A DNA stretch of 46,041 bases, taken from assembly GCA_012728955.1 (NCBI GenBank), contig JAAYED010000112.1:1-46041 (forward strand), written 5' to 3'. Shown piece after piece: positions 1 through 46,041 of the stretch (the first letter of the stretch is position 1; the number at the start of each line of letters is the position of its first letter). The notes below the pieces were generated by a model that was not told where the DNA came from, ran no database searches, and worked only from the letters and a program-made list of their open reading frames with translations. Source of the stretch: Chloroflexota bacterium (GTDB lineage: Bacteria; Chloroflexota; Anaerolineae; UBA1429). A program made the translations under genes and the position numbers.

Positions 1-399
1 AGCCCCGCTCGCATAAAAGGCTGCGACCGCTCGAACGTCAGGGTCGTCGGTAGCGCGGGCACACTCGTCAATCAACTCGCGGAAGGCGGCGTGTCTCTCC
101 CGGACATAGCTAGAGTCCTCAGTGCGGCCCTCTGCTGCCAATCCGAGCACATATGTGCCATTGTCCGCCAGCAGCAAAGCGCGCGGTGTGCTGCCGCGAC
201 GTAGCGTTGGCGACAGCCTCTCGTGCCCGCGCTGAAGATTGCGGTCCTTCGCGTCTGCGGTATCTGTCAGATGTGGGGTGAGCGGTCTGCCCGCTTCATC
301 CAGCTCGATGATGTACCGGATGGGCTTGGGCGCATAGCCTCGTGGGGGCGACTCGTAGCCCGGTCGCTCCGACAGCTCAACCAGGCGTCTCAGGAACAC
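1..399 (-). CDS. cas8c: Cas8c (Csd1), type I-C Cascade large subunit, N-terminal part
   Basis: The first 133 codons of a minus-strand gene that leaves the window at its left edge. The start is GTG at 397-399, with a strong GGAGGAGG ribosome site 5-6 bases before it; the gene overlaps the end of cas5c by 10 bases. The N-terminus (FLRRLVELSERP, then a region ending in TYVLGLAAEG followed by RHAAFRELI) looks like the Csd1/Cas8c start, in which a conserved short YVLG-type strand precedes the helical body. In type I-C, Cas8c is the large Cascade subunit that recognises the PAM and recruits Cas3. The order cas3-cas5c-cas8c is the canonical I-C order, so cas7c, cas4, cas1 and cas2 are expected beyond the edge. 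The assignment rests mainly on position plus this short similarity. Confidence 0.85.
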   Translation of the reverse strand, partial: MFLRRLVELSERPGYESPPRGYAPKPIRYIIELDEAGRPLTPHLTDTADAKDRNLQRGHERLSPTLRRGSTPRALLLADNGTYVLGLAAEGRTEDSSYVRERHAAFRELIDECARATDDPDVRAVAAFYASGA

Positions 400-1037
400 A
401 GTCCCACCTCCTCCGGCGTTGGATAGCGGATGATCCCGCGGTCCAGTTTCGCCTCAAAGAATACCGGGACGTTGCGCTGCGGATCGCGATAGTCCAGGTC
501 GTACAGCATCGGGCCCAGGTCCATGCTCTCGGCGATGGGCGCCTCATCGGCATTGGGCGGCGAAAAGTAAGCAGAGAACTCGCGGCAGCCCAGGTAAGGC
601 TGCATAAAGCACCGGCCCTGCTCTGCGCGACGGCGGAATTGGTCGCGGTACTTGGCTGCCTCGGCGTTGGCGTGGGGGTGTAGCACCACCGACGCCAGGA
701 TGACATAGGCCACATCGAACAGCGCGACGGTATGGCGCTGTGTCCGGTCTGCTGCGGCCACAAAGCTGTCGTTCGTGGCCTCCCATCTTTGGATGCTCGA
801 GTAGGTGGCCTTGCTCTTGACCTCGTTACGCAACAGGGAGGCGTACCGGATGGGCTTGAGCACTCGCGTCTCGTGCACCACCCAGTGGAATTCTGGCTTC
901 CAAAAAATGGCCTCCAGAATCCCTCTCGCGGCGGAGGGAGTCGGCACAGGATAGCTGACTCTCTCGACCTTCATTTCCGGGCGTGTGAAGCAGGCGTACT
1001 CGCCCTCCACCCGGACCATCAACGGCACTTGGTCCAT
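390..1037 (-). CDS. cas5c: Cas5c/Cas5d, type I-C crRNA endoribonuclease
   Basis: A 215-residue protein, the usual size for type I-C Cas5. The N-terminus has the Cas5 RRM-like signature (VRVEGEYACFTRPEMKVERVSYPVPTPSAARG shortened here to its key parts: the ARG-ILEAIFW helix after PTPSA), which is typical of the family. In I-C systems this subunit, not Cas6, cuts pre-crRNA and stays on the 5' handle of the crRNA in Cascade; that role is family knowledge. The ATG at 1035-1037 follows TAGGAGGT, which overlaps the cas3 stop, so translation is probably coupled to cas3. The C-terminus overlaps cas8c by 10 bases. No disruption is visible. Confidence 0.93.
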   Translation of the reverse strand: MDQVPLMVRVEGEYACFTRPEMKVERVSYPVPTPSAARGILEAIFWKPEFHWVVHETRVLKPIRYASLLRNEVKSKATYSSIQRWEATNDSFVAAADRTQRHTVALFDVAYVILASVVLHPHANAEAAKYRDQFRRRAEQGRCFMQPYLGCREFSAYFSPPNADEAPIAESMDLGPMLYDLDYRDPQRNVPVFFEAKLDRGIIRYPTPEEVGLCS

Positions 1038-1047
1038 AGATTACCTC

Positions 1048-3189
1048 CTAATACACCGACTCCTCGGCACTGCCGAACTTGGCCACCAGCCCGCGGATCG
1101 GATCGTACTGCCCAAACCAACGATACACTCCCTCCATCACTTCTGTCACCAGGCCCTTTTGGCGAAATTCCTCCAGGGCTCGCGCATACACTCCCACGAT
1201 GTACGGTTGAAGCCTTCGCAATAATTTGCGCGATTCGGCGCTCCTCCTTTCCAGCTGATCCAGAATTTCCTCAGCCTCCTTATTATCATCATAGTTGGTG
1301 ATAACGACAGGTACGGTCGCGCTATCGATGATGTGGAATTTCTCATCCACTCGAGCAAAGTCCAGGGCGCGGCGGTCGGGCTGGATGCGCTGAGAGTCGG
1401 TATCGGCGTACTGATACAGCTTCTCATAGTAGCCACGGGTGCCTTCCAGTGTGTCCAGATCGACCCCCTGTGCCAGTGTGGCTCGTGCCGATCCGGTCGC
1501 CATCTTGTAAAAGCCTGGCGGGGTATGCCCATCCACGGGTTCAAAGACGACCACGCGACCCTCGGCGCGTCGGTTCTCGCGGTTGCAGCGCCCCGCGGCT
1601 TGGATGATGCTGTCCAGCGGAGCCATCGCCCGAAAGACTACCGGAAAGTCAATATCCACCCCTGCCTCAACCACCTGCGTGGTTACCAGCAGGCAACGCT
1701 CACCGCTGCTCAGCCGATCCTTGAGCTCGATCAGAACGGCCTTGCGGTGGGCGCCACAAAGTTGCGTGGAGAGGTGCATGGCATGCTCACCGCGGGCGTT
1801 CAGGGCGTCCAGCAGCGTCATGGCGTCTGACTTGGTGTTCACAATGGCCATGGCCTGGTGCTGTTCCGCCATCTCGTCGGCGATCTCTTCCCACGTGCGG
1901 TCGCCGGCCATCTCATAGCGCACGCGCTTGAGCGCCGCATAGTGCTCTCGGGCGTTGGGCACCATGTCCACCATGGTGGCATCGGCAAAGCCCGGTATCA
2001 GGTCAAAGGCAGGCTGCGTGGCCGTACTGAGGACCACCGTGGTGCCATATTCTTTTGCGAGGCGCCTCAGCACATCCAGAATCGGCTCGAGCAGGTGCAC
2101 CGGCAACGCTTGAACTTCGTCCAGGATAATCACGCTTTGCGCCAGGCGATGGATCTTGCGCGCCCGTTGGGGCCCGGCGGCAAAGAGACTCTCCAGCAGC
2201 TGCACTGTGGTGGTGATGATAACCGGGGCATCCCAATTTTCTGCTGCAAGGCGCGCCCAATCTCCCGTGTCGGCCTCGATCTCCTCCAGGTTGGTTGCGC
2301 TATGATGTTCGAGCACTACTGGACGGTCGTCGGTTTCCAAGATGCTCCGGTAGACTTGGGCGGTTTGATCGGTAATGCTCAAGAAAGGCACCGCCACCAC
2401 GATCCTCCTCAGGTTGTGTCGCAGTGCATGCGCCAGCGCAAAGCCCAACGCCGAGCGCGTCTTGCCGCCTCCGGTGGGCACCGCCAGGCGGTACAGCCCG
2501 GTGGGCCCGGCGGCAGCCGCGATGCAGCATTGGTACACCTCGTGTCGTACCCGATTGACGATGCCCTCACCCTTGCCGCTGAGCCCCTCCTGCGCTTGGA
2601 GATACCGGTGCCAGAGCTCTTCCAGTGACGGTGTGTCGGGGAGCTGGTCCAGCTGTGCCGGATTGAAATGCCGAGCCGTGTCCAAGTAGTCCGCGTCCAC
2701 CAGGGCGGAGAACAGCATGCGCACAAAGAACTCGCCCGAGAGATAGTCCGACCCTTGCATGGCGGCAGGCAACGCGGGCATCGAGGCGGGTGTGACGCAC
2801 AAGCCGCTCTGTTTGGTGGCCTGCAGCGTCTCCTCCGCTGCCCGTTGCCGTTCGGCAAGCCACGCCTCATAGTCCGCGATGGAGGTCAAGCCTCCGTGGT
2901 GCCCTTGGAGCACCATTGCTAATGGACCCAGCGTGCCTTGCGCCAGCAGAGCGCCAGCGGCCTTGTGATCCGGGCCGCGCCGGGGGCGGCGGCCTGCCTC
3001 GGAATCCAGCAGGTACTGCTGAAAGGCCTTACTGGCCTTGCCGAGATCGTGCCACCTGCCCAGGTAGTACCCCAGCTCGGAAGCACCGAGCGCCTCGGCA
3101 AAGGAGGCCGTCAGTTCGGCGACCCCTTCCAGATGAGCTTCCAAGGTGTGCCGAACACCCAACGCGTTTGCAGAGTGAGCATAGGTCAT
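1048..3189 (-). CDS. cas3: Cas3 HD nuclease-helicase, type I-C
   Basis: A 713-residue Cas3 with an N-terminal HD nuclease and a C-terminal superfamily 2 helicase. Visible HD elements are RWHDLGK (H47, D48), DHKAAGA near 75 and GHHGG near 98-102, the metal-binding histidines of the HD fold. The helicase shows Walker A (PTGGGKT, about 239-246), a DEVQ Walker B box (358-361), an LSTATQ motif III and QAAGRCNRE motif VI. Cas3 is recruited by Cascade and unwinds and degrades target DNA in the 3'-5' direction. The start at 3187-3189 follows GGAGGC. It is first in the cas operon and divergent from the META lipoprotein gene, so the operon promoter should lie in 3190-3385; I could not identify a convincing one. 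Confidence 0.96.
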   Translation of the reverse strand: MTYAHSANALGVRHTLEAHLEGVAELTASFAEALGASELGYYLGRWHDLGKASKAFQQYLLDSEAGRRPRRGPDHKAAGALLAQGTLGPLAMVLQGHHGGLTSIADYEAWLAERQRAAEETLQATKQSGLCVTPASMPALPAAMQGSDYLSGEFFVRMLFSALVDADYLDTARHFNPAQLDQLPDTPSLEELWHRYLQAQEGLSGKGEGIVNRVRHEVYQCCIAAAAGPTGLYRLAVPTGGGKTRSALGFALAHALRHNLRRIVVAVPFLSITDQTAQVYRSILETDDRPVVLEHHSATNLEEIEADTGDWARLAAENWDAPVIITTTVQLLESLFAAGPQRARKIHRLAQSVIILDEVQALPVHLLEPILDVLRRLAKEYGTTVVLSTATQPAFDLIPGFADATMVDMVPNAREHYAALKRVRYEMAGDRTWEEIADEMAEQHQAMAIVNTKSDAMTLLDALNARGEHAMHLSTQLCGAHRKAVLIELKDRLSSGERCLLVTTQVVEAGVDIDFPVVFRAMAPLDSIIQAAGRCNRENRRAEGRVVVFEPVDGHTPPGFYKMATGSARATLAQGVDLDTLEGTRGYYEKLYQYADTDSQRIQPDRRALDFARVDEKFHIIDSATVPVVITNYDDNKEAEEILDQLERRSAESRKLLRRLQPYIVGVYARALEEFRQKGLVTEVMEGVYRWFGQYDPIRGLVAKFGSAEESVY

Positions 3190-3385
3190 GGCTGCCTCCA
3201 GAGTGCTTTGGGATAGTATGACACGAGGGTACGACAGCTACGGTCGCGCTGGTTGGGGGAGACTGTGGTGACGATACTTGCCCCTGCCTCACCCGTCAAC
3301 CATCGGAACAATCTCCCCCTGAGGGGCGTCTATCTGGCGAGGCGGGGCGCTGCCCCGCCAGCATCTGCAGAGAGGAGCTATCGGT

Positions 3386-3811
3386 ATGAGAGTGCAGGCC
3401 AAGTTGTGGCTGTTGGGTCTGGCGCTGGTGATGGTGGCCCTGCTGGGCTGTGGTGGGCGCACCGCCACGCTGAGCGGCGACTGGAGGGTAACCGGCTGGA
3501 GTGCCCCAACCGCCATCCCCGCCGATGTAGAGATCACCGCCCGGTTCGCCGAGGGCAGCATCACCGGCCGCAGCGGCGTCAACCAGTACAGCAGCGAGCT
3601 CACCCTGGGCCCCGGGGATGCCTTTCAGGTGGGTGACGTGATCACCACGCTGATGGCCGGCCCCGAGCCCGCCATGCAGGCCGAGGAGACCTATCTCGAT
3701 CTGCTGCAGCGCGTCGTTCGCTTCCAGTTGGCGGGTGATACCCTCACGCTGTATGATGAGGGTGGTGAGGCCATCCTCACCCTGGAACAGATCGCCAGTC
3801 CTCAGGACTAG
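3386..3811 (+). CDS. META-domain lipoprotein (HslJ-like)
   Basis: A 141-residue lipoprotein. A hydrophobic signal sequence ends in the lipobox LLGC with the lipidated Cys at position 22, so the mature domain is expected outside the cytoplasmic membrane. The rest resembles the META/HslJ domain: GDWRVTGW, a GRSGVNQYS stretch equivalent to the family's G-C-N-x-Y segment, and TLMAGPEPAMQAE, equivalent to the T-M-A-C-P-x-x-x-x-E motif with the Cys replaced by Gly. The domain is found in stress-related envelope proteins; its molecular function is poorly defined. AGAGGAG precedes the ATG. A G+C-rich hairpin (GGCGGGGC with GCCCCGCC, about 3342-3362) lies in the presumed leader. Confidence 0.8.
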   Translation: MRVQAKLWLLGLALVMVALLGCGGRTATLSGDWRVTGWSAPTAIPADVEITARFAEGSITGRSGVNQYSSELTLGPGDAFQVGDVITTLMAGPEPAMQAEETYLDLLQRVVRFQLAGDTLTLYDEGGEAILTLEQIASPQD

Positions 3812-3820
3812 ACACGCCCG

Positions 3821-3870
3821 GGCTCCTTTCGACCCGCGCCGTGGTTCCAACCCTGCGGGCGAAAGGAGCC
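3821..3870 (+). promoter_or_regulatory. Hairpin covering the ribosome site of the methyltransferase gene
   Basis: GGCTCCTTTC (3821-3830) pairs perfectly with GAAAGGAGCC (3861-3870). Inside it, CCCGC (3833-3837) pairs with GCGGG (3855-3859). The 3' arm contains the AAAGGAG Shine-Dalgarno sequence of the gene that starts at 3878. No T-run follows, so it does not look like an intrinsic terminator. Inferred role: translational control by hiding the ribosome site. Confidence 0.6.
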
Positions 3871-3877
3871 TGAAGGC

Positions 3878-4657
3878 ATGGATGTGTTGCGCATCAACGC
3901 CGATGCCTGGGATCGGCGCGTGGCCCAGGGCAATCCCTGGACCGTCCCCGTCAGTCCGGAGGTGATCGCCGCCGCCCGCCGTGGCGCCGTGCACCTCCTG
4001 CTTACCCCCTCGCGTTTCGTGCCGGCCCACTGGTATCCGCCGCTGGAAGGCGCCGACGTGCTCTGCCTGGCCTCCGGTGGGGGGCAGCAGGGGCCCGTGC
4101 TGGCCGCTGCCGGCGCCCGCGTTACCACTGTGGATGCCTCGCCGGCCCAGCTGGCCCGTGATCGCGAGGTGGCCCAGCGCGAGCACCTCAGCATCACCAC
4201 ACTGCAGGGCGACATGGCCGATCTGCACGCCCTGGCCGATGACAGCTTTGACCTGATCTTTCACCCCGTATCCAACTGCTATGCGCAGGCCGTGCGCCCG
4301 GTGTGGAGCGAGTGCGCCCGGGTGCTGCGTTCCGGTGGCGTGCTGCTGGCGGGGTTCAACAACCCCGTCACGTACGTCTTTGACCAGCAGGCCCTCTGGG
4401 AGCGCGGCGAGCTGGTGGTGGCTCATCCCCTGCCCTATTCCGACCTGGAGAGCCTGCCTCCCGAGCGGCTGGAGGCGCTGGTGGCTGAGGGCGAGGCGCT
4501 GGAATTCAGCCACACCCTGGAGGATCTCATCGGCGGGCAGTGCGCCGCAGGACTGCACCTCACCGCCATGCTCGAAGATCGTTGGACGGAGGATGTGAGC
4601 CCGGTGTTGGAACGCTTTTTCCCCTGGTTCATCGCCACGCGGGCGGTCAAACCATGA
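3878..4657 (+). CDS. Class I SAM-dependent methyltransferase
   Basis: A 259-residue protein with a Rossmann-type SAM fold. Motif I is LCLASGGGQQGPVLAAAG (about residues 61-78), motif II ends in VDASPAQL, and a later GDMADL segment matches the adenine-binding acidic motif. The substrate cannot be told from sequence; members of this soluble family are often annotated only as type 11/25 methyltransferases. The ribosome site AAAGGAG lies inside a strong hairpin directly upstream. The stop overlaps the next gene's ATG as ATGA, so it is translationally coupled to the lipoprotein gene. Confidence 0.88.
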   Translation: MDVLRINADAWDRRVAQGNPWTVPVSPEVIAAARRGAVHLLLTPSRFVPAHWYPPLEGADVLCLASGGGQQGPVLAAAGARVTTVDASPAQLARDREVAQREHLSITTLQGDMADLHALADDSFDLIFHPVSNCYAQAVRPVWSECARVLRSGGVLLAGFNNPVTYVFDQQALWERGELVVAHPLPYSDLESLPPERLEALVAEGEALEFSHTLEDLIGGQCAAGLHLTAMLEDRWTEDVSPVLERFFPWFIATRAVKP

Positions 4658-6303
4658 CCAAACCCCTGATGAGTGCCTTTCGTGGAACCTGCGGCTGGAT
4701 GCGCAGGCTGCGCCGCTGCGTGAGCCTGTTCTGTGTGTGGGCGCTGTTGCTGGCCGGCTGCGGCGCGCCCGATTCTCCAGCGCGCCTGGGCGAGAGCAAC
4801 GGCGAGCCCGGCGGGGTGCACCTGCATCTGAAGCTGGGCGAGCGGGTGCCTATCCTCACCCAGGTGGTGCCGGAAAAGGGCGGCTGGCTGCTGGTGGATC
4901 GCCTGGGCGACCCGCTGGACGGGCTCGAGCTGGAGGTGCCCGCCGGCTCGCATGATGGCCCCGTCACTTATTCCGTCTCCTATCGGCCCATCGCCCGCGA
5001 CAGCGATGACTCGGGCATGGTGCTGCTCTCGCCGCTGATCCAGATCGACAATGGCGGGCAGGTGGCCGAGGCCGGGGTGATCTTGAAGATCCCCGTGTAC
5101 ATGTACTGGCGGCACTTTCCCGCCGCATGGGCCTGGGACGAGGCCACCGGCGAGCTCGAGCCGCTGCCCGTGATCCAGATCGAAAAGTCCACCGTCAACA
5201 TCGCCGCCCGCACGCTGCATCAGATCGTGGTTACCTCCCATCCCTACGAGCCTCTCGAGGCGCTGGAGGTGAGCACCTCCTTCGATCCTCGTGAGGACAT
5301 GTGGCCCTTTGCCAACACGGCCACCTGGGGCGCGCCGGTGGATCTGGCCTGGGGGATGAGCGCGGGGGCCCTGATGGCCGCGCTGGATGCGGAGACGCAG
5401 CCGGAAGCGCCGGCGGCGGCCACGCGCTATGCCGCCGGACCGGGCGAGGGCGTTGCCGACCCCATGATCTGGCAGGATGACGCCCAGGGGCTGGCCATCG
5501 TCACGGCGCTGCAGCAGGTGCACGATCGGGCGCGCCAGGGCCGCAGTTATGACCCGCTGTATGAGCTCACCCGCGAGCTGGCGGGCAGCTTTCACGTGCG
5601 CAGCCCGCGCTTTACCATCGATCAGATCACCTTTTATGATCTCAAGCTGGCGCTGGCGGTCACCGGCGAGCCGCAGTTGGTCAACGCCAGCGTGGCCGGC
5701 GGCGAACTGGGCACCACGCTGCTGGCCTATGGCGCCCGGGGCAACTCGATTCTGGTGGCCGATCCCAACGACGATCCGGCCACTGCCCCAGAGCGCCTGC
5801 TGACGCTGCAATACGGCCGCTTTCATCCCTATGTCAGCAGCGCGCCCGGGGTGGACGGCGCGCCGGAGGAGCGCACCTACACCGAGTTCTCCTTTGTGGG
5901 GCAGGGGGCCATGTCGCCCTGGGAGGAGGTTCAGGGCGCCTGGGCTGCCGGCGAGGCCGGTGACCAGGGCGTGCTCCCCGCTTTTACGCTCACCGCCGAG
6001 GAGCGAGACGGGGCCGGCGGCCTGGTGCGCGAGAGCCCGCTGGAGCCGGGCGGGGCGCTCTCTACGGCGCAGCCGGCCCTGACCGTGCGGGCCAGCACGG
6101 AATCCGACGCGCCGCTGCGCACCACGCTCTGGACGGCGCAGGCGGGTGCCGGCGGGCAGCCCTCGCTCAGCCTGCAGCCGGGGGAGCAGCCGGTGGGCGT
6201 GCTGGTGGAGGGGCTTGCCCGCTGGACCGACGCCGCCGGCGTGGAGCAGTCTGGCTGGCGCTGGCTGGGTTTCCGCTGGATCCGGGTGGCGTACACGCCC
6301 TGA
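4654..6303 (+). CDS. Lipoprotein with possible degenerate cysteine-peptidase-like domain
   Basis: A 549-residue predicted lipoprotein. A Cys/Arg-rich start is followed by a hydrophobic stretch and the lipobox LLAGC (Cys36). The ATG overlaps the methyltransferase stop. Residues about 50-200 look like a beta-rich N-terminal domain. Further on, LAWGMSAG (231-238) and TTLLAYGARGNSILVADPND (a 20-residue stretch around 354-373) resemble the C-W-G-M and H-x-h-h-x-Y-G...DPN blocks of papain-like peptidases found in bacterial exported proteins. The expected Cys is Ala232 and the expected His is Thr354 or Thr355, so any such domain would be inactive. This resemblance is my inference; otherwise the protein is unrecognised. 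A different start at Met16 is possible. Confidence 0.7.
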   Translation: MTKPLMSAFRGTCGWMRRLRRCVSLFCVWALLLAGCGAPDSPARLGESNGEPGGVHLHLKLGERVPILTQVVPEKGGWLLVDRLGDPLDGLELEVPAGSHDGPVTYSVSYRPIARDSDDSGMVLLSPLIQIDNGGQVAEAGVILKIPVYMYWRHFPAAWAWDEATGELEPLPVIQIEKSTVNIAARTLHQIVVTSHPYEPLEALEVSTSFDPREDMWPFANTATWGAPVDLAWGMSAGALMAALDAETQPEAPAAATRYAAGPGEGVADPMIWQDDAQGLAIVTALQQVHDRARQGRSYDPLYELTRELAGSFHVRSPRFTIDQITFYDLKLALAVTGEPQLVNASVAGGELGTTLLAYGARGNSILVADPNDDPATAPERLLTLQYGRFHPYVSSAPGVDGAPEERTYTEFSFVGQGAMSPWEEVQGAWAAGEAGDQGVLPAFTLTAEERDGAGGLVRESPLEPGGALSTAQPALTVRASTESDAPLRTTLWTAQAGAGGQPSLSLQPGEQPVGVLVEGLARWTDAAGVEQSGWRWLGFRWIRVAYTP

Positions 6304-6400
6304 GGCAGGGCCGCCCCGGTACTCGGGCCACACAGCAACGGGGCGCGCTCCAGCGAGCGTGCCCCGTGATACCTCCTTCGGCCCCCTGGCGTGGCGCGGG

Positions 6401-7810
6401 TCAGTCCTCCTCCTCGCCCTCCAGGTTGAGCACCACCACCGGCACCGTCTCTTCCGATTCGCTCTCCAGCAGATCCAGCGTGAGCCTGTCCCCCTCCTGG
6501 TGGCGCGGCACGTGCCCCAGCGGGCCATCGTGCAGGACCCTCGCGGAGCGCACCCGGCCCAGGTTGGCGGCCTCCAGCGTCAGAATGCCGTCTTTGGGCC
6601 ACTTGAGCACCTGCACGTACACCTTGCCCTCCCGCTGGGTGCTGCGCACCTCGGGCACCCCCTGGATGGGCCCCGGCCGGGAGCCATAGATCGATTCCCC
6701 ATGCTGGGCCAGCCAGGCGCCCATAGCCCGCAGGCGCTCCTGCGAGGGCTCGGGGATGAGCCCCTCTGCCGTGGGGCCCACGTTGAGCAGATAATTGCCG
6801 CCCTTGCTGACGATATCCACCAGCCTGGCGATCAGCTCGGTGGAGGACTTCCAGTTGTGGTCGTCCACCTTGTAGCCCCAGGTGTCGTTGATGGTGGCGG
6901 GCGTCTCCCAATCGATGGGCACCGCCACCTCGGGGATGGCGTTATCGCCGGTGGAGGCATAATCCCCCAGCGTGTTGCCCACCCGACCGCTCACCAGGCA
7001 GTCCGGCTGGATCTCGTGCACGTACTGCAGCAGATCCTGCGATTGTTCCACCGTCATGCGGCGCGGGGTATCGAACCAGATCAGGCAGATGTCGCCGTAC
7101 TGGGTGAGCAGCTCGCGCACCTGCGGCTTGACGTAATCCTGCACATAGCCCTCAAAGTCCTTGGAGTACTCGTCGAAATTCCAATAGTTGCCGTCCCCAT
7201 TGGGATGGTGCCAGTCCTGCGTCTGCGAATAGTAAAAGCCAAAGCGGATGCCATGGCGCCGGCAGGCCTCGGCCAGCTCGGCCATGGGATCGCGGCCAAA
7301 GGGCGTGGAGTCCACGATGTTATAAGTGGTCTGCGCGGTGCGGAACATGCAAAAGCCGTCGTGATGCTTGGCAGTGATCACCATATACTTTTGGCCTGCC
7401 TCGGCGGCCAGGCGCGCCCAGGCGTCGGCGTCAAAGGCCACCGGGTTGAACTCTTCCGCCAGGCGGGCGTACTCGTCCACATCCACCAGGGCATGCTTCA
7501 TGAGCCACTCGCCGATGCCGGGAACCCGGCGCGCGTCCCACCGGCCGGCGGGCAGGGCGTACAGCCCCCAGTGGATGAACATGCCAAAGCGCGCCTCGCG
7601 CCACCAGTCCAGGCGGGGATCGACGCGGGCCTCCTCGCGCTGGCCTCCGCTGGGCTGCAGGGCGGTATGGGTCATGCGCTGCCAGGCATTGTCCAGCGCC
7701 CGCGAGAGCACATAGGTGGCGTACTCGTTGACCTCCACGCCCTGCAGGCGCGCCAGGGTATCGAGATAGTCCACCAGATTGGAGGGCAGCCGCAACGTGG
7801 TCCTCGCCAT
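6401..7810 (-). CDS. GH29 alpha-L-fucosidase with N-terminal ribbon-helix-helix-like segment
   Basis: A 469-residue protein. Residues about 66-400 are a GH29 catalytic barrel: WWREARFGMFIHWGLY, TAKHHDGFCMF (147-156) and the nucleophile-type motif LIWFDTP with Asp247. It is predicted to release alpha-L-fucose from glycans. No signal peptide is visible, so it should be cytoplasmic. Residues 1-45 (TTLRLPSNLVDYLDTLARLQG, cut to its key features: a TLRLP strand, then two helices with VNEYATYVL) look like a CopG/Arc-type ribbon-helix-helix. The full-length start is supported by AAAGGA 8 bases before ATG 7808-7810; the internal Met46 at 7675 has no ribosome site. The segment could bind DNA or simply dimerise the enzyme. 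Confidence 0.88.
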   Translation of the reverse strand: MARTTLRLPSNLVDYLDTLARLQGVEVNEYATYVLSRALDNAWQRMTHTALQPSGGQREEARVDPRLDWWREARFGMFIHWGLYALPAGRWDARRVPGIGEWLMKHALVDVDEYARLAEEFNPVAFDADAWARLAAEAGQKYMVITAKHHDGFCMFRTAQTTYNIVDSTPFGRDPMAELAEACRRHGIRFGFYYSQTQDWHHPNGDGNYWNFDEYSKDFEGYVQDYVKPQVRELLTQYGDICLIWFDTPRRMTVEQSQDLLQYVHEIQPDCLVSGRVGNTLGDYASTGDNAIPEVAVPIDWETPATINDTWGYKVDDHNWKSSTELIARLVDIVSKGGNYLLNVGPTAEGLIPEPSQERLRAMGAWLAQHGESIYGSRPGPIQGVPEVRSTQREGKVYVQVLKWPKDGILTLEAANLGRVRSARVLHDGPLGHVPRHQEGDRLTLDLLESESEETVPVVVLNLEGEEED

Positions 7811-7845
7811 GTCATCATCCTTTCAAGCTTGGTCAGCGTGGGCCA

Positions 7846-7875
7846 AGTGTAACCTGTAACCGGAATTCCTTCCAA
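7846..7875 (-). promoter_or_regulatory. Putative fucosidase promoter with tandem heptamer repeat
   Basis: On the minus strand a possible -10 TACACT (7846-7851) lies 18 bases from a weak -35 TTGGAA (7870-7875). The spacer and -10 contain a perfect tandem heptamer, GGTTACA twice on the minus strand (7848-7861). Tandem short direct repeats are the usual operator form for ribbon-helix-helix proteins, and the gene it drives starts with such a segment. Autoregulation is inference. Confidence 0.35.
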
Positions 7876-7889
7876 TGCCACAGGATCCC

Positions 7890-7934
7890 TTGATGTGCCG
7901 GCCGCCCGGCTGTATAATACAGTGACCAACTGTA
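7890..7934 (+). promoter_or_regulatory. msrB promoter with operator-like dyad
   Basis: TTGATG (7890-7895), a 17-base spacer and TATAAT (7913-7918) form a good sigma-70-type promoter about 90 bases before msrB. Directly on the start region lies a perfect inverted repeat, TACAGT (7918-7923), 5 bases, then ACTGTA (7929-7934), well placed for a repressor. No regulator can be named. Confidence 0.6.
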
Positions 7935-8007
7935 GAATATCAACAACGCTGGAGCCGGGACCTGTGGTGGACGACGGGTGGGGGCTTCTGGCGCAGGAGG
8001 AAGGATC

Positions 8008-8430
8008 ATGAGCGCCCAACGATCGGATCGCATCGAGCTGAGCGAAGAGCAATGGCGGGCCCGGCTCACGCCGGAGCAGTTTCGGGTGGCCAGGCAACAG
8101 GGCACCGAGCCGCCCTTTGCCAACGCCTGGTGGAATAACCATGCGGCGGGCGTGTATCGCTGCGTGGGTTGCGGGCTGGAGCTGTTCAACGCCGATGCCA
8201 AGTATGACTCGGGCACCGGCTGGCCCAGCTTTTTCCGGGCCCTGGGGGAGGACGTGGTGGAGCTGCACGAGGATCGCTCCCATGGGATGGTGCGCACCGA
8301 GGTGCGCTGCGCCCGCTGTGGCTCGCACCTGGGGCACCTCTTTGAGGATGGACCCCGGCCCACCGGCCTGCGCTACTGCATGAACTCGGCCTCGCTGGAT
8401 TTCGAGGGCGAGCCCGGCGCCGGAGAGTGA
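8008..8430 (+). CDS. msrB: Peptide-methionine (R)-S-oxide reductase MsrB
   Basis: A 140-residue MsrB of normal length. It reduces the R epimer of methionine sulfoxide in proteins, using thioredoxin as the usual electron source. Zinc ligands are the two CxxC pairs Cys52/Cys55 and Cys101/Cys104; the catalytic Cys is Cys124 in [13 protein letters not shown] and HLGHLF are the other family blocks. No signal peptide, so it should be cytoplasmic. AGGAGGAAGG precedes the ATG. It is a monocistronic-looking gene with its own promoter, divergent from the fucosidase. Its last 99 bases are duplicated 240 bases downstream. Confidence 0.96.
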   Translation: MSAQRSDRIELSEEQWRARLTPEQFRVARQQGTEPPFANAWWNNHAAGVYRCVGCGLELFNADAKYDSGTGWPSFFRALGEDVVELHEDRSHGMVRTEVRCARCGSHLGHLFEDGPRPTGLRYCMNSASLDFEGEPGAGE

Positions 8431-8445
8431 GGGGTGGGGCGCCAA

Positions 8446-8875
8446 GCCCGCCTGAGGGCGGCCCCGGCGCGTCAGAGTGCGTGTCGGCTCCCAGTGGAAC
8501 CCACCCTCTCCCGCAGAGCCTCCTGCTGAGGCAGTACGGTACCGGGGCAAGCCCGCTGCGGCTCGCACCTGGGGCACCTCTTTGAGGATGGACCCCGGCC
8601 CACCGGCCTGCGCTACTGCATGAACTCGGCCTCGCTGGACTTCGAGGGCGCTCTGCCCGCCTGAGGGCGGCCCCGGCGCATTAGAGTGCGTGTCGGCTCC
8701 CTGTGGAACCCACCCTCTCCCGCAGAGCCTCGTGCCGAGGCAGTACGTGACCGGGCAAGCCCGCTGGGGTGTGGTGGCCCCGGCGCGTCAGAGTGCGTGT
8801 CGGCCCCCAGTGGAACCCACCCTCTCCCGCAGAGCCTCCTGCTGAGGCAGTACGTGACCGGGCAAGCCCCCTGGG
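8446..8875. repeat. Three direct repeats of about 100-110 bp
   Basis: Three similar copies (about 8446-8558, 8655-8765 and 8775-8873) share the blocks GGCCCCGGCGC, AGAGTGCGTGTCGG, TGGAACCCACCCTCTCCCGC, and GCAGTACG...CAAGCCC. Each carries a short inverted repeat, GCCTC-N5-GAGGC, whose loop differs (CTGCT or GTGCC) while the arms are kept. There is no spacer/repeat organisation of CRISPR type. The stretch 8431-9039 holds no gene that I can support apart from the msrB fragment. Confidence 0.85.
8552..8650 (+). pseudogene. Duplicated 3' fragment of msrB
   Basis: About 99 bases repeat msrB 8312-8410 exactly 240 bases downstream with one difference (T8400 versus C8640, synonymous Asp codon). The fragment lacks the start and two zinc-binding cysteines and leads into a different tail, so it cannot encode a working enzyme. 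The duplication joins at GCCCGCTG, present at both ends (near 8311 and 8551). The near-identity indicates a recent event. Confidence 0.88.
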
Positions 8876-9039
8876 GCTGTGGTGCCCCGGTGCGGTGCTC
8901 TCTTGGAGAACGGGAGCTGCAGGCCCCTCGGTAACCGGTGCGCCGCCGGATGGGGACCCACCCGCACCGCTGTTCCGGTCGGCGGGCGCGCCGTCGCCTC
9001 GGGTCCGGGTCCAGCCTGCCGTCGCGGCGGGCGCGGGCG

Positions 9040-9888
9040 CTACTGCAGGTTCACCAGCGCCACGGCCGCGACGGCCACCACTATTCCCAGGCGCTCCAGC
9101 CTGCTGATGCGCTCGCCGAACATCAGGCGCGCCGCCACCGCGGTGAACACCAGGCCAAAGGCGCTGTAAAAGGGGAACACCAGGATGGCGGGCAGGCTGG
9201 TCAGCGCGGCCACCAGCCCGGCGTTGGCCAGTGCGTTGGTGGCTCCCAGCGCCATCCCCGGCAGAATGTCTCGCGGGCCGCTGCCCTTGCGGTTGCGCCA
9301 CCAGGCCAGCCCGCACACCAGGATCGCGGTACCAAAGAGCGCCGCCAAAAAGAGTGCCTGCTGGTTGAGACCGGTGCGCTCATAGGTCTTGGTGATCACC
9401 ATGGAGAATCCATTGCCCAGCAGCAGGGCCACCAGCAGCGCCGCGGTGCCCAGATCCAGCTTGTGCTCGGCGCTGCGCGGGGCGGGGGCCAGGGTCAGCA
9501 GGGGCAGGGCGATCAGCGAGAGCACGCCGCCGGCGGTCTGGGGCAGGGTGGCGCGCTCGTGCCACAGGATCAGCGAGGCCAGCATGGGCATGATCACCGC
9601 CAGCCGCGACATGGCCGAGGTGATCGAGACGCCCCGCCGGCTGAGCAGGGGCACAAAGAGGACATAGTTCACGGCATAGAGCACGCCCACGCTGGCGCCC
9701 ATCCAGAGCGTCTGCGGCGCCGCCTCCCAGGGCGCCCCCGAGAGGGCGTGTCGCGCCAGCTGCATGGCGGTGGCGGTGACATAGTTCACCATGCCCACCG
9801 CCCAGGGATTGCAGCGGCGCCGCATGGCGGCCCCCAGCACCAGCCCAAAGGCCGAAGAAAACACCGTGGCAGCCATCAAGGCGAGCAT
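9040..9888 (-). CDS. EamA/DMT-family transporter
   Basis: A 282-residue integral membrane protein made of two five-helix halves, as in the drug/metabolite transporter superfamily (EamA). Hydrophobic helices run nearly end to end, with basic loops such as WWRNRKGSGPR in the middle and ERISRLERLG before the last helix. The substrate is not predictable. I chose ATG 9886-9888 because GCGGGGGT lies just before it; an in-frame ATG at 9909 has no ribosome site. It faces msrB across the repeat region. Confidence 0.85.
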   Translation of the reverse strand: MLALMAATVFSSAFGLVLGAAMRRRCNPWAVGMVNYVTATAMQLARHALSGAPWEAAPQTLWMGASVGVLYAVNYVLFVPLLSRRGVSITSAMSRLAVIMPMLASLILWHERATLPQTAGGVLSLIALPLLTLAPAPRSAEHKLDLGTAALLVALLLGNGFSMVITKTYERTGLNQQALFLAALFGTAILVCGLAWWRNRKGSGPRDILPGMALGATNALANAGLVAALTSLPAILVFPFYSAFGLVFTAVAARLMFGERISRLERLGIVVAVAAVALVNLQ

Positions 9889-10657
9889 CGCATACCCCCG
9901 CAAAAGCATCCGGCGCAGAGTATAGCGGCCTGGCCGCTGGCCTCCAAGCCTCCCCTGCGGAGCGTGGATGCGGTTCACGGTGCGGGTAACGCCCCCGCGG
10001 CGCCGGCGCCTTCTCTTTCACCTCCGGGTGCTGCGGCCCTGCCGGCGCCGGGGCGGCCTGTCTCGAGGCGAGTGCCAGAGCCGTCCTTTGCGCTGGATGC
10101 GGCCGGGGCCCGCTCCGGTCCGCCCTGAGGCTCCGGGCGTCCCCGCTGATCTGCGCAGGATTTCCCTCCTTGTTGCCCGCGCCGCGACACGGCCCATCAG
10201 TCGGAGCGGCGGCAGGGGGGCAACACGGCCCATCGGGCGCGCAACCGCGCCCGGCACGCGGCTTCCACAGCTCACCGCTGGTGCCCGCCCCCTGTGCTTG
10301 GCAGAGAGGAGAGGGTTCACCGCGCCGGATCTGTTCCACGCGCTGGTGCCGCCCTCTGCCGCGCGCCGCTCCCCCGGGAGCGGTACGCTGCGTAACCGCC
10401 ACTGCCCTGGGCCCGCCGCCCCATGGGAGCTGCCCCAGCGGCACAGACGGGCCTGGAGCTGCCCGCACCCTCCGTCACGCGCCGGGGAGGGATGGCGAGC
10501 GGCAGCCTCGCCCCGCTGGCGCGTTGTCTCTTCACAGGAACCCTGGCCGGCGGAACCTCTGCTCCCTCGCGCGCTCCCCCCTCCGCTCCCCGCGCCCGTC
10601 AGCACAGAAGCCGCCCCTGACGTATAATAAGGCTGCACCACGCTGGAGAGAGAGAAC
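9889..10657. other. Long G+C-rich intergenic stretch
   Basis: About 770 bases between divergent genes. Open frames here are composition artefacts rich in Arg/Pro/Ala/Gly. ACACGGCCCATC occurs twice (about 10190 and 10221). A TATAAT at 10623-10628, about 30 bases before the kinase start, is the only promoter-like element; no good -35 is seen. I see nothing else that I can support. Confidence 0.5.
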
Positions 10658-13150
10658 ATGCTGCGATGGCTGGCGCCGCGGGGCTTGAGGGGGCAGATCC
10701 TGATGTGGTCGCTCGTGCCCACCATCCTCATCCTCGCGGCCATCGGGTACTTTTCCGTCTGGGCCTACTCCCAGGTCACCCTGGCTCTGGTAGAGGACCG
10801 CAACAGCGAGCTCTCGCGCCTGCTGGCGGGCCAGATCTCGCTGGAGCTGGGCGAATATGTGGACCAGTTGGCCGACCTGCGCGAGACCTATGTCCTCCGT
10901 TCCGCCGCTGCCCGCCACCGTGCGGGCGATGCCGAGTGGGCGCTGCTCCTCTCGGAGGAGGAGGCCGCCCTGCGCAATTTCGATGCCGGCGTGGTGGTGC
11001 TCGATGGCCAGGGCACCGTCATCGCCACCAGCGCCGCCCGCGCGGCCTCCCTGGGGGCCGACTGGTCGCAGCGCAGCTTTTTCACGCGGATGCAGGCCAG
11101 TCCGGCGCCGCTGCTGCTCTCCACCGTCGAGCGGCTTGCCCCCGATGTGGCCCCCGTGGCGGGCATCGCCATCGCCTCGCTGGACGCCGACGGCACGCTG
11201 GAGTATGCCGTGGTGGGCCTGATCTCGGTGGTCGCCCACGGCTCCTCGCCCTTTTCTCGCAATCTGGCCCGCATGAGCCTCCGTCCCCAGAGTCGCCTGA
11301 CACTGGTGGATCGCAACGGCGTCGCACTCTATCACACCAACCCCGCCCTGGTGGGCCAGTCCATCCTGCAGGAGCAGATCGTGCCCCTGGCGCTGGCGGG
11401 CGAAGTGGGCGCCGTGCGCCTGCCGGACATGGAGGGCGTGGAGATGATCGCCAGCTATGCCCCCGTGCCCGGCACCGACTGTTTCATCCTGGAGCAGGAG
11501 AGCTGGGACGAGCTCAGCGCCGTGGCCATGCGCTATGGCCGCTGGCTGATACTGATCCTGGGGCTGGCGGGGGTGGTGCCCGCGTTGATCATGTGGGCGG
11601 GCCTCAACCTCGTCACCCGGCCCATCGAGCGACTCACCCGGGCCGCCGACGCCATCTCCCGCGGCGAGATGCACCAGATCGTCACCACACCCAGCGCCCG
11701 GGAGCTGCAGGGGCTGGCCACCGCCTTTAACCGCATGGCCGCTCAGTTGCAGGGCCTCTACGCCAGCCTGGAGTCTCGGGTGCGCGCCCGCACCCGCGAG
11801 CTCTCGGCCATGAACAGCATCGCCGGCGTGGTGAGCGCCTCGCTGGACCTGCACGATATCCTCGAGGCCGCGCTGGACAAGGTGCTGGAGCTCAGCGCCA
11901 TGGATGCCGGCAGTGCCTTTCGTCTGCAGGCCGAGGGCGACTATTTGATCCCCATGGCGCAGCGGGGCCGCGCCCGGCAGGATCTCCCCGAGCTGGGCAG
12001 GGTGCCGCTGGCGGCCCTCACCAGCCGCGAATCGTTGGAGGGCGGCGCCATCGCCCTGCCGCTGAGCGACGTGCCCGAGAGCCCCCAGTGGCAGCGCGCC
12101 CGCCGCGAGGGCTGGCGCCAGTTGATCCTGGTGCCCCTGGTATCGCGGGATGAGGTGCTGGGCGTGCTGGTGCTGCTCTCGTTTACCCAGCGACGCATCC
12201 CGCACGCCGAGCTGGCCCTGCTCAGCGCCATCGGCAACCAGATCGGCGTCGCGGTGGAGAACGGCCGTCTCTATCAGGAGGCGGGACGTCTGGCCGCCAT
12301 GGCCGAACGCAACCGCCTCGCTCAGGATCTGCACGATTCCGTGACCCAGACCATCTTTACCGCCAGCCTGCTGGCCGGCGTGATCCCCCTGCTGTGGGAA
12401 AAGGATCCCGAGGACGCCCGGCAGCAGCTGGAGGAGGTGGCCAATCTCACCCGGGGGGCGCTGCAGGAGCTGCGGGCGCTGCTTTTGGAGCTGCGGCCGG
12501 CGGCGCTGGCCCAGGTGCCCCTCAACGAGCTGCTGGAGAGCCTGGCGGCCTCTACCCGTACCAACGCACGCCTGCCGGTGCAGGTACACACCCAGCAGGG
12601 GCTGCTGTTGCCCGTATCGGTGCGCCTGGCGCTCTACCGCATCGCGCAGGAGGCGGTGAACAACATCGTCAAGCACGCCAACGCCAGCCAGGCCTGGATC
12701 ACCCTGGAGACGCGGGCGGCAGAGGCGCTGCGAGCACAGGCCGAGGGCGACCCTGCCGCCGAGGTGCCCGCCGTGGTGCTCACCATCCGCGACGACGGCC
12801 AGGGCTTTGAGCCCGCCGAGGTGCGCGAGCGCCACCTGGGGCTGGCCATCATGCAGGAGCGCGCCGAGGACGTGGGCGCCACCCTTACCTTGACAACGGC
12901 TCCCGGCGCGGGCACGCTGATCCGCGTGGTGTGGGCTTGGCCCCCGACCCAGGAGGGATCCGCAGCAGAGCTGGAGGGGCAGCCGCTGGGGGCCATGCTG
13001 GCGCCCTGGCTGCTGAGCGCCGAGGAGGGCGGTGGGGATGGTGCGCAGGGCCCCACCGGCGATGAGGGGTCGACCAGCCCCCCGGCCGAGGTCCGCCATG
13101 CTGCTGCCGGCCCGGCCCCCGATGGGCCATCCGAGAGCAATTACCCATGA
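10658..13150 (+). CDS. NarL-type sensor histidine kinase (extracytoplasmic sensor, HAMP, GAF)
   Basis: An 830-residue membrane kinase. TM1 about 16-38; an extracytoplasmic sensor region about 40-292 that looks like a double Cache domain (GVVVLDGQGTVIATS, LTLVDRNGVALYH); TM2 about 295-317; HAMP from about 320 (RPIERLTRAADAIS); GAF about 390-535; HisKA_3 dimerisation helix with LAQDLHDSVTQ, phospho-acceptor His559; ATPase N-box EAVNNIVKHAN near 660 and G-box DDGQGF near 712. It should phosphorylate the response regulator 10 bases downstream. The last 75 residues are a low-complexity Gly/Pro/Glu tail of unknown use. The ligand is unknown. Confidence 0.94.
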   Translation: MLRWLAPRGLRGQILMWSLVPTILILAAIGYFSVWAYSQVTLALVEDRNSELSRLLAGQISLELGEYVDQLADLRETYVLRSAAARHRAGDAEWALLLSEEEAALRNFDAGVVVLDGQGTVIATSAARAASLGADWSQRSFFTRMQASPAPLLLSTVERLAPDVAPVAGIAIASLDADGTLEYAVVGLISVVAHGSSPFSRNLARMSLRPQSRLTLVDRNGVALYHTNPALVGQSILQEQIVPLALAGEVGAVRLPDMEGVEMIASYAPVPGTDCFILEQESWDELSAVAMRYGRWLILILGLAGVVPALIMWAGLNLVTRPIERLTRAADAISRGEMHQIVTTPSARELQGLATAFNRMAAQLQGLYASLESRVRARTRELSAMNSIAGVVSASLDLHDILEAALDKVLELSAMDAGSAFRLQAEGDYLIPMAQRGRARQDLPELGRVPLAALTSRESLEGGAIALPLSDVPESPQWQRARREGWRQLILVPLVSRDEVLGVLVLLSFTQRRIPHAELALLSAIGNQIGVAVENGRLYQEAGRLAAMAERNRLAQDLHDSVTQTIFTASLLAGVIPLLWEKDPEDARQQLEEVANLTRGALQELRALLLELRPAALAQVPLNELLESLAASTRTNARLPVQVHTQQGLLLPVSVRLALYRIAQEAVNNIVKHANASQAWITLETRAAEALRAQAEGDPAAEVPAVVLTIRDDGQGFEPAEVRERHLGLAIMQERAEDVGATLTLTTAPGAGTLIRVVWAWPPTQEGSAAELEGQPLGAMLAPWLLSAEEGGGDGAQGPTGDEGSTSPPAEVRHAAAGPAPDGPSESNYP

Positions 13151-13160
13151 GGCAAGATCG

Positions 13161-13802
13161 ATGACAGAGCAAGACAAGATTCGCGTGCTGGTGGCCGATG
13201 ACCACGCCATCCTTCGGGGCGGGCTGGCGGCCTTTTTGCGCGCCGTGGATGGCATGGAGCTGGTGGGGGAGGCATCCAACGGCGAGGAGGCGGTGCAGCT
13301 GGCCCGCCAACTCTTGCCCGATGTGGTGCTGATGGATCTGAAAATGCCGGTGATGGACGGTGTGGAGGCCACCCGCCAGATTCGCGCCTCCTGCCCCCAC
13401 ACCCAGGTGGTGGCGCTCACCAGTTTCATCGACGACGAGCTGGTGCCCAGGGCGCTGCAGGCCGGCGCCATCGGCTATCTGATCAAGAACGTCTCCCAGC
13501 AGGAGCTGGACACCGCCCTGCGCCGTGCCGCGGCCGGACAATCGGTGCTCTCCCCCGAGGCTACCCAGGCGCTGATCGACTCTGCCGCCCGGGTGACGCC
13601 GGTGATCGAGGCGCTCACCCCGCGGGAGGAGCAGGTGCTGGCGCTGATGGTGGAGGGCCTCACCAACCTGCAGATCGGCAAGCGCCTTGGCATCACCGAA
13701 TCCACCACCAAGTCGCACGTGAGCACCATCATCGCCAAGCTGGGGGTGGCCAGCCGCACCGAGGCGGTGGCGCTGGCGCTGCGCCACGGGCTGGTGAACT
13801 GA
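13161..13802 (+). CDS. NarL/FixJ-family response regulator
   Basis: A 213-residue two-domain regulator. The receiver domain (about 7-125) has the acidic pair in VLVADDHA, phospho-acceptor Asp59 in LMDLKMPVMDG and Lys in YLIKNV. The C-terminal LuxR-type helix-turn-helix (about 148-210) has LTPREEQVLALMVEG and the recognition helix STTKSHVSTIIAKL. It is 10 bases after the kinase gene on the same strand and is its evident partner. Targets are not known; no obvious direct-repeat binding site stands out in the window. Confidence 0.96.
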   Translation: MTEQDKIRVLVADDHAILRGGLAAFLRAVDGMELVGEASNGEEAVQLARQLLPDVVLMDLKMPVMDGVEATRQIRASCPHTQVVALTSFIDDELVPRALQAGAIGYLIKNVSQQELDTALRRAAAGQSVLSPEATQALIDSAARVTPVIEALTPREEQVLALMVEGLTNLQIGKRLGITESTTKSHVSTIIAKLGVASRTEAVALALRHGLVN

Positions 13803-13824
13803 GCGTCGCCCAGCATCCGCCTCT

Positions 13825-13850
13825 CTCCAGCCTCGGCGCACCGGCTGGAG
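13825..13850 (+). terminator. Hairpin after the two-component operon
   Basis: CTCCAGCC (13825-13832) and GGCTGGAG (13843-13850) form an 8-bp stem 22 bases after the response regulator stop. There is no T-run, so this is at best a weak or Rho-assisted end. The rest of 13851-14054 holds no feature I can support. Confidence 0.4.
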
Positions 13851-14054
13851 GGTCACCGCGCCCGCTGTGGGACGCCGATTGCGGGCGTGGAAAGCCGCCG
13901 CGCCCGCGGTGGGATGTCCCTTCGGTGCCGCTGCTGGACCCGATCACGGCGGTTGCGCTGGCGGGTGCCGGCGTTCCCGTCGGCGCCCCATGGGGCCCAG
14001 AGGCGCGTTGAGCCGAGCGCTGCGCCGCCTCAGGCCCCGCCCCGTCGCGGAGGC

Positions 14055-14459
14055 CTAGTAGCCGTGGTCCACGTGCCGCCAGGCCCCTCCGGCGTCTCTC
14101 ACCAGGATCCAGTTCCAGCCCTCGTAGGTAGAGTTGGGGTTCAGGGACCCGTCGCCGCCGGAAGAATCCACCTCAAAGGATGACAGCAGCACGATGGCCT
14201 GGTCGGCATCGTGGCGCGTGGCCCAGTCCTGATGCTCCAGGGAGCTGTCATCCCCGGCATAGTAGATCTCCAGCAGTTTGCAGCCCTTCCAGTCGCGCCG
14301 GAACTCGGCCTGGACGGTTTGGATGGCCCCCTCGATCTCTTGCTGGGTGTAGAGCGCCGAGTCCACCGCATGGGTGGTTGCTCCGCTGGTCTGACCACCA
14401 CAGGCGCTCAGAGCGAGCACCGCCAACAGAAAGAACAGGATCCAACTGGTCTTGTTCAC
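14055..14459 (-). CDS. Small lipoprotein, DUF4829-like
   Basis: A 134-residue exported lipoprotein. The GTG at 14457-14459 follows AGGAGGT, and the protein then begins with a signal sequence ending LALSAC with lipidated Cys20. The mature part has AIQTVQAEFRRDWKGCKL, DQAIVLLSSFEVDSSGG and a C-terminal WNWILVRD...WRHVDHGY block, which recalls the DUF4829 family of Gram-positive-type bacteria. Function unknown. It is transcribed toward the two-component operon. Confidence 0.8.
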   Translation of the reverse strand: MNKTSWILFFLLAVLALSACGGQTSGATTHAVDSALYTQQEIEGAIQTVQAEFRRDWKGCKLLEIYYAGDDSSLEHQDWATRHDADQAIVLLSSFEVDSSGGDGSLNPNSTYEGWNWILVRDAGGAWRHVDHGY

Positions 14460-14898
14460 CGTCCACCTCCTGAGACGCCGATGCCCCATCGTGGCACAGG
14501 TTCCCCTCCCAGTCAAACGCGCGCTGGCCCGGGGAGCCAGCGCTCACGCAGTGGCCAGGCGCCGTGGACTCCCTCTCCTACCTTCGTATGAGATCCGTGT
14601 CCATCTCTATGCCGATGCCCCGCCTTCCCTCCCGCGGTATGCTCCAAACGTAACCTGAACAGCATCACTATCGGAGGATACAGCCCATATCCTCTGCCGC
14701 TTCCGAGGTTGGTCCCCTGATTGTGCGCCCTCCCGATCAGGGGATCTCCCTCGCCAGACAGAGATCGAGATCCTGCGAAAGAAGGAGGGGGGCTTACATC
14801 CAAGGCCCGAGGTGCCCGGGCCCCAGCGCTACTATGATTGAGGCACAAGCACGACAAACATCACAAGGATGTGCCTGGTCCACAAGGAGGAGGACGAC
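14460..14898. other. Intergenic region with one hairpin
   Basis: About 440 bases between divergent genes. CCCCTGAT (14714-14721) and ATCAGGGG (14736-14743) form an 8-bp hairpin. TACTAT at 14830-14835 is a possible -10 for the plus-strand gene at 14899, without a good -35. No gene seen. Confidence 0.45.
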
Positions 14899-15186
14899 AT
14901 GGAAGACCGGTTGCAGAACGTCAAGAACTGGGCCCGCCAGAGTAACCTGAGGCAGTTTCAGACCGAGCTGGAAAAGCGGCTGGAGCCCCTGGGCTATCAG
15001 GCGGTGCTGGAGCTGGATCGCATCAGCTGTTATCGCATCAGCACCAACAAGAGCGTGCTGGGCCTCTTCAAGAAGCAGGTCAAGCAGCACGTGGGCACTA
15101 TTCGCCGGCAGAACGGCTCGATCGACGTGTCCGACGCCGATGAGGCCTTTATCCAGGCCCTGAGCAGCGTGGCGCCCGCCAGCTGA
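14899..15186 (+). CDS. Small protein of unknown function
   Basis: A 95-residue soluble protein I do not recognise. The N-terminal half is helical and charged (VKNWARQSNLRQFQTELEKR), followed by a short Leu/Tyr/Arg region and a Lys/Gln-rich stretch (LFKKQVKQHVG). No signal peptide or membrane segment. AAGGAGGAGG gives a good ribosome site for ATG 14899-14901. It is followed by an intrinsic terminator and is therefore probably a single-gene transcript. Confidence 0.7.
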   Translation: MEDRLQNVKNWARQSNLRQFQTELEKRLEPLGYQAVLELDRISCYRISTNKSVLGLFKKQVKQHVGTIRRQNGSIDVSDADEAFIQALSSVAPAS

Positions 15187-15242
15187 CGGGCAGCGGTAAC
15201 GGCGGCCGACCGGTACTCGATGGGGAGGCCGGGCAGGCGTGG

Positions 15243-15277
15243 GGGGGTGGCCGTAACGGGCCGCCCCCTCGGTTTTT
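15243..15277 (+). terminator. Intrinsic terminator after the 95-residue gene
   Basis: GGGGGTGGCC (15243-15252) pairs with GGCCGCCCCC (15259-15268), one wobble pair, six-base loop, followed by TCGGTTTTT. It sits 57 bases after the stop. Confidence 0.8.
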
Positions 15278-15284
15278 GGACGGC

Positions 15285-15318
15285 AAAAAGAAATCGGGCG
15301 GAGGTATCTCCGCCCGAT
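15285..15318 (-). terminator. Intrinsic terminator of the RRM gene
   Basis: A perfect 11-bp stem, ATCGGGCGGAG (15293-15303) with CTCCGCCCGAT (15308-15318) and a four-base loop. On the minus strand it is followed by TTTCTTTTTG. It lies 17 bases after the RRM gene stop and is back to back with the plus-strand terminator. Confidence 0.9.
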
Positions 15319-15335
15319 CGTGTTACCAGCTGGAA

Positions 15336-15671
15336 CTAGAAACGGCGACCGCCGCCGAAACCGCCGTCGCGGCTCCCCCGGTCGTTGCCACCGCGCGAGC
15401 CATAGCCGCCACCGCGCGAATCCGGGCGGGGGTTGGCCTCGGCGACACGGATGGTGCGCCCTTCGAGATCGGTGTTGTCGAGCTGCTGGATCGCCGCCTG
15501 GGCGTCCTCCTCGGTGACCATCTCCACGAAACCGAAACCGCGGCTGCGGCCCGTCTCGCGATCGGTGATCACGGCTGCCGACTCGACATTGCCCACCGCG
15601 CTAAAGGCGTCGAACAGGGTCTCGTCCGTGGTGCGATAGTTCAGGTTGCCGACAAAGAGCTTCTTGGCCAT
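15336..15671 (-). CDS. RRM RNA-binding protein with Gly/Arg-rich tail
   Basis: A 111-residue protein with a single RNA recognition motif: RNP2 LFVGNL (5-10) and RNP1 RGFGFVEM (44-51), with aromatic residues at the RNA-contacting positions. Residues 82-111 are a Gly/Arg/Ser/Asp tail like that of plant and cyanobacterial glycine-rich RNA-binding proteins. These proteins bind single-stranded RNA and, in cyanobacteria, are induced by cold; a role as a cold-shock RNA chaperone is inferred here. The start at 15669-15671 follows GAGGGAAG. It has its own promoter, a leader of about 138 bases and its own terminator. Confidence 0.92.
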   Translation of the reverse strand: MAKKLFVGNLNYRTTDETLFDAFSAVGNVESAAVITDRETGRSRGFGFVEMVTEEDAQAAIQQLDNTDLEGRTIRVAEANPRPDSRGGGYGSRGGNDRGSRDGGFGGGRRF

Positions 15672-15692
15672 GGGTTCTTCCCTCACACTTTT

Positions 15693-15708
15693 GCGCCCCT
15701 TTGGGCGC
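15693..15708 (-). promoter_or_regulatory. Leader hairpin of the RRM gene
   Basis: GCGCCC, four-base loop, GGGCGC, located 21-36 bases before the start codon and just upstream of the ribosome site. It is within the long leader and may help control translation. Confidence 0.45.
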
Positions 15709-15815
15709 CTGCTAATACTCGGACTGAGCGTGCTCATGCGGCGTACCGGAACATGCTTGAGGGTCTGGGACCTTACAGCGGCCTCGGACGATCAGGGCTT
15801 CTCAATCCACTAAAG

Positions 15816-15843
15816 AGTATGGCACGCATTGCACACAATGCAA
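15816..15843 (-). promoter_or_regulatory. Promoter of the RRM gene with inverted repeat
   Basis: On the minus strand TTGCAT (15838-15843), 16 bases, then CATACT (15816-15821). A perfect dyad GCATTG-CACA-CAATGC (15826-15841) overlaps the -35 and spacer. The predicted start leaves a leader of about 138 bases. Confidence 0.5.
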
Positions 15844-15877
15844 ATCGCGCTCTCGACCGTGCAAATCCCCGCTCTGC

Positions 15878-16852
15878 TCAGTGCACCTCCGCCTCGCTCG
15901 AGTGGGCGTCCGGGTCCTCCGCGGCGCCGCCGCCGGCCAGCCGATACAGGCCGTCCGCCAGCTCCAATACCGTATCGTGCAGCGCCAGCCGGCTCTGCCA
16001 GTGGGCGGGAATGGCATCCTGGCCGTACAGGGCCCCCGCCAGCTGGCCGTACACCGCGGCGGTGGTGTCCGCATCCTGCCCCAGGTTGGCCGCCAGCAGC
16101 GCGCCGCTGGCGAAATCCTCGCTCCGCGCCAGGGCCCACAGGGCCGCCTCCAGCGAGCGCACCACATAGCCCGTGCCGGCGATCTGGGGCGGCTCGCGCC
16201 GCCAGAAGGAACCCTCGGCCACCTCGGCGATGGTGGTCGCCAGCGGCTGCGTGCTCCACCCGTCCCCCAGCGGCGACCAGCGCGGCCCCAGCAGCGTCCC
16301 CTTGTCCACGCCGTTCAGCGCCCCCCACAGCAGGCCCCCCAGATAGCGGCAGGCGTCCACCGCCTCCCGGGCGCCGTGGGTGGTGCGCGAAGAGAGCGCC
16401 GACATGGCGATGGCCTGCGCCGCGTCCCGCTGGTAGAACATGGGCACCGGCGCCAGCCGCATGATCGAGCCGTTGCCGGCGCTCATGGGGTCCGTAGAGC
16501 CCGCCAGGGGCTCGCCGGTGCGCCTAAAGTGCTCCAGCGCCGTCAGCGTGGTGCCGCCGATGTCGAAACAGCGCCCGGTGCTGGAGAGATGGCCGTGGTC
16601 ATGCCAGGCCAGGTAGCGCTCCATCTGATCCCGCAGGTCCATGCCCTGGCTGAGGACCAGGCTCTCGGCGAGGCACAGGGCCATGGAGGTGTCATCGGTC
16701 CACTGGCCGGGCAGCAGGCCAAAGGGGCCCCCTCCGACCATGTCGCTCAGGCCGTGGGGCCCCGGCCCGGTGAACTCGAGCGTGGTGCCCAGCGCGTCGC
16801 CGGCGGCCAGGCCCAGCAGCGCCCCGCGGAATCGTTTCTGCAGCTCTGTCAT
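15878..16852 (-). CDS. ADP-ribosylglycohydrolase (DraG/ARH family)
   Basis: A 324-residue all-helical hydrolase. It has the family start RFRGALLGLAAGDALGTTLEF, the first metal motif WTDDTS (Thr52, Asp53, Asp54) and the second metal motif NLGQDADT (Asp259, Asp261), which bind two Mg2+ ions. It should cleave ADP-ribose from modified proteins or small ADP-ribosylated substrates; a DraG-like nitrogenase role is not supported by neighbours. It begins 42 bases after the stop of the UGSC-family gene on the same strand and may share its transcript. Confidence 0.93.
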   Translation of the reverse strand: MTELQKRFRGALLGLAAGDALGTTLEFTGPGPHGLSDMVGGGPFGLLPGQWTDDTSMALCLAESLVLSQGMDLRDQMERYLAWHDHGHLSSTGRCFDIGGTTLTALEHFRRTGEPLAGSTDPMSAGNGSIMRLAPVPMFYQRDAAQAIAMSALSSRTTHGAREAVDACRYLGGLLWGALNGVDKGTLLGPRWSPLGDGWSTQPLATTIAEVAEGSFWRREPPQIAGTGYVVRSLEAALWALARSEDFASGALLAANLGQDADTTAAVYGQLAGALYGQDAIPAHWQSRLALHDTVLELADGLYRLAGGGAAEDPDAHSSEAEVH

Positions 16853-16894
16853 CCTTCACCCACCCCCTCAACGCCACGTGCCGCCGAGTTCCCC

Positions 16895-18532
16895 TCAGTA
16901 CCAGGGATCCACCGGCACCGTGCGGCCATAGTTGCAGCCCATCATGCGCCAGTAGCCGTTGGTCTCGCCGCCCACCACGATCACGTGGATATCCTCCCGG
17001 CGGAACATGGGCACCAGCGTCTCGGGCGGCACATCCAGCCAGGTGGCCCAGGGCTGCTCGCCGTTCTGCGCGCGTGGATAGACATAATTCTGGATCAGCT
17101 GATAGTCCCAGTACACGCCGGCGGGCAGGGTGGCGTGCTCCCACAGCCAGTCCTCCAGGGCCGCCGGCGTGGCGAACCCGCCGCGCTCCACAAAGAGCCG
17201 TGCCGTGATGGGATCCATGATCAGCGCCGGCGGCGTGTGCGGGTTGAGCCCCCGCAGCAGATTCTGCACATGCTCGCGCCAGTGCGCCTCACGCAGGCCC
17301 AGGATATAGGCCGTGGCGCGGCAGCCGCCGAACACGCTCACCGCCGACTGGTAGGGCTCCAGGCCGTGCCGCACATGAAAAGGCTCCCACGGGCTGGCCT
17401 CTTCATTCTCGGCAAAGGTCAGCGAGTTGTAGGCATAGTTGTTGCCCATCGAGCCCAGATAGGTCTGCCCGGGCACCGAGCCCCCCTGCAGGTTCTGGCT
17501 CAGCAGCCCCCAGGCCCGGCCGATGGTGGCGTTGGCGTGGTTGTAGGGCCCCAGGGCCCCGATGCCCCAGTTCATCCCGATGCTGTGGCGCACCGGGCCG
17601 TTCACCACCGCCATGCTGGCCGCCGAGCTGGTGGTGCTGCCCCGCGCCGTCTGGCCGCTGGCGGCCAGCGCCAGGATCACCGGCAGGTACGCCGGGCGCG
17701 CCCCGGCCATCACGGCGTTGATGGCCACCTTTTCCACGTCAAACTGCCAGGCCTCCCGGGTGGAGGTGGGGCGCAGCCGCCCCACGATCTCTTGCGGCGA
17801 GTGGCTGGTGCCCGCCAGCATGGCCTGCACCCGCTCCTCCGTGGGCAGCACGATGGGCAGATAATCCGTCCAGTGGTTGTCCATAAACAGCCGGGCCAGC
17901 GCCTCTTCGCTCTCGGCATCGACATAACGCGGGGTGGAGCGATCAAAGCGCACCGCCGCCCGCTCCGTCTCGCTGAGGGGCAGCGTCAGCGCCTCGATCA
18001 CCTCCTGCATCACCGGCCTGCCGGTGAGCGGGTCATTGCCGTCGATGTACTGGCGCAGGCGCGCGGCCGTCTGGCCCATCACCGGCTGCGGCACATACAC
18101 GAATCGCTCGTGGGGCATGCCCTCCGCCCAGGCCGTCTGCAGCACCGCGGTCTGAAAGATGTCGGTCTGCATTGAGGCGGTGGGCACGCCATAATTGACT
18201 TCCAGATCGATGCATAGCTCGGCGACCGCCGGAGCACAGGTGCTTCAATGCCCCACGCCCACCACGGCCGCCGCGCCTTCATCGCGGATCCGGGCGAACA
18301 GCTCGGGATCGGGCTGGGTATAGATGCCCCGCTTGGCCACATAGCGCGCGTCGATATCGGGCCGGTTCTCGCGGAACCAGGCCTCCATCTGTCGCATAAA
18401 GATGTCACTGTCATCAAAACGGGCGTCCACCAGGTACACCCGGCGGCCGCTGAGGGTATCGAACCGCTCCGCCATGTGCACCTGGGTCACCTCGGGCGGA
18501 TATCCCATCGGGTTGAGCGCACGGACCGTCAT
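16895..18532 (-). CDS. UGSC-family (seleno)protein read through an in-frame UGA
   Basis: One reading frame from ATG 18530-18532 (AGGAGGCT before it) to TGA 16895-16897, interrupted only by TGA at 18245-18247, codon 96. Read as selenocysteine it gives a 545-residue protein with the local sequence GVGH-U-STC-APAVAEL: a U-x-x-C redox motif. Residues 1-95 and the motif match the N-terminal domain of the UGSC family, in which U or C starts a U/C-G-S-C motif; here it is U-S-T-C. The large C-terminal part (NHWTDYLPIVLPTEERV, KVAINAVMAGARPAYLPV) is the domain often linked to that family. No ribosome site precedes the alternative start at 18187, arguing against two genes. Function unknown; a thiol/selenol redox role is inferred. 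Confidence 0.8.
18217..18235 (-). promoter_or_regulatory. Bacterial SECIS-like hairpin
   Basis: The 19 bases GCTCCGGCGGTCGCCGAGC on the minus strand fold as GCU, bulged C, CGGC, loop GGUC, GCCG, AGC. The apical loop begins 18 bases after the UGA and starts with GG followed by U. This fits known bacterial SECIS elements: a stem-loop directly inside the coding region after UGA, with G at the start of a small apical loop and a bulge in the 5' arm, recognised by SelB. Confidence 0.65.
18245..18247 (-). other. Recoded UGA (selenocysteine codon candidate)
   Basis: TGA in frame between two halves of one conserved protein, at the place where the family has Sec or Cys, three residues before a Cys and followed by a SECIS-like hairpin. 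Confidence 0.75.
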
Positions 18533-18629
18533 GCTGAGCCTCCTGTGGATACGGACAGGTTGCGCGCAGTATAGCCTGCCGGGCCGCCCCGCGCGAGCGA
18601 TCGACCGTGTATCGGTGCTACCGACTGCC

Positions 18630-20105
18630 TCAGCCGTGGATGCGGATCATCCCCGTGTGCGCCAGGGAACGCTGCAGCACGTTGGGATCGGCCAGCACCA
18701 GCAGCCGATCGCCCACCTCCAGCGCCGAGCCCCCGCTGGGAAAGAGGAACTCGTTCTCCCGGGCGATCAGGATCACCAGCAGTTCGGGGGGCAGGTTCAG
18801 CTCGCCCAGGGTGTGCCCCGCCGCCAGCGCGCCCTCGGGCACCGTCAGCTCCACAAAGGCGTCGCTCAGCCCCCGGCCGCCGGTGTACTCGATGGGATAG
18901 CTGGGGCGCGTCAGCAGGGGGGCATCCAACCGCAGCCAGCGGGCCACCAGCGGGATGGTGGTGCCCTGCACCACCACCGAAACCAGCACCACAAAGAACA
19001 CCACGTTAAAGATCAGGTCCGATTGGGGCACCCCCGCTACCAGGGGATAGGTGGCCAGCAGGATGGGCGCGGCGCCCCGCAGGCCCACCCAGGAGACAAA
19101 CACCCGCTCGCGCAGACTCAGGCTGCGAAAGGGGAGCGTCAGCAGCAGTACGGCCACCGGCCGGGCCACCAGCGTCAGCCAGAGGGCGATCAGGGCGCCC
19201 CGGCCGGCCAGCGGCACCAGGTGCGAAGGGAACACCAGCAGCCCCAGGGTGAGGAACAGCCCGATCTGGGCCAGCCAGAGCACCCCGTCGTGAAAGCGCA
19301 TCAGGCTGGTGCGCAGGGTAAAGTCGTGGCGGGCCATGGCCACGCCGGCCACGTACACCGCCAAAAAGCCGCTGCCCCCCAGGGTGGCTGTCACCGCATA
19401 GATCATCAGTGCCGAGGCCAGGGTAAACACCGGGTACAGCCCCTCATAACCCAGCCGCAGGTGGCCCAGCACCCGCGCCAGCAGCTCCCCGGAGGCCACT
19501 CCGACCAGCAGGCCCAGCCCGATCTGCAGCACCACCCGCAGGGCGATCTGGGCCGGCGAGACGGCCAGATTCTGCAACAGTTGCAGGGCCAGCAGGGTGA
19601 GAAACACCGCCATGGGGTCGTTGCTGCCCGACTCCAGCTCCAGCAGCGGCCGCAGGTTGCCTCGCAGGCTCACTCCCTTGGAGCGCAGGATGGAGAGCAC
19701 AGCGGCAGCGTCGGTGGAGGAGATGATGGCTCCCACCAAAAAGGCCCCCTGCCAGGGCAGGTCGAACACGCGCCCGGCCAGCAGCGCCACCAGCAGCGCC
19801 GTCAGCACCACGCCCAGCGTGGCCAGCGTGGCGCTGGGCCCCAGTACCGGCCGCACGCTGGCCCAGCGGGTGTCCAGTCCGCCGCCAAACAGGATCAGCG
19901 CCAGGCACACGATGCCGATGGCGTTGGCCAGGCTGGGGTCGTCAAAGTAGATGCCTCCCAGCCCCTCCGAGCCCGCCAGCATGCCCAGCGCCAAAAAGAG
20001 CAGCAGAGCCGGCACGCCCCAGCGGTCCGAAATCTTGCTGACCAGCACGCTGGCCAGCACCAGCACGCCCCCGACGATCAGGGACAGTTCCAGGGGACCC
20101 GTCAT
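18630..20105 (-). CDS. K+/H+ antiporter, CPA1 family (NhaP2/CvrA-like) with TrkA-C domain
   Basis: A 491-residue protein. About 12-13 membrane helices cover residues 1-395, with the CPA1 ion-path motifs SSTDAAAVLSIL and LESGSNDPMAVF (the ND motif). The C-terminal 80 residues (ELTVPEGALAAGHTLGEL ... LEVGDRLLVLADP) are a cytosolic TrkA-C regulatory domain, which is typical of NhaP2-type potassium/proton antiporters. The ATG 20103-20105 overlaps the stop of the amidohydrolase gene as ATGA, so the two are translationally coupled. Role: cation and pH homeostasis. Confidence 0.92.
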   Translation of the reverse strand: MTGPLELSLIVGGVLVLASVLVSKISDRWGVPALLLFLALGMLAGSEGLGGIYFDDPSLANAIGIVCLALILFGGGLDTRWASVRPVLGPSATLATLGVVLTALLVALLAGRVFDLPWQGAFLVGAIISSTDAAAVLSILRSKGVSLRGNLRPLLELESGSNDPMAVFLTLLALQLLQNLAVSPAQIALRVVLQIGLGLLVGVASGELLARVLGHLRLGYEGLYPVFTLASALMIYAVTATLGGSGFLAVYVAGVAMARHDFTLRTSLMRFHDGVLWLAQIGLFLTLGLLVFPSHLVPLAGRGALIALWLTLVARPVAVLLLTLPFRSLSLRERVFVSWVGLRGAAPILLATYPLVAGVPQSDLIFNVVFFVVLVSVVVQGTTIPLVARWLRLDAPLLTRPSYPIEYTGGRGLSDAFVELTVPEGALAAGHTLGELNLPPELLVILIARENEFLFPSGGSALEVGDRLLVLADPNVLQRSLAHTGMIRIHG

Positions 20106-21280
20106 GGGGCGGGCTCCGCCAGTTCCAGCCCGTACAGCCGCGCGGCGTTCTCCCCCAGGATCATGGCGGCCAGCCGGGGGGCCTGCGCCGGCGCCAGCAG
20201 TCCCTCCTCCACGGCCTCGCTCAGCACCCGCTGCAGCCCGTGGCGGGCCATGTGCGCCCCCAGCCAGGCCACCTCGGGCGTGCCGTGGCCCCCCGTGCCG
20301 ATCATCAGGCGGGAGAGGGGCGCGCTGGCCAGCAGCGCCCGCAGGCACTCGACGGCCCGCAGCGACACCCAGGGCGTAACCCAGCTGATATCCACCCACA
20401 CCTGCGGACAGGCGTGGGCCATCAGCGAGGCGCTCTCGATCCAGGGATAGCCGGCGTGCAGCAGCACCACCCGGCTGGCCCGATAGGCCGGCAGGCGCAG
20501 CCAGGCCGCCAGCAAAAAGGGATCGGCATCGCCCACGGGGCCGTCCCAGGCCCCGCCGGTGATCCCCGTGTGCACATGTACCGGCACCTCCAGCCGCTGA
20601 CACTCCAGCAGGGTGAGGCCAAAGAGCGCGCTGTACACCCGCCGCCAGGCGGCGCGATCGCCCGCTTTGGCTGCGGACCAGTGGGCGGCTCCCTCGGCCA
20701 GATCGGCGGGCGGTGCGCCCAGCCCCACCACCTCCGCCAGGTGGCTCTTGACGCCCACCGCCCCCGCCACCCGCACGGCGTGCTCCAGATCCGCACAATA
20801 GCCCTGCACCAGCGCCTCCCAGGAGGCGCTGCCCGCCAGCAGCTGCTGGATGGCGGGGCCCATCTGGAACAGGCGCAGCACCCTCCCCGGCTGCAGGGCA
20901 AGCGCCGGAGCGCCGTCGGGCAGGTCGCTGTCGATCACCGTGGCGGCGATGTGCGCCTCGGCATACAGCGCCGCTGCCCAGGCGGCCAGGCCCTCCTGCT
21001 CCACGCGGCGGTTGCGCTCGGCGGCCACCGCCTCCAGCGTGGGTTCGCAGCCCAGCAGGCGGGACAGCCGGGCCACCAGGGTGTGCACCACCCCCAGCTC
21101 GGCGATGTCCGCGAGGCGCTCGGCGCTGACGAGTCCCTTACTGGCTCGGCCTGTGGGATCCTCGCGGTCTCCCAGGCCGTGGTAGAACTCGAGGGCCAGC
21201 TGCAGGGGGGGCAGGTTGGCTTTGGCGGGGCTCATGGGGTGGCAGTGGTTGTCGACGATGGGCACGCGTGCGAGATCCAT
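20102..21280 (-). CDS. Amidohydrolase-family protein (Amidohydro_2) lacking the usual late Asp
   Basis: A 392-residue TIM-barrel protein. The metal-binding HxH is His12-Cys13-His14 in VDNHCHPM; later strand-end histidines appear in VPVHVHTGITGG and LLHAGYPW. These fit the amidohydrolase 2 family (FluG N-terminal/decarboxylase-like). At the end of strand 8, where relatives read GTDGH with a metal-binding and catalytic Asp, this protein reads GTGGHGTPEVAWLGA: Gly330 replaces Asp. It may therefore be inactive or work differently. The stop overlaps the antiporter start, so they form one operon; no functional link is known. Confidence 0.85.
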   Translation of the reverse strand: MDLARVPIVDNHCHPMSPAKANLPPLQLALEFYHGLGDREDPTGRASKGLVSAERLADIAELGVVHTLVARLSRLLGCEPTLEAVAAERNRRVEQEGLAAWAAALYAEAHIAATVIDSDLPDGAPALALQPGRVLRLFQMGPAIQQLLAGSASWEALVQGYCADLEHAVRVAGAVGVKSHLAEVVGLGAPPADLAEGAAHWSAAKAGDRAAWRRVYSALFGLTLLECQRLEVPVHVHTGITGGAWDGPVGDADPFLLAAWLRLPAYRASRVVLLHAGYPWIESASLMAHACPQVWVDISWVTPWVSLRAVECLRALLASAPLSRLMIGTGGHGTPEVAWLGAHMARHGLQRVLSEAVEEGLLAPAQAPRLAAMILGENAARLYGLELAEPAP

Positions 21281-21330
21281 GCGGTCCTCCTGCGGATGGG
21301 TTGCGCTCTATGGGCGACAGCATAGCACAG

Positions 21331-21368
21331 CCGGGCGCGCCGTGCTGCCCGGAGAGGGGCTTTTTTTT
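21331..21368 (+). terminator. Orphan terminator-like hairpin
   Basis: CCGGGC (21331-21336) and GCCCGG (21347-21352) form a stem followed by a G-rich turn and eight T on the plus strand. No plus-strand gene ends here; both flanking genes are on the minus strand. It may stop antisense transcription or be chance. Confidence 0.3.
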
Positions 21369-21486
21369 GAGGGAAATGGGAACCCGGTGGCGGCGCCGGG
21401 TAGCCGCTCCCGGTGGCCGGATGGCGAAACGGGCGTGCCCTTCGCTGGCGGTCGCCCCGGTGGCGCAGGTCTGACCCGGGGCGCCG

Positions 21487-23865
21487 CTACTCTTCCGCGG
21501 CGACCACCTGCAAGGTGGCCAGCGTGGCCGGCTCCAGCGCACCGCCCTCCAGCGGCAGCGGCTGCCCCTCTGCATCCAGCCAGCCCGCCACCAGACGGTA
21601 CTCTCCGGGGGCCGCCTCCGCCGGCAGCGGGATGGCCCGCCGCTCCAGATGCCCCTCCCCCGGCGCCCAGCCCTCGCTGGGCGCACCGCCATAGCGGGGA
21701 GGTCCGTCGCGTCCCGGCAGCACCGCTCCCTCGGCGGGCACCAGATGCAGGTACAGCGAGAGGCCCGCCGCCAAAGGACGGTCCGTGCTCAGCGTCAGAT
21801 CCACCAGCAGCGTATCCCCCGGGGCGGGGGAGCCCTCGCTCACCGCGAGAGCCTCCAGCTGCAGGCCGTTGTCCCAGCGCGCCCGCCCCTCCAGCGGCTG
21901 CATGCCCCGCTGGGGCGCATAGGCGATGGCCTCATACCCGCCCACCCAGCGGCTCTCCAGCTCATAGGCCTCGGCCGCCAGGGCAAAGCGCCCCGCCGCG
22001 GGATCCACATCCGCCTGAGCGTGCACCCGATCCACCACCAGCCAGATGCGTTCCGCATCCGACGTGGCCACCTGGCGGGCGGTGGCGACCAGCGCCGCCA
22101 CATCATGGGGCGATTGCCAGGCCACCGGCACCCGACCCTTGAGCATGCCCAGCCAGGGGTAAGTGAACAGATCGTTCGAGACGTACACCAGCCGGTGCTC
22201 GACACCCGCCGGCGCCGACACCGTCTGGGCCAGGGCGGCCGCCTCCTCCCGCGACAGACCCGCATAGTCGTTACTGTCGCGGATGCTGCGCATCAGCAGC
22301 GCGCCGCTGGCCACCAGCGCCATGGCCAGTGCCAGCAGGGGCAGTGCCCTTTCAACGTGCGGCATCCGCCCGCCGCGCCGCTCCCTGCGCCGCTCTCGCG
22401 GTGCCGCTCCGTGCGCCGCTGTCCTCAGCGCCGCTGTCCGTCGCTCCGTGCGCCGCTCCGTGCGCAGCGCCAGCACCAGAGCCGCCGTCGCCAGCAGCCC
22501 GTTGAGCGCCAGCAGCGCTCCCAGTGCCCGGTCGCAGGCCAGGCGGCCATCCACCAGCGTGCGCAGCCAGAGCATGTCCAGCTGGCGGGGCGCCCAGCCC
22601 GTCACCTGCACCAGGGCAGGGGCGTGGGGCCACATCCTCCAGCTCCACCAGGGGATGCCGTTCAGCCCCACCAGCGTCTCCTGCGCATAGGCGGGCACCA
22701 GCTGCCACACCGCGTCGCTCCAGGAGGCGGTGCCCGCCGCCCCCTGCACCAGCAGCCCCATCGCGCTCCACAGCAGCACCCACAGCCGCGCCAGAGGGTG
22801 TCGGCAGCCCAGCGCCAACCCATAGGGCAGTATCAGCAGGGGCAGCAGGGGCACCATAAAGCGGGGCCCCCACACCACGCTGCCGCCGTGCCACTGCGCT
22901 GCCGAACCATAGGTGTACAGCAGCGCCGCTGTCACGCCGGCCACCAGCGCCGCCGCGGCCCCCTGCCGGCGCAGCAGGCGGGGCCAGCCGGGCAGCGTGG
23001 CCAGCAGGATGGGGGAGAAAAAGAGGATGCCCTTGACCGGGCTCAGCAGCAGGCCATAGGCCACCAGCGCCGCCCGCCCCCAGGGATAGCCCCAGGTGTA
23101 GCGCGCCAGGGGAAAGGCCGAGCCATAGCGCAGCTGCCACAGCACGCTGGCCCCGCCCAGCGCCAGCAGCAGCCCCAGGGCGCAGAGCGCCCAGCCCCGG
23201 CGACCCAGCCGCAGGCGCCGACGTTCCGGATCCCAGAGCAGCGCCAGCAGGAACACCGGCGCCGCTCCCACGGACGAGATCTTGACCAGCGCCGCCAGGG
23301 CCAGCGCCGCCAGGGTGCCCGCCAGCGCCCAGCGGCCGCGCCCACGCTGCCAGCGCAGGCACCAGCAGGCCGCCAGGCACCACAGCAGTCCCAGCAGCGG
23401 CTCGCGAAAAAAGGAGCGGGCATAGGGCCAGGCGGTGGTGCCGATGCCCCAGGCTAGGGCGGTGAGCGCGGCGGCGCCGGGCCCCATCTCCAGCGTACGG
23501 GCCAGCCGGTACAGCACCGCCCCCGTGGCCGCCGTCACCAGGGCGCTGAACAGCATCACCGCGGCCACGGTGCTGGCCCCCGGCAGCGCCTTGCCCAGCG
23601 CGTACAGGGGTGCCGCCAGCAGGGGCTGGCCCGGCTCCAAACTGCCCACGGGGTGATGGCGCGCGCTGAATGCCAGCTGCGGCGTGGCCAGCCCCTGGCC
23701 CTGCGCCAGGCTCTCCACCCGGGCGTACATGGCGTACTCGTCGATGGAGCGAAACTGTCCCGCAAAGCTCAGCAGGTACACCGCCAGCAGCACCAGCGCC
23801 ACCAGCGCAGCCACCACACTCTCGCGGGGTCCCGCCGCTGCCACCCCGTGCCCGCGGCCCGTCAT
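21487..23865 (-). CDS. Multipass GT-C-type glycosyltransferase-like protein with extracellular C-terminal domain
   Basis: A 792-residue membrane protein. About 10-12 helices fill residues 15-520, starting VVAALVALVLLAVYLLSFAG. The first external loop has SIDEYAMYARVE, the acidic position expected for lipid-carrier-dependent GT-C enzymes (GT39/PMT-like); substrate unknown. An Arg-rich segment with RTERRTERRT and RERRRERRGGR (about 475-510) separates the main membrane part from a last helix and a beta-rich C-terminal domain of about 250 residues on the outer face. The start codon overlaps the stop of the DUF389 gene (ATGA). The segment at 22370-22470 is built from repeats of CGCTCCGTGCGCCG-type words. 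Confidence 0.75.
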   Translation of the reverse strand: MTGRGHGVAAAGPRESVVAALVALVLLAVYLLSFAGQFRSIDEYAMYARVESLAQGQGLATPQLAFSARHHPVGSLEPGQPLLAAPLYALGKALPGASTVAAVMLFSALVTAATGAVLYRLARTLEMGPGAAALTALAWGIGTTAWPYARSFFREPLLGLLWCLAACWCLRWQRGRGRWALAGTLAALALAALVKISSVGAAPVFLLALLWDPERRRLRLGRRGWALCALGLLLALGGASVLWQLRYGSAFPLARYTWGYPWGRAALVAYGLLLSPVKGILFFSPILLATLPGWPRLLRRQGAAAALVAGVTAALLYTYGSAAQWHGGSVVWGPRFMVPLLPLLILPYGLALGCRHPLARLWVLLWSAMGLLVQGAAGTASWSDAVWQLVPAYAQETLVGLNGIPWWSWRMWPHAPALVQVTGWAPRQLDMLWLRTLVDGRLACDRALGALLALNGLLATAALVLALRTERRTERRTAALRTAAHGAAPRERRRERRGGRMPHVERALPLLALAMALVASGALLMRSIRDSNDYAGLSREEAAALAQTVSAPAGVEHRLVYVSNDLFTYPWLGMLKGRVPVAWQSPHDVAALVATARQVATSDAERIWLVVDRVHAQADVDPAAGRFALAAEAYELESRWVGGYEAIAYAPQRGMQPLEGRARWDNGLQLEALAVSEGSPAPGDTLLVDLTLSTDRPLAAGLSLYLHLVPAEGAVLPGRDGPPRYGGAPSEGWAPGEGHLERRAIPLPAEAAPGEYRLVAGWLDAEGQPLPLEGGALEPATLATLQVVAAEE

Positions 23866-25685
23866 GGCGAGCCCGAGATCAGCCGCACCGGTATGACCTT
23901 GAGCTGCAGCGCCACCGGTCGCCCCAGGTCCTCGGCCAGCGCCTGCTGCAGCGCCACGGTCTGTTGCGTGCTGATATCCTCACTGGTCTCGACCGAGAGG
24001 GCCACCACCAGATCCTGCTGTGCCAGCACCTCCCAATCGGCCAGATAGGCATCCTGCCCCAGCAGATGGCTGTTCTGCTGCAGCGAGGCGCCCACCTGTC
24101 GCCGCAGGCTGGCGGCGTGCAGCGCCCGGGTAGAGAGCACTCCCAGCGCGGCGATCACCACCACCCCCAGCACCGCCGTGGCCAGCACGCCGCCGCGGAA
24201 CATCCGCGCCCGCTGCTGATCCGCGATGTTGGGCCTGAAACCCATCCACAGGTACACCATGGCCGCCGCCGCGATGATGCCCACCAGGTTGGTCAAAAAG
24301 AGCAGCAGGGCCCCCAGCGCCAACGACCAGTGCCCGGCCAGCAGCAGCAGGCCGAAATTGGCCAGCGGCGGTGCCAGGGCCACTGCGATGGCCACCCCGG
24401 GCAGCGCGGAGGCCACATCTCGCCGGGCCGAGGCATAGGCCGCCGCCGCGCCGGACACCAGCGCCACCCCCAGGTCCAGCAGCGTGGGCGCCGTGCGGGC
24501 CAGCATCTCGCCGGTGGGGGAATAATCCGGCGCAATCAGCTCCACCAGCCCGCCGATGGCCACCACCATGGCGGCGCCCAGCAGCACCGTGCGGGCCGCC
24601 ATGCGCACCAGCGCCTTGTCTCCCTGCACGATCCCCATGGAGATGCCCAGGAGCGCCGACATCAGCGGTGCCACCAGCATGGCGCCGATCAGCACCGCCG
24701 TGCTGTCCAGCAGCAGGCCCAAACTGGCGATAGAGGCTGCCAGCACCATCATCACCACATAATCGCGATCGGAACGGGCTACATCGCGGATCTGCCGATA
24801 GACCTGCACCCTTTCCGGAGCGCTCAGCTGGGGCATGGCGCCGATCAGCCGCCAGCGCAGCTTGCGCATGGCCTCGGTGGCGGCATCGCGATGGTGACGG
24901 ACGATCAGCAGGGGCCGATCCAGCGTGGTGGCCAGCTGCTGCGGGACGTTGCCAAACACCACCCGATCCACATAGCTCTCGCCCGAGGCGCCCACCAGCA
25001 CCAGATCGTAATCCCGGGCGGCGCTCTGGATGCCCCGCACCACCGTGGGCGCGGCGACCACCCGCGGATCAAAGCGCTCGGGCTGGTGCGTGCGTGCCAC
25101 CATGGCGCGCAGGCCCTCCAGCTGGGCGGCGATGGCGTCGGCGGCGCTGTGCTGGCTGGCCACTCGCAGGGCGGCGATGGGCGCCTCCTCGGAGAGATCC
25201 AGCGCCAGCCGCGCGGCGAGCTCGGCGTTGGGGCCCCCACCGTAGGGGATCAGGATGTGTGGCCCCTGCTGCATGCGCTCGGCAAAGGCCTCGGGCGAGC
25301 CATCCACCCGCATCACCGCCACGTCGCAGGGGGCGTACTGGATCAGCGGATCCAGCGTGCGGCCCAGCAGGTAGCGCCCCCGCGAGGGCCGCCCCCGCCA
25401 GTGCAGCAGCAGCAGGTTGGGCCGGAAACTGTTGGCATAGGCCAGCAGCAGCTCGCCGGGCTGGTTGCCCCGCAGGATCACCGGCGCGTCGGTCACGTCG
25501 GCGCAGGAGGCGGGCACCTGCAGCCAGGCCGGTTGCGCACCATCCTCCGAGACGTACACCGGCGTGACGCGGCCCTGGCGCCTGCGGGCCAGCGGTGCCG
25601 CCAGGGCCAGCAGCACCGTGAGGTGCCGCGGCTCGCCCACCGCCACCACAATGTGATAGATGCCGTTTCGGTTGGTTTGATTCAT
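23862..25685 (-). CDS. DUF389 membrane protein with N-terminal universal stress protein domains
   Basis: A 607-residue protein. Residues about 10-290 hold two Usp-like nucleotide-binding folds; the second ends with LVLVGASGESYVDRVVFGNV, the G-x-x-G-x-x-x-(S/T) pattern class. Residues about 320-520 are the DUF389 membrane domain, with the signature IASLGLLLDSTAVLIGAMLVAPLMS and repeated helices; the last 85 residues are external or cytosolic and include a beta-type region. Function of DUF389 is unknown. The chosen ATG is 25683-25685; another Met lies three codons upstream. Translation is coupled to the glycosyltransferase gene. Confidence 0.88.
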   Translation of the reverse strand: MNQTNRNGIYHIVVAVGEPRHLTVLLALAAPLARRRQGRVTPVYVSEDGAQPAWLQVPASCADVTDAPVILRGNQPGELLLAYANSFRPNLLLLHWRGRPSRGRYLLGRTLDPLIQYAPCDVAVMRVDGSPEAFAERMQQGPHILIPYGGGPNAELAARLALDLSEEAPIAALRVASQHSAADAIAAQLEGLRAMVARTHQPERFDPRVVAAPTVVRGIQSAARDYDLVLVGASGESYVDRVVFGNVPQQLATTLDRPLLIVRHHRDAATEAMRKLRWRLIGAMPQLSAPERVQVYRQIRDVARSDRDYVVMMVLAASIASLGLLLDSTAVLIGAMLVAPLMSALLGISMGIVQGDKALVRMAARTVLLGAAMVVAIGGLVELIAPDYSPTGEMLARTAPTLLDLGVALVSGAAAAYASARRDVASALPGVAIAVALAPPLANFGLLLLAGHWSLALGALLLFLTNLVGIIAAAAMVYLWMGFRPNIADQQRARMFRGGVLATAVLGVVVIAALGVLSTRALHAASLRRQVGASLQQNSHLLGQDAYLADWEVLAQQDLVVALSVETSEDISTQQTVALQQALAEDLGRPVALQLKVIPVRLISGSP

Positions 25686-25830
25686 GGCCGCCATTCTAGT
25701 GCACTGCCCGGCCTGGGGCAATGTGGCCGCCGGCGCGGGCGGATCGGCTCCGCTGCGGGGGCACTTGCCCCGGGCGCCCATCCCGTCTACCATTCCGCCA
25801 TCCCGACCCGCAGGAGAGGAGTAAATCCCC

Positions 25831-26946
25831 GTGGCCTTGTTCGGTCTCTTTCGCCCCCCCGACGTGGTCAAGCTGGAGGCCTCCCGCGATGCCGGCGGCC
25901 TCGCCAAGGTGGCCCAATCGGCCCGCGACTGGGTGATGCGCCGCGATGCGCTCTATGCCCTGCAGCGCCTGGAGGCCGCCGAGCTGCCCGCGCTGCTGCA
26001 GCAGGTGCTGCGGCGCGACGAGTACTGGAAGAACCGTGAGATCGCCGCCGACCTGCTGGCCGCCCTGGGGGATGAGGGCGCCATAGAGCCCATGATCGCC
26101 GCCACCCGCGACGATTTCACCGACGTGCGCTGGATGGCCGTGCGCGCGCTGGATCGGCTGGTGGCACGGGTGCAGCCCGGCCTGCCGGCGCCCAACGTGG
26201 TGCGCGCCCTGGTGCGCAGCCTGGAGGACAGCGCCTGGTGGGTGCGCCAGAGCGCGGCGCAGGCCCTGGAGCGCGTGGCCATCCCTGAACATTATGACGG
26301 ACTGGAGGTCGCCCTCAAGCCGCTGCACCGCACCCTGCAGGACGAGGTGCGGGCCGTGCGGCAGGCGGCCCTCAACGTGCTGATCCGGCTCAACGCCCCG
26401 CCCACCATCGAGTCGCTGGTGCTGGCCCTCACCGATGTGGCCTGGAGCGTGCGCCTCTCCTCCGCCGAGGCGCTGGAGGCGCTGGGCTGGGAGCCCTCCC
26501 GCGAGCAGGAGATCGACTACTGGATCGCCCGGGGCGAGCCGGGGCGCGCCGTGCCCCGCGGCCTCGAGGCGGTGCCCGCCCTGGTGCGCATGCTCGACGA
26601 CCAGTATCCGCCCCTGGTGGCCGACGTGGTGGACGCCCTGGCCCGGCTGGGCAACACCGCGGTGCCCGCCCTGCTGGAGCAGGGCCTGCATCACCGCGAC
26701 TGGTGGGCCCGCGAGGCCGCCGCCCGGGTGCTGGCGCGGGTGCGCGCGCCGCAGAGCGTCATCCCCCTGATCCGGGCCCTCAGTGACCGCTCCTACAGCG
26801 TGCGCGAGACCTGCACCCGCGCCCTGGCCGCCCTGGGGGATCCCCGGGCGCTGCCCTACCTGCAGGCCCTGGCCAGCCACGATCCCCACCGTCTGGTGCG
26901 GGCTGCGGCCAGCGAGGCGCTGCGCAGCCTGCCCGCTCCGCGCTGA
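25831..26946 (+). CDS. HEAT-repeat protein
   Basis: A 371-residue protein made almost wholly of 30-35-residue helical-pair repeats of the PBS-lyase/HEAT type, seen as recurring DVRWMAVRALDRLV, WWVRQSAAQALERV, VWSVRLSSAEALEAL-like units and PRALPYLQALASHD. Such solenoids bind proteins; no enzyme motif is present. It starts with GTG at 25831 after GAGGAG. It is divergent from the DUF389 gene. The stop codon lies at the first unit of a 61-bp tandem repeat array. Confidence 0.88.
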   Translation: MALFGLFRPPDVVKLEASRDAGGLAKVAQSARDWVMRRDALYALQRLEAAELPALLQQVLRRDEYWKNREIAADLLAALGDEGAIEPMIAATRDDFTDVRWMAVRALDRLVARVQPGLPAPNVVRALVRSLEDSAWWVRQSAAQALERVAIPEHYDGLEVALKPLHRTLQDEVRAVRQAALNVLIRLNAPPTIESLVLALTDVAWSVRLSSAEALEALGWEPSREQEIDYWIARGEPGRAVPRGLEAVPALVRMLDDQYPPLVADVVDALARLGNTAVPALLEQGLHHRDWWAREAAARVLARVRAPQSVIPLIRALSDRSYSVRETCTRALAALGDPRALPYLQALASHDPHRLVRAAASEALRSLPAPR

Positions 26947-27186
26947 GGGCAGGGCGCCGCATTCTGCATTCCGAGCACCACAGCCGCACTTGACTGCCCC
27001 GCGCTGAGGGCAGGGCGCCGCATTCTACATTCCGAGCACGATAGCTGCACCTGCCCGCTCCACGCTGAGGGGCAGGGCGCTGAATCCTGCACTCTGAGCA
27101 CCACAGCAGCACCTGCCTGCCCCGCGCTGAGGGGCAGGGCGCCGAATCCTGCACTCTGAGCACCACAGCAGCACCTGCCTGCCCCG
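26941..27186. repeat. Four tandem copies of a 61-62-bp unit
   Basis: Units begin CGCTGAGG at 26941, 27002, 27063 and 27125. Each contains GGCAGGGCGC, then a CATTC or AATCC variant, GAGCAC and GCAC(C/T)TG. Copies 1-2 resemble each other more than copies 3-4, which are nearly identical, so the array grew stepwise. The first unit contains the last codons and stop of the HEAT gene. The rest of 27187-27376 contains a short duplicate (ATGGCACC-GACGCGCG at about 27250 and 27310) and no gene. Confidence 0.9.
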
Positions 27187-27376
27187 CCCAACACCCGGCG
27201 GAGCGCCGTCAGCGCGAGGGTGTCATGGGGCGAGAGGCGCGCCCCGGGGAATGGCACCCGACGCGCGGGGCAACCGTGCCCCAGAAAGAGTCCGTGCTCA
27301 TCTCATAGCATGGCACCGGACGCGCGCTGGGCAACCGGAGAGGCTCGCAAGGGGGCGCGCCGATCCCGGCAGCCTG

Positions 27377-28201
27377 TCACCAGGCGCCCCTGTCATCGTC
27401 CGGCGAGCCGCTCTGGTCGCCGGGGGTGCCCGTCGGCTGCCGCAACACACGCTCCACCGCCAGCGCCACGTCCGACTGGACCTGCAGCGGGTCGTGCGCG
27501 CGGGCGTCCACCCAAAAACGCAGCGCCAGCAGCATCCCGCGGGCGCCGCGCCCCTCGGCGTACACTGTGGGCGCCCGTCCCTCCGCCAGGCCCGGCACGG
27601 CGGCGGCCGCCCGGGCGATGGCCGCCATGGTGGCCGGCACATCCCGTTCGGGCTCCAGCTCCAGGCGCAGCGTGCGCTGGCGCAGCGGCGCGTTGCTGTA
27701 ATTGGTGATGATGCTGGTATACACCGTGTTATTGGGGATGATGGCCAGCTCGCCATCCCAGCGCCGCAGGGTCGTGTCGCGGGTGGTGATCTCCAGCACG
27801 GTGCCGTCCGTCTCGCCGATTTTGACGGCATCGCCGATGCGAAAGGGCCGCCGCAGCAGCAGGATCACCCCTGCCACCAGATTGCTGGCCACGGACTGCA
27901 GCGCCAGGCCGATCACCACGCCCGAGACCCCCAGCCCCGCGATGGCGGCGTTGACGTTGATCCCCAGCATGCTCAGCGCCACCAGCGTGCCGATGCCCAC
28001 GATGGCCCAGTGCACGCTGCGCTCGATCAGGCGCACCGCCGTCCGGTTGTGCAGCGGGCCGTGCAGCGCGCGGTTGACCCCTGCCGTGGCCAGGCGCGCC
28101 AGCAGGATGGTGATCCCCATGATGATCGCCGCCGCCAGCACTCCCGGCGCCCGGGCCAGGATCAGCGCCCAGGTGGGGCTGAGGACATCCAGCGATACCA
28201 T
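27377..28201 (-). CDS. Small-conductance mechanosensitive channel (MscS family)
   Basis: A 274-residue MscS-type channel: three membrane helices in the first 130 residues, with the pore-lining TM3 and following beta domain seen in GLALQSVASNLVAGVIL and RPFRIGDAVKIGETDG, then IIPNNTVYTSIITNYS. It releases solutes upon hypo-osmotic shock. The start at 28199-28201 follows GGAGG at good spacing; an in-frame ATG 36 bases upstream is less likely. It lies 69 bases after the small gene at 28271 on the same strand. Confidence 0.94.
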   Translation of the reverse strand: MVSLDVLSPTWALILARAPGVLAAAIIMGITILLARLATAGVNRALHGPLHNRTAVRLIERSVHWAIVGIGTLVALSMLGINVNAAIAGLGVSGVVIGLALQSVASNLVAGVILLLRRPFRIGDAVKIGETDGTVLEITTRDTTLRRWDGELAIIPNNTVYTSIITNYSNAPLRQRTLRLELEPERDVPATMAAIARAAAAVPGLAEGRAPTVYAEGRGARGMLLALRFWVDARAHDPLQVQSDVALAVERVLRQPTGTPGDQSGSPDDDRGAW

Positions 28202-28270
28202 CGTGCTTGCCTCCTGTGGGTGGGCTGCCGTGACCATAGGCGCGCCGCGGCAGCCTGTCCAATGCCGGCG

Positions 28271-28612
28271 CTATTCGTGGCGCACCAGCGAGATGGTCAG
28301 CCAACCTTCGCGGTAGCTCACCTCGGCGCTGTCGCTCATCACCGCCACCAGGGTGAGGTTCGAGCCGGTCTCGGACTCGCCGCCCAGATACCAGTAGTTC
28401 TGCTCCAGCTCGGGCTGGCGGGGGATCCGCAGCGTGGCCCGCAGCTGCTCCAGGCGCTCGGCATCCAGCGTCGGGATCTGGCTGCGCACCCGCAGCGTGC
28501 TGGTCTGCCGGCCGGGTGCCAGCTCCACCTCGTGGCGCAGCCCTCCCAGTTCGTGGCAATAGCTCAACAGGTTGCTCAGCATCCGCATGTTCTTCTCAAA
28601 GATCTGGCGCAT
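28271..28612 (-). CDS. Small soluble protein of unknown function
   Basis: A 113-residue protein that I do not recognise. It starts MRQIFEKNMRMLSNLLSYCHELGGL, with a Cys-His near position 19-20, then charged beta-rich sequence (STLRVRSQIP, NLTLVAVMSDSAEVSY). No signal or membrane segment. AAGGAG precedes the ATG at 28610-28612. It overlaps the end of the DUF1576 gene by 17 bases, so the two are likely co-translated. Confidence 0.75.
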   Translation of the reverse strand: MRQIFEKNMRMLSNLLSYCHELGGLRHEVELAPGRQTSTLRVRSQIPTLDAERLEQLRATLRIPRQPELEQNYWYLGGESETGSNLTLVAVMSDSAEVSYREGWLTISLVRHE

Positions 28613-29876
28613 CTTCCCGCTCCTTGCGAAACAGGGCGATCAGGGGCAGCAGAAACATCACCACAAACCCCGCCGCAAAGCCATTGTTGTACAGGTTGAG
28701 CCCGTTACTCAGGTAGCCCACATGGTGCACCAGGCGCACGTGCAAAAAGCCCGCCACCAGCCCCCACAGCGGGCCGAACTGTCCGGCGACGGGCGCCAGC
28801 CCGGTGGAAAAGAGGATGGCCAGCATGTTGGCGGGGGAGGTGAGGTCCCACTGGTTGAGCCAGCTGGAGAGCACGGCGCCCGCCAGCACCGGCGTGATGT
28901 TGCGCAGGTGCTTGCCAAAGCCGCCAAAGCCGGTGATGGTGAGGATCCCTCCCACCGCGGGACCGCTCAGGTCGCCGCCCAGTGCCAGCACCAGCGTGGT
29001 GGAAACGGCGCAGAGCAGGCCCATATTGACATAAATGCTGTCACCGAACAGCAGGTAGAAATCCGAGATCAGCCGACCGGAATAGCGCGACATGCGCCAC
29101 AGGTCGCGCAGGCCGGTGCGCATGCCACGCAGGCCAAGCCCCAGCGCCAGCAGCAGCGCCGAGAGGGCGTACAGCAGCAGCGCCATGGAGCGATTGTGTT
29201 CGGTGGCCCAGCTCAGGGAGGTGGGCAGCGAGATGCCCATGCTGTGCAGACTGGCCACAAACACCGTCGAGATCAGCCCACCGGCCATGCCCATGTTGTA
29301 CAGGTTATAGCCGCCGTGCACCCGCACCACATAGGCGGCGATGGGCGGAAAGCAAAAGCCGATCAGGATGCCGCCCACCGTGCCCGAGAGCACGTCCACC
29401 AGCGGGCCGCCCTGCCAGCCCAGCAGCTCGTTGAGGGCGATTTCGCTCACCACCGGCGCCAGAGTGGCCGAGAGCAGCGCCACCAGGGAAAAGCGGCTAA
29501 AGGGCTCGCGGCGCACCTGGGCATACAGCCACACGCCGGCCACCAGCGGCAGCATGTTGAGCACGTTCTTGCCAAACAGGGCAAAGCCCATGTTGAGCCA
29601 GATGGCCATCAGGATGGCGCCGTTAGCCGGCACCCGCGCCAGGAGCATCAGGCACAGGCTGAGGGCGCCCACCAGGGCGGCGTTCACCAGCGCCGAGCCG
29701 GGTGAGCCCAGCACCAGATAATCGGTGATCAGCACTCCCCGGGAGGTGAGGATGCGCCCCAGCCCTCGCAGGATCTCGGCGGGGGGCTCCAGCAGCAGGG
29801 CGCTGCTGATCAGCAGGGCGATCACCAGCCACACCACCCGATAGGGAGCGGCCAAGTGTTGGAGGCGAGGGGCCAT
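28596..29876 (-). CDS. DUF1576 integral membrane protein
   Basis: A 426-residue membrane protein with about 10-12 helices and two similar halves. The recurrent GGYNLYNMGMAGG and NGLNLYNNGFAAGF motifs, one in each half, are the signature of DUF1576, whose members look like transporters of unknown substrate. The ATG at 29874-29876 is preceded by GGAGGAG. It heads a probable operon DUF1576, 113-residue protein, MscS, all on the minus strand. Confidence 0.85.
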   Translation of the reverse strand: MAPRLQHLAAPYRVVWLVIALLISSALLLEPPAEILRGLGRILTSRGVLITDYLVLGSPGSALVNAALVGALSLCLMLLARVPANGAILMAIWLNMGFALFGKNVLNMLPLVAGVWLYAQVRREPFSRFSLVALLSATLAPVVSEIALNELLGWQGGPLVDVLSGTVGGILIGFCFPPIAAYVVRVHGGYNLYNMGMAGGLISTVFVASLHSMGISLPTSLSWATEHNRSMALLLYALSALLLALGLGLRGMRTGLRDLWRMSRYSGRLISDFYLLFGDSIYVNMGLLCAVSTTLVLALGGDLSGPAVGGILTITGFGGFGKHLRNITPVLAGAVLSSWLNQWDLTSPANMLAILFSTGLAPVAGQFGPLWGLVAGFLHVRLVHHVGYLSNGLNLYNNGFAAGFVVMFLLPLIALFRKEREDAPDL

Positions 29877-30153
29877 GCACTCCTCCGCAGGCTGTGCGGT
29901 AACGGATGACGGCGGCGCGCTCAGATCACAGCGGATGCTCAGGTGACAGCATTGTACCGGCAGCCCTGACGGGCCGCCAGTGCGCCATGGGCGGCAGTGG
30001 AGGGCCTGCCCGCCATGCGTGCCGGGCTCTGCCGCGATGGAGAGCTGCCGGGCCAAGCGGCAGAATAACGGCGTGCGCCGCACCGGGCCGCGGGCCGCGC
30101 GCCGTGGCCCGCCGCGCCGTTCGCATTTGCGAACAGTTCCCGTGGCGCCCCTC
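29877..30153. other. Intergenic region with a 16-base dyad
   Basis: No gene seen. GTTCGCA-TT-TGCGAAC (30119-30134) is a perfect inverted repeat 19 bases before the -35 of the LexA-controlled promoter and could bind an activator or a second regulator. Confidence 0.5.
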
Positions 30154-30182
30154 TTGCAGGGAAGGGAGTTGTCCACTACACT
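30154..30182 (+). promoter_or_regulatory. SOS-type promoter P1 of the terminase operon
   Basis: TTGCAG (30154-30159), 17-base spacer, TACACT (30177-30182), then GGGA and the LexA box. The same arrangement recurs at 42058-42105. Confidence 0.7.
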
Positions 30183-30187
30183 GGGAA

Positions 30188-30205
30188 TTAGAACATATGT
30201 TCTAA
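30188..30205. promoter_or_regulatory. LexA (SOS) box
   Basis: TTAGAACATATGTTCTAA is a perfect 18-base palindrome containing GAAC-N4-GTTC, the LexA site of Gram-positive-type bacteria. It lies a few bases downstream of the -10, over the expected start, and 37 bases before the first ATG of the operon. Repression by LexA and induction by DNA damage are expected. Confidence 0.85.
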
Positions 30206-30242
30206 TCATCCGCGATGGCCCGTGCCCTGGAGGAGAACGCCC

Positions 30243-31094
30243 ATGACCAAGCCCACTGCGCCTCTGCATGCCTCCCTGGAGCCCGCCCTGCGGCCCTTGC
30301 TGGCGGCCCTCTGCCGCGCCCGTCCGCAGAGTCCGCTGGCCCGGCAGCTGGGCGGCGCGGCGCGCTCTGAAGCGCCGATGTCCGCAACGCCGCTTTCCGC
30401 AGCGCCGCTTTCCGAAGCGCCCCTGTCCGCAGCGCCGCTTTCCCAAGCGCCGATGCCAGTGGCGCTCTCGGTGCTGCCGCCCGCCCCGGAGGTCCCCCTG
30501 CAGGACGACCTGGCCCTCATCGACCGGGAGCTGGCCCGCCTGCTGGCGGTGCGGGAGCTGGTGCTGCACTGGATGGAGGGGTTGCGCGGGCCCGATACGG
30601 CCGGGCGTTCCCCTCTCTCGCCCTCGGGTTTCTTGCGGGCCTGGAGCGAATCCACCGGCCGGGTGATCCAGCTGTTGCGTGCCCGGCGCGAGCTGGCGGG
30701 CGCCCCGGCGGACGCCCTGCTGGATGCGGTCTATGCCGAGCTGGAGCAGTTGCTGCCGCCGCCGGAGGGTTCCTCCGCGGCGCCGGTCGCTGTCCCGGCA
30801 GAGCCCGCAACGCCCGCTGCTCCCACCGCCGTGGCATGCGCACGCGCCACAGAAACGGCCGGCGCCCCGCCCGCTCGTGTGGCTGCACCTGCGAGTGGCG
30901 GTGTACCGGCGGCACCACCTGCTGAAGGGTGTGCCGCCCCCGCCGCCGCTGCCGCCGTGGCATGCGCACGCGCCACAGAAACGGCCGGCGCCCCGCCCGG
31001 TCGTGTGGCTGTTGCGTGTGCGGGCGTCGCCCCTGCCGGGCTCGCCGCGAGCCCCCCGCTCGCCGCTGGCCTGCCCGCCGGAGGTCCCCTGTGA
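30243..31094 (+). CDS. Ala/Pro-rich protein of unknown function, first gene of the SOS operon
   Basis: A 283-residue protein I do not recognise. Residues 43-72 are six pentapeptide repeats (APLSx type) encoded by six 15-bp units at 30369-30458. Residues about 90-165 form the only globular-looking part, a set of charged helices (DLALIDRELARLLAVRELV, VIQLLRARREL, LLDAVYAELEQLL). The rest is Ala/Pro/Gly-rich and includes a 19-residue segment present twice, due to a 58-bp direct repeat (30828-30885, 30954-31011). GGAGGAG precedes the ATG. It overlaps the terminase gene by GTGA. By position it could be a small terminase subunit, but I see no direct similarity. Confidence 0.75.
   Translation: MTKPTAPLHASLEPALRPLLAALCRARPQSPLARQLGGAARSEAPMSATPLSAAPLSEAPLSAAPLSQAPMPVALSVLPPAPEVPLQDDLALIDRELARLLAVRELVLHWMEGLRGPDTAGRSPLSPSGFLRAWSESTGRVIQLLRARRELAGAPADALLDAVYAELEQLLPPPEGSSAAPVAVPAEPATPAAPTAVACARATETAGAPPARVAAPASGGVPAAPPAEGCAAPAAAAAVACARATETAGAPPGRVAVACAGVAPAGLAASPPLAAGLPAGGPL
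30828..31011 (+). repeat. In-gene 58-bp direct repeat pair
   Basis: 30828-30885 and 30954-31011 differ at one base and are 126 bases apart, keeping the frame. Both encode the same Ala/Thr/Pro-rich segment. Confidence 0.85.
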
Positions 31095-32653
31095 TCCCCC
31101 GGGGCGGATCTCCCGCCGGAGGTGCCACGTCCGCCGCAAGGAGAACCGCCGCCGGAGGTGCCGCCTCCGCCGGCCGCCCCGCGGCCGCCCTGGCCCGTGC
31201 CATGGGCGATATCGGCGCCTTTAGCGCCCTGATCCTGCGCAGGCCCCTGCGTCCCTATCAGCTGGCCCCCGCCCGGGCCATCGCCCGCTCGGTGCTGGGC
31301 GGCCTGGGCCACACCTATGCGGTGATGATGTCGCGCCAGGCGGGCAAGAACGAGACCTCGGCCCAGCTGGAGGCCTGGCTGCTGCAGCTCTACCGCCGGC
31401 GGGGCGGCTCGATCATCAAGGCCGCGCCCACCTATCGCCCGCAGGCCCTCAACAGTCTGCTGCGGCTGCGCTCGGTGCTGGCCGGGTCGCCCCTGCCGCC
31501 GCTCACCGCCGGCGCCGGTGGACGTCTCTCCTGCGGCAACGCCGCCATCGCCTTTTACTCGGCGGCCCGCGGAGCCAGCGTGGTGGGCGCCACCGCCGAC
31601 ATCCTGCTGGAGGGCGACGAGGCGCAGGATCTCGATCCCACCCGCTGGCAGAAGGATTTCATGCCCATGGCGGCCGCCCGCGCCGCCACCACCGTGCTCT
31701 GGGGCACCGCCTGGACCGCCGATACCCTGCTGGCCCGCACCATCCGCGGCCTCGAGGAGCAGCAGGCCCGCGACGGCATCCAGCGGGTGTTTCGGGTGCC
31801 CTGGCAGGAGGTGGCCCGCTGCTCCCCCGCCTACGGGCGCTTTGTACAGGGCGAAATCGCCCGGCTTGGCGCCCGGCACCCGCTGATCCGCACCCAGTAT
31901 CTGCTGGAGGAGCTGGAGGACCAGGCAGGCCTCTTTTCCTCCGCCACCCGTGCCCTGATGCAGGGCACCCATCGCCGCGAGCGGGGTCCGCGGCCCGGAG
32001 CCAGTTATGCCCTGCTGGTGGACGTGGCCGGCGGGCTGGATGTCTCTGCCGCCGCTGGTGTAACCGAAGCGGGCGATGGCCGGCGCGACAGCACCGTGGC
32101 CACCCTGGTCGAGATCCAGCAGACGCCGCCCGGCGCGCCCGCCGGCGACGGGGCGTCATCGCTGGAGGGACTGCCCCGCTACCTCGTGCGCGATCGCATG
32201 ATCTGGACCGGCGCCGAGCACCATGTGCTGCTGGGGGCCCTCTCGACCCTGGCAGAGCGCTGGGCGGTGCGCCATCTGGTGATCGACGCCACGGGCCTGG
32301 GTGCCGGCCTGGCCTCGGCGCTGGGTGCCCGCCTGGGTCCCCGGGTGATCCCCTTTATCTTTGGCACCCACTCCAAGAGCCAGCTGGGCTGGCGATTTTT
32401 GGCGCTCTGCAACTCGGGACGCTTTCAGGATCATGCCCCGGACGGCAGCCCCGAGCAGGAACGCTTCTGGCGAGAGGTGGCTGCCGCCCGCTATACGCTG
32501 GGCGAGGGCCCCGGGCAGGGCCTGCGCTGGGGGGTGCCCGAGGGGGCCGGCCACGACGACGCCCTCATCTCGGCGGCCCTCTGCGCCGCGCTGCCTCAGC
32601 AGGCCCTGCCCAGCGGTGAATCGCACATTGTCGAGTCGGAGGAGTGGTTATGA
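31091..32653 (+). CDS. Phage-type terminase large subunit (ATPase and RNase H-like nuclease)
   Basis: A 520-residue TerL-like DNA packaging motor protein. ATPase: adenine-side Gln in PYQLAPARAIA, Walker A SRQAGKNE (81-88, Lys86), Walker B LLEGDEAQD (Asp176, Glu177) and a coupling-type LWGTAW. Nuclease: three acidic positions of the RNase H-like fold in LLVDVAGG (Asp311), LVIDATGLG (Asp399) and GHDDAL (Asp489/Asp490). All catalytic residues are kept, so it looks functional. GTG 31091 overlaps the previous stop (GTGA) and has GGAGG before it; the first 37 residues are low-complexity. It overlaps the sigma-like gene by ATGA. No portal, capsid or tail gene is adjacent, which is unusual for TerL. 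Confidence 0.9.
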   Translation: MIPRGGSPAGGATSAARRTAAGGAASAGRPAAALARAMGDIGAFSALILRRPLRPYQLAPARAIARSVLGGLGHTYAVMMSRQAGKNETSAQLEAWLLQLYRRRGGSIIKAAPTYRPQALNSLLRLRSVLAGSPLPPLTAGAGGRLSCGNAAIAFYSAARGASVVGATADILLEGDEAQDLDPTRWQKDFMPMAAARAATTVLWGTAWTADTLLARTIRGLEEQQARDGIQRVFRVPWQEVARCSPAYGRFVQGEIARLGARHPLIRTQYLLEELEDQAGLFSSATRALMQGTHRRERGPRPGASYALLVDVAGGLDVSAAAGVTEAGDGRRDSTVATLVEIQQTPPGAPAGDGASSLEGLPRYLVRDRMIWTGAEHHVLLGALSTLAERWAVRHLVIDATGLGAGLASALGARLGPRVIPFIFGTHSKSQLGWRFLALCNSGRFQDHAPDGSPEQERFWREVAAARYTLGEGPGQGLRWGVPEGAGHDDALISAALCAALPQQALPSGESHIVESEEWL

Positions 32654-33330
32654 TGGCTGCAGCTGCGGGGGGCGCCCCCCTTTCAGTAGAGGAGCGCGAG
32701 GCGCTCTGGCGCGAGGCCTGGCTGATGGTGCGTCGGCACTGCGGCGGCACCCTCAGCCGGCTGCGCCGCGGGTGGGGCGGCTGGTACGATGCCGACGACT
32801 TTTATCAAGACTGTTACCTGGCCTTTGAGGCGCTGCTGGAGCGCTGGGCCCGGCAGGGTCTGCCCGCGGGCGAGCTCTGGTCCGCCTGGCGCTGCTATCT
32901 TTGGCGGGGCGGCGGGCAGATCCTGCGCAGGCCGCCCCAGCGGCTGGGTGTGCGCGAGCCCTGCAGCGTCGCCGACCTGGCCGGCCTGCTGGACGCCCCG
33001 GAAGCCCCCGTGAGCGACGGGCTGGCCCGCGCCGTGCTGGAGCAGCTGGTGGAGCGTGCCGACCCGCTGGCGCAGCTCCTGCAGCGGGAAGAGCGCGGCA
33101 GCGGCGTCGCGCTGCTGGCGCGGCTGCTGGAGGGCCTGCCCGTCGGCCAGCGTGCGCTGCTGCGTGCCCGTTACCTGCAGGGCATGAGCGTGGCCGAGCT
33201 GGCCTGCCGGCTGGGGGTATCGCCGGCGGTGGTGCACAGCCGCACCCATCGGGCGCTGGCCACTCTGCGCCGCCGCGCGCGCCAGATGGCGCTGGCTGGG
33301 GCTTGCGCATCGCCCTGCCGGCGGCCATAA
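32650..33330 (+). CDS. Sigma-70-like (ECF-type) factor, last gene of the SOS operon
   Basis: A 226-residue protein with a region 2-like segment (YDADDFYQDCYLAFEALLERW) and a clear region 4 (LLEGLPVGQRALLRARYLQG, then VAELACRLGVSPAVVHSRTHRALATLRRR). The linker between them is longer and Leu-rich. It may direct RNA polymerase to other genes or act like a phage late-gene regulator. The ATG at 32650 follows GGAGG and overlaps the terminase stop as ATGA. No anti-sigma gene is nearby; LexA control of the operon would be the switch. Confidence 0.85.
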   Translation: MMAAAAGGAPLSVEEREALWREAWLMVRRHCGGTLSRLRRGWGGWYDADDFYQDCYLAFEALLERWARQGLPAGELWSAWRCYLWRGGGQILRRPPQRLGVREPCSVADLAGLLDAPEAPVSDGLARAVLEQLVERADPLAQLLQREERGSGVALLARLLEGLPVGQRALLRARYLQGMSVAELACRLGVSPAVVHSRTHRALATLRRRARQMALAGACASPCRRP

Positions 33331-33360
33331 TGGTCGCATCTTGATCTCAGGAGGCCTTGA

Positions 33361-33876
33361 ATGGACGTGTTCGCAGCCATGGCCAATCGCCACAGTTATC
33401 GGGGACCCTTTACCGCGCAGCCGGTTTCGCGGGAGCACCTGCGCCAGATCGTGGTGGCCGCTCTGCAGTCGCCCTCGGCCAACAACACCCAAACCACCGC
33501 CTGGCTCATCGTCGACGAGCCGGCGCTGCTGGAGGGGCTGCGGGCGGTGGCGCCGGATAGCGTCACCCTCCGGAGCGCGCCGGCGGTGCTGGTGACCCTG
33601 GTGGACAAGGCTGCCTCGGGCGGGCTGGTGGCCGTCAACTATGGCGCCGCGGTGGAGAACGCCCTGCTGGCGGCCACCGGGCTGGGCTATGCCACCCTCT
33701 GGATGGAGGGCTGGAAGAACGCCCCGGGCTCTGTGCAGGCCGTGGAAAAGCTGCTGCAGGTGCCGGAGGATCTGGTGCCCACCGTGCTGATCCCTCTGGG
33801 CGTGCCCGCCGAGCCCGTTACCGCCCGCGAAAAGCGCCCCTTTGAGGAGCGCGCCTGGTGGAACCTCTGCCGTTGA
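33361..33876 (+). CDS. Nitroreductase-family FMN protein
   Basis: A 171-residue nitroreductase fold protein, shorter than classic NfsB-type enzymes. It has the N-terminal FMN phosphate-binding block NRHSYRGPF, SPSANNTQTTAW in the flavin-contact region, an AAVENALLAATGLGYATLWM helix and the C-terminal VPAEPV...KRPFEE. It likely uses FMN and NAD(P)H; the substrate is unknown. AGGAGG precedes the ATG. It follows the sigma-like gene by 30 bases on the same strand and could be read from the SOS transcript, though that is uncertain. Confidence 0.9.
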   Translation: MDVFAAMANRHSYRGPFTAQPVSREHLRQIVVAALQSPSANNTQTTAWLIVDEPALLEGLRAVAPDSVTLRSAPAVLVTLVDKAASGGLVAVNYGAAVENALLAATGLGYATLWMEGWKNAPGSVQAVEKLLQVPEDLVPTVLIPLGVPAEPVTAREKRPFEERAWWNLCR

Positions 33877-33947
33877 GTCCCTCGGCGGGGGGCGGCGGCG
33901 CAGTCGTCCCCCGCTGCTCCCTCCCCTCGGCGCACCGGCGCGGACCG

Positions 33948-33956
33948 TGGTATACT
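33948..33956 (+). promoter_or_regulatory. Extended -10 promoter of the FAD oxidoreductase gene
   Basis: TGG-TATACT, an extended -10 without a recognisable -35, about 53 bases before the start codon. Confidence 0.45.
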
Positions 33957-34008
33957 GCATGCTCAGTTGTACCAGCCGCCAGCGGGCGGTGAGAGGAGCG
34001 CCACAGCC

Positions 34009-35319
34009 ATGCACATCGCCATCGTCGGGGCCGGGCTCACCGGTCTGAGCGCGGCCGACACCCTCAGCGCCGCGGGGCATAGCGTCACCCTCTATGAGCA
34101 GCATCCCGCCGTGGGCGGCCTGGCCGGGTCCTTTGAGGTCAACGGCGTCCAGTTGGAACGCTTTTACCATCACCTCTTTACCAGCGATGCTTACATGGTG
34201 GCGCTCATCCAGCGGCTCGGGCTGGGCGATCTGCTGGAATGGCAGCCCAGCGTCACCTCTTATTTTGTCAACCGGGTTTATCGCCTCTCCACCCCGCTGG
34301 ATCTGCTGCGCTTTGATCGCGTGAGCCTCATCGACCGGCTGCGCCTGGGGCTGCTGACCCTGCGGGTGCGCATGGTCAAGGACTGGCTCCCGCTGGAGGA
34401 GCTCACCGCCCAGGAATGGCTGGTGCGCATGGCCGGCGAGCGGGCCTATCAGGCCGTATGGGAGCCCCTGTTGCGGGGCAAGTTCGGCCGCTATGCCGAC
34501 GAGGTCTCTGCGGTCTGGATGTGGAACAAGCTCAAGCTGCGGGGCAGTTCCCGCGGCGATCAGCAGGAGGAGCGGCTGGGCTATTTGCGGGGCGGCTTTG
34601 GCCAGGTGCTGGAGGCCTGGGAGCGCCTGCTGCGAGAGCGCGGCGTTCGCTTTCAGCTCAATACCCCCGTGCGCGAGCTGCCCATCGCCGAAGGCCGCCT
34701 GCTGGGCCTGCGCGACGACGCCGGCCTGCATCCCTGTGATGCGGTGCTGGTCACCACGGCGCCGGTGGTCCTGGCGCAGCTGGCCCCGGGCCTGCCCGCC
34801 GACTATCGCCAGCGGCTGGAGCGCATCCTCTATCTGGCCAACGTCTGTCTGGTGATGGAGCTCGATCGCTCCCTGTCCGACACCTACTGGCTCAACGTGG
34901 GGGATCCCAACATCCCCTTTACCGGCGTCATCGAGCACACCAATTTGCAACGTCCCGAGCAGTATGGCGGCGCGCGGCTGGTGTATCTCTCGCGCTATCT
35001 CGATCCCGCCGATCCCTATTACAGCATGGAGGCGGAGGAGCTGCTGCAGGCCTATCTGCCGCACCTGCGGCGCATGTTCCGCGACTTTGACCGCCGCTGG
35101 GTGCGGCGGGCCTGGGCCTGGCGCGAGCGCTACACGCAGCCCGTCATCACCCGGGGCTACTCGCGGCTCAAGCCGCCCTATCGCACCCCGGTGGAGGGAC
35201 TCTGGCTGGGCTCCATGGCGCAGGTCTATCCTGAGGATCGCGGCATGAACTATGCTGTGGCCGGGGGCCAGCGTGTGGCGGCCGAGATGCTGAGCTGGAT
35301 GCAGGGCGTCGCCCGCTGA
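34009..35319 (+). CDS. FAD/NAD(P)-dependent amine-oxidase-like oxidoreductase
   Basis: A 436-residue flavoprotein. The dinucleotide-binding motif IVGAGLTGLSAADTL (4-18) is followed by LYEQHPAVGGLAGSF, the protoporphyrinogen/phytoene/UDP-galactopyranose-mutase-like pattern, and the C-terminal FAD motif GLWLGSMAQVYPEDRGMNYAV. The family includes many proteins of unknown substrate often located near glycan genes. GAGAGGAG precedes the ATG at 34009. No membrane helix is seen. Confidence 0.88.
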   Translation: MHIAIVGAGLTGLSAADTLSAAGHSVTLYEQHPAVGGLAGSFEVNGVQLERFYHHLFTSDAYMVALIQRLGLGDLLEWQPSVTSYFVNRVYRLSTPLDLLRFDRVSLIDRLRLGLLTLRVRMVKDWLPLEELTAQEWLVRMAGERAYQAVWEPLLRGKFGRYADEVSAVWMWNKLKLRGSSRGDQQEERLGYLRGGFGQVLEAWERLLRERGVRFQLNTPVRELPIAEGRLLGLRDDAGLHPCDAVLVTTAPVVLAQLAPGLPADYRQRLERILYLANVCLVMELDRSLSDTYWLNVGDPNIPFTGVIEHTNLQRPEQYGGARLVYLSRYLDPADPYYSMEAEELLQAYLPHLRRMFRDFDRRWVRRAWAWRERYTQPVITRGYSRLKPPYRTPVEGLWLGSMAQVYPEDRGMNYAVAGGQRVAAEMLSWMQGVAR

Positions 35320-35427
35320 AACCGGCACGGCGCTGCGACGTATTGTCTACAGGATACCGGCGGCGGCCGAACGGTCCGCGGCCGATGACATACGGTTTCA
35401 TAGAGATATCAAAAGAGGGAGAGTTTC

Positions 35428-36303
35428 ATGAACAAGCGCGTGCCCGTTTTGCGCCTGGTGGGGCTGGCCCTGCTGGCAGTGGTTCTGCTGGCGATCATCT
35501 TTTCATCCTACACCATCGTCTCCCCGGGGCACCGGGGCGTGGTGGTGATGCTGGGCAAGGTGGAGCGCACCGTGCTGGGCGAGGGCTTTCACTTGATCCT
35601 GCCGCCCATGGTGCGCCAGGTCATCCAGGTGGATGTGCGCACCAAAAAGCTCGAGGTGCTCACCGAGGCGGCCTCCTCGGACCTGCAGGCCATCACCGTG
35701 GACGCCGTGCTCAACTATCATGTCGATCCCCACGGTGTGAACAGCATCTATCAGGAGGTGGGGCTCGACTATGAGAGCATCATTATCGGGCCCGCCCTGC
35801 AGGAGGCGATCAAGTCCGCCACGGCCCGCTTTCGGATCGACGCCATCCTCAATCAGCGCGAGCAGCTGAAAAAGATCATCCAGGAGGGGCTGACGGAGCG
35901 GCTGGCGGCCAATGACATCATCGTGGACCAGGTCTCGCTGGCCAACATCGAGTTCTCGGAAGAGTTCAACCTGGCCATCGAGCGCAAGCAGGTGGCGGAG
36001 CAGGCGGCCCTGCAAAAGCAGTACGAGCTGCAGGCCGCACAAAAGGACGTCGAGATCACCCTGGCGCGGGCCGACGGCGAACGCCAGGCGGCGGTGATCG
36101 CCGCCGAGGGCCGTGCCGAGTCGCGCCGGGTCGAGGCCGAGGCCGAGGCCGCCGCGCTGGCCCTGATCGCCGCGCAGCTGCGCAACAATCCCGATCTGGT
36201 GCGCTACGAGTTCGCCACGCGGCTGGCCCCCGGGGTCAACACGGTGCTGCTGCCGGCGGATGCGAACTTTATCCTGGGCGAGAATATCATCCAGCCGCAG
36301 TGA
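35428..36303 (+). CDS. SPFH/prohibitin-family membrane protein
   Basis: A 291-residue stomatin/prohibitin-like protein. One N-terminal membrane helix (about 8-30), then the band 7 domain (YTIVSPGHRGVVVMLGKV ... GFHLILP ... VDVRTKKLEV) and a long charged coiled coil (about 185-260) rich in Ala/Glu/Arg. Such proteins form large membrane rings and act as scaffolds or protease regulators. It is followed by a strong terminator and so ends its transcript. Confidence 0.94.
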   Translation: MNKRVPVLRLVGLALLAVVLLAIIFSSYTIVSPGHRGVVVMLGKVERTVLGEGFHLILPPMVRQVIQVDVRTKKLEVLTEAASSDLQAITVDAVLNYHVDPHGVNSIYQEVGLDYESIIIGPALQEAIKSATARFRIDAILNQREQLKKIIQEGLTERLAANDIIVDQVSLANIEFSEEFNLAIERKQVAEQAALQKQYELQAAQKDVEITLARADGERQAAVIAAEGRAESRRVEAEAEAAALALIAAQLRNNPDLVRYEFATRLAPGVNTVLLPADANFILGENIIQPQ

Positions 36304-36324
36304 TGCGTCGGTGCAGGCTGTCCC

Positions 36325-36358
36325 GGGCCGCGGAGGAAAACGCTCCGCGGCCCTTTTT
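36325..36358 (+). terminator. Intrinsic terminator of the SPFH gene
   Basis: A perfect 11-bp stem GGGCCGCGGAG (36325-36335) with CTCCGCGGCCC (36343-36353), seven-base loop and five T. It starts 22 bases after the stop. Confidence 0.95.
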
Positions 36359-36415
36359 CTTTGCCCGCTGAGGGAACTTTTTCCGGCTGTTATACGTCCA
36401 ACAGGCACGGGACCC

Positions 36416-36444
36416 TTGAGACTGGCTCGGCAGTGTGCTAGAGT
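36416..36444 (+). promoter_or_regulatory. Promoter of the PA14-LysM-SH3 gene
   Basis: TTGAGA (36416-36421), 17-base spacer, TAGAGT (36439-36444), about 83 bases before the ATG. Confidence 0.6.
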
Positions 36445-36455
36445 AGAGCCAGATG

Positions 36456-36476
36456 CTGTCTCGCCCGGCGAGACAG
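36456..36476. promoter_or_regulatory. Perfect 10-bp inverted repeat in the leader
   Basis: CTGTCTCGCC-C-GGCGAGACAG, 12 bases after the -10. The single-base centre favours a protein operator over an RNA hairpin, since a one-base loop must open. No matching site was noticed elsewhere. Confidence 0.55.
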
Positions 36477-36526
36477 GTTGTCGTGTTGTGCCTCGGTTTT
36501 TTGGCTGGTTTGATGAGGGGAGAGAA

Positions 36527-37762
36527 ATGAAAAACTGGACGAGATGGGTATTGACGCTCCTGCTGGTGGCGGCGCTGCTGCCGTGGGCCAGCCCCGTGGC
36601 GGCGCAGACCCCGACTCTGGGCTCCTGGCTGGCCCAGTACTGGAACGGCAACAGTTTCACTGGCGAGCCGCTGCTGCAGCGGGTCGAGGCCAGGATCGAC
36701 CACAACTGGGGCACGGCCTCCCCGGGCGCCCGCATCTGGGCCGATAACTTTGTCACCCGCTGGACGGGGACCTTTTCCGTTGCGGGGGGCAACTATACCC
36801 TGCGCACCCGCACCGATGACGGCGTGCGCGTGTGGGTGGATGGCAGCCTGGTGATCGACGACTGGAACCTGCACGCCGCCACCGAGCGCAAGCACGATAT
36901 GGCGCTGGGGGCCGGCACGCACACCTTTGTGGTGGAGTACTTTGAGGCCAGCGGCGACGCGGTGGCCAGCTTTGACTTTTACCCGCAGGGCAGGGGCCCG
37001 GCAGCGGTGCGCATCTCGCCCGAGAGCGGCGCCGCCGGCACGGTGCTGCAGATCGAGGCCACCGGATTCTGGTCCGGCGCCAATGTTACCGTGTCGCTCC
37101 ATCAGGAGGGACACTCTGCCATCACCAGCGGGGTGGTGGCCGCCAACGCTGAGGGCAAGCTGTGGACCACGCTGACGGTGCCCACCTGGGCGCCCGCCGG
37201 CACCCGCTGGTACGTGGCGGCCACCGCCGACGCATTGAGCGGCTATTCCGGCTGGTTCACCGTGGGGGGCGCCCCGGCTGCGCCCACGCCCCCGCCTGCA
37301 ACGCCCGCACCGCCGGCACCGCCCGCCCCGGGCACCCCGAGCGTGTGTGGCTCCACCTATACCGTCCAGCGCGGCGAGTGGTTCTACTTGATCGCCCGCA
37401 AGTGCGGTGTGTCCTCGGCGGCGCTGCTGCGGGCCAACCCGCAGATCATCAACCCGGCCTTTTTGTACACCGGCCAGGTGTTGCAGATCCCGGCGGTCAG
37501 CGCTCCGGCACCCGCCCCTGCGCCCGCGCCGGCACCGGCCACGGTCATCGCGTTGACCACCGTCAACCTGAATTTCAGGGTGGGGCCCTCCACTGCCTAC
37601 CCGGTGATCTACACCATCCCCAAGGGGACCCGGCTGAACGTGATCGGGCGCGGACCGGACAACTGGATCAAGGTCGAGTATGCGGGCCGCACCGGCTGGG
37701 TGGCGGGATGGTACACCACCATCACGGGCAACCTGGCGGCGCTGCCGGCAGCCTCCTACTAG
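36527..37762 (+). CDS. Secreted PA14-LysM-SH3 cell-surface protein
   Basis: A 411-residue exported protein. Signal peptide 1-26 (ends SPVAAQT); PA14 carbohydrate-binding-like domain about 34-155 (WAQYWNG-type start, YTLRTRTDDGVRVWVDG); an Ig/IPT-like domain about 160-240 (ISPESGAAGTVLQI); a Pro/Ala/Thr linker; a LysM domain about 285-330 (YTVQRGEWFYLIARKCGVS); a second Ala/Pro linker; and a bacterial SH3 domain about 345-405. LysM and SH3 bind peptidoglycan, so it should be attached to the wall and present the PA14 domain outward. No catalytic domain is seen. Confidence 0.9.
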   Translation: MKNWTRWVLTLLLVAALLPWASPVAAQTPTLGSWLAQYWNGNSFTGEPLLQRVEARIDHNWGTASPGARIWADNFVTRWTGTFSVAGGNYTLRTRTDDGVRVWVDGSLVIDDWNLHAATERKHDMALGAGTHTFVVEYFEASGDAVASFDFYPQGRGPAAVRISPESGAAGTVLQIEATGFWSGANVTVSLHQEGHSAITSGVVAANAEGKLWTTLTVPTWAPAGTRWYVAATADALSGYSGWFTVGGAPAAPTPPPATPAPPAPPAPGTPSVCGSTYTVQRGEWFYLIARKCGVSSAALLRANPQIINPAFLYTGQVLQIPAVSAPAPAPAPAPAPATVIALTTVNLNFRVGPSTAYPVIYTIPKGTRLNVIGRGPDNWIKVEYAGRTGWVAGWYTTITGNLAALPAASY

Positions 37763-37786
37763 GCGACAGCGCAGGCGCGAATCTCG

Positions 37787-37815
37787 GCGGTCGGGAGGGG
37801 GCTCCTCCCGACCGC
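37787..37815 (+). terminator. Hairpin terminator of the PA14-LysM-SH3 gene
   Basis: A perfect 12-bp stem, GCGGTCGGGAGG (37787-37798) and CCTCCCGACCGC (37804-37815), five-base loop, followed by only TTTGCTGT. The T-tract is weak but the stem is strong. Confidence 0.65.
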
Positions 37816-37850
37816 TTTGCTGTGCGGCCGGGGCGCAGCGCGGGGCGGCG

Positions 37851-38285
37851 CACGTGCTCCCTGCCGGACCTGCTGGAGCGCCGGGCGTGGGCCCGCAGCC
37901 CCCTGTGGCTCCCGTGGGTGTCCTCGGCGGCCGTGAGAGTCCCGCTGAGCAGGGCGGAGCGGCGCACATCCTCCCGCGGACCTGCGGCCGCGCCGGGCGT
38001 GGGCCCTCAGCCCCTGTGGCTTCGGTCGGTGGCCCCGGCAGCGGTGAGGGTCCCGCTGAGTAGAACGGCCAGCATCCTCCCTGCCGGACCTGCTGCCGCG
38101 CCGGGCGTGGGCCCTCAGCCCCCTGAGGCTCCCATCGGTGGGCGCGGCAGCGGTGAGGGTGCCCCAGCAGAGAACAGCCGGCTATCCACCGCGGGCTCGT
38201 CGCCGAGCCGGACGTGGGCCCTCAGGCCCTGTGGCTCCCGCCGGTGGCCGCGGCAGCGGTGAGGGTTCCGGTGAGCAGGGAGGGG
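37851..38285. repeat. Four imperfect tandem copies of an approximately 115-bp unit
   Basis: Copies start near 37851, 37968, 38070 and 38180. Shared blocks are CTGCCGGACCTGC, CGGGCGTGGGCCC, TCAG-CCCTGTGGCT and GGCAGCGGTGAGGGT. Copies vary by substitution and small indels. The stretch 37816-38299 has no gene that I can support; open frames across it are repeat artefacts. Confidence 0.85.
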
Positions 38286-38299
38286 CGCGTCGCACCCGC

Positions 38300-38749
38300 T
38301 CAGCGCCGGCGCAGCGCCCGGGCCCGCGCCCGCGCCACGTATTCCTCCACTGGCAGCGCCGCGATCGCCTCCGCCACCACCTCCAGCGGCACCTCCTCCA
38401 GCCGGCGCACCCGCAGGCAGGATTTGCCCATGTCCAGCCGTTTCCCGCTGGCGCGCCAGGCGGTGACGAGGCGCTCCCGCAGCCCCTGGTCCCCATAGAT
38501 GCCCATCAGATACAGCGACACATGGTTCTTTTGGTTGGCCAGCGCGGCGATGGCCAGCGGCTCACCGTTGTACGTATCCGGATAGACCGTCAGGGGCACC
38601 TCATAGCTGAGCATGCCCCAGCGGAGTGCCTCGACATAACCATCGGGCAGGTGGGCCAGCAGCGTATCGCGCAGCGCCTCCATCAGCGGACGACGCTCGG
38701 GCGGCAGTTCCTGCAGATACTGGGCGACGGATGTGGCATTTGAGCGCAT
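38300..38749 (-). CDS. DUF1801 protein (YdhG-like)
   Basis: A 149-residue single-domain protein. It has the family opening YLQELPPERRPLMEALRDTL, WGMLSYEVP in place of the usual YGMPAY block, IAALANQKNHVSLYLMG and a C-terminal CLRVRRLEEVPLEVVAEAI. The fold is known from structural genomics; the function is not. GAGGAGG lies four bases before ATG 38747-38749. It faces the 115-bp repeat array. Confidence 0.88.
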   Translation of the reverse strand: MRSNATSVAQYLQELPPERRPLMEALRDTLLAHLPDGYVEALRWGMLSYEVPLTVYPDTYNGEPLAIAALANQKNHVSLYLMGIYGDQGLRERLVTAWRASGKRLDMGKSCLRVRRLEEVPLEVVAEAIAALPVEEYVARARARALRRR

Positions 38750-38968
38750 GGGGCCTCCTCTGTTGGCGGGCGGAGCGATCCGTCGGGGCGGGTGATGCGC
38801 CGGCATTGTACCACTTTCGCCCGCCCGGAGGGATCGCTCCGGCCGTACCGGCAAGAATGTCGGGCTCCAGGTGGCGACGGCGGTCCATCCGGCATGGGGG
38901 CCTCGTCCCCCGGTGCCGGCTGCCCCTGCGCGGCAGGCACCTGCTGCATCCCTTGCAGCGGGGCGGGC

Positions 38969-40252
38969 TTGGGTCTACCATCAGGCAGCTCTTCCGGAGG
39001 TGGCCCCCTGCACGACCGGCGCTCCCCTTCCAGCCCCCGGGCGGTGTGGATCCTCACCGCCTGCACTGCTCTGGCGCTCATCGGCGATGGCACCGCCTAT
39101 GCCGTGCTGCCCTCGGCATTCAGCCTCGTGGGCATCACCGCGGCTCAGGTGGGCATGCTGCTCTCGATCAACCGGCTGGTGCGGCCCCCGCTCAATATCC
39201 TGGCGGGCTGGCTGAACAGCCGCGTCGATCCCCGCGGTCCCTACACCCTGGGCCTGGCCATCGGCGCCGCCTCGACCCTGGGGTACGGCCTGGTGCGGGG
39301 ATTCTGGCCGCTGCTGGCCTGCCGCGCGCTGTGGGGCGTGGCCTGGGCCTTGATCGCCGTCTCGGCCTATGCCATGGTGCTGGACGCCACGGCCACCGGC
39401 AACCGCGGGCGCTATGCCGGCTGGTACCACTCGCTCTCCTTTTGCGGGGGGGCGCTGGGGGCCATGGGAGGTGCCTGGCTGGCAGATCGCCTGGGCTTTT
39501 TCCCCGCCATGCGGATGGTGGGCGCGCTCTCGGCCGGGGCGCTGCTGCTGGCTCTGAGGCTCCCGCGACGCGGGGCGATCCCCACGCCCGCCCAGGCACC
39601 CGCCGGCGTCCCCCGCGCCCGGTTCAGCTGGCGGGCGCTGCGCCGCATGGACGGCCGCCTCTGGCTGATCCTCTCCTTGAACCTCATCGAGCGGCTGCTC
39701 TTTGCCGGCGTGTTCTATGGCACCCTGGGATATGCCCTCAAGCAGGCCCTGCCCGACGGGCTGCGCTGGGGCGCCCTGGCCGTGGGCGTGGCCACCCTCA
39801 CCGGCGCGCTGCTCTTTGCCCGCCACGGCATCTCGGTGCTCTCCGGGCCGGCCCTGGGCTGGGTCTCTGACCGTCTGGGGGATCGCACCCGCATGCTGCT
39901 GCTGGGCGAACTGCTGGGCATGGCGGGGCTGATCTGCCTGGGGCTGGGCCGCAGGCCGGCGCTGGTGGTGCTGGCGGTGGTGCTCACGGCCCTGGCCAAC
40001 GGGATCGTGGCGCCCATGCTGGTGGCCTGGCTGGGGGACCTCACCGCCCGGGGCGGCCGTGGGCCGCTGGTGGGGGCCTACCAGACCATGGGGGACATCG
40101 GCTCGGGTTTGGGGCCGCTGCTGGCCTACCCGCTGATGGATGCCCTGGGCACCGGTCCCGTGTATCTGCTCTGCGCGGGCGTACTGTTCTTTACCCTGCC
40201 GGCGATCCTCTGGGCCAGACGGGGTTGGCGCCCGCAGGGCAGCGCCCGCTGA
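38969..40252 (+). CDS. MFS transporter
   Basis: A 12-helix major facilitator protein of about 415-427 residues. The loop 2-3 signature is seen as LAGWLNSRVDPRGPY and its repeat in the second half as LGWVSDRLGDRTR; helix 4 includes GVAWALIAVSAY. Substrate unknown. The start is unclear: TTG 38969 gives the longest sensible product, GTG 39044 begins right at helix 1, and a CTG at 39008 has by far the best ribosome site (GGAGGT, seven bases away). All give the same transporter domain. It is divergent from the DUF1801 gene. Confidence 0.87.
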   Translation: MGLPSGSSSGGGPLHDRRSPSSPRAVWILTACTALALIGDGTAYAVLPSAFSLVGITAAQVGMLLSINRLVRPPLNILAGWLNSRVDPRGPYTLGLAIGAASTLGYGLVRGFWPLLACRALWGVAWALIAVSAYAMVLDATATGNRGRYAGWYHSLSFCGGALGAMGGAWLADRLGFFPAMRMVGALSAGALLLALRLPRRGAIPTPAQAPAGVPRARFSWRALRRMDGRLWLILSLNLIERLLFAGVFYGTLGYALKQALPDGLRWGALAVGVATLTGALLFARHGISVLSGPALGWVSDRLGDRTRMLLLGELLGMAGLICLGLGRRPALVVLAVVLTALANGIVAPMLVAWLGDLTARGGRGPLVGAYQTMGDIGSGLGPLLAYPLMDALGTGPVYLLCAGVLFFTLPAILWARRGWRPQGSAR

Positions 40253-40621
40253 ATCCCCGCCGCGGCCGCCGCAGCCGGGCCTGCTGCTCTCGGACGGTTC
40301 CCCGCGCCCGGGGGACGGTGGAGCTGCGGCTCGCCCGCCGGGGCACAAGCGCATGTCGGCGGCGTACTCTGTCCTGCAACCGGCTCGCCGAGCCTGGCTC
40401 GCGCTGCCGGATCTGTTGCAGGGCGCGGTGACCCCGCGGTGGAGCTGCCGGCGCCCCGCCGCAGGCGGCCGCGTCGCCGGCTGTTGCCCATCGGGCCTGG
40501 CTGGCGTTCGCCCAGAGCACCACGGAACCGCCGATGCCGCCCTGCAGCAGGGCAGGCGGCAACAGGCCCTCGCCCGTGCGATCCCGCCTCTGCCGCCTGC
40601 CCGCACCAGTGCCGTGGCTCG
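40253..40621. other. Intergenic stretch between convergent genes
   Basis: About 370 bases between the stops of the MFS and aldo/keto reductase genes. It is rich in short inverted repeats (for example CCGCGCCCGGGGGACGG around 40302 and GCCCTGCAGCAGGGC around 40540) but lacks a stem with a T-run. No gene seen. Confidence 0.45.
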
Positions 40622-41479
40622 TCAGCGAGGCGACCACTCCTTGCCCTGCCAGCCCACCGACTTCCAGGGCATGTTCTCAGGGCTCACCATGTGCATCACG
40701 CTCTGCAGCAGCGCCTGCCGCTCCGGGGTGCGCAGCGGCTCGAAATGCTCGGCCACATCCAAGTCAAAGAGCAGCTGCTCCATGGTGCTGCAGCCCACGA
40801 TCACCGTGGTGAGGGGCAGCCCCATGCTGTAGCGCAGCGCGTCGCCCGCCACCTCCGTCAGCCGGTTGTAGGCAAAGACCTTCATCCCCACCACGCCCAG
40901 CTGATGCTCCGCCGCCACCGGCAGGAACTCTTCTGCGTGCGAGTACACAAAGTGATCCAGCAGCGACACGGCCACCAGCATCGTGTCAAAGGGGTAGCGT
41001 TTGAGCGCCTCAATCTGCACCTGCGGGTTGGTGTGGCCGGACATGGAGATGTTGCGCACGATGCCCTGCTCCCTGGCGGCCAGCATCGTCTCCAGCGCGC
41101 CGCCGGGGCCCGTCATGGCATCCAGACGCTCGAAAGAGTGCACGTCGTGCATGCGCCACTCGTCCAGGTGGTCGGTCTGCAGGCGCTTGAGGCTGGTCTC
41201 CAGCTGACGCTTGGCGCCCTCGGCGGTGGGATCAAAGAGCTTGGTGGCGATCCACATCTCGTCGCGGCGCTCACGGGCCACCATCCCGAGGCGGGACTCG
41301 GACTGCCCCGCGGAATAGACCCAGGCGGTGTCGAAATAGCGGATGCCGCGCTCCAGGGCGGTGTGGAGGATCTCGATGGCCTGAGCCTCGGAGCAGCCCT
41401 CCTCATCCACCAGCCGCTGACAGCCCAGACTGAGGATGGGCATCATTTCACCGGTGCGACCAAAGGGTCGGGTTTCCAT
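40622..41479 (-). CDS. Aldo/keto reductase
   Basis: A 285-residue (beta/alpha)8 NAD(P)H-dependent reductase. The catalytic tetrad can be placed: Asp and Tyr in YFDTAWVYSAGQSE, Lys in IATKLFDP and His in MHDVHSFE. The C-terminal ferredoxin-like tail seen in some relatives is absent. Substrate unknown. ATG 41477-41479 follows AAAGGAG. Confidence 0.92.
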   Translation of the reverse strand: METRPFGRTGEMMPILSLGCQRLVDEEGCSEAQAIEILHTALERGIRYFDTAWVYSAGQSESRLGMVARERRDEMWIATKLFDPTAEGAKRQLETSLKRLQTDHLDEWRMHDVHSFERLDAMTGPGGALETMLAAREQGIVRNISMSGHTNPQVQIEALKRYPFDTMLVAVSLLDHFVYSHAEEFLPVAAEHQLGVVGMKVFAYNRLTEVAGDALRYSMGLPLTTVIVGCSTMEQLLFDLDVAEHFEPLRTPERQALLQSVMHMVSPENMPWKSVGWQGKEWSPR

Positions 41480-42057
41480 AAGGATCTCCTTTCGCTGTGA
41501 GCAGGTAACGGCGGCGCAGGGAGCGGCCGACGGGGCGCAGCATCCCCGGGGGACTGGCGGGGTGTGTGCCAGGCCTACCGGGAACCGCGGGCCGTTGTGT
41601 GTGACAGGGCTGCCTGTGGGGAGTATACCCGCTGACGGAGAAAAAGGACAGCGCGCCCGCGGCGCTGCCAGCGGGTGGGGGCGCCGCCTTTCTGCCGGGG
41701 CCGAAGCGCGCCCGCCTGGTCCGCCGGGGCCGGGGAGCGCAGCCCGTGCCGCGCCCCGTGTTCCCCGTGTTGCTGCAGCGCCGGGGCGTTCCGCCCCACT
41801 GCTCCCGCTCTCTGTAGCCGACATACTGTCGCCGACATCCGTGTCGCCGGGAGCTCTGCCCCGGAGCGGCGGACCCTTGCTGTCCCCGTGGGTGGAGGGA
41901 GCGTCGGGCCTGCCCGATACCGCCACCTGTGTGCAGGGTGGCCGCCTCGGGGGGCGCCGCTCACGCCGCGACTGAGCGCACCGCCTCCGTCGTCGTTGCC
42001 CAGCTACCTGTTGCCCGGCCAGCGGCCTCCGTTAGCCGTCCTTGCCGAGGACACCTC
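41480..42057. other. Intergenic region upstream of the second SOS promoter
   Basis: About 580 bases with no gene I can support. GTCCT-N5-AGGAC (42038-42052) is a short dyad just before the -35 of the next promoter. Confidence 0.45.
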
Positions 42058-42086
42058 TTGACATGGCTGCGGGCCACCGCTATACT
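42058..42086 (+). promoter_or_regulatory. SOS-type promoter P2 of the winged-helix/DnaA-N-like gene
   Basis: TTGACA (42058-42063), 17-base spacer, TATACT (42081-42086): near-consensus. It is followed by GGGA and a LexA box exactly as in P1 at 30154-30205. Confidence 0.85.
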
Positions 42087-42091
42087 GGGAC

Positions 42092-42107
42092 TAGAACAAA
42101 CGTTCTA
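42092..42107. promoter_or_regulatory. LexA (SOS) box
   Basis: TAGAACAAACGTTCTA contains GAAC-N4-GTTC at 42094-42105. It starts a few bases after the -10 and covers the expected transcription start, 22 bases before the GTG start codon. Confidence 0.85.
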
Positions 42108-42128
42108 ATCACCAAGGAGCCCCTTGCC

Positions 42129-43322
42129 GTGGAGCGTACCGATCTCACACCGACGCACCTGCGCACGCTGGCCTGGCTGGAGGCGCTGCCGGGCTCCCGG
42201 GTCGGCACCGCGCCCCAGACCCTGGCGGCACTGGCGCACCAGCGGGGGCTGGCCCCCCGCACCCTGCGGGAACACCTGGCGCGGCTGGAGCGGTCGGGCC
42301 TGCTGTGCCGCACCAGCTGCGGGCGGGCGGGGCTGGCGCTCAGCCTGCCGCCGGTCGCTGCTCCGGCCAGTGGCCCGCCGCCCGCTGCGCCGCTCCGTGC
42401 GCCGCTCTGGGGACCGGCACCGGCGCAGCGCTCCGGCGCACCCGCCCCACAAGAGGCACCGGCCCAGGATGCCGGCGGCCAGGGTGCTGCGGCTGCACGC
42501 CCTGCGGAGGGGCACAGCGCGGCGCTCCTCCAGGCAGTGGGGGTGTACCCCGTGGTGGCGCGCCGCCTGGCTCAGCAGCCCTGGGTGACCCCCGAGGTGA
42601 TCCGCGGCTGGGTGCGCCTGCTGCAGGGCAACGCCGCCGTACGCAATCTCGCGGCGGTGCTGGTGTATCGCCTGCAGGATCCCCGTCGCTGCCTCTTTCC
42701 GCAGGAGGCACGCCGCCTGCCGCCGGAGCCTCCGCTGCCCGATGAGCCCGGCCTGCGCCCCCGGCGCCTGCGGCCCGTGGGGAGGCCGGCGCCATCCATG
42801 GGGGAGCCGCTGCACGTGCAGCTCGCACTGGACGCGGCGGTGGAGGACGACGGCGTCGAGGACGACGGCGTGGAGGACGATGGCGGGGGGGACCACGGCG
42901 TGGAGCACGCTGGCTGCGCAGGGGAGGGCGGGCAGCCGGAGGCGACCCTCTCTGTGGGCGCTCCGCTGGCGGAGCGGCCGCCGCAGCAGGGCAGGGAGGA
43001 GCTGGATGCCCTCTGGCAACAGGTGCGCGCCGTGCTGGTTCGCCACATGCTCCCCGGCTCCGATCTGGTCTGGCTGCGCCGTGCCCGCCCCACCGGGCTG
43101 GAGTATGGCCTGCTGCGGGTGGCCGTGTACAGCCCCCTCTCCGCCCACTGGCTGAACGCCTGTGGTCTGCCCCAATGTCTTGACGAGATCCGCCAGGTGG
43201 TGGGCCGGCCGCTGCGCCTGGTCTTTTACCCGGGCGCCGAGTTTGAGCTGGCTCCCCGGGACGACGCGCCGGCCTCTGCCAGCGTGGCTGCAGCGTGCAT
43301 CGCCCGTGGCACCGGCACCTGA
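42129..43322 (+). CDS. Winged-helix protein with C-terminal DnaA-N-like domain, LexA-controlled
   Basis: A 397-residue protein. Residues about 5-75 are a winged helix-turn-helix (LRTLAWLEALPG ... RTLREHLARLERSGLL) like those of plasmid and phage replication proteins. An Ala/Pro linker leads to a middle helical region (LLQAVGVYPVVARRLAQQ, VLVYRLQDPRR), then an acidic low-complexity stretch with three VEDDG units encoded by a 15-bp repeat (42840-42884). The last 100 residues (WQQVRAVLVRHMLPG ... LLRVAVYSPLSAHWLNA ... IRQVVGRPLRLVF) resemble the DnaA N-terminal domain, which binds helicase. A replication-initiator-like role is inferred. GTG 42129 follows AAGGAG. Confidence 0.8.
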   Translation: MERTDLTPTHLRTLAWLEALPGSRVGTAPQTLAALAHQRGLAPRTLREHLARLERSGLLCRTSCGRAGLALSLPPVAAPASGPPPAAPLRAPLWGPAPAQRSGAPAPQEAPAQDAGGQGAAAARPAEGHSAALLQAVGVYPVVARRLAQQPWVTPEVIRGWVRLLQGNAAVRNLAAVLVYRLQDPRRCLFPQEARRLPPEPPLPDEPGLRPRRLRPVGRPAPSMGEPLHVQLALDAAVEDDGVEDDGVEDDGGGDHGVEHAGCAGEGGQPEATLSVGAPLAERPPQQGREELDALWQQVRAVLVRHMLPGSDLVWLRRARPTGLEYGLLRVAVYSPLSAHWLNACGLPQCLDEIRQVVGRPLRLVFYPGAEFELAPRDDAPASASVAAACIARGTGT

Positions 43323-43669
43323 CCCCGCGAGCCTTGCCATGGGGGCGACGGCACTGTGGCCGCGCCGCCGGGGCCGCGCCGCCGGGGCTGCCCGCGCGGA
43401 CGCCCCAGTGGCGCCCGGCCTCCAGTCGCAGAGGCATCCCCGACCCCCTTTGGCGCGCCACTCCCCGCCGGGCGGTGCCCCTGCCTTGTCTTACCGGTGC
43501 CCCACCGGCGGACCCTCCCCTCCCACCGTCCTCCCTGTTACCCCGCCCGCCGGGGTGACAAGCGCCCCCGTTTGTGCTACCATCATGCTTGCCGGCGCCC
43601 AGTGGCCCGCTGGCGCCGCTGCGGGCTCCCGGGCTCCGCAGTCGCTGACATCCGAGGCAGGAGGAAGAA
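43323..43669. other. Intergenic region with promoter-like site
   Basis: No gene seen. GTGACA (43555-43560), 17-base spacer, TACCAT (43578-43583) is a plausible promoter for the small gene at 43670. Confidence 0.45.
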
Positions 43670-43753
43670 ATGGCCAAGAGTCAGGACCGAGGCAAGGACA
43701 AGGCCAAGCGCAAGCCGAAAAAGACCCGTACCCCGCAGGCCCCTGCGGTCTGA
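43670..43753 (+). CDS. 27-residue Lys/Arg-rich small protein
   Basis: ATG 43670-43672, preceded by GGAGGAAGA at ideal spacing, opens a frame of 27 codons ending in TGA. The product starts MAKSQDRGKDKAKRKPKKT and ends in a short Pro/Ala tail; it has ten basic Lys residues or more and no hydrophobic core. It would be disordered and could bind nucleic acid or acidic proteins. Similar very short Lys-rich proteins starting MAKSxxRGK are seen in other bacteria without known function (recalled, not checked). It has its own likely promoter and a downstream hairpin. Confidence 0.65.
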   Translation: MAKSQDRGKDKAKRKPKKTRTPQAPAV

Positions 43754-43782
43754 TTCTGGCTGCGCACTGGCCGCACGCTTTC

Positions 43783-43812
43783 ACGAGAGGCATCCCCGAC
43801 GATGCCTCTCGT
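43783..43812 (+). terminator. Hairpin after the 27-residue gene
   Basis: ACGAGAGGCATC (43783-43794) and GATGCCTCTCGT (43801-43812): a perfect 12-bp stem with six-base loop, followed by CACTTTCC. The T-tract is weak. Confidence 0.6.
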
Positions 43813-43883
43813 CACTTTCCCCCCGCCGATCCACCGGTCGCGAGCAGTTTTTCACACCTCTCGACCAGTTTGCGCGCAGTTAC

Positions 43884-43911
43884 TTGACTCTGGACAGGGT
43901 TGTGCTAACGT
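43884..43911 (+). promoter_or_regulatory. Possible promoter of the subtilisin gene
   Basis: TTGACT (43884-43889), 16-base spacer, TAACGT (43906-43911), about 79 bases before the ATG. The -10 is poor. Confidence 0.4.
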
Positions 43912-43989
43912 ATGCGCACGTTTTTTTGCGGGTGGCCAGCAGCCGCCGGCGCCCGCGCAGTCTGAAACGGAATCTTGGAAGGAGACACG

Positions 43990-45354
43990 ATGCGTCGGAC
44001 GATCACGAATCTGGTACTGGTTCTCGTTCTCGTCCTGCTGGCCGCCATGCCGGCCATGGCCGCGCCTGATCCGCAGGTGGGCGTCAATGTCGTGCTCAAG
44101 GGCGACATCACCGCCGAGGATCTCGCCGCGCTGGGCCAGTTCGGCCAAGTGCAGCAGCAGCTGCCCGCCATCGACGCGGTGATCCTGCGCGCCCGGGCGA
44201 GCCAGCTGGAGGCCATCCGCGCCCTGCCCTCGGTGGCCGCCGCCAGCCTGGATGCGCCCCGTTCGGCCGGCCCCACCTCGACCCTGCCCGTGGCCGATTT
44301 CGCCGATGGCCTCAGCACCTGGAATCTCGACGCCATCAATGTCACCGATTTTGGTTTTGGCAACCGCATGGTGGCCCAAACCGGTGAGGGCGTGTACGTG
44401 GCCGTGCTCGATACCGGCCTGGTGCGCGACTGGCGCAACGTCTTTCCCGAGGAGCGCATCGCCGTCGAGTACGCCCGCTCCTTTGGTGGTGGCGCCAACG
44501 AGAACGCCAACGTCTCTGAGCAGCCCAACAAGTGGGAGCGCGACGTCAACAGCCACGGCACCCACGTCACCAGCACCATCCTGGGCTATGCCCTCAACGG
44601 CACGCCGGTGGCCGGTGTCGCCCCGCTGGCGCGGGTCATCCCCGTCAAGGTGCTCAACCAGAACGGCAGCGGCTGGTCCTCGGTGATCGCCCAGGGCATC
44701 GTCTATATCGCCGATCTCAAGGCCGGCCCCCTGCAGAATGCCCCCGTGGTGATCAACATGAGCCTCGGCGGGCCCGAGCTGGATGCCGTTGAAAAGGCCG
44801 CCATCGATTATGCCGTTTCCAAGGGCGTGATCATTGTGGCCGCCGCCGGCAACGAAGGCATGGCCGGCATGGGCTACCCTGGCGCCTATGAGCCTGTGAT
44901 CTCGGTGGCCGCCGCCGGCTTTACCTGGCAGTGGGTCGTGGGCCCCTGGTGGTACGCCATCGATGACCCCGAGCCCAACGACGCCGCCAACTATTTCATC
45001 GGCGATTTCTCCAGCCGCGCCTGGCCCGGGCAGGATCTGGACGTCACCGCCCCGGGCGTCTCGGTGGTGGGCCCCTACAAGGTCAACAACGGCAACGAGA
45101 TGACCTACTACTTCCTGGGTGGCACCTCCATGGCATCGCCCCATGTGGCGGGCATCGTGGCCCTGATGGCGGAAAAGAACCCCGCCCTCACCGCCGGCCA
45201 GGCGGAGGCCATCCTGGAGGGCACGGCGCTGCCGCTGCCCCCCGCCTGCCGCGTGGTGGGTTCGCCCGCCGGTGCGCAAGAGTACTGCTGGGAGGCTAAC
45301 GCCACCGGCGCGGGCCTGGCTCTGGCCGATCAGGCCCTCATGGCCACGCCCTGA
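43990..45354 (+). CDS. Secreted subtilisin-like serine protease (S8)
   Basis: A 454-residue exported protease. Signal peptide 1-24 (ends MPAMAA). Residues about 28-95 look like an inhibitor I9-type propeptide. The S8 domain has catalytic Asp141 (VLDTG), His189 (SHGTHV) and Ser380 (GTSMASPHVAG), with the oxyanion-hole Asn in AAGNEG. The last 50 residues contain two Cys and the usual ADQAL end. It should be secreted and activated by propeptide cleavage; no wall anchor is seen. GGAAGGAG precedes the ATG. Confidence 0.96.
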   Translation: MRRTITNLVLVLVLVLLAAMPAMAAPDPQVGVNVVLKGDITAEDLAALGQFGQVQQQLPAIDAVILRARASQLEAIRALPSVAAASLDAPRSAGPTSTLPVADFADGLSTWNLDAINVTDFGFGNRMVAQTGEGVYVAVLDTGLVRDWRNVFPEERIAVEYARSFGGGANENANVSEQPNKWERDVNSHGTHVTSTILGYALNGTPVAGVAPLARVIPVKVLNQNGSGWSSVIAQGIVYIADLKAGPLQNAPVVINMSLGGPELDAVEKAAIDYAVSKGVIIVAAAGNEGMAGMGYPGAYEPVISVAAAGFTWQWVVGPWWYAIDDPEPNDAANYFIGDFSSRAWPGQDLDVTAPGVSVVGPYKVNNGNEMTYYFLGGTSMASPHVAGIVALMAEKNPALTAGQAEAILEGTALPLPPACRVVGSPAGAQEYCWEANATGAGLALADQALMATP

Positions 45355-45378
45355 GCCTCGCCCTCCCTGTTGCACCAT

Positions 45379-45413
45379 CGGCCACCGGAACCCTCCGGTG
45401 GCCGTTCTCTTTT
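45379..45413 (+). terminator. Intrinsic terminator of the subtilisin gene
   Basis: CGGCCACCGG (45379-45388) pairs with CCGGTGGCCG (45395-45404), six-base loop, followed by TTCTCTTTT. Confidence 0.9.
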
Positions 45414-45505
45414 GCCTTTGTCTGTGGATATTCCGTCCTCATTAGGCGCTTGACCCCCCTCGCGCTTATACTGTATGCAGTTTGCGCGACCGAAGGAGTG
45501 GGACC

Positions 45506-46041
45506 ATGCCAGAGATACCCGTCGCCCAGTTGGATACCGAGCGCTTTATTGCCGACCAGGTGGCCGCCATCCGCGCCGCCGTGGGTCCCACCGATACCGC
45601 CATCAACGCCCTCTCGGGCGGGGTGGATTCCGCCGTGGTGACGCTGCTGGGGCACCGCGCCCTGGGCCCGCGCCTGCGCACCGTGATGGTGGATAACGGG
45701 CTGATGCGCGCCGGCGAGCTGGAGCGCACCGTCCAGATCTTTGCCGAGCTGGGGGTGACCGTGGAGCTGGTGCCCGCGCAGGATGCCTTTTTCGCGGCCC
45801 TGGCCGGCGTCACCGATCCCGAGGCCAAGCGCGAGGCCATCACCCAGACCTTTTACCGGGACGTGTTCGGCCGCATCGTGCGTGAGAGCGGTGCCCGCTA
45901 TCTGCTGCAGGGCACCATCCTCACCGATGTGGACGAAACCGTGGCGGGCATCAAGCGCCAGCACAACGTCTTTGCCCAGCTGGGCATCGATCCCCAGGCC
46001 ACCTTTGGCTATGGGATACTGGAGCCCCTGCTGGAGCTGCG
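45506..46041 (+). CDS. GuaA-like ATP-pyrophosphatase (GMP synthase type), N-terminal part
   Basis: The first 178 residues of a gene that runs off the right edge. It has the PP-loop SGGVDS (37-42), VMVDNGLMR, EAKREAITQTFYRDVFG and LLQGTILTDVDET...IKRQHNVFAQLG, all blocks of the GMP synthase ATP-pyrophosphatase domain, which adenylates XMP before amination. There is no N-terminal glutamine amidotransferase domain, so it is either a separate synthetase subunit or a related PP-loop enzyme. AAGGAG precedes the ATG at 45506. A TATACT at 45467-45472 is a possible -10. Confidence 0.87.
   Translation, partial: MPEIPVAQLDTERFIADQVAAIRAAVGPTDTAINALSGGVDSAVVTLLGHRALGPRLRTVMVDNGLMRAGELERTVQIFAELGVTVELVPAQDAFFAALAGVTDPEAKREAITQTFYRDVFGRIVRESGARYLLQGTILTDVDETVAGIKRQHNVFAQLGIDPQATFGYGILEPLLEL

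Follow-up and report, generated by a model that had tools for sequence, protein, structure and literature searches.

Why does a phage DNA-packaging gene lie among ordinary host genes, in one operon with a sigma factor and behind an SOS-type palindrome? The operon occupies positions 30188–33330 of the window, the 46,041-nucleotide stretch of DNA analysed here, which is contig C79 of a Chloroflexota genome (assembly of 2.64 Mb in 317 contigs, 89% complete). A LexA-type palindrome is followed by three same-strand genes in 4-base overlaps, encoding, in order, a TerS-like protein, a large terminase subunit (TerL), and a predicted ECF-like sigma factor (Table 1). Our favoured answer, to which we assign a probability of roughly 0.6, is that these genes handle packaging and control for an SOS-induced, multi-locus gene-transfer-agent (GTA)-like system.

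The layout had been described in a first-pass annotation, and the coordinates and the GTGA and ATGA overlaps of its three genes were verified. Its neighbours are, as stated there, ordinary host genes. A full prophage around the operon had been named beforehand as a refuting finding; none was found in the window, and we noticed no integrase or replication genes there or next to the capsid operon described below.

Table 1. Positions of the features discussed, in the window unless a locus is named.
Feature	Position	Strand	Remark
Second palindrome GTTCGCATTTGCGAAC, candidate activator site	30119..30134		about 70 bp upstream of LexA box
Candidate -35/-10, TTGCAG-N17-TACACT	30154..30182	+	under consensus scan threshold; position conserved in relatives
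LexA/SOS-box palindrome TTAGAACATATGTTCTAA	30188..30205		zero mismatches; 20 perfect bases with flanking A and T
Gene 1, probable TerS, Ala/Pro-rich	30243..31094	+	position, family homology
Gene 2, large terminase subunit (TerL)	31091..32653	+	GTGA overlap with gene 1; profiles, motifs, PDB
Gene 3, predicted ECF-like sigma factor	32650..33330	+	ATGA overlap with TerL gene; Sigma70_r4_2, alignment, structure
Portal	locus L151 9879-8467	minus	C176
Protease-capsid	locus L151 8454-6364	minus	C176
Connector	locus L151 6002-5370	minus	C176
Baseplate hub	locus L151 4991-3024	minus	C176
Opposite-strand gene, 237-251 aa	L083 6604-7359; L086 5642-6355; L089 5190-5942	opposite	coordinates as oriented in each locus

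The identity of TerL draws on several comparisons. The protein matches the PHROG terminase large subunit (E=2e-5) and, below the family cut-off, Pfam Terminase_6C (E=3.7e-4); since Pfam Terminase_6N has no match in the window genome, TerL was traced by sequence instead. Its PDB sequence matches are TerL chains, with the nuclease domain included. The ATPase and nuclease residues noted at first reading are kept in 22 TerL orthologues: the Walker A-like RQxGK (R82–K86), E177 of DEAQ, and the acidic nuclease positions (D311, D399, H488–D490). The best match among phage records, Bacillus phage vB_BboS-125, is of low identity (35.5% over 56%, proteins alone compared). Gene 1 is homologous to the gene preceding TerL in family members; because it has no Pfam match, its identity as the small terminase subunit (TerS) is inferred from its position before TerL, and is probable. 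The third gene had been called sigma-70-like, in agreement with its match to Pfam Sigma70_r4_2 (E=6e-14). No significant Pfam match to region 2 was obtained, and the N-terminus is region 2-like in alignment. Sigma factors, led by ECF types, are the top structural matches of the gene 3 model (best E 0.026, over most of the length). By these predictions gene 3 is an ECF-like sigma factor, with sigma-2 and sigma-4 domains only. The gene occurs at full length only in the window's family.

The control region was then compared with those of relatives. The 18-base palindrome is perfect, as first reported, and palindromes of the TTAGAACATATGTTCTAA type have an expectation of 0 in shuffled sequence. 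Its reading as a LexA box is supported by conservation: a box precedes TerL in 8/8 family loci with upstream DNA, and, among named Chloroflexota loci, LexA boxes lie upstream of TerL in 16 of 74 (17-fold enriched, p=5e-11). Boxes also precede five of the nine portal (capsid) operons of the window's family; none was found at the window genome's own capsid operon. The promoter had been called good, which is an overstatement: a consensus scan of the operon's upstream region gave no promoter, and the candidate hexamers are plausible because those of relatives are better and lie at about equal distance from the box. A genome search for LexA-type promoters, proposed by the first-pass annotation, was performed with TAGAACN4GTTCTA-like sites (≤1 mismatch). 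It returned seven sites in the window genome, including the operon's own and two in tandem before uvrC; the others precede an ImuA-like recA-family gene, a Rad52-like gene, either a small HTH gene or the hydrolase-like gene divergent from it, and, at 42092 in the window, a further HTH gene. The presence of such genes behind these sites places the operon's box in a credible SOS regulon. Elsewhere in the family, the genes with LexA boxes are, portal operons aside, mostly repair, HTH, or unidentified. A lexA gene was not found in the 89%-complete window assembly; 13 of the 15 family members have one at E≤0.001, and 11 of these score over the family's cut-off. The second SOS box in the window lies before the HTH gene (42091–43322), whose homologue in genome G409 is transcribed divergently from the portal operon, with one LexA box serving as the shared site.

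A second palindrome lies upstream of the LexA box. In 1.76 Mb of DNA, GTTCRC-N4-GYGAAC is nearly confined to sites preceding the TerL/sigma or portal operons of the window's family, and a similar site is present, in full or in part, in most family TerL promoters. The palindrome-plus-LexA composite was also tried as a regulon definition and proved too strict, with four matches in 15 family genomes. In genome G403 (contig C462, locus L089, 5040–6569), tandem palindromes, LexA box, and sigma gene are retained, TerS and TerL are lost, and no capsid gene was found in the genome.

If TerL packages DNA, where are the heads? The search for portal, capsid, and protease genes, likewise proposed at first reading, located them on another contig, C176, so the description of TerL as stand-alone does not hold. 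Using capsid profiles built from relatives (two types, MCP-A and MCP-B), a single protease-capsid gene of type MCP-A was found in the window genome, within a minus-strand operon of portal, protease-capsid, connector, and baseplate hub genes, and flanked by host genes. MCP-A is present in the window's family, and MCP-B is absent from it. The capsid's best phage-record match, Microcystis phage Mae-JY22, is again of low identity (29.5% over 90%, proteins alone compared). The hub protein is similar to gp44 of phage Mu and to VgrG-type hubs, with a model of low confidence (pLDDT 51). No tape measure or tail tube was recognised in the gene set, and the particle may therefore be short-tailed or incomplete. 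In the window genome, all parts of the TerL and capsid gene set have open frames.

The two halves were followed across the phylum. Of 400 Chloroflexota genomes, 120 contain a TerL match, in most cases with roughly 40–50% identity and usually once per genome; named carriers include the isolates Leptolinea and Pelolinea, Thermomicrobiales, and Anaerolineae. Either capsid type occurs in 96 of the 120 genomes with TerL versus 10 of the 280 without it (Fisher 6e-57, relatedness ignored), leaving 24 of 120 without both types by the two profiles. Within the window's family, most TerL-bearing members have a capsid gene, and both TerL and capsid are missing from two members whose genomes are each 99% complete (G382 and G136). 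The distance between TerL and capsid is 0.1–1.7 Mb in several complete genomes and 3–25 kb in others. The TerL tree groups by host family, dN/dS in close pairs is 0.10–0.26, and TerL and capsid distances in the window's family are correlated (Mantel r=0.57, p=0.0024). All three lines of evidence point towards vertical maintenance, in line with the domesticated module that had been proposed and, for the conservation and tree, as the first-pass annotation had suggested checking. One TerL family pairs with two capsid types, found together only in genome G305, a pairing that implies an exchange of modules in the past. In linked versions from relatives of the same class (family f5), the genes are compact, running from TerL to two tail-like genes, are flanked by host genes, and include GH25 endolysin or holin genes. 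Two small single-contig genomes (G048 and G007; loci L059 and L061) carry TerL near portal and/or tail-like genes, with the capsid absent by both profiles.

GTAs are defined by (i) tailed-phage-derived proteins, (ii) endogenisation, often at several loci, (iii) mostly vertical inheritance, (iv) packaging of mostly random host DNA, (v) a full gene set that cannot itself be packaged, and (vi) delivery of DNA to other cells (PMC9662315). At the gene level, the packaging and structural proteins are tailed-phage-derived; the gene set is endogenised over several loci (C79 for TerL and C176 for the capsid operon); and the TerL clades and Mantel correlation above speak for mostly vertical inheritance. 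Locus distances in complete genomes suggest that the full gene set may be too spread out to be packaged together. As the genome-testable features are present and the system is known from genes alone, we call it GTA-like rather than a proven GTA. With RcGTA-type agents of Alphaproteobacteria it shares a multi-locus organisation, structural and packaging genes, vertical inheritance, and a TerS/TerL pair (PMC9662315; PMC6854486), a likeness of gene make-up and inheritance between a studied agent and one represented by its genes. Unlike RcGTA, it belongs to a different host phylum, has an ECF-like sigma gene in the TerL operon, and carries a LexA box at the packaging operon itself.

In the proposed mechanism, LexA would leave the conserved box at the promoter upon DNA damage, and TerS/TerL would be produced together with the sigma factor. 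Heads would come from the unlinked operon on C176, and TerL would fill them with any host DNA at hand, which would then be released to kin. The sigma factor and/or a factor binding the shared GTTCRC-N4-GYGAAC palindrome may couple the TerL and capsid loci; since LexA boxes lie directly on the capsid operons of several relatives, a sigma cascade would not be the sole route.

The same parts could be read in other ways. The capsids might take up host DNA and serve to kill competitors, not to transfer genes, as in a PBSX-like particle. PBSX-like defective prophages are SOS-induced, as the proposed system would be, and host-DNA packaging is proposed; SOS control, the structural-only gene set, and the holin or endolysin of the linked versions all fit. 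PBSX genes form one cluster. Those of the window system, unlike that single cluster, are scattered, and neither a toxin nor an adsorption-specificity module was recognised. We think this reading unlikely; the genomic data do not distinguish it from a GTA. Slightly less likely still is chance survival of remnants from one or several decaying prophages. The lack of integrase and replication genes nearby would be expected of such remnants, as would the state of G403 and the missing capsid in some genomes; the open frames, purifying selection, vertical pattern, conserved promoter, and strong TerL-capsid co-occurrence despite lost linkage all speak against it.

A working split phage or satellite, packaging its own DNA, is suggested by IMG/VR contigs with linked TerL, portal, and capsid (phages or host loci). 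We regard it as improbable: the parts are single copy, on different contigs, and among host genes, and replication and integration genes were not noticed at either locus. Least credible is the alternative offered at first reading, an SOS-induced DNA-cutting or defence module. The TerL nuclease domain and the lack of adjacent capsid genes are compatible with it, but the genome does contain capsid and portal genes, whose occurrence follows that of TerL, and no defence genes were noticed among the operon's neighbours. Of the original proposal of a scattered GTA-like or defence system, the GTA-like half is thus sustained by the capsid genes on another contig, while no evidence was found for the other.

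We give even odds to the broader proposition that an SOS-switched GTA lineage extends across much of Chloroflexota and that, in one family, a dedicated ECF-like sigma factor couples unlinked packaging and capsid loci. At least three clades of GTAs, in a few host groups, are formally recognised (PMC9662315). No report of a GTA system in Chloroflexota or Chloroflexi was found in titles and abstracts (bioRxiv outside the scope), which is weak evidence of novelty. If particles were shown, they would represent a new lineage of particles for DNA exchange among bacteria. A phylum-wide candidate that includes the isolates would give a testable gene-exchange route in a large, hard-to-culture phylum, as well as an example of particle production possibly governed by DNA damage together with a dedicated sigma factor.

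Two features of the TerS region deserve mention. In three family members, an opposite-strand gene with no Pfam match lies between TerS and TerL (before sigma in G403; Table 1). In gene 1 itself, Ala/Pro stretches recur and one segment is nearly duplicated; several of its counterparts in relatives have a Cys-rich N-terminus that is absent from the window's copy.
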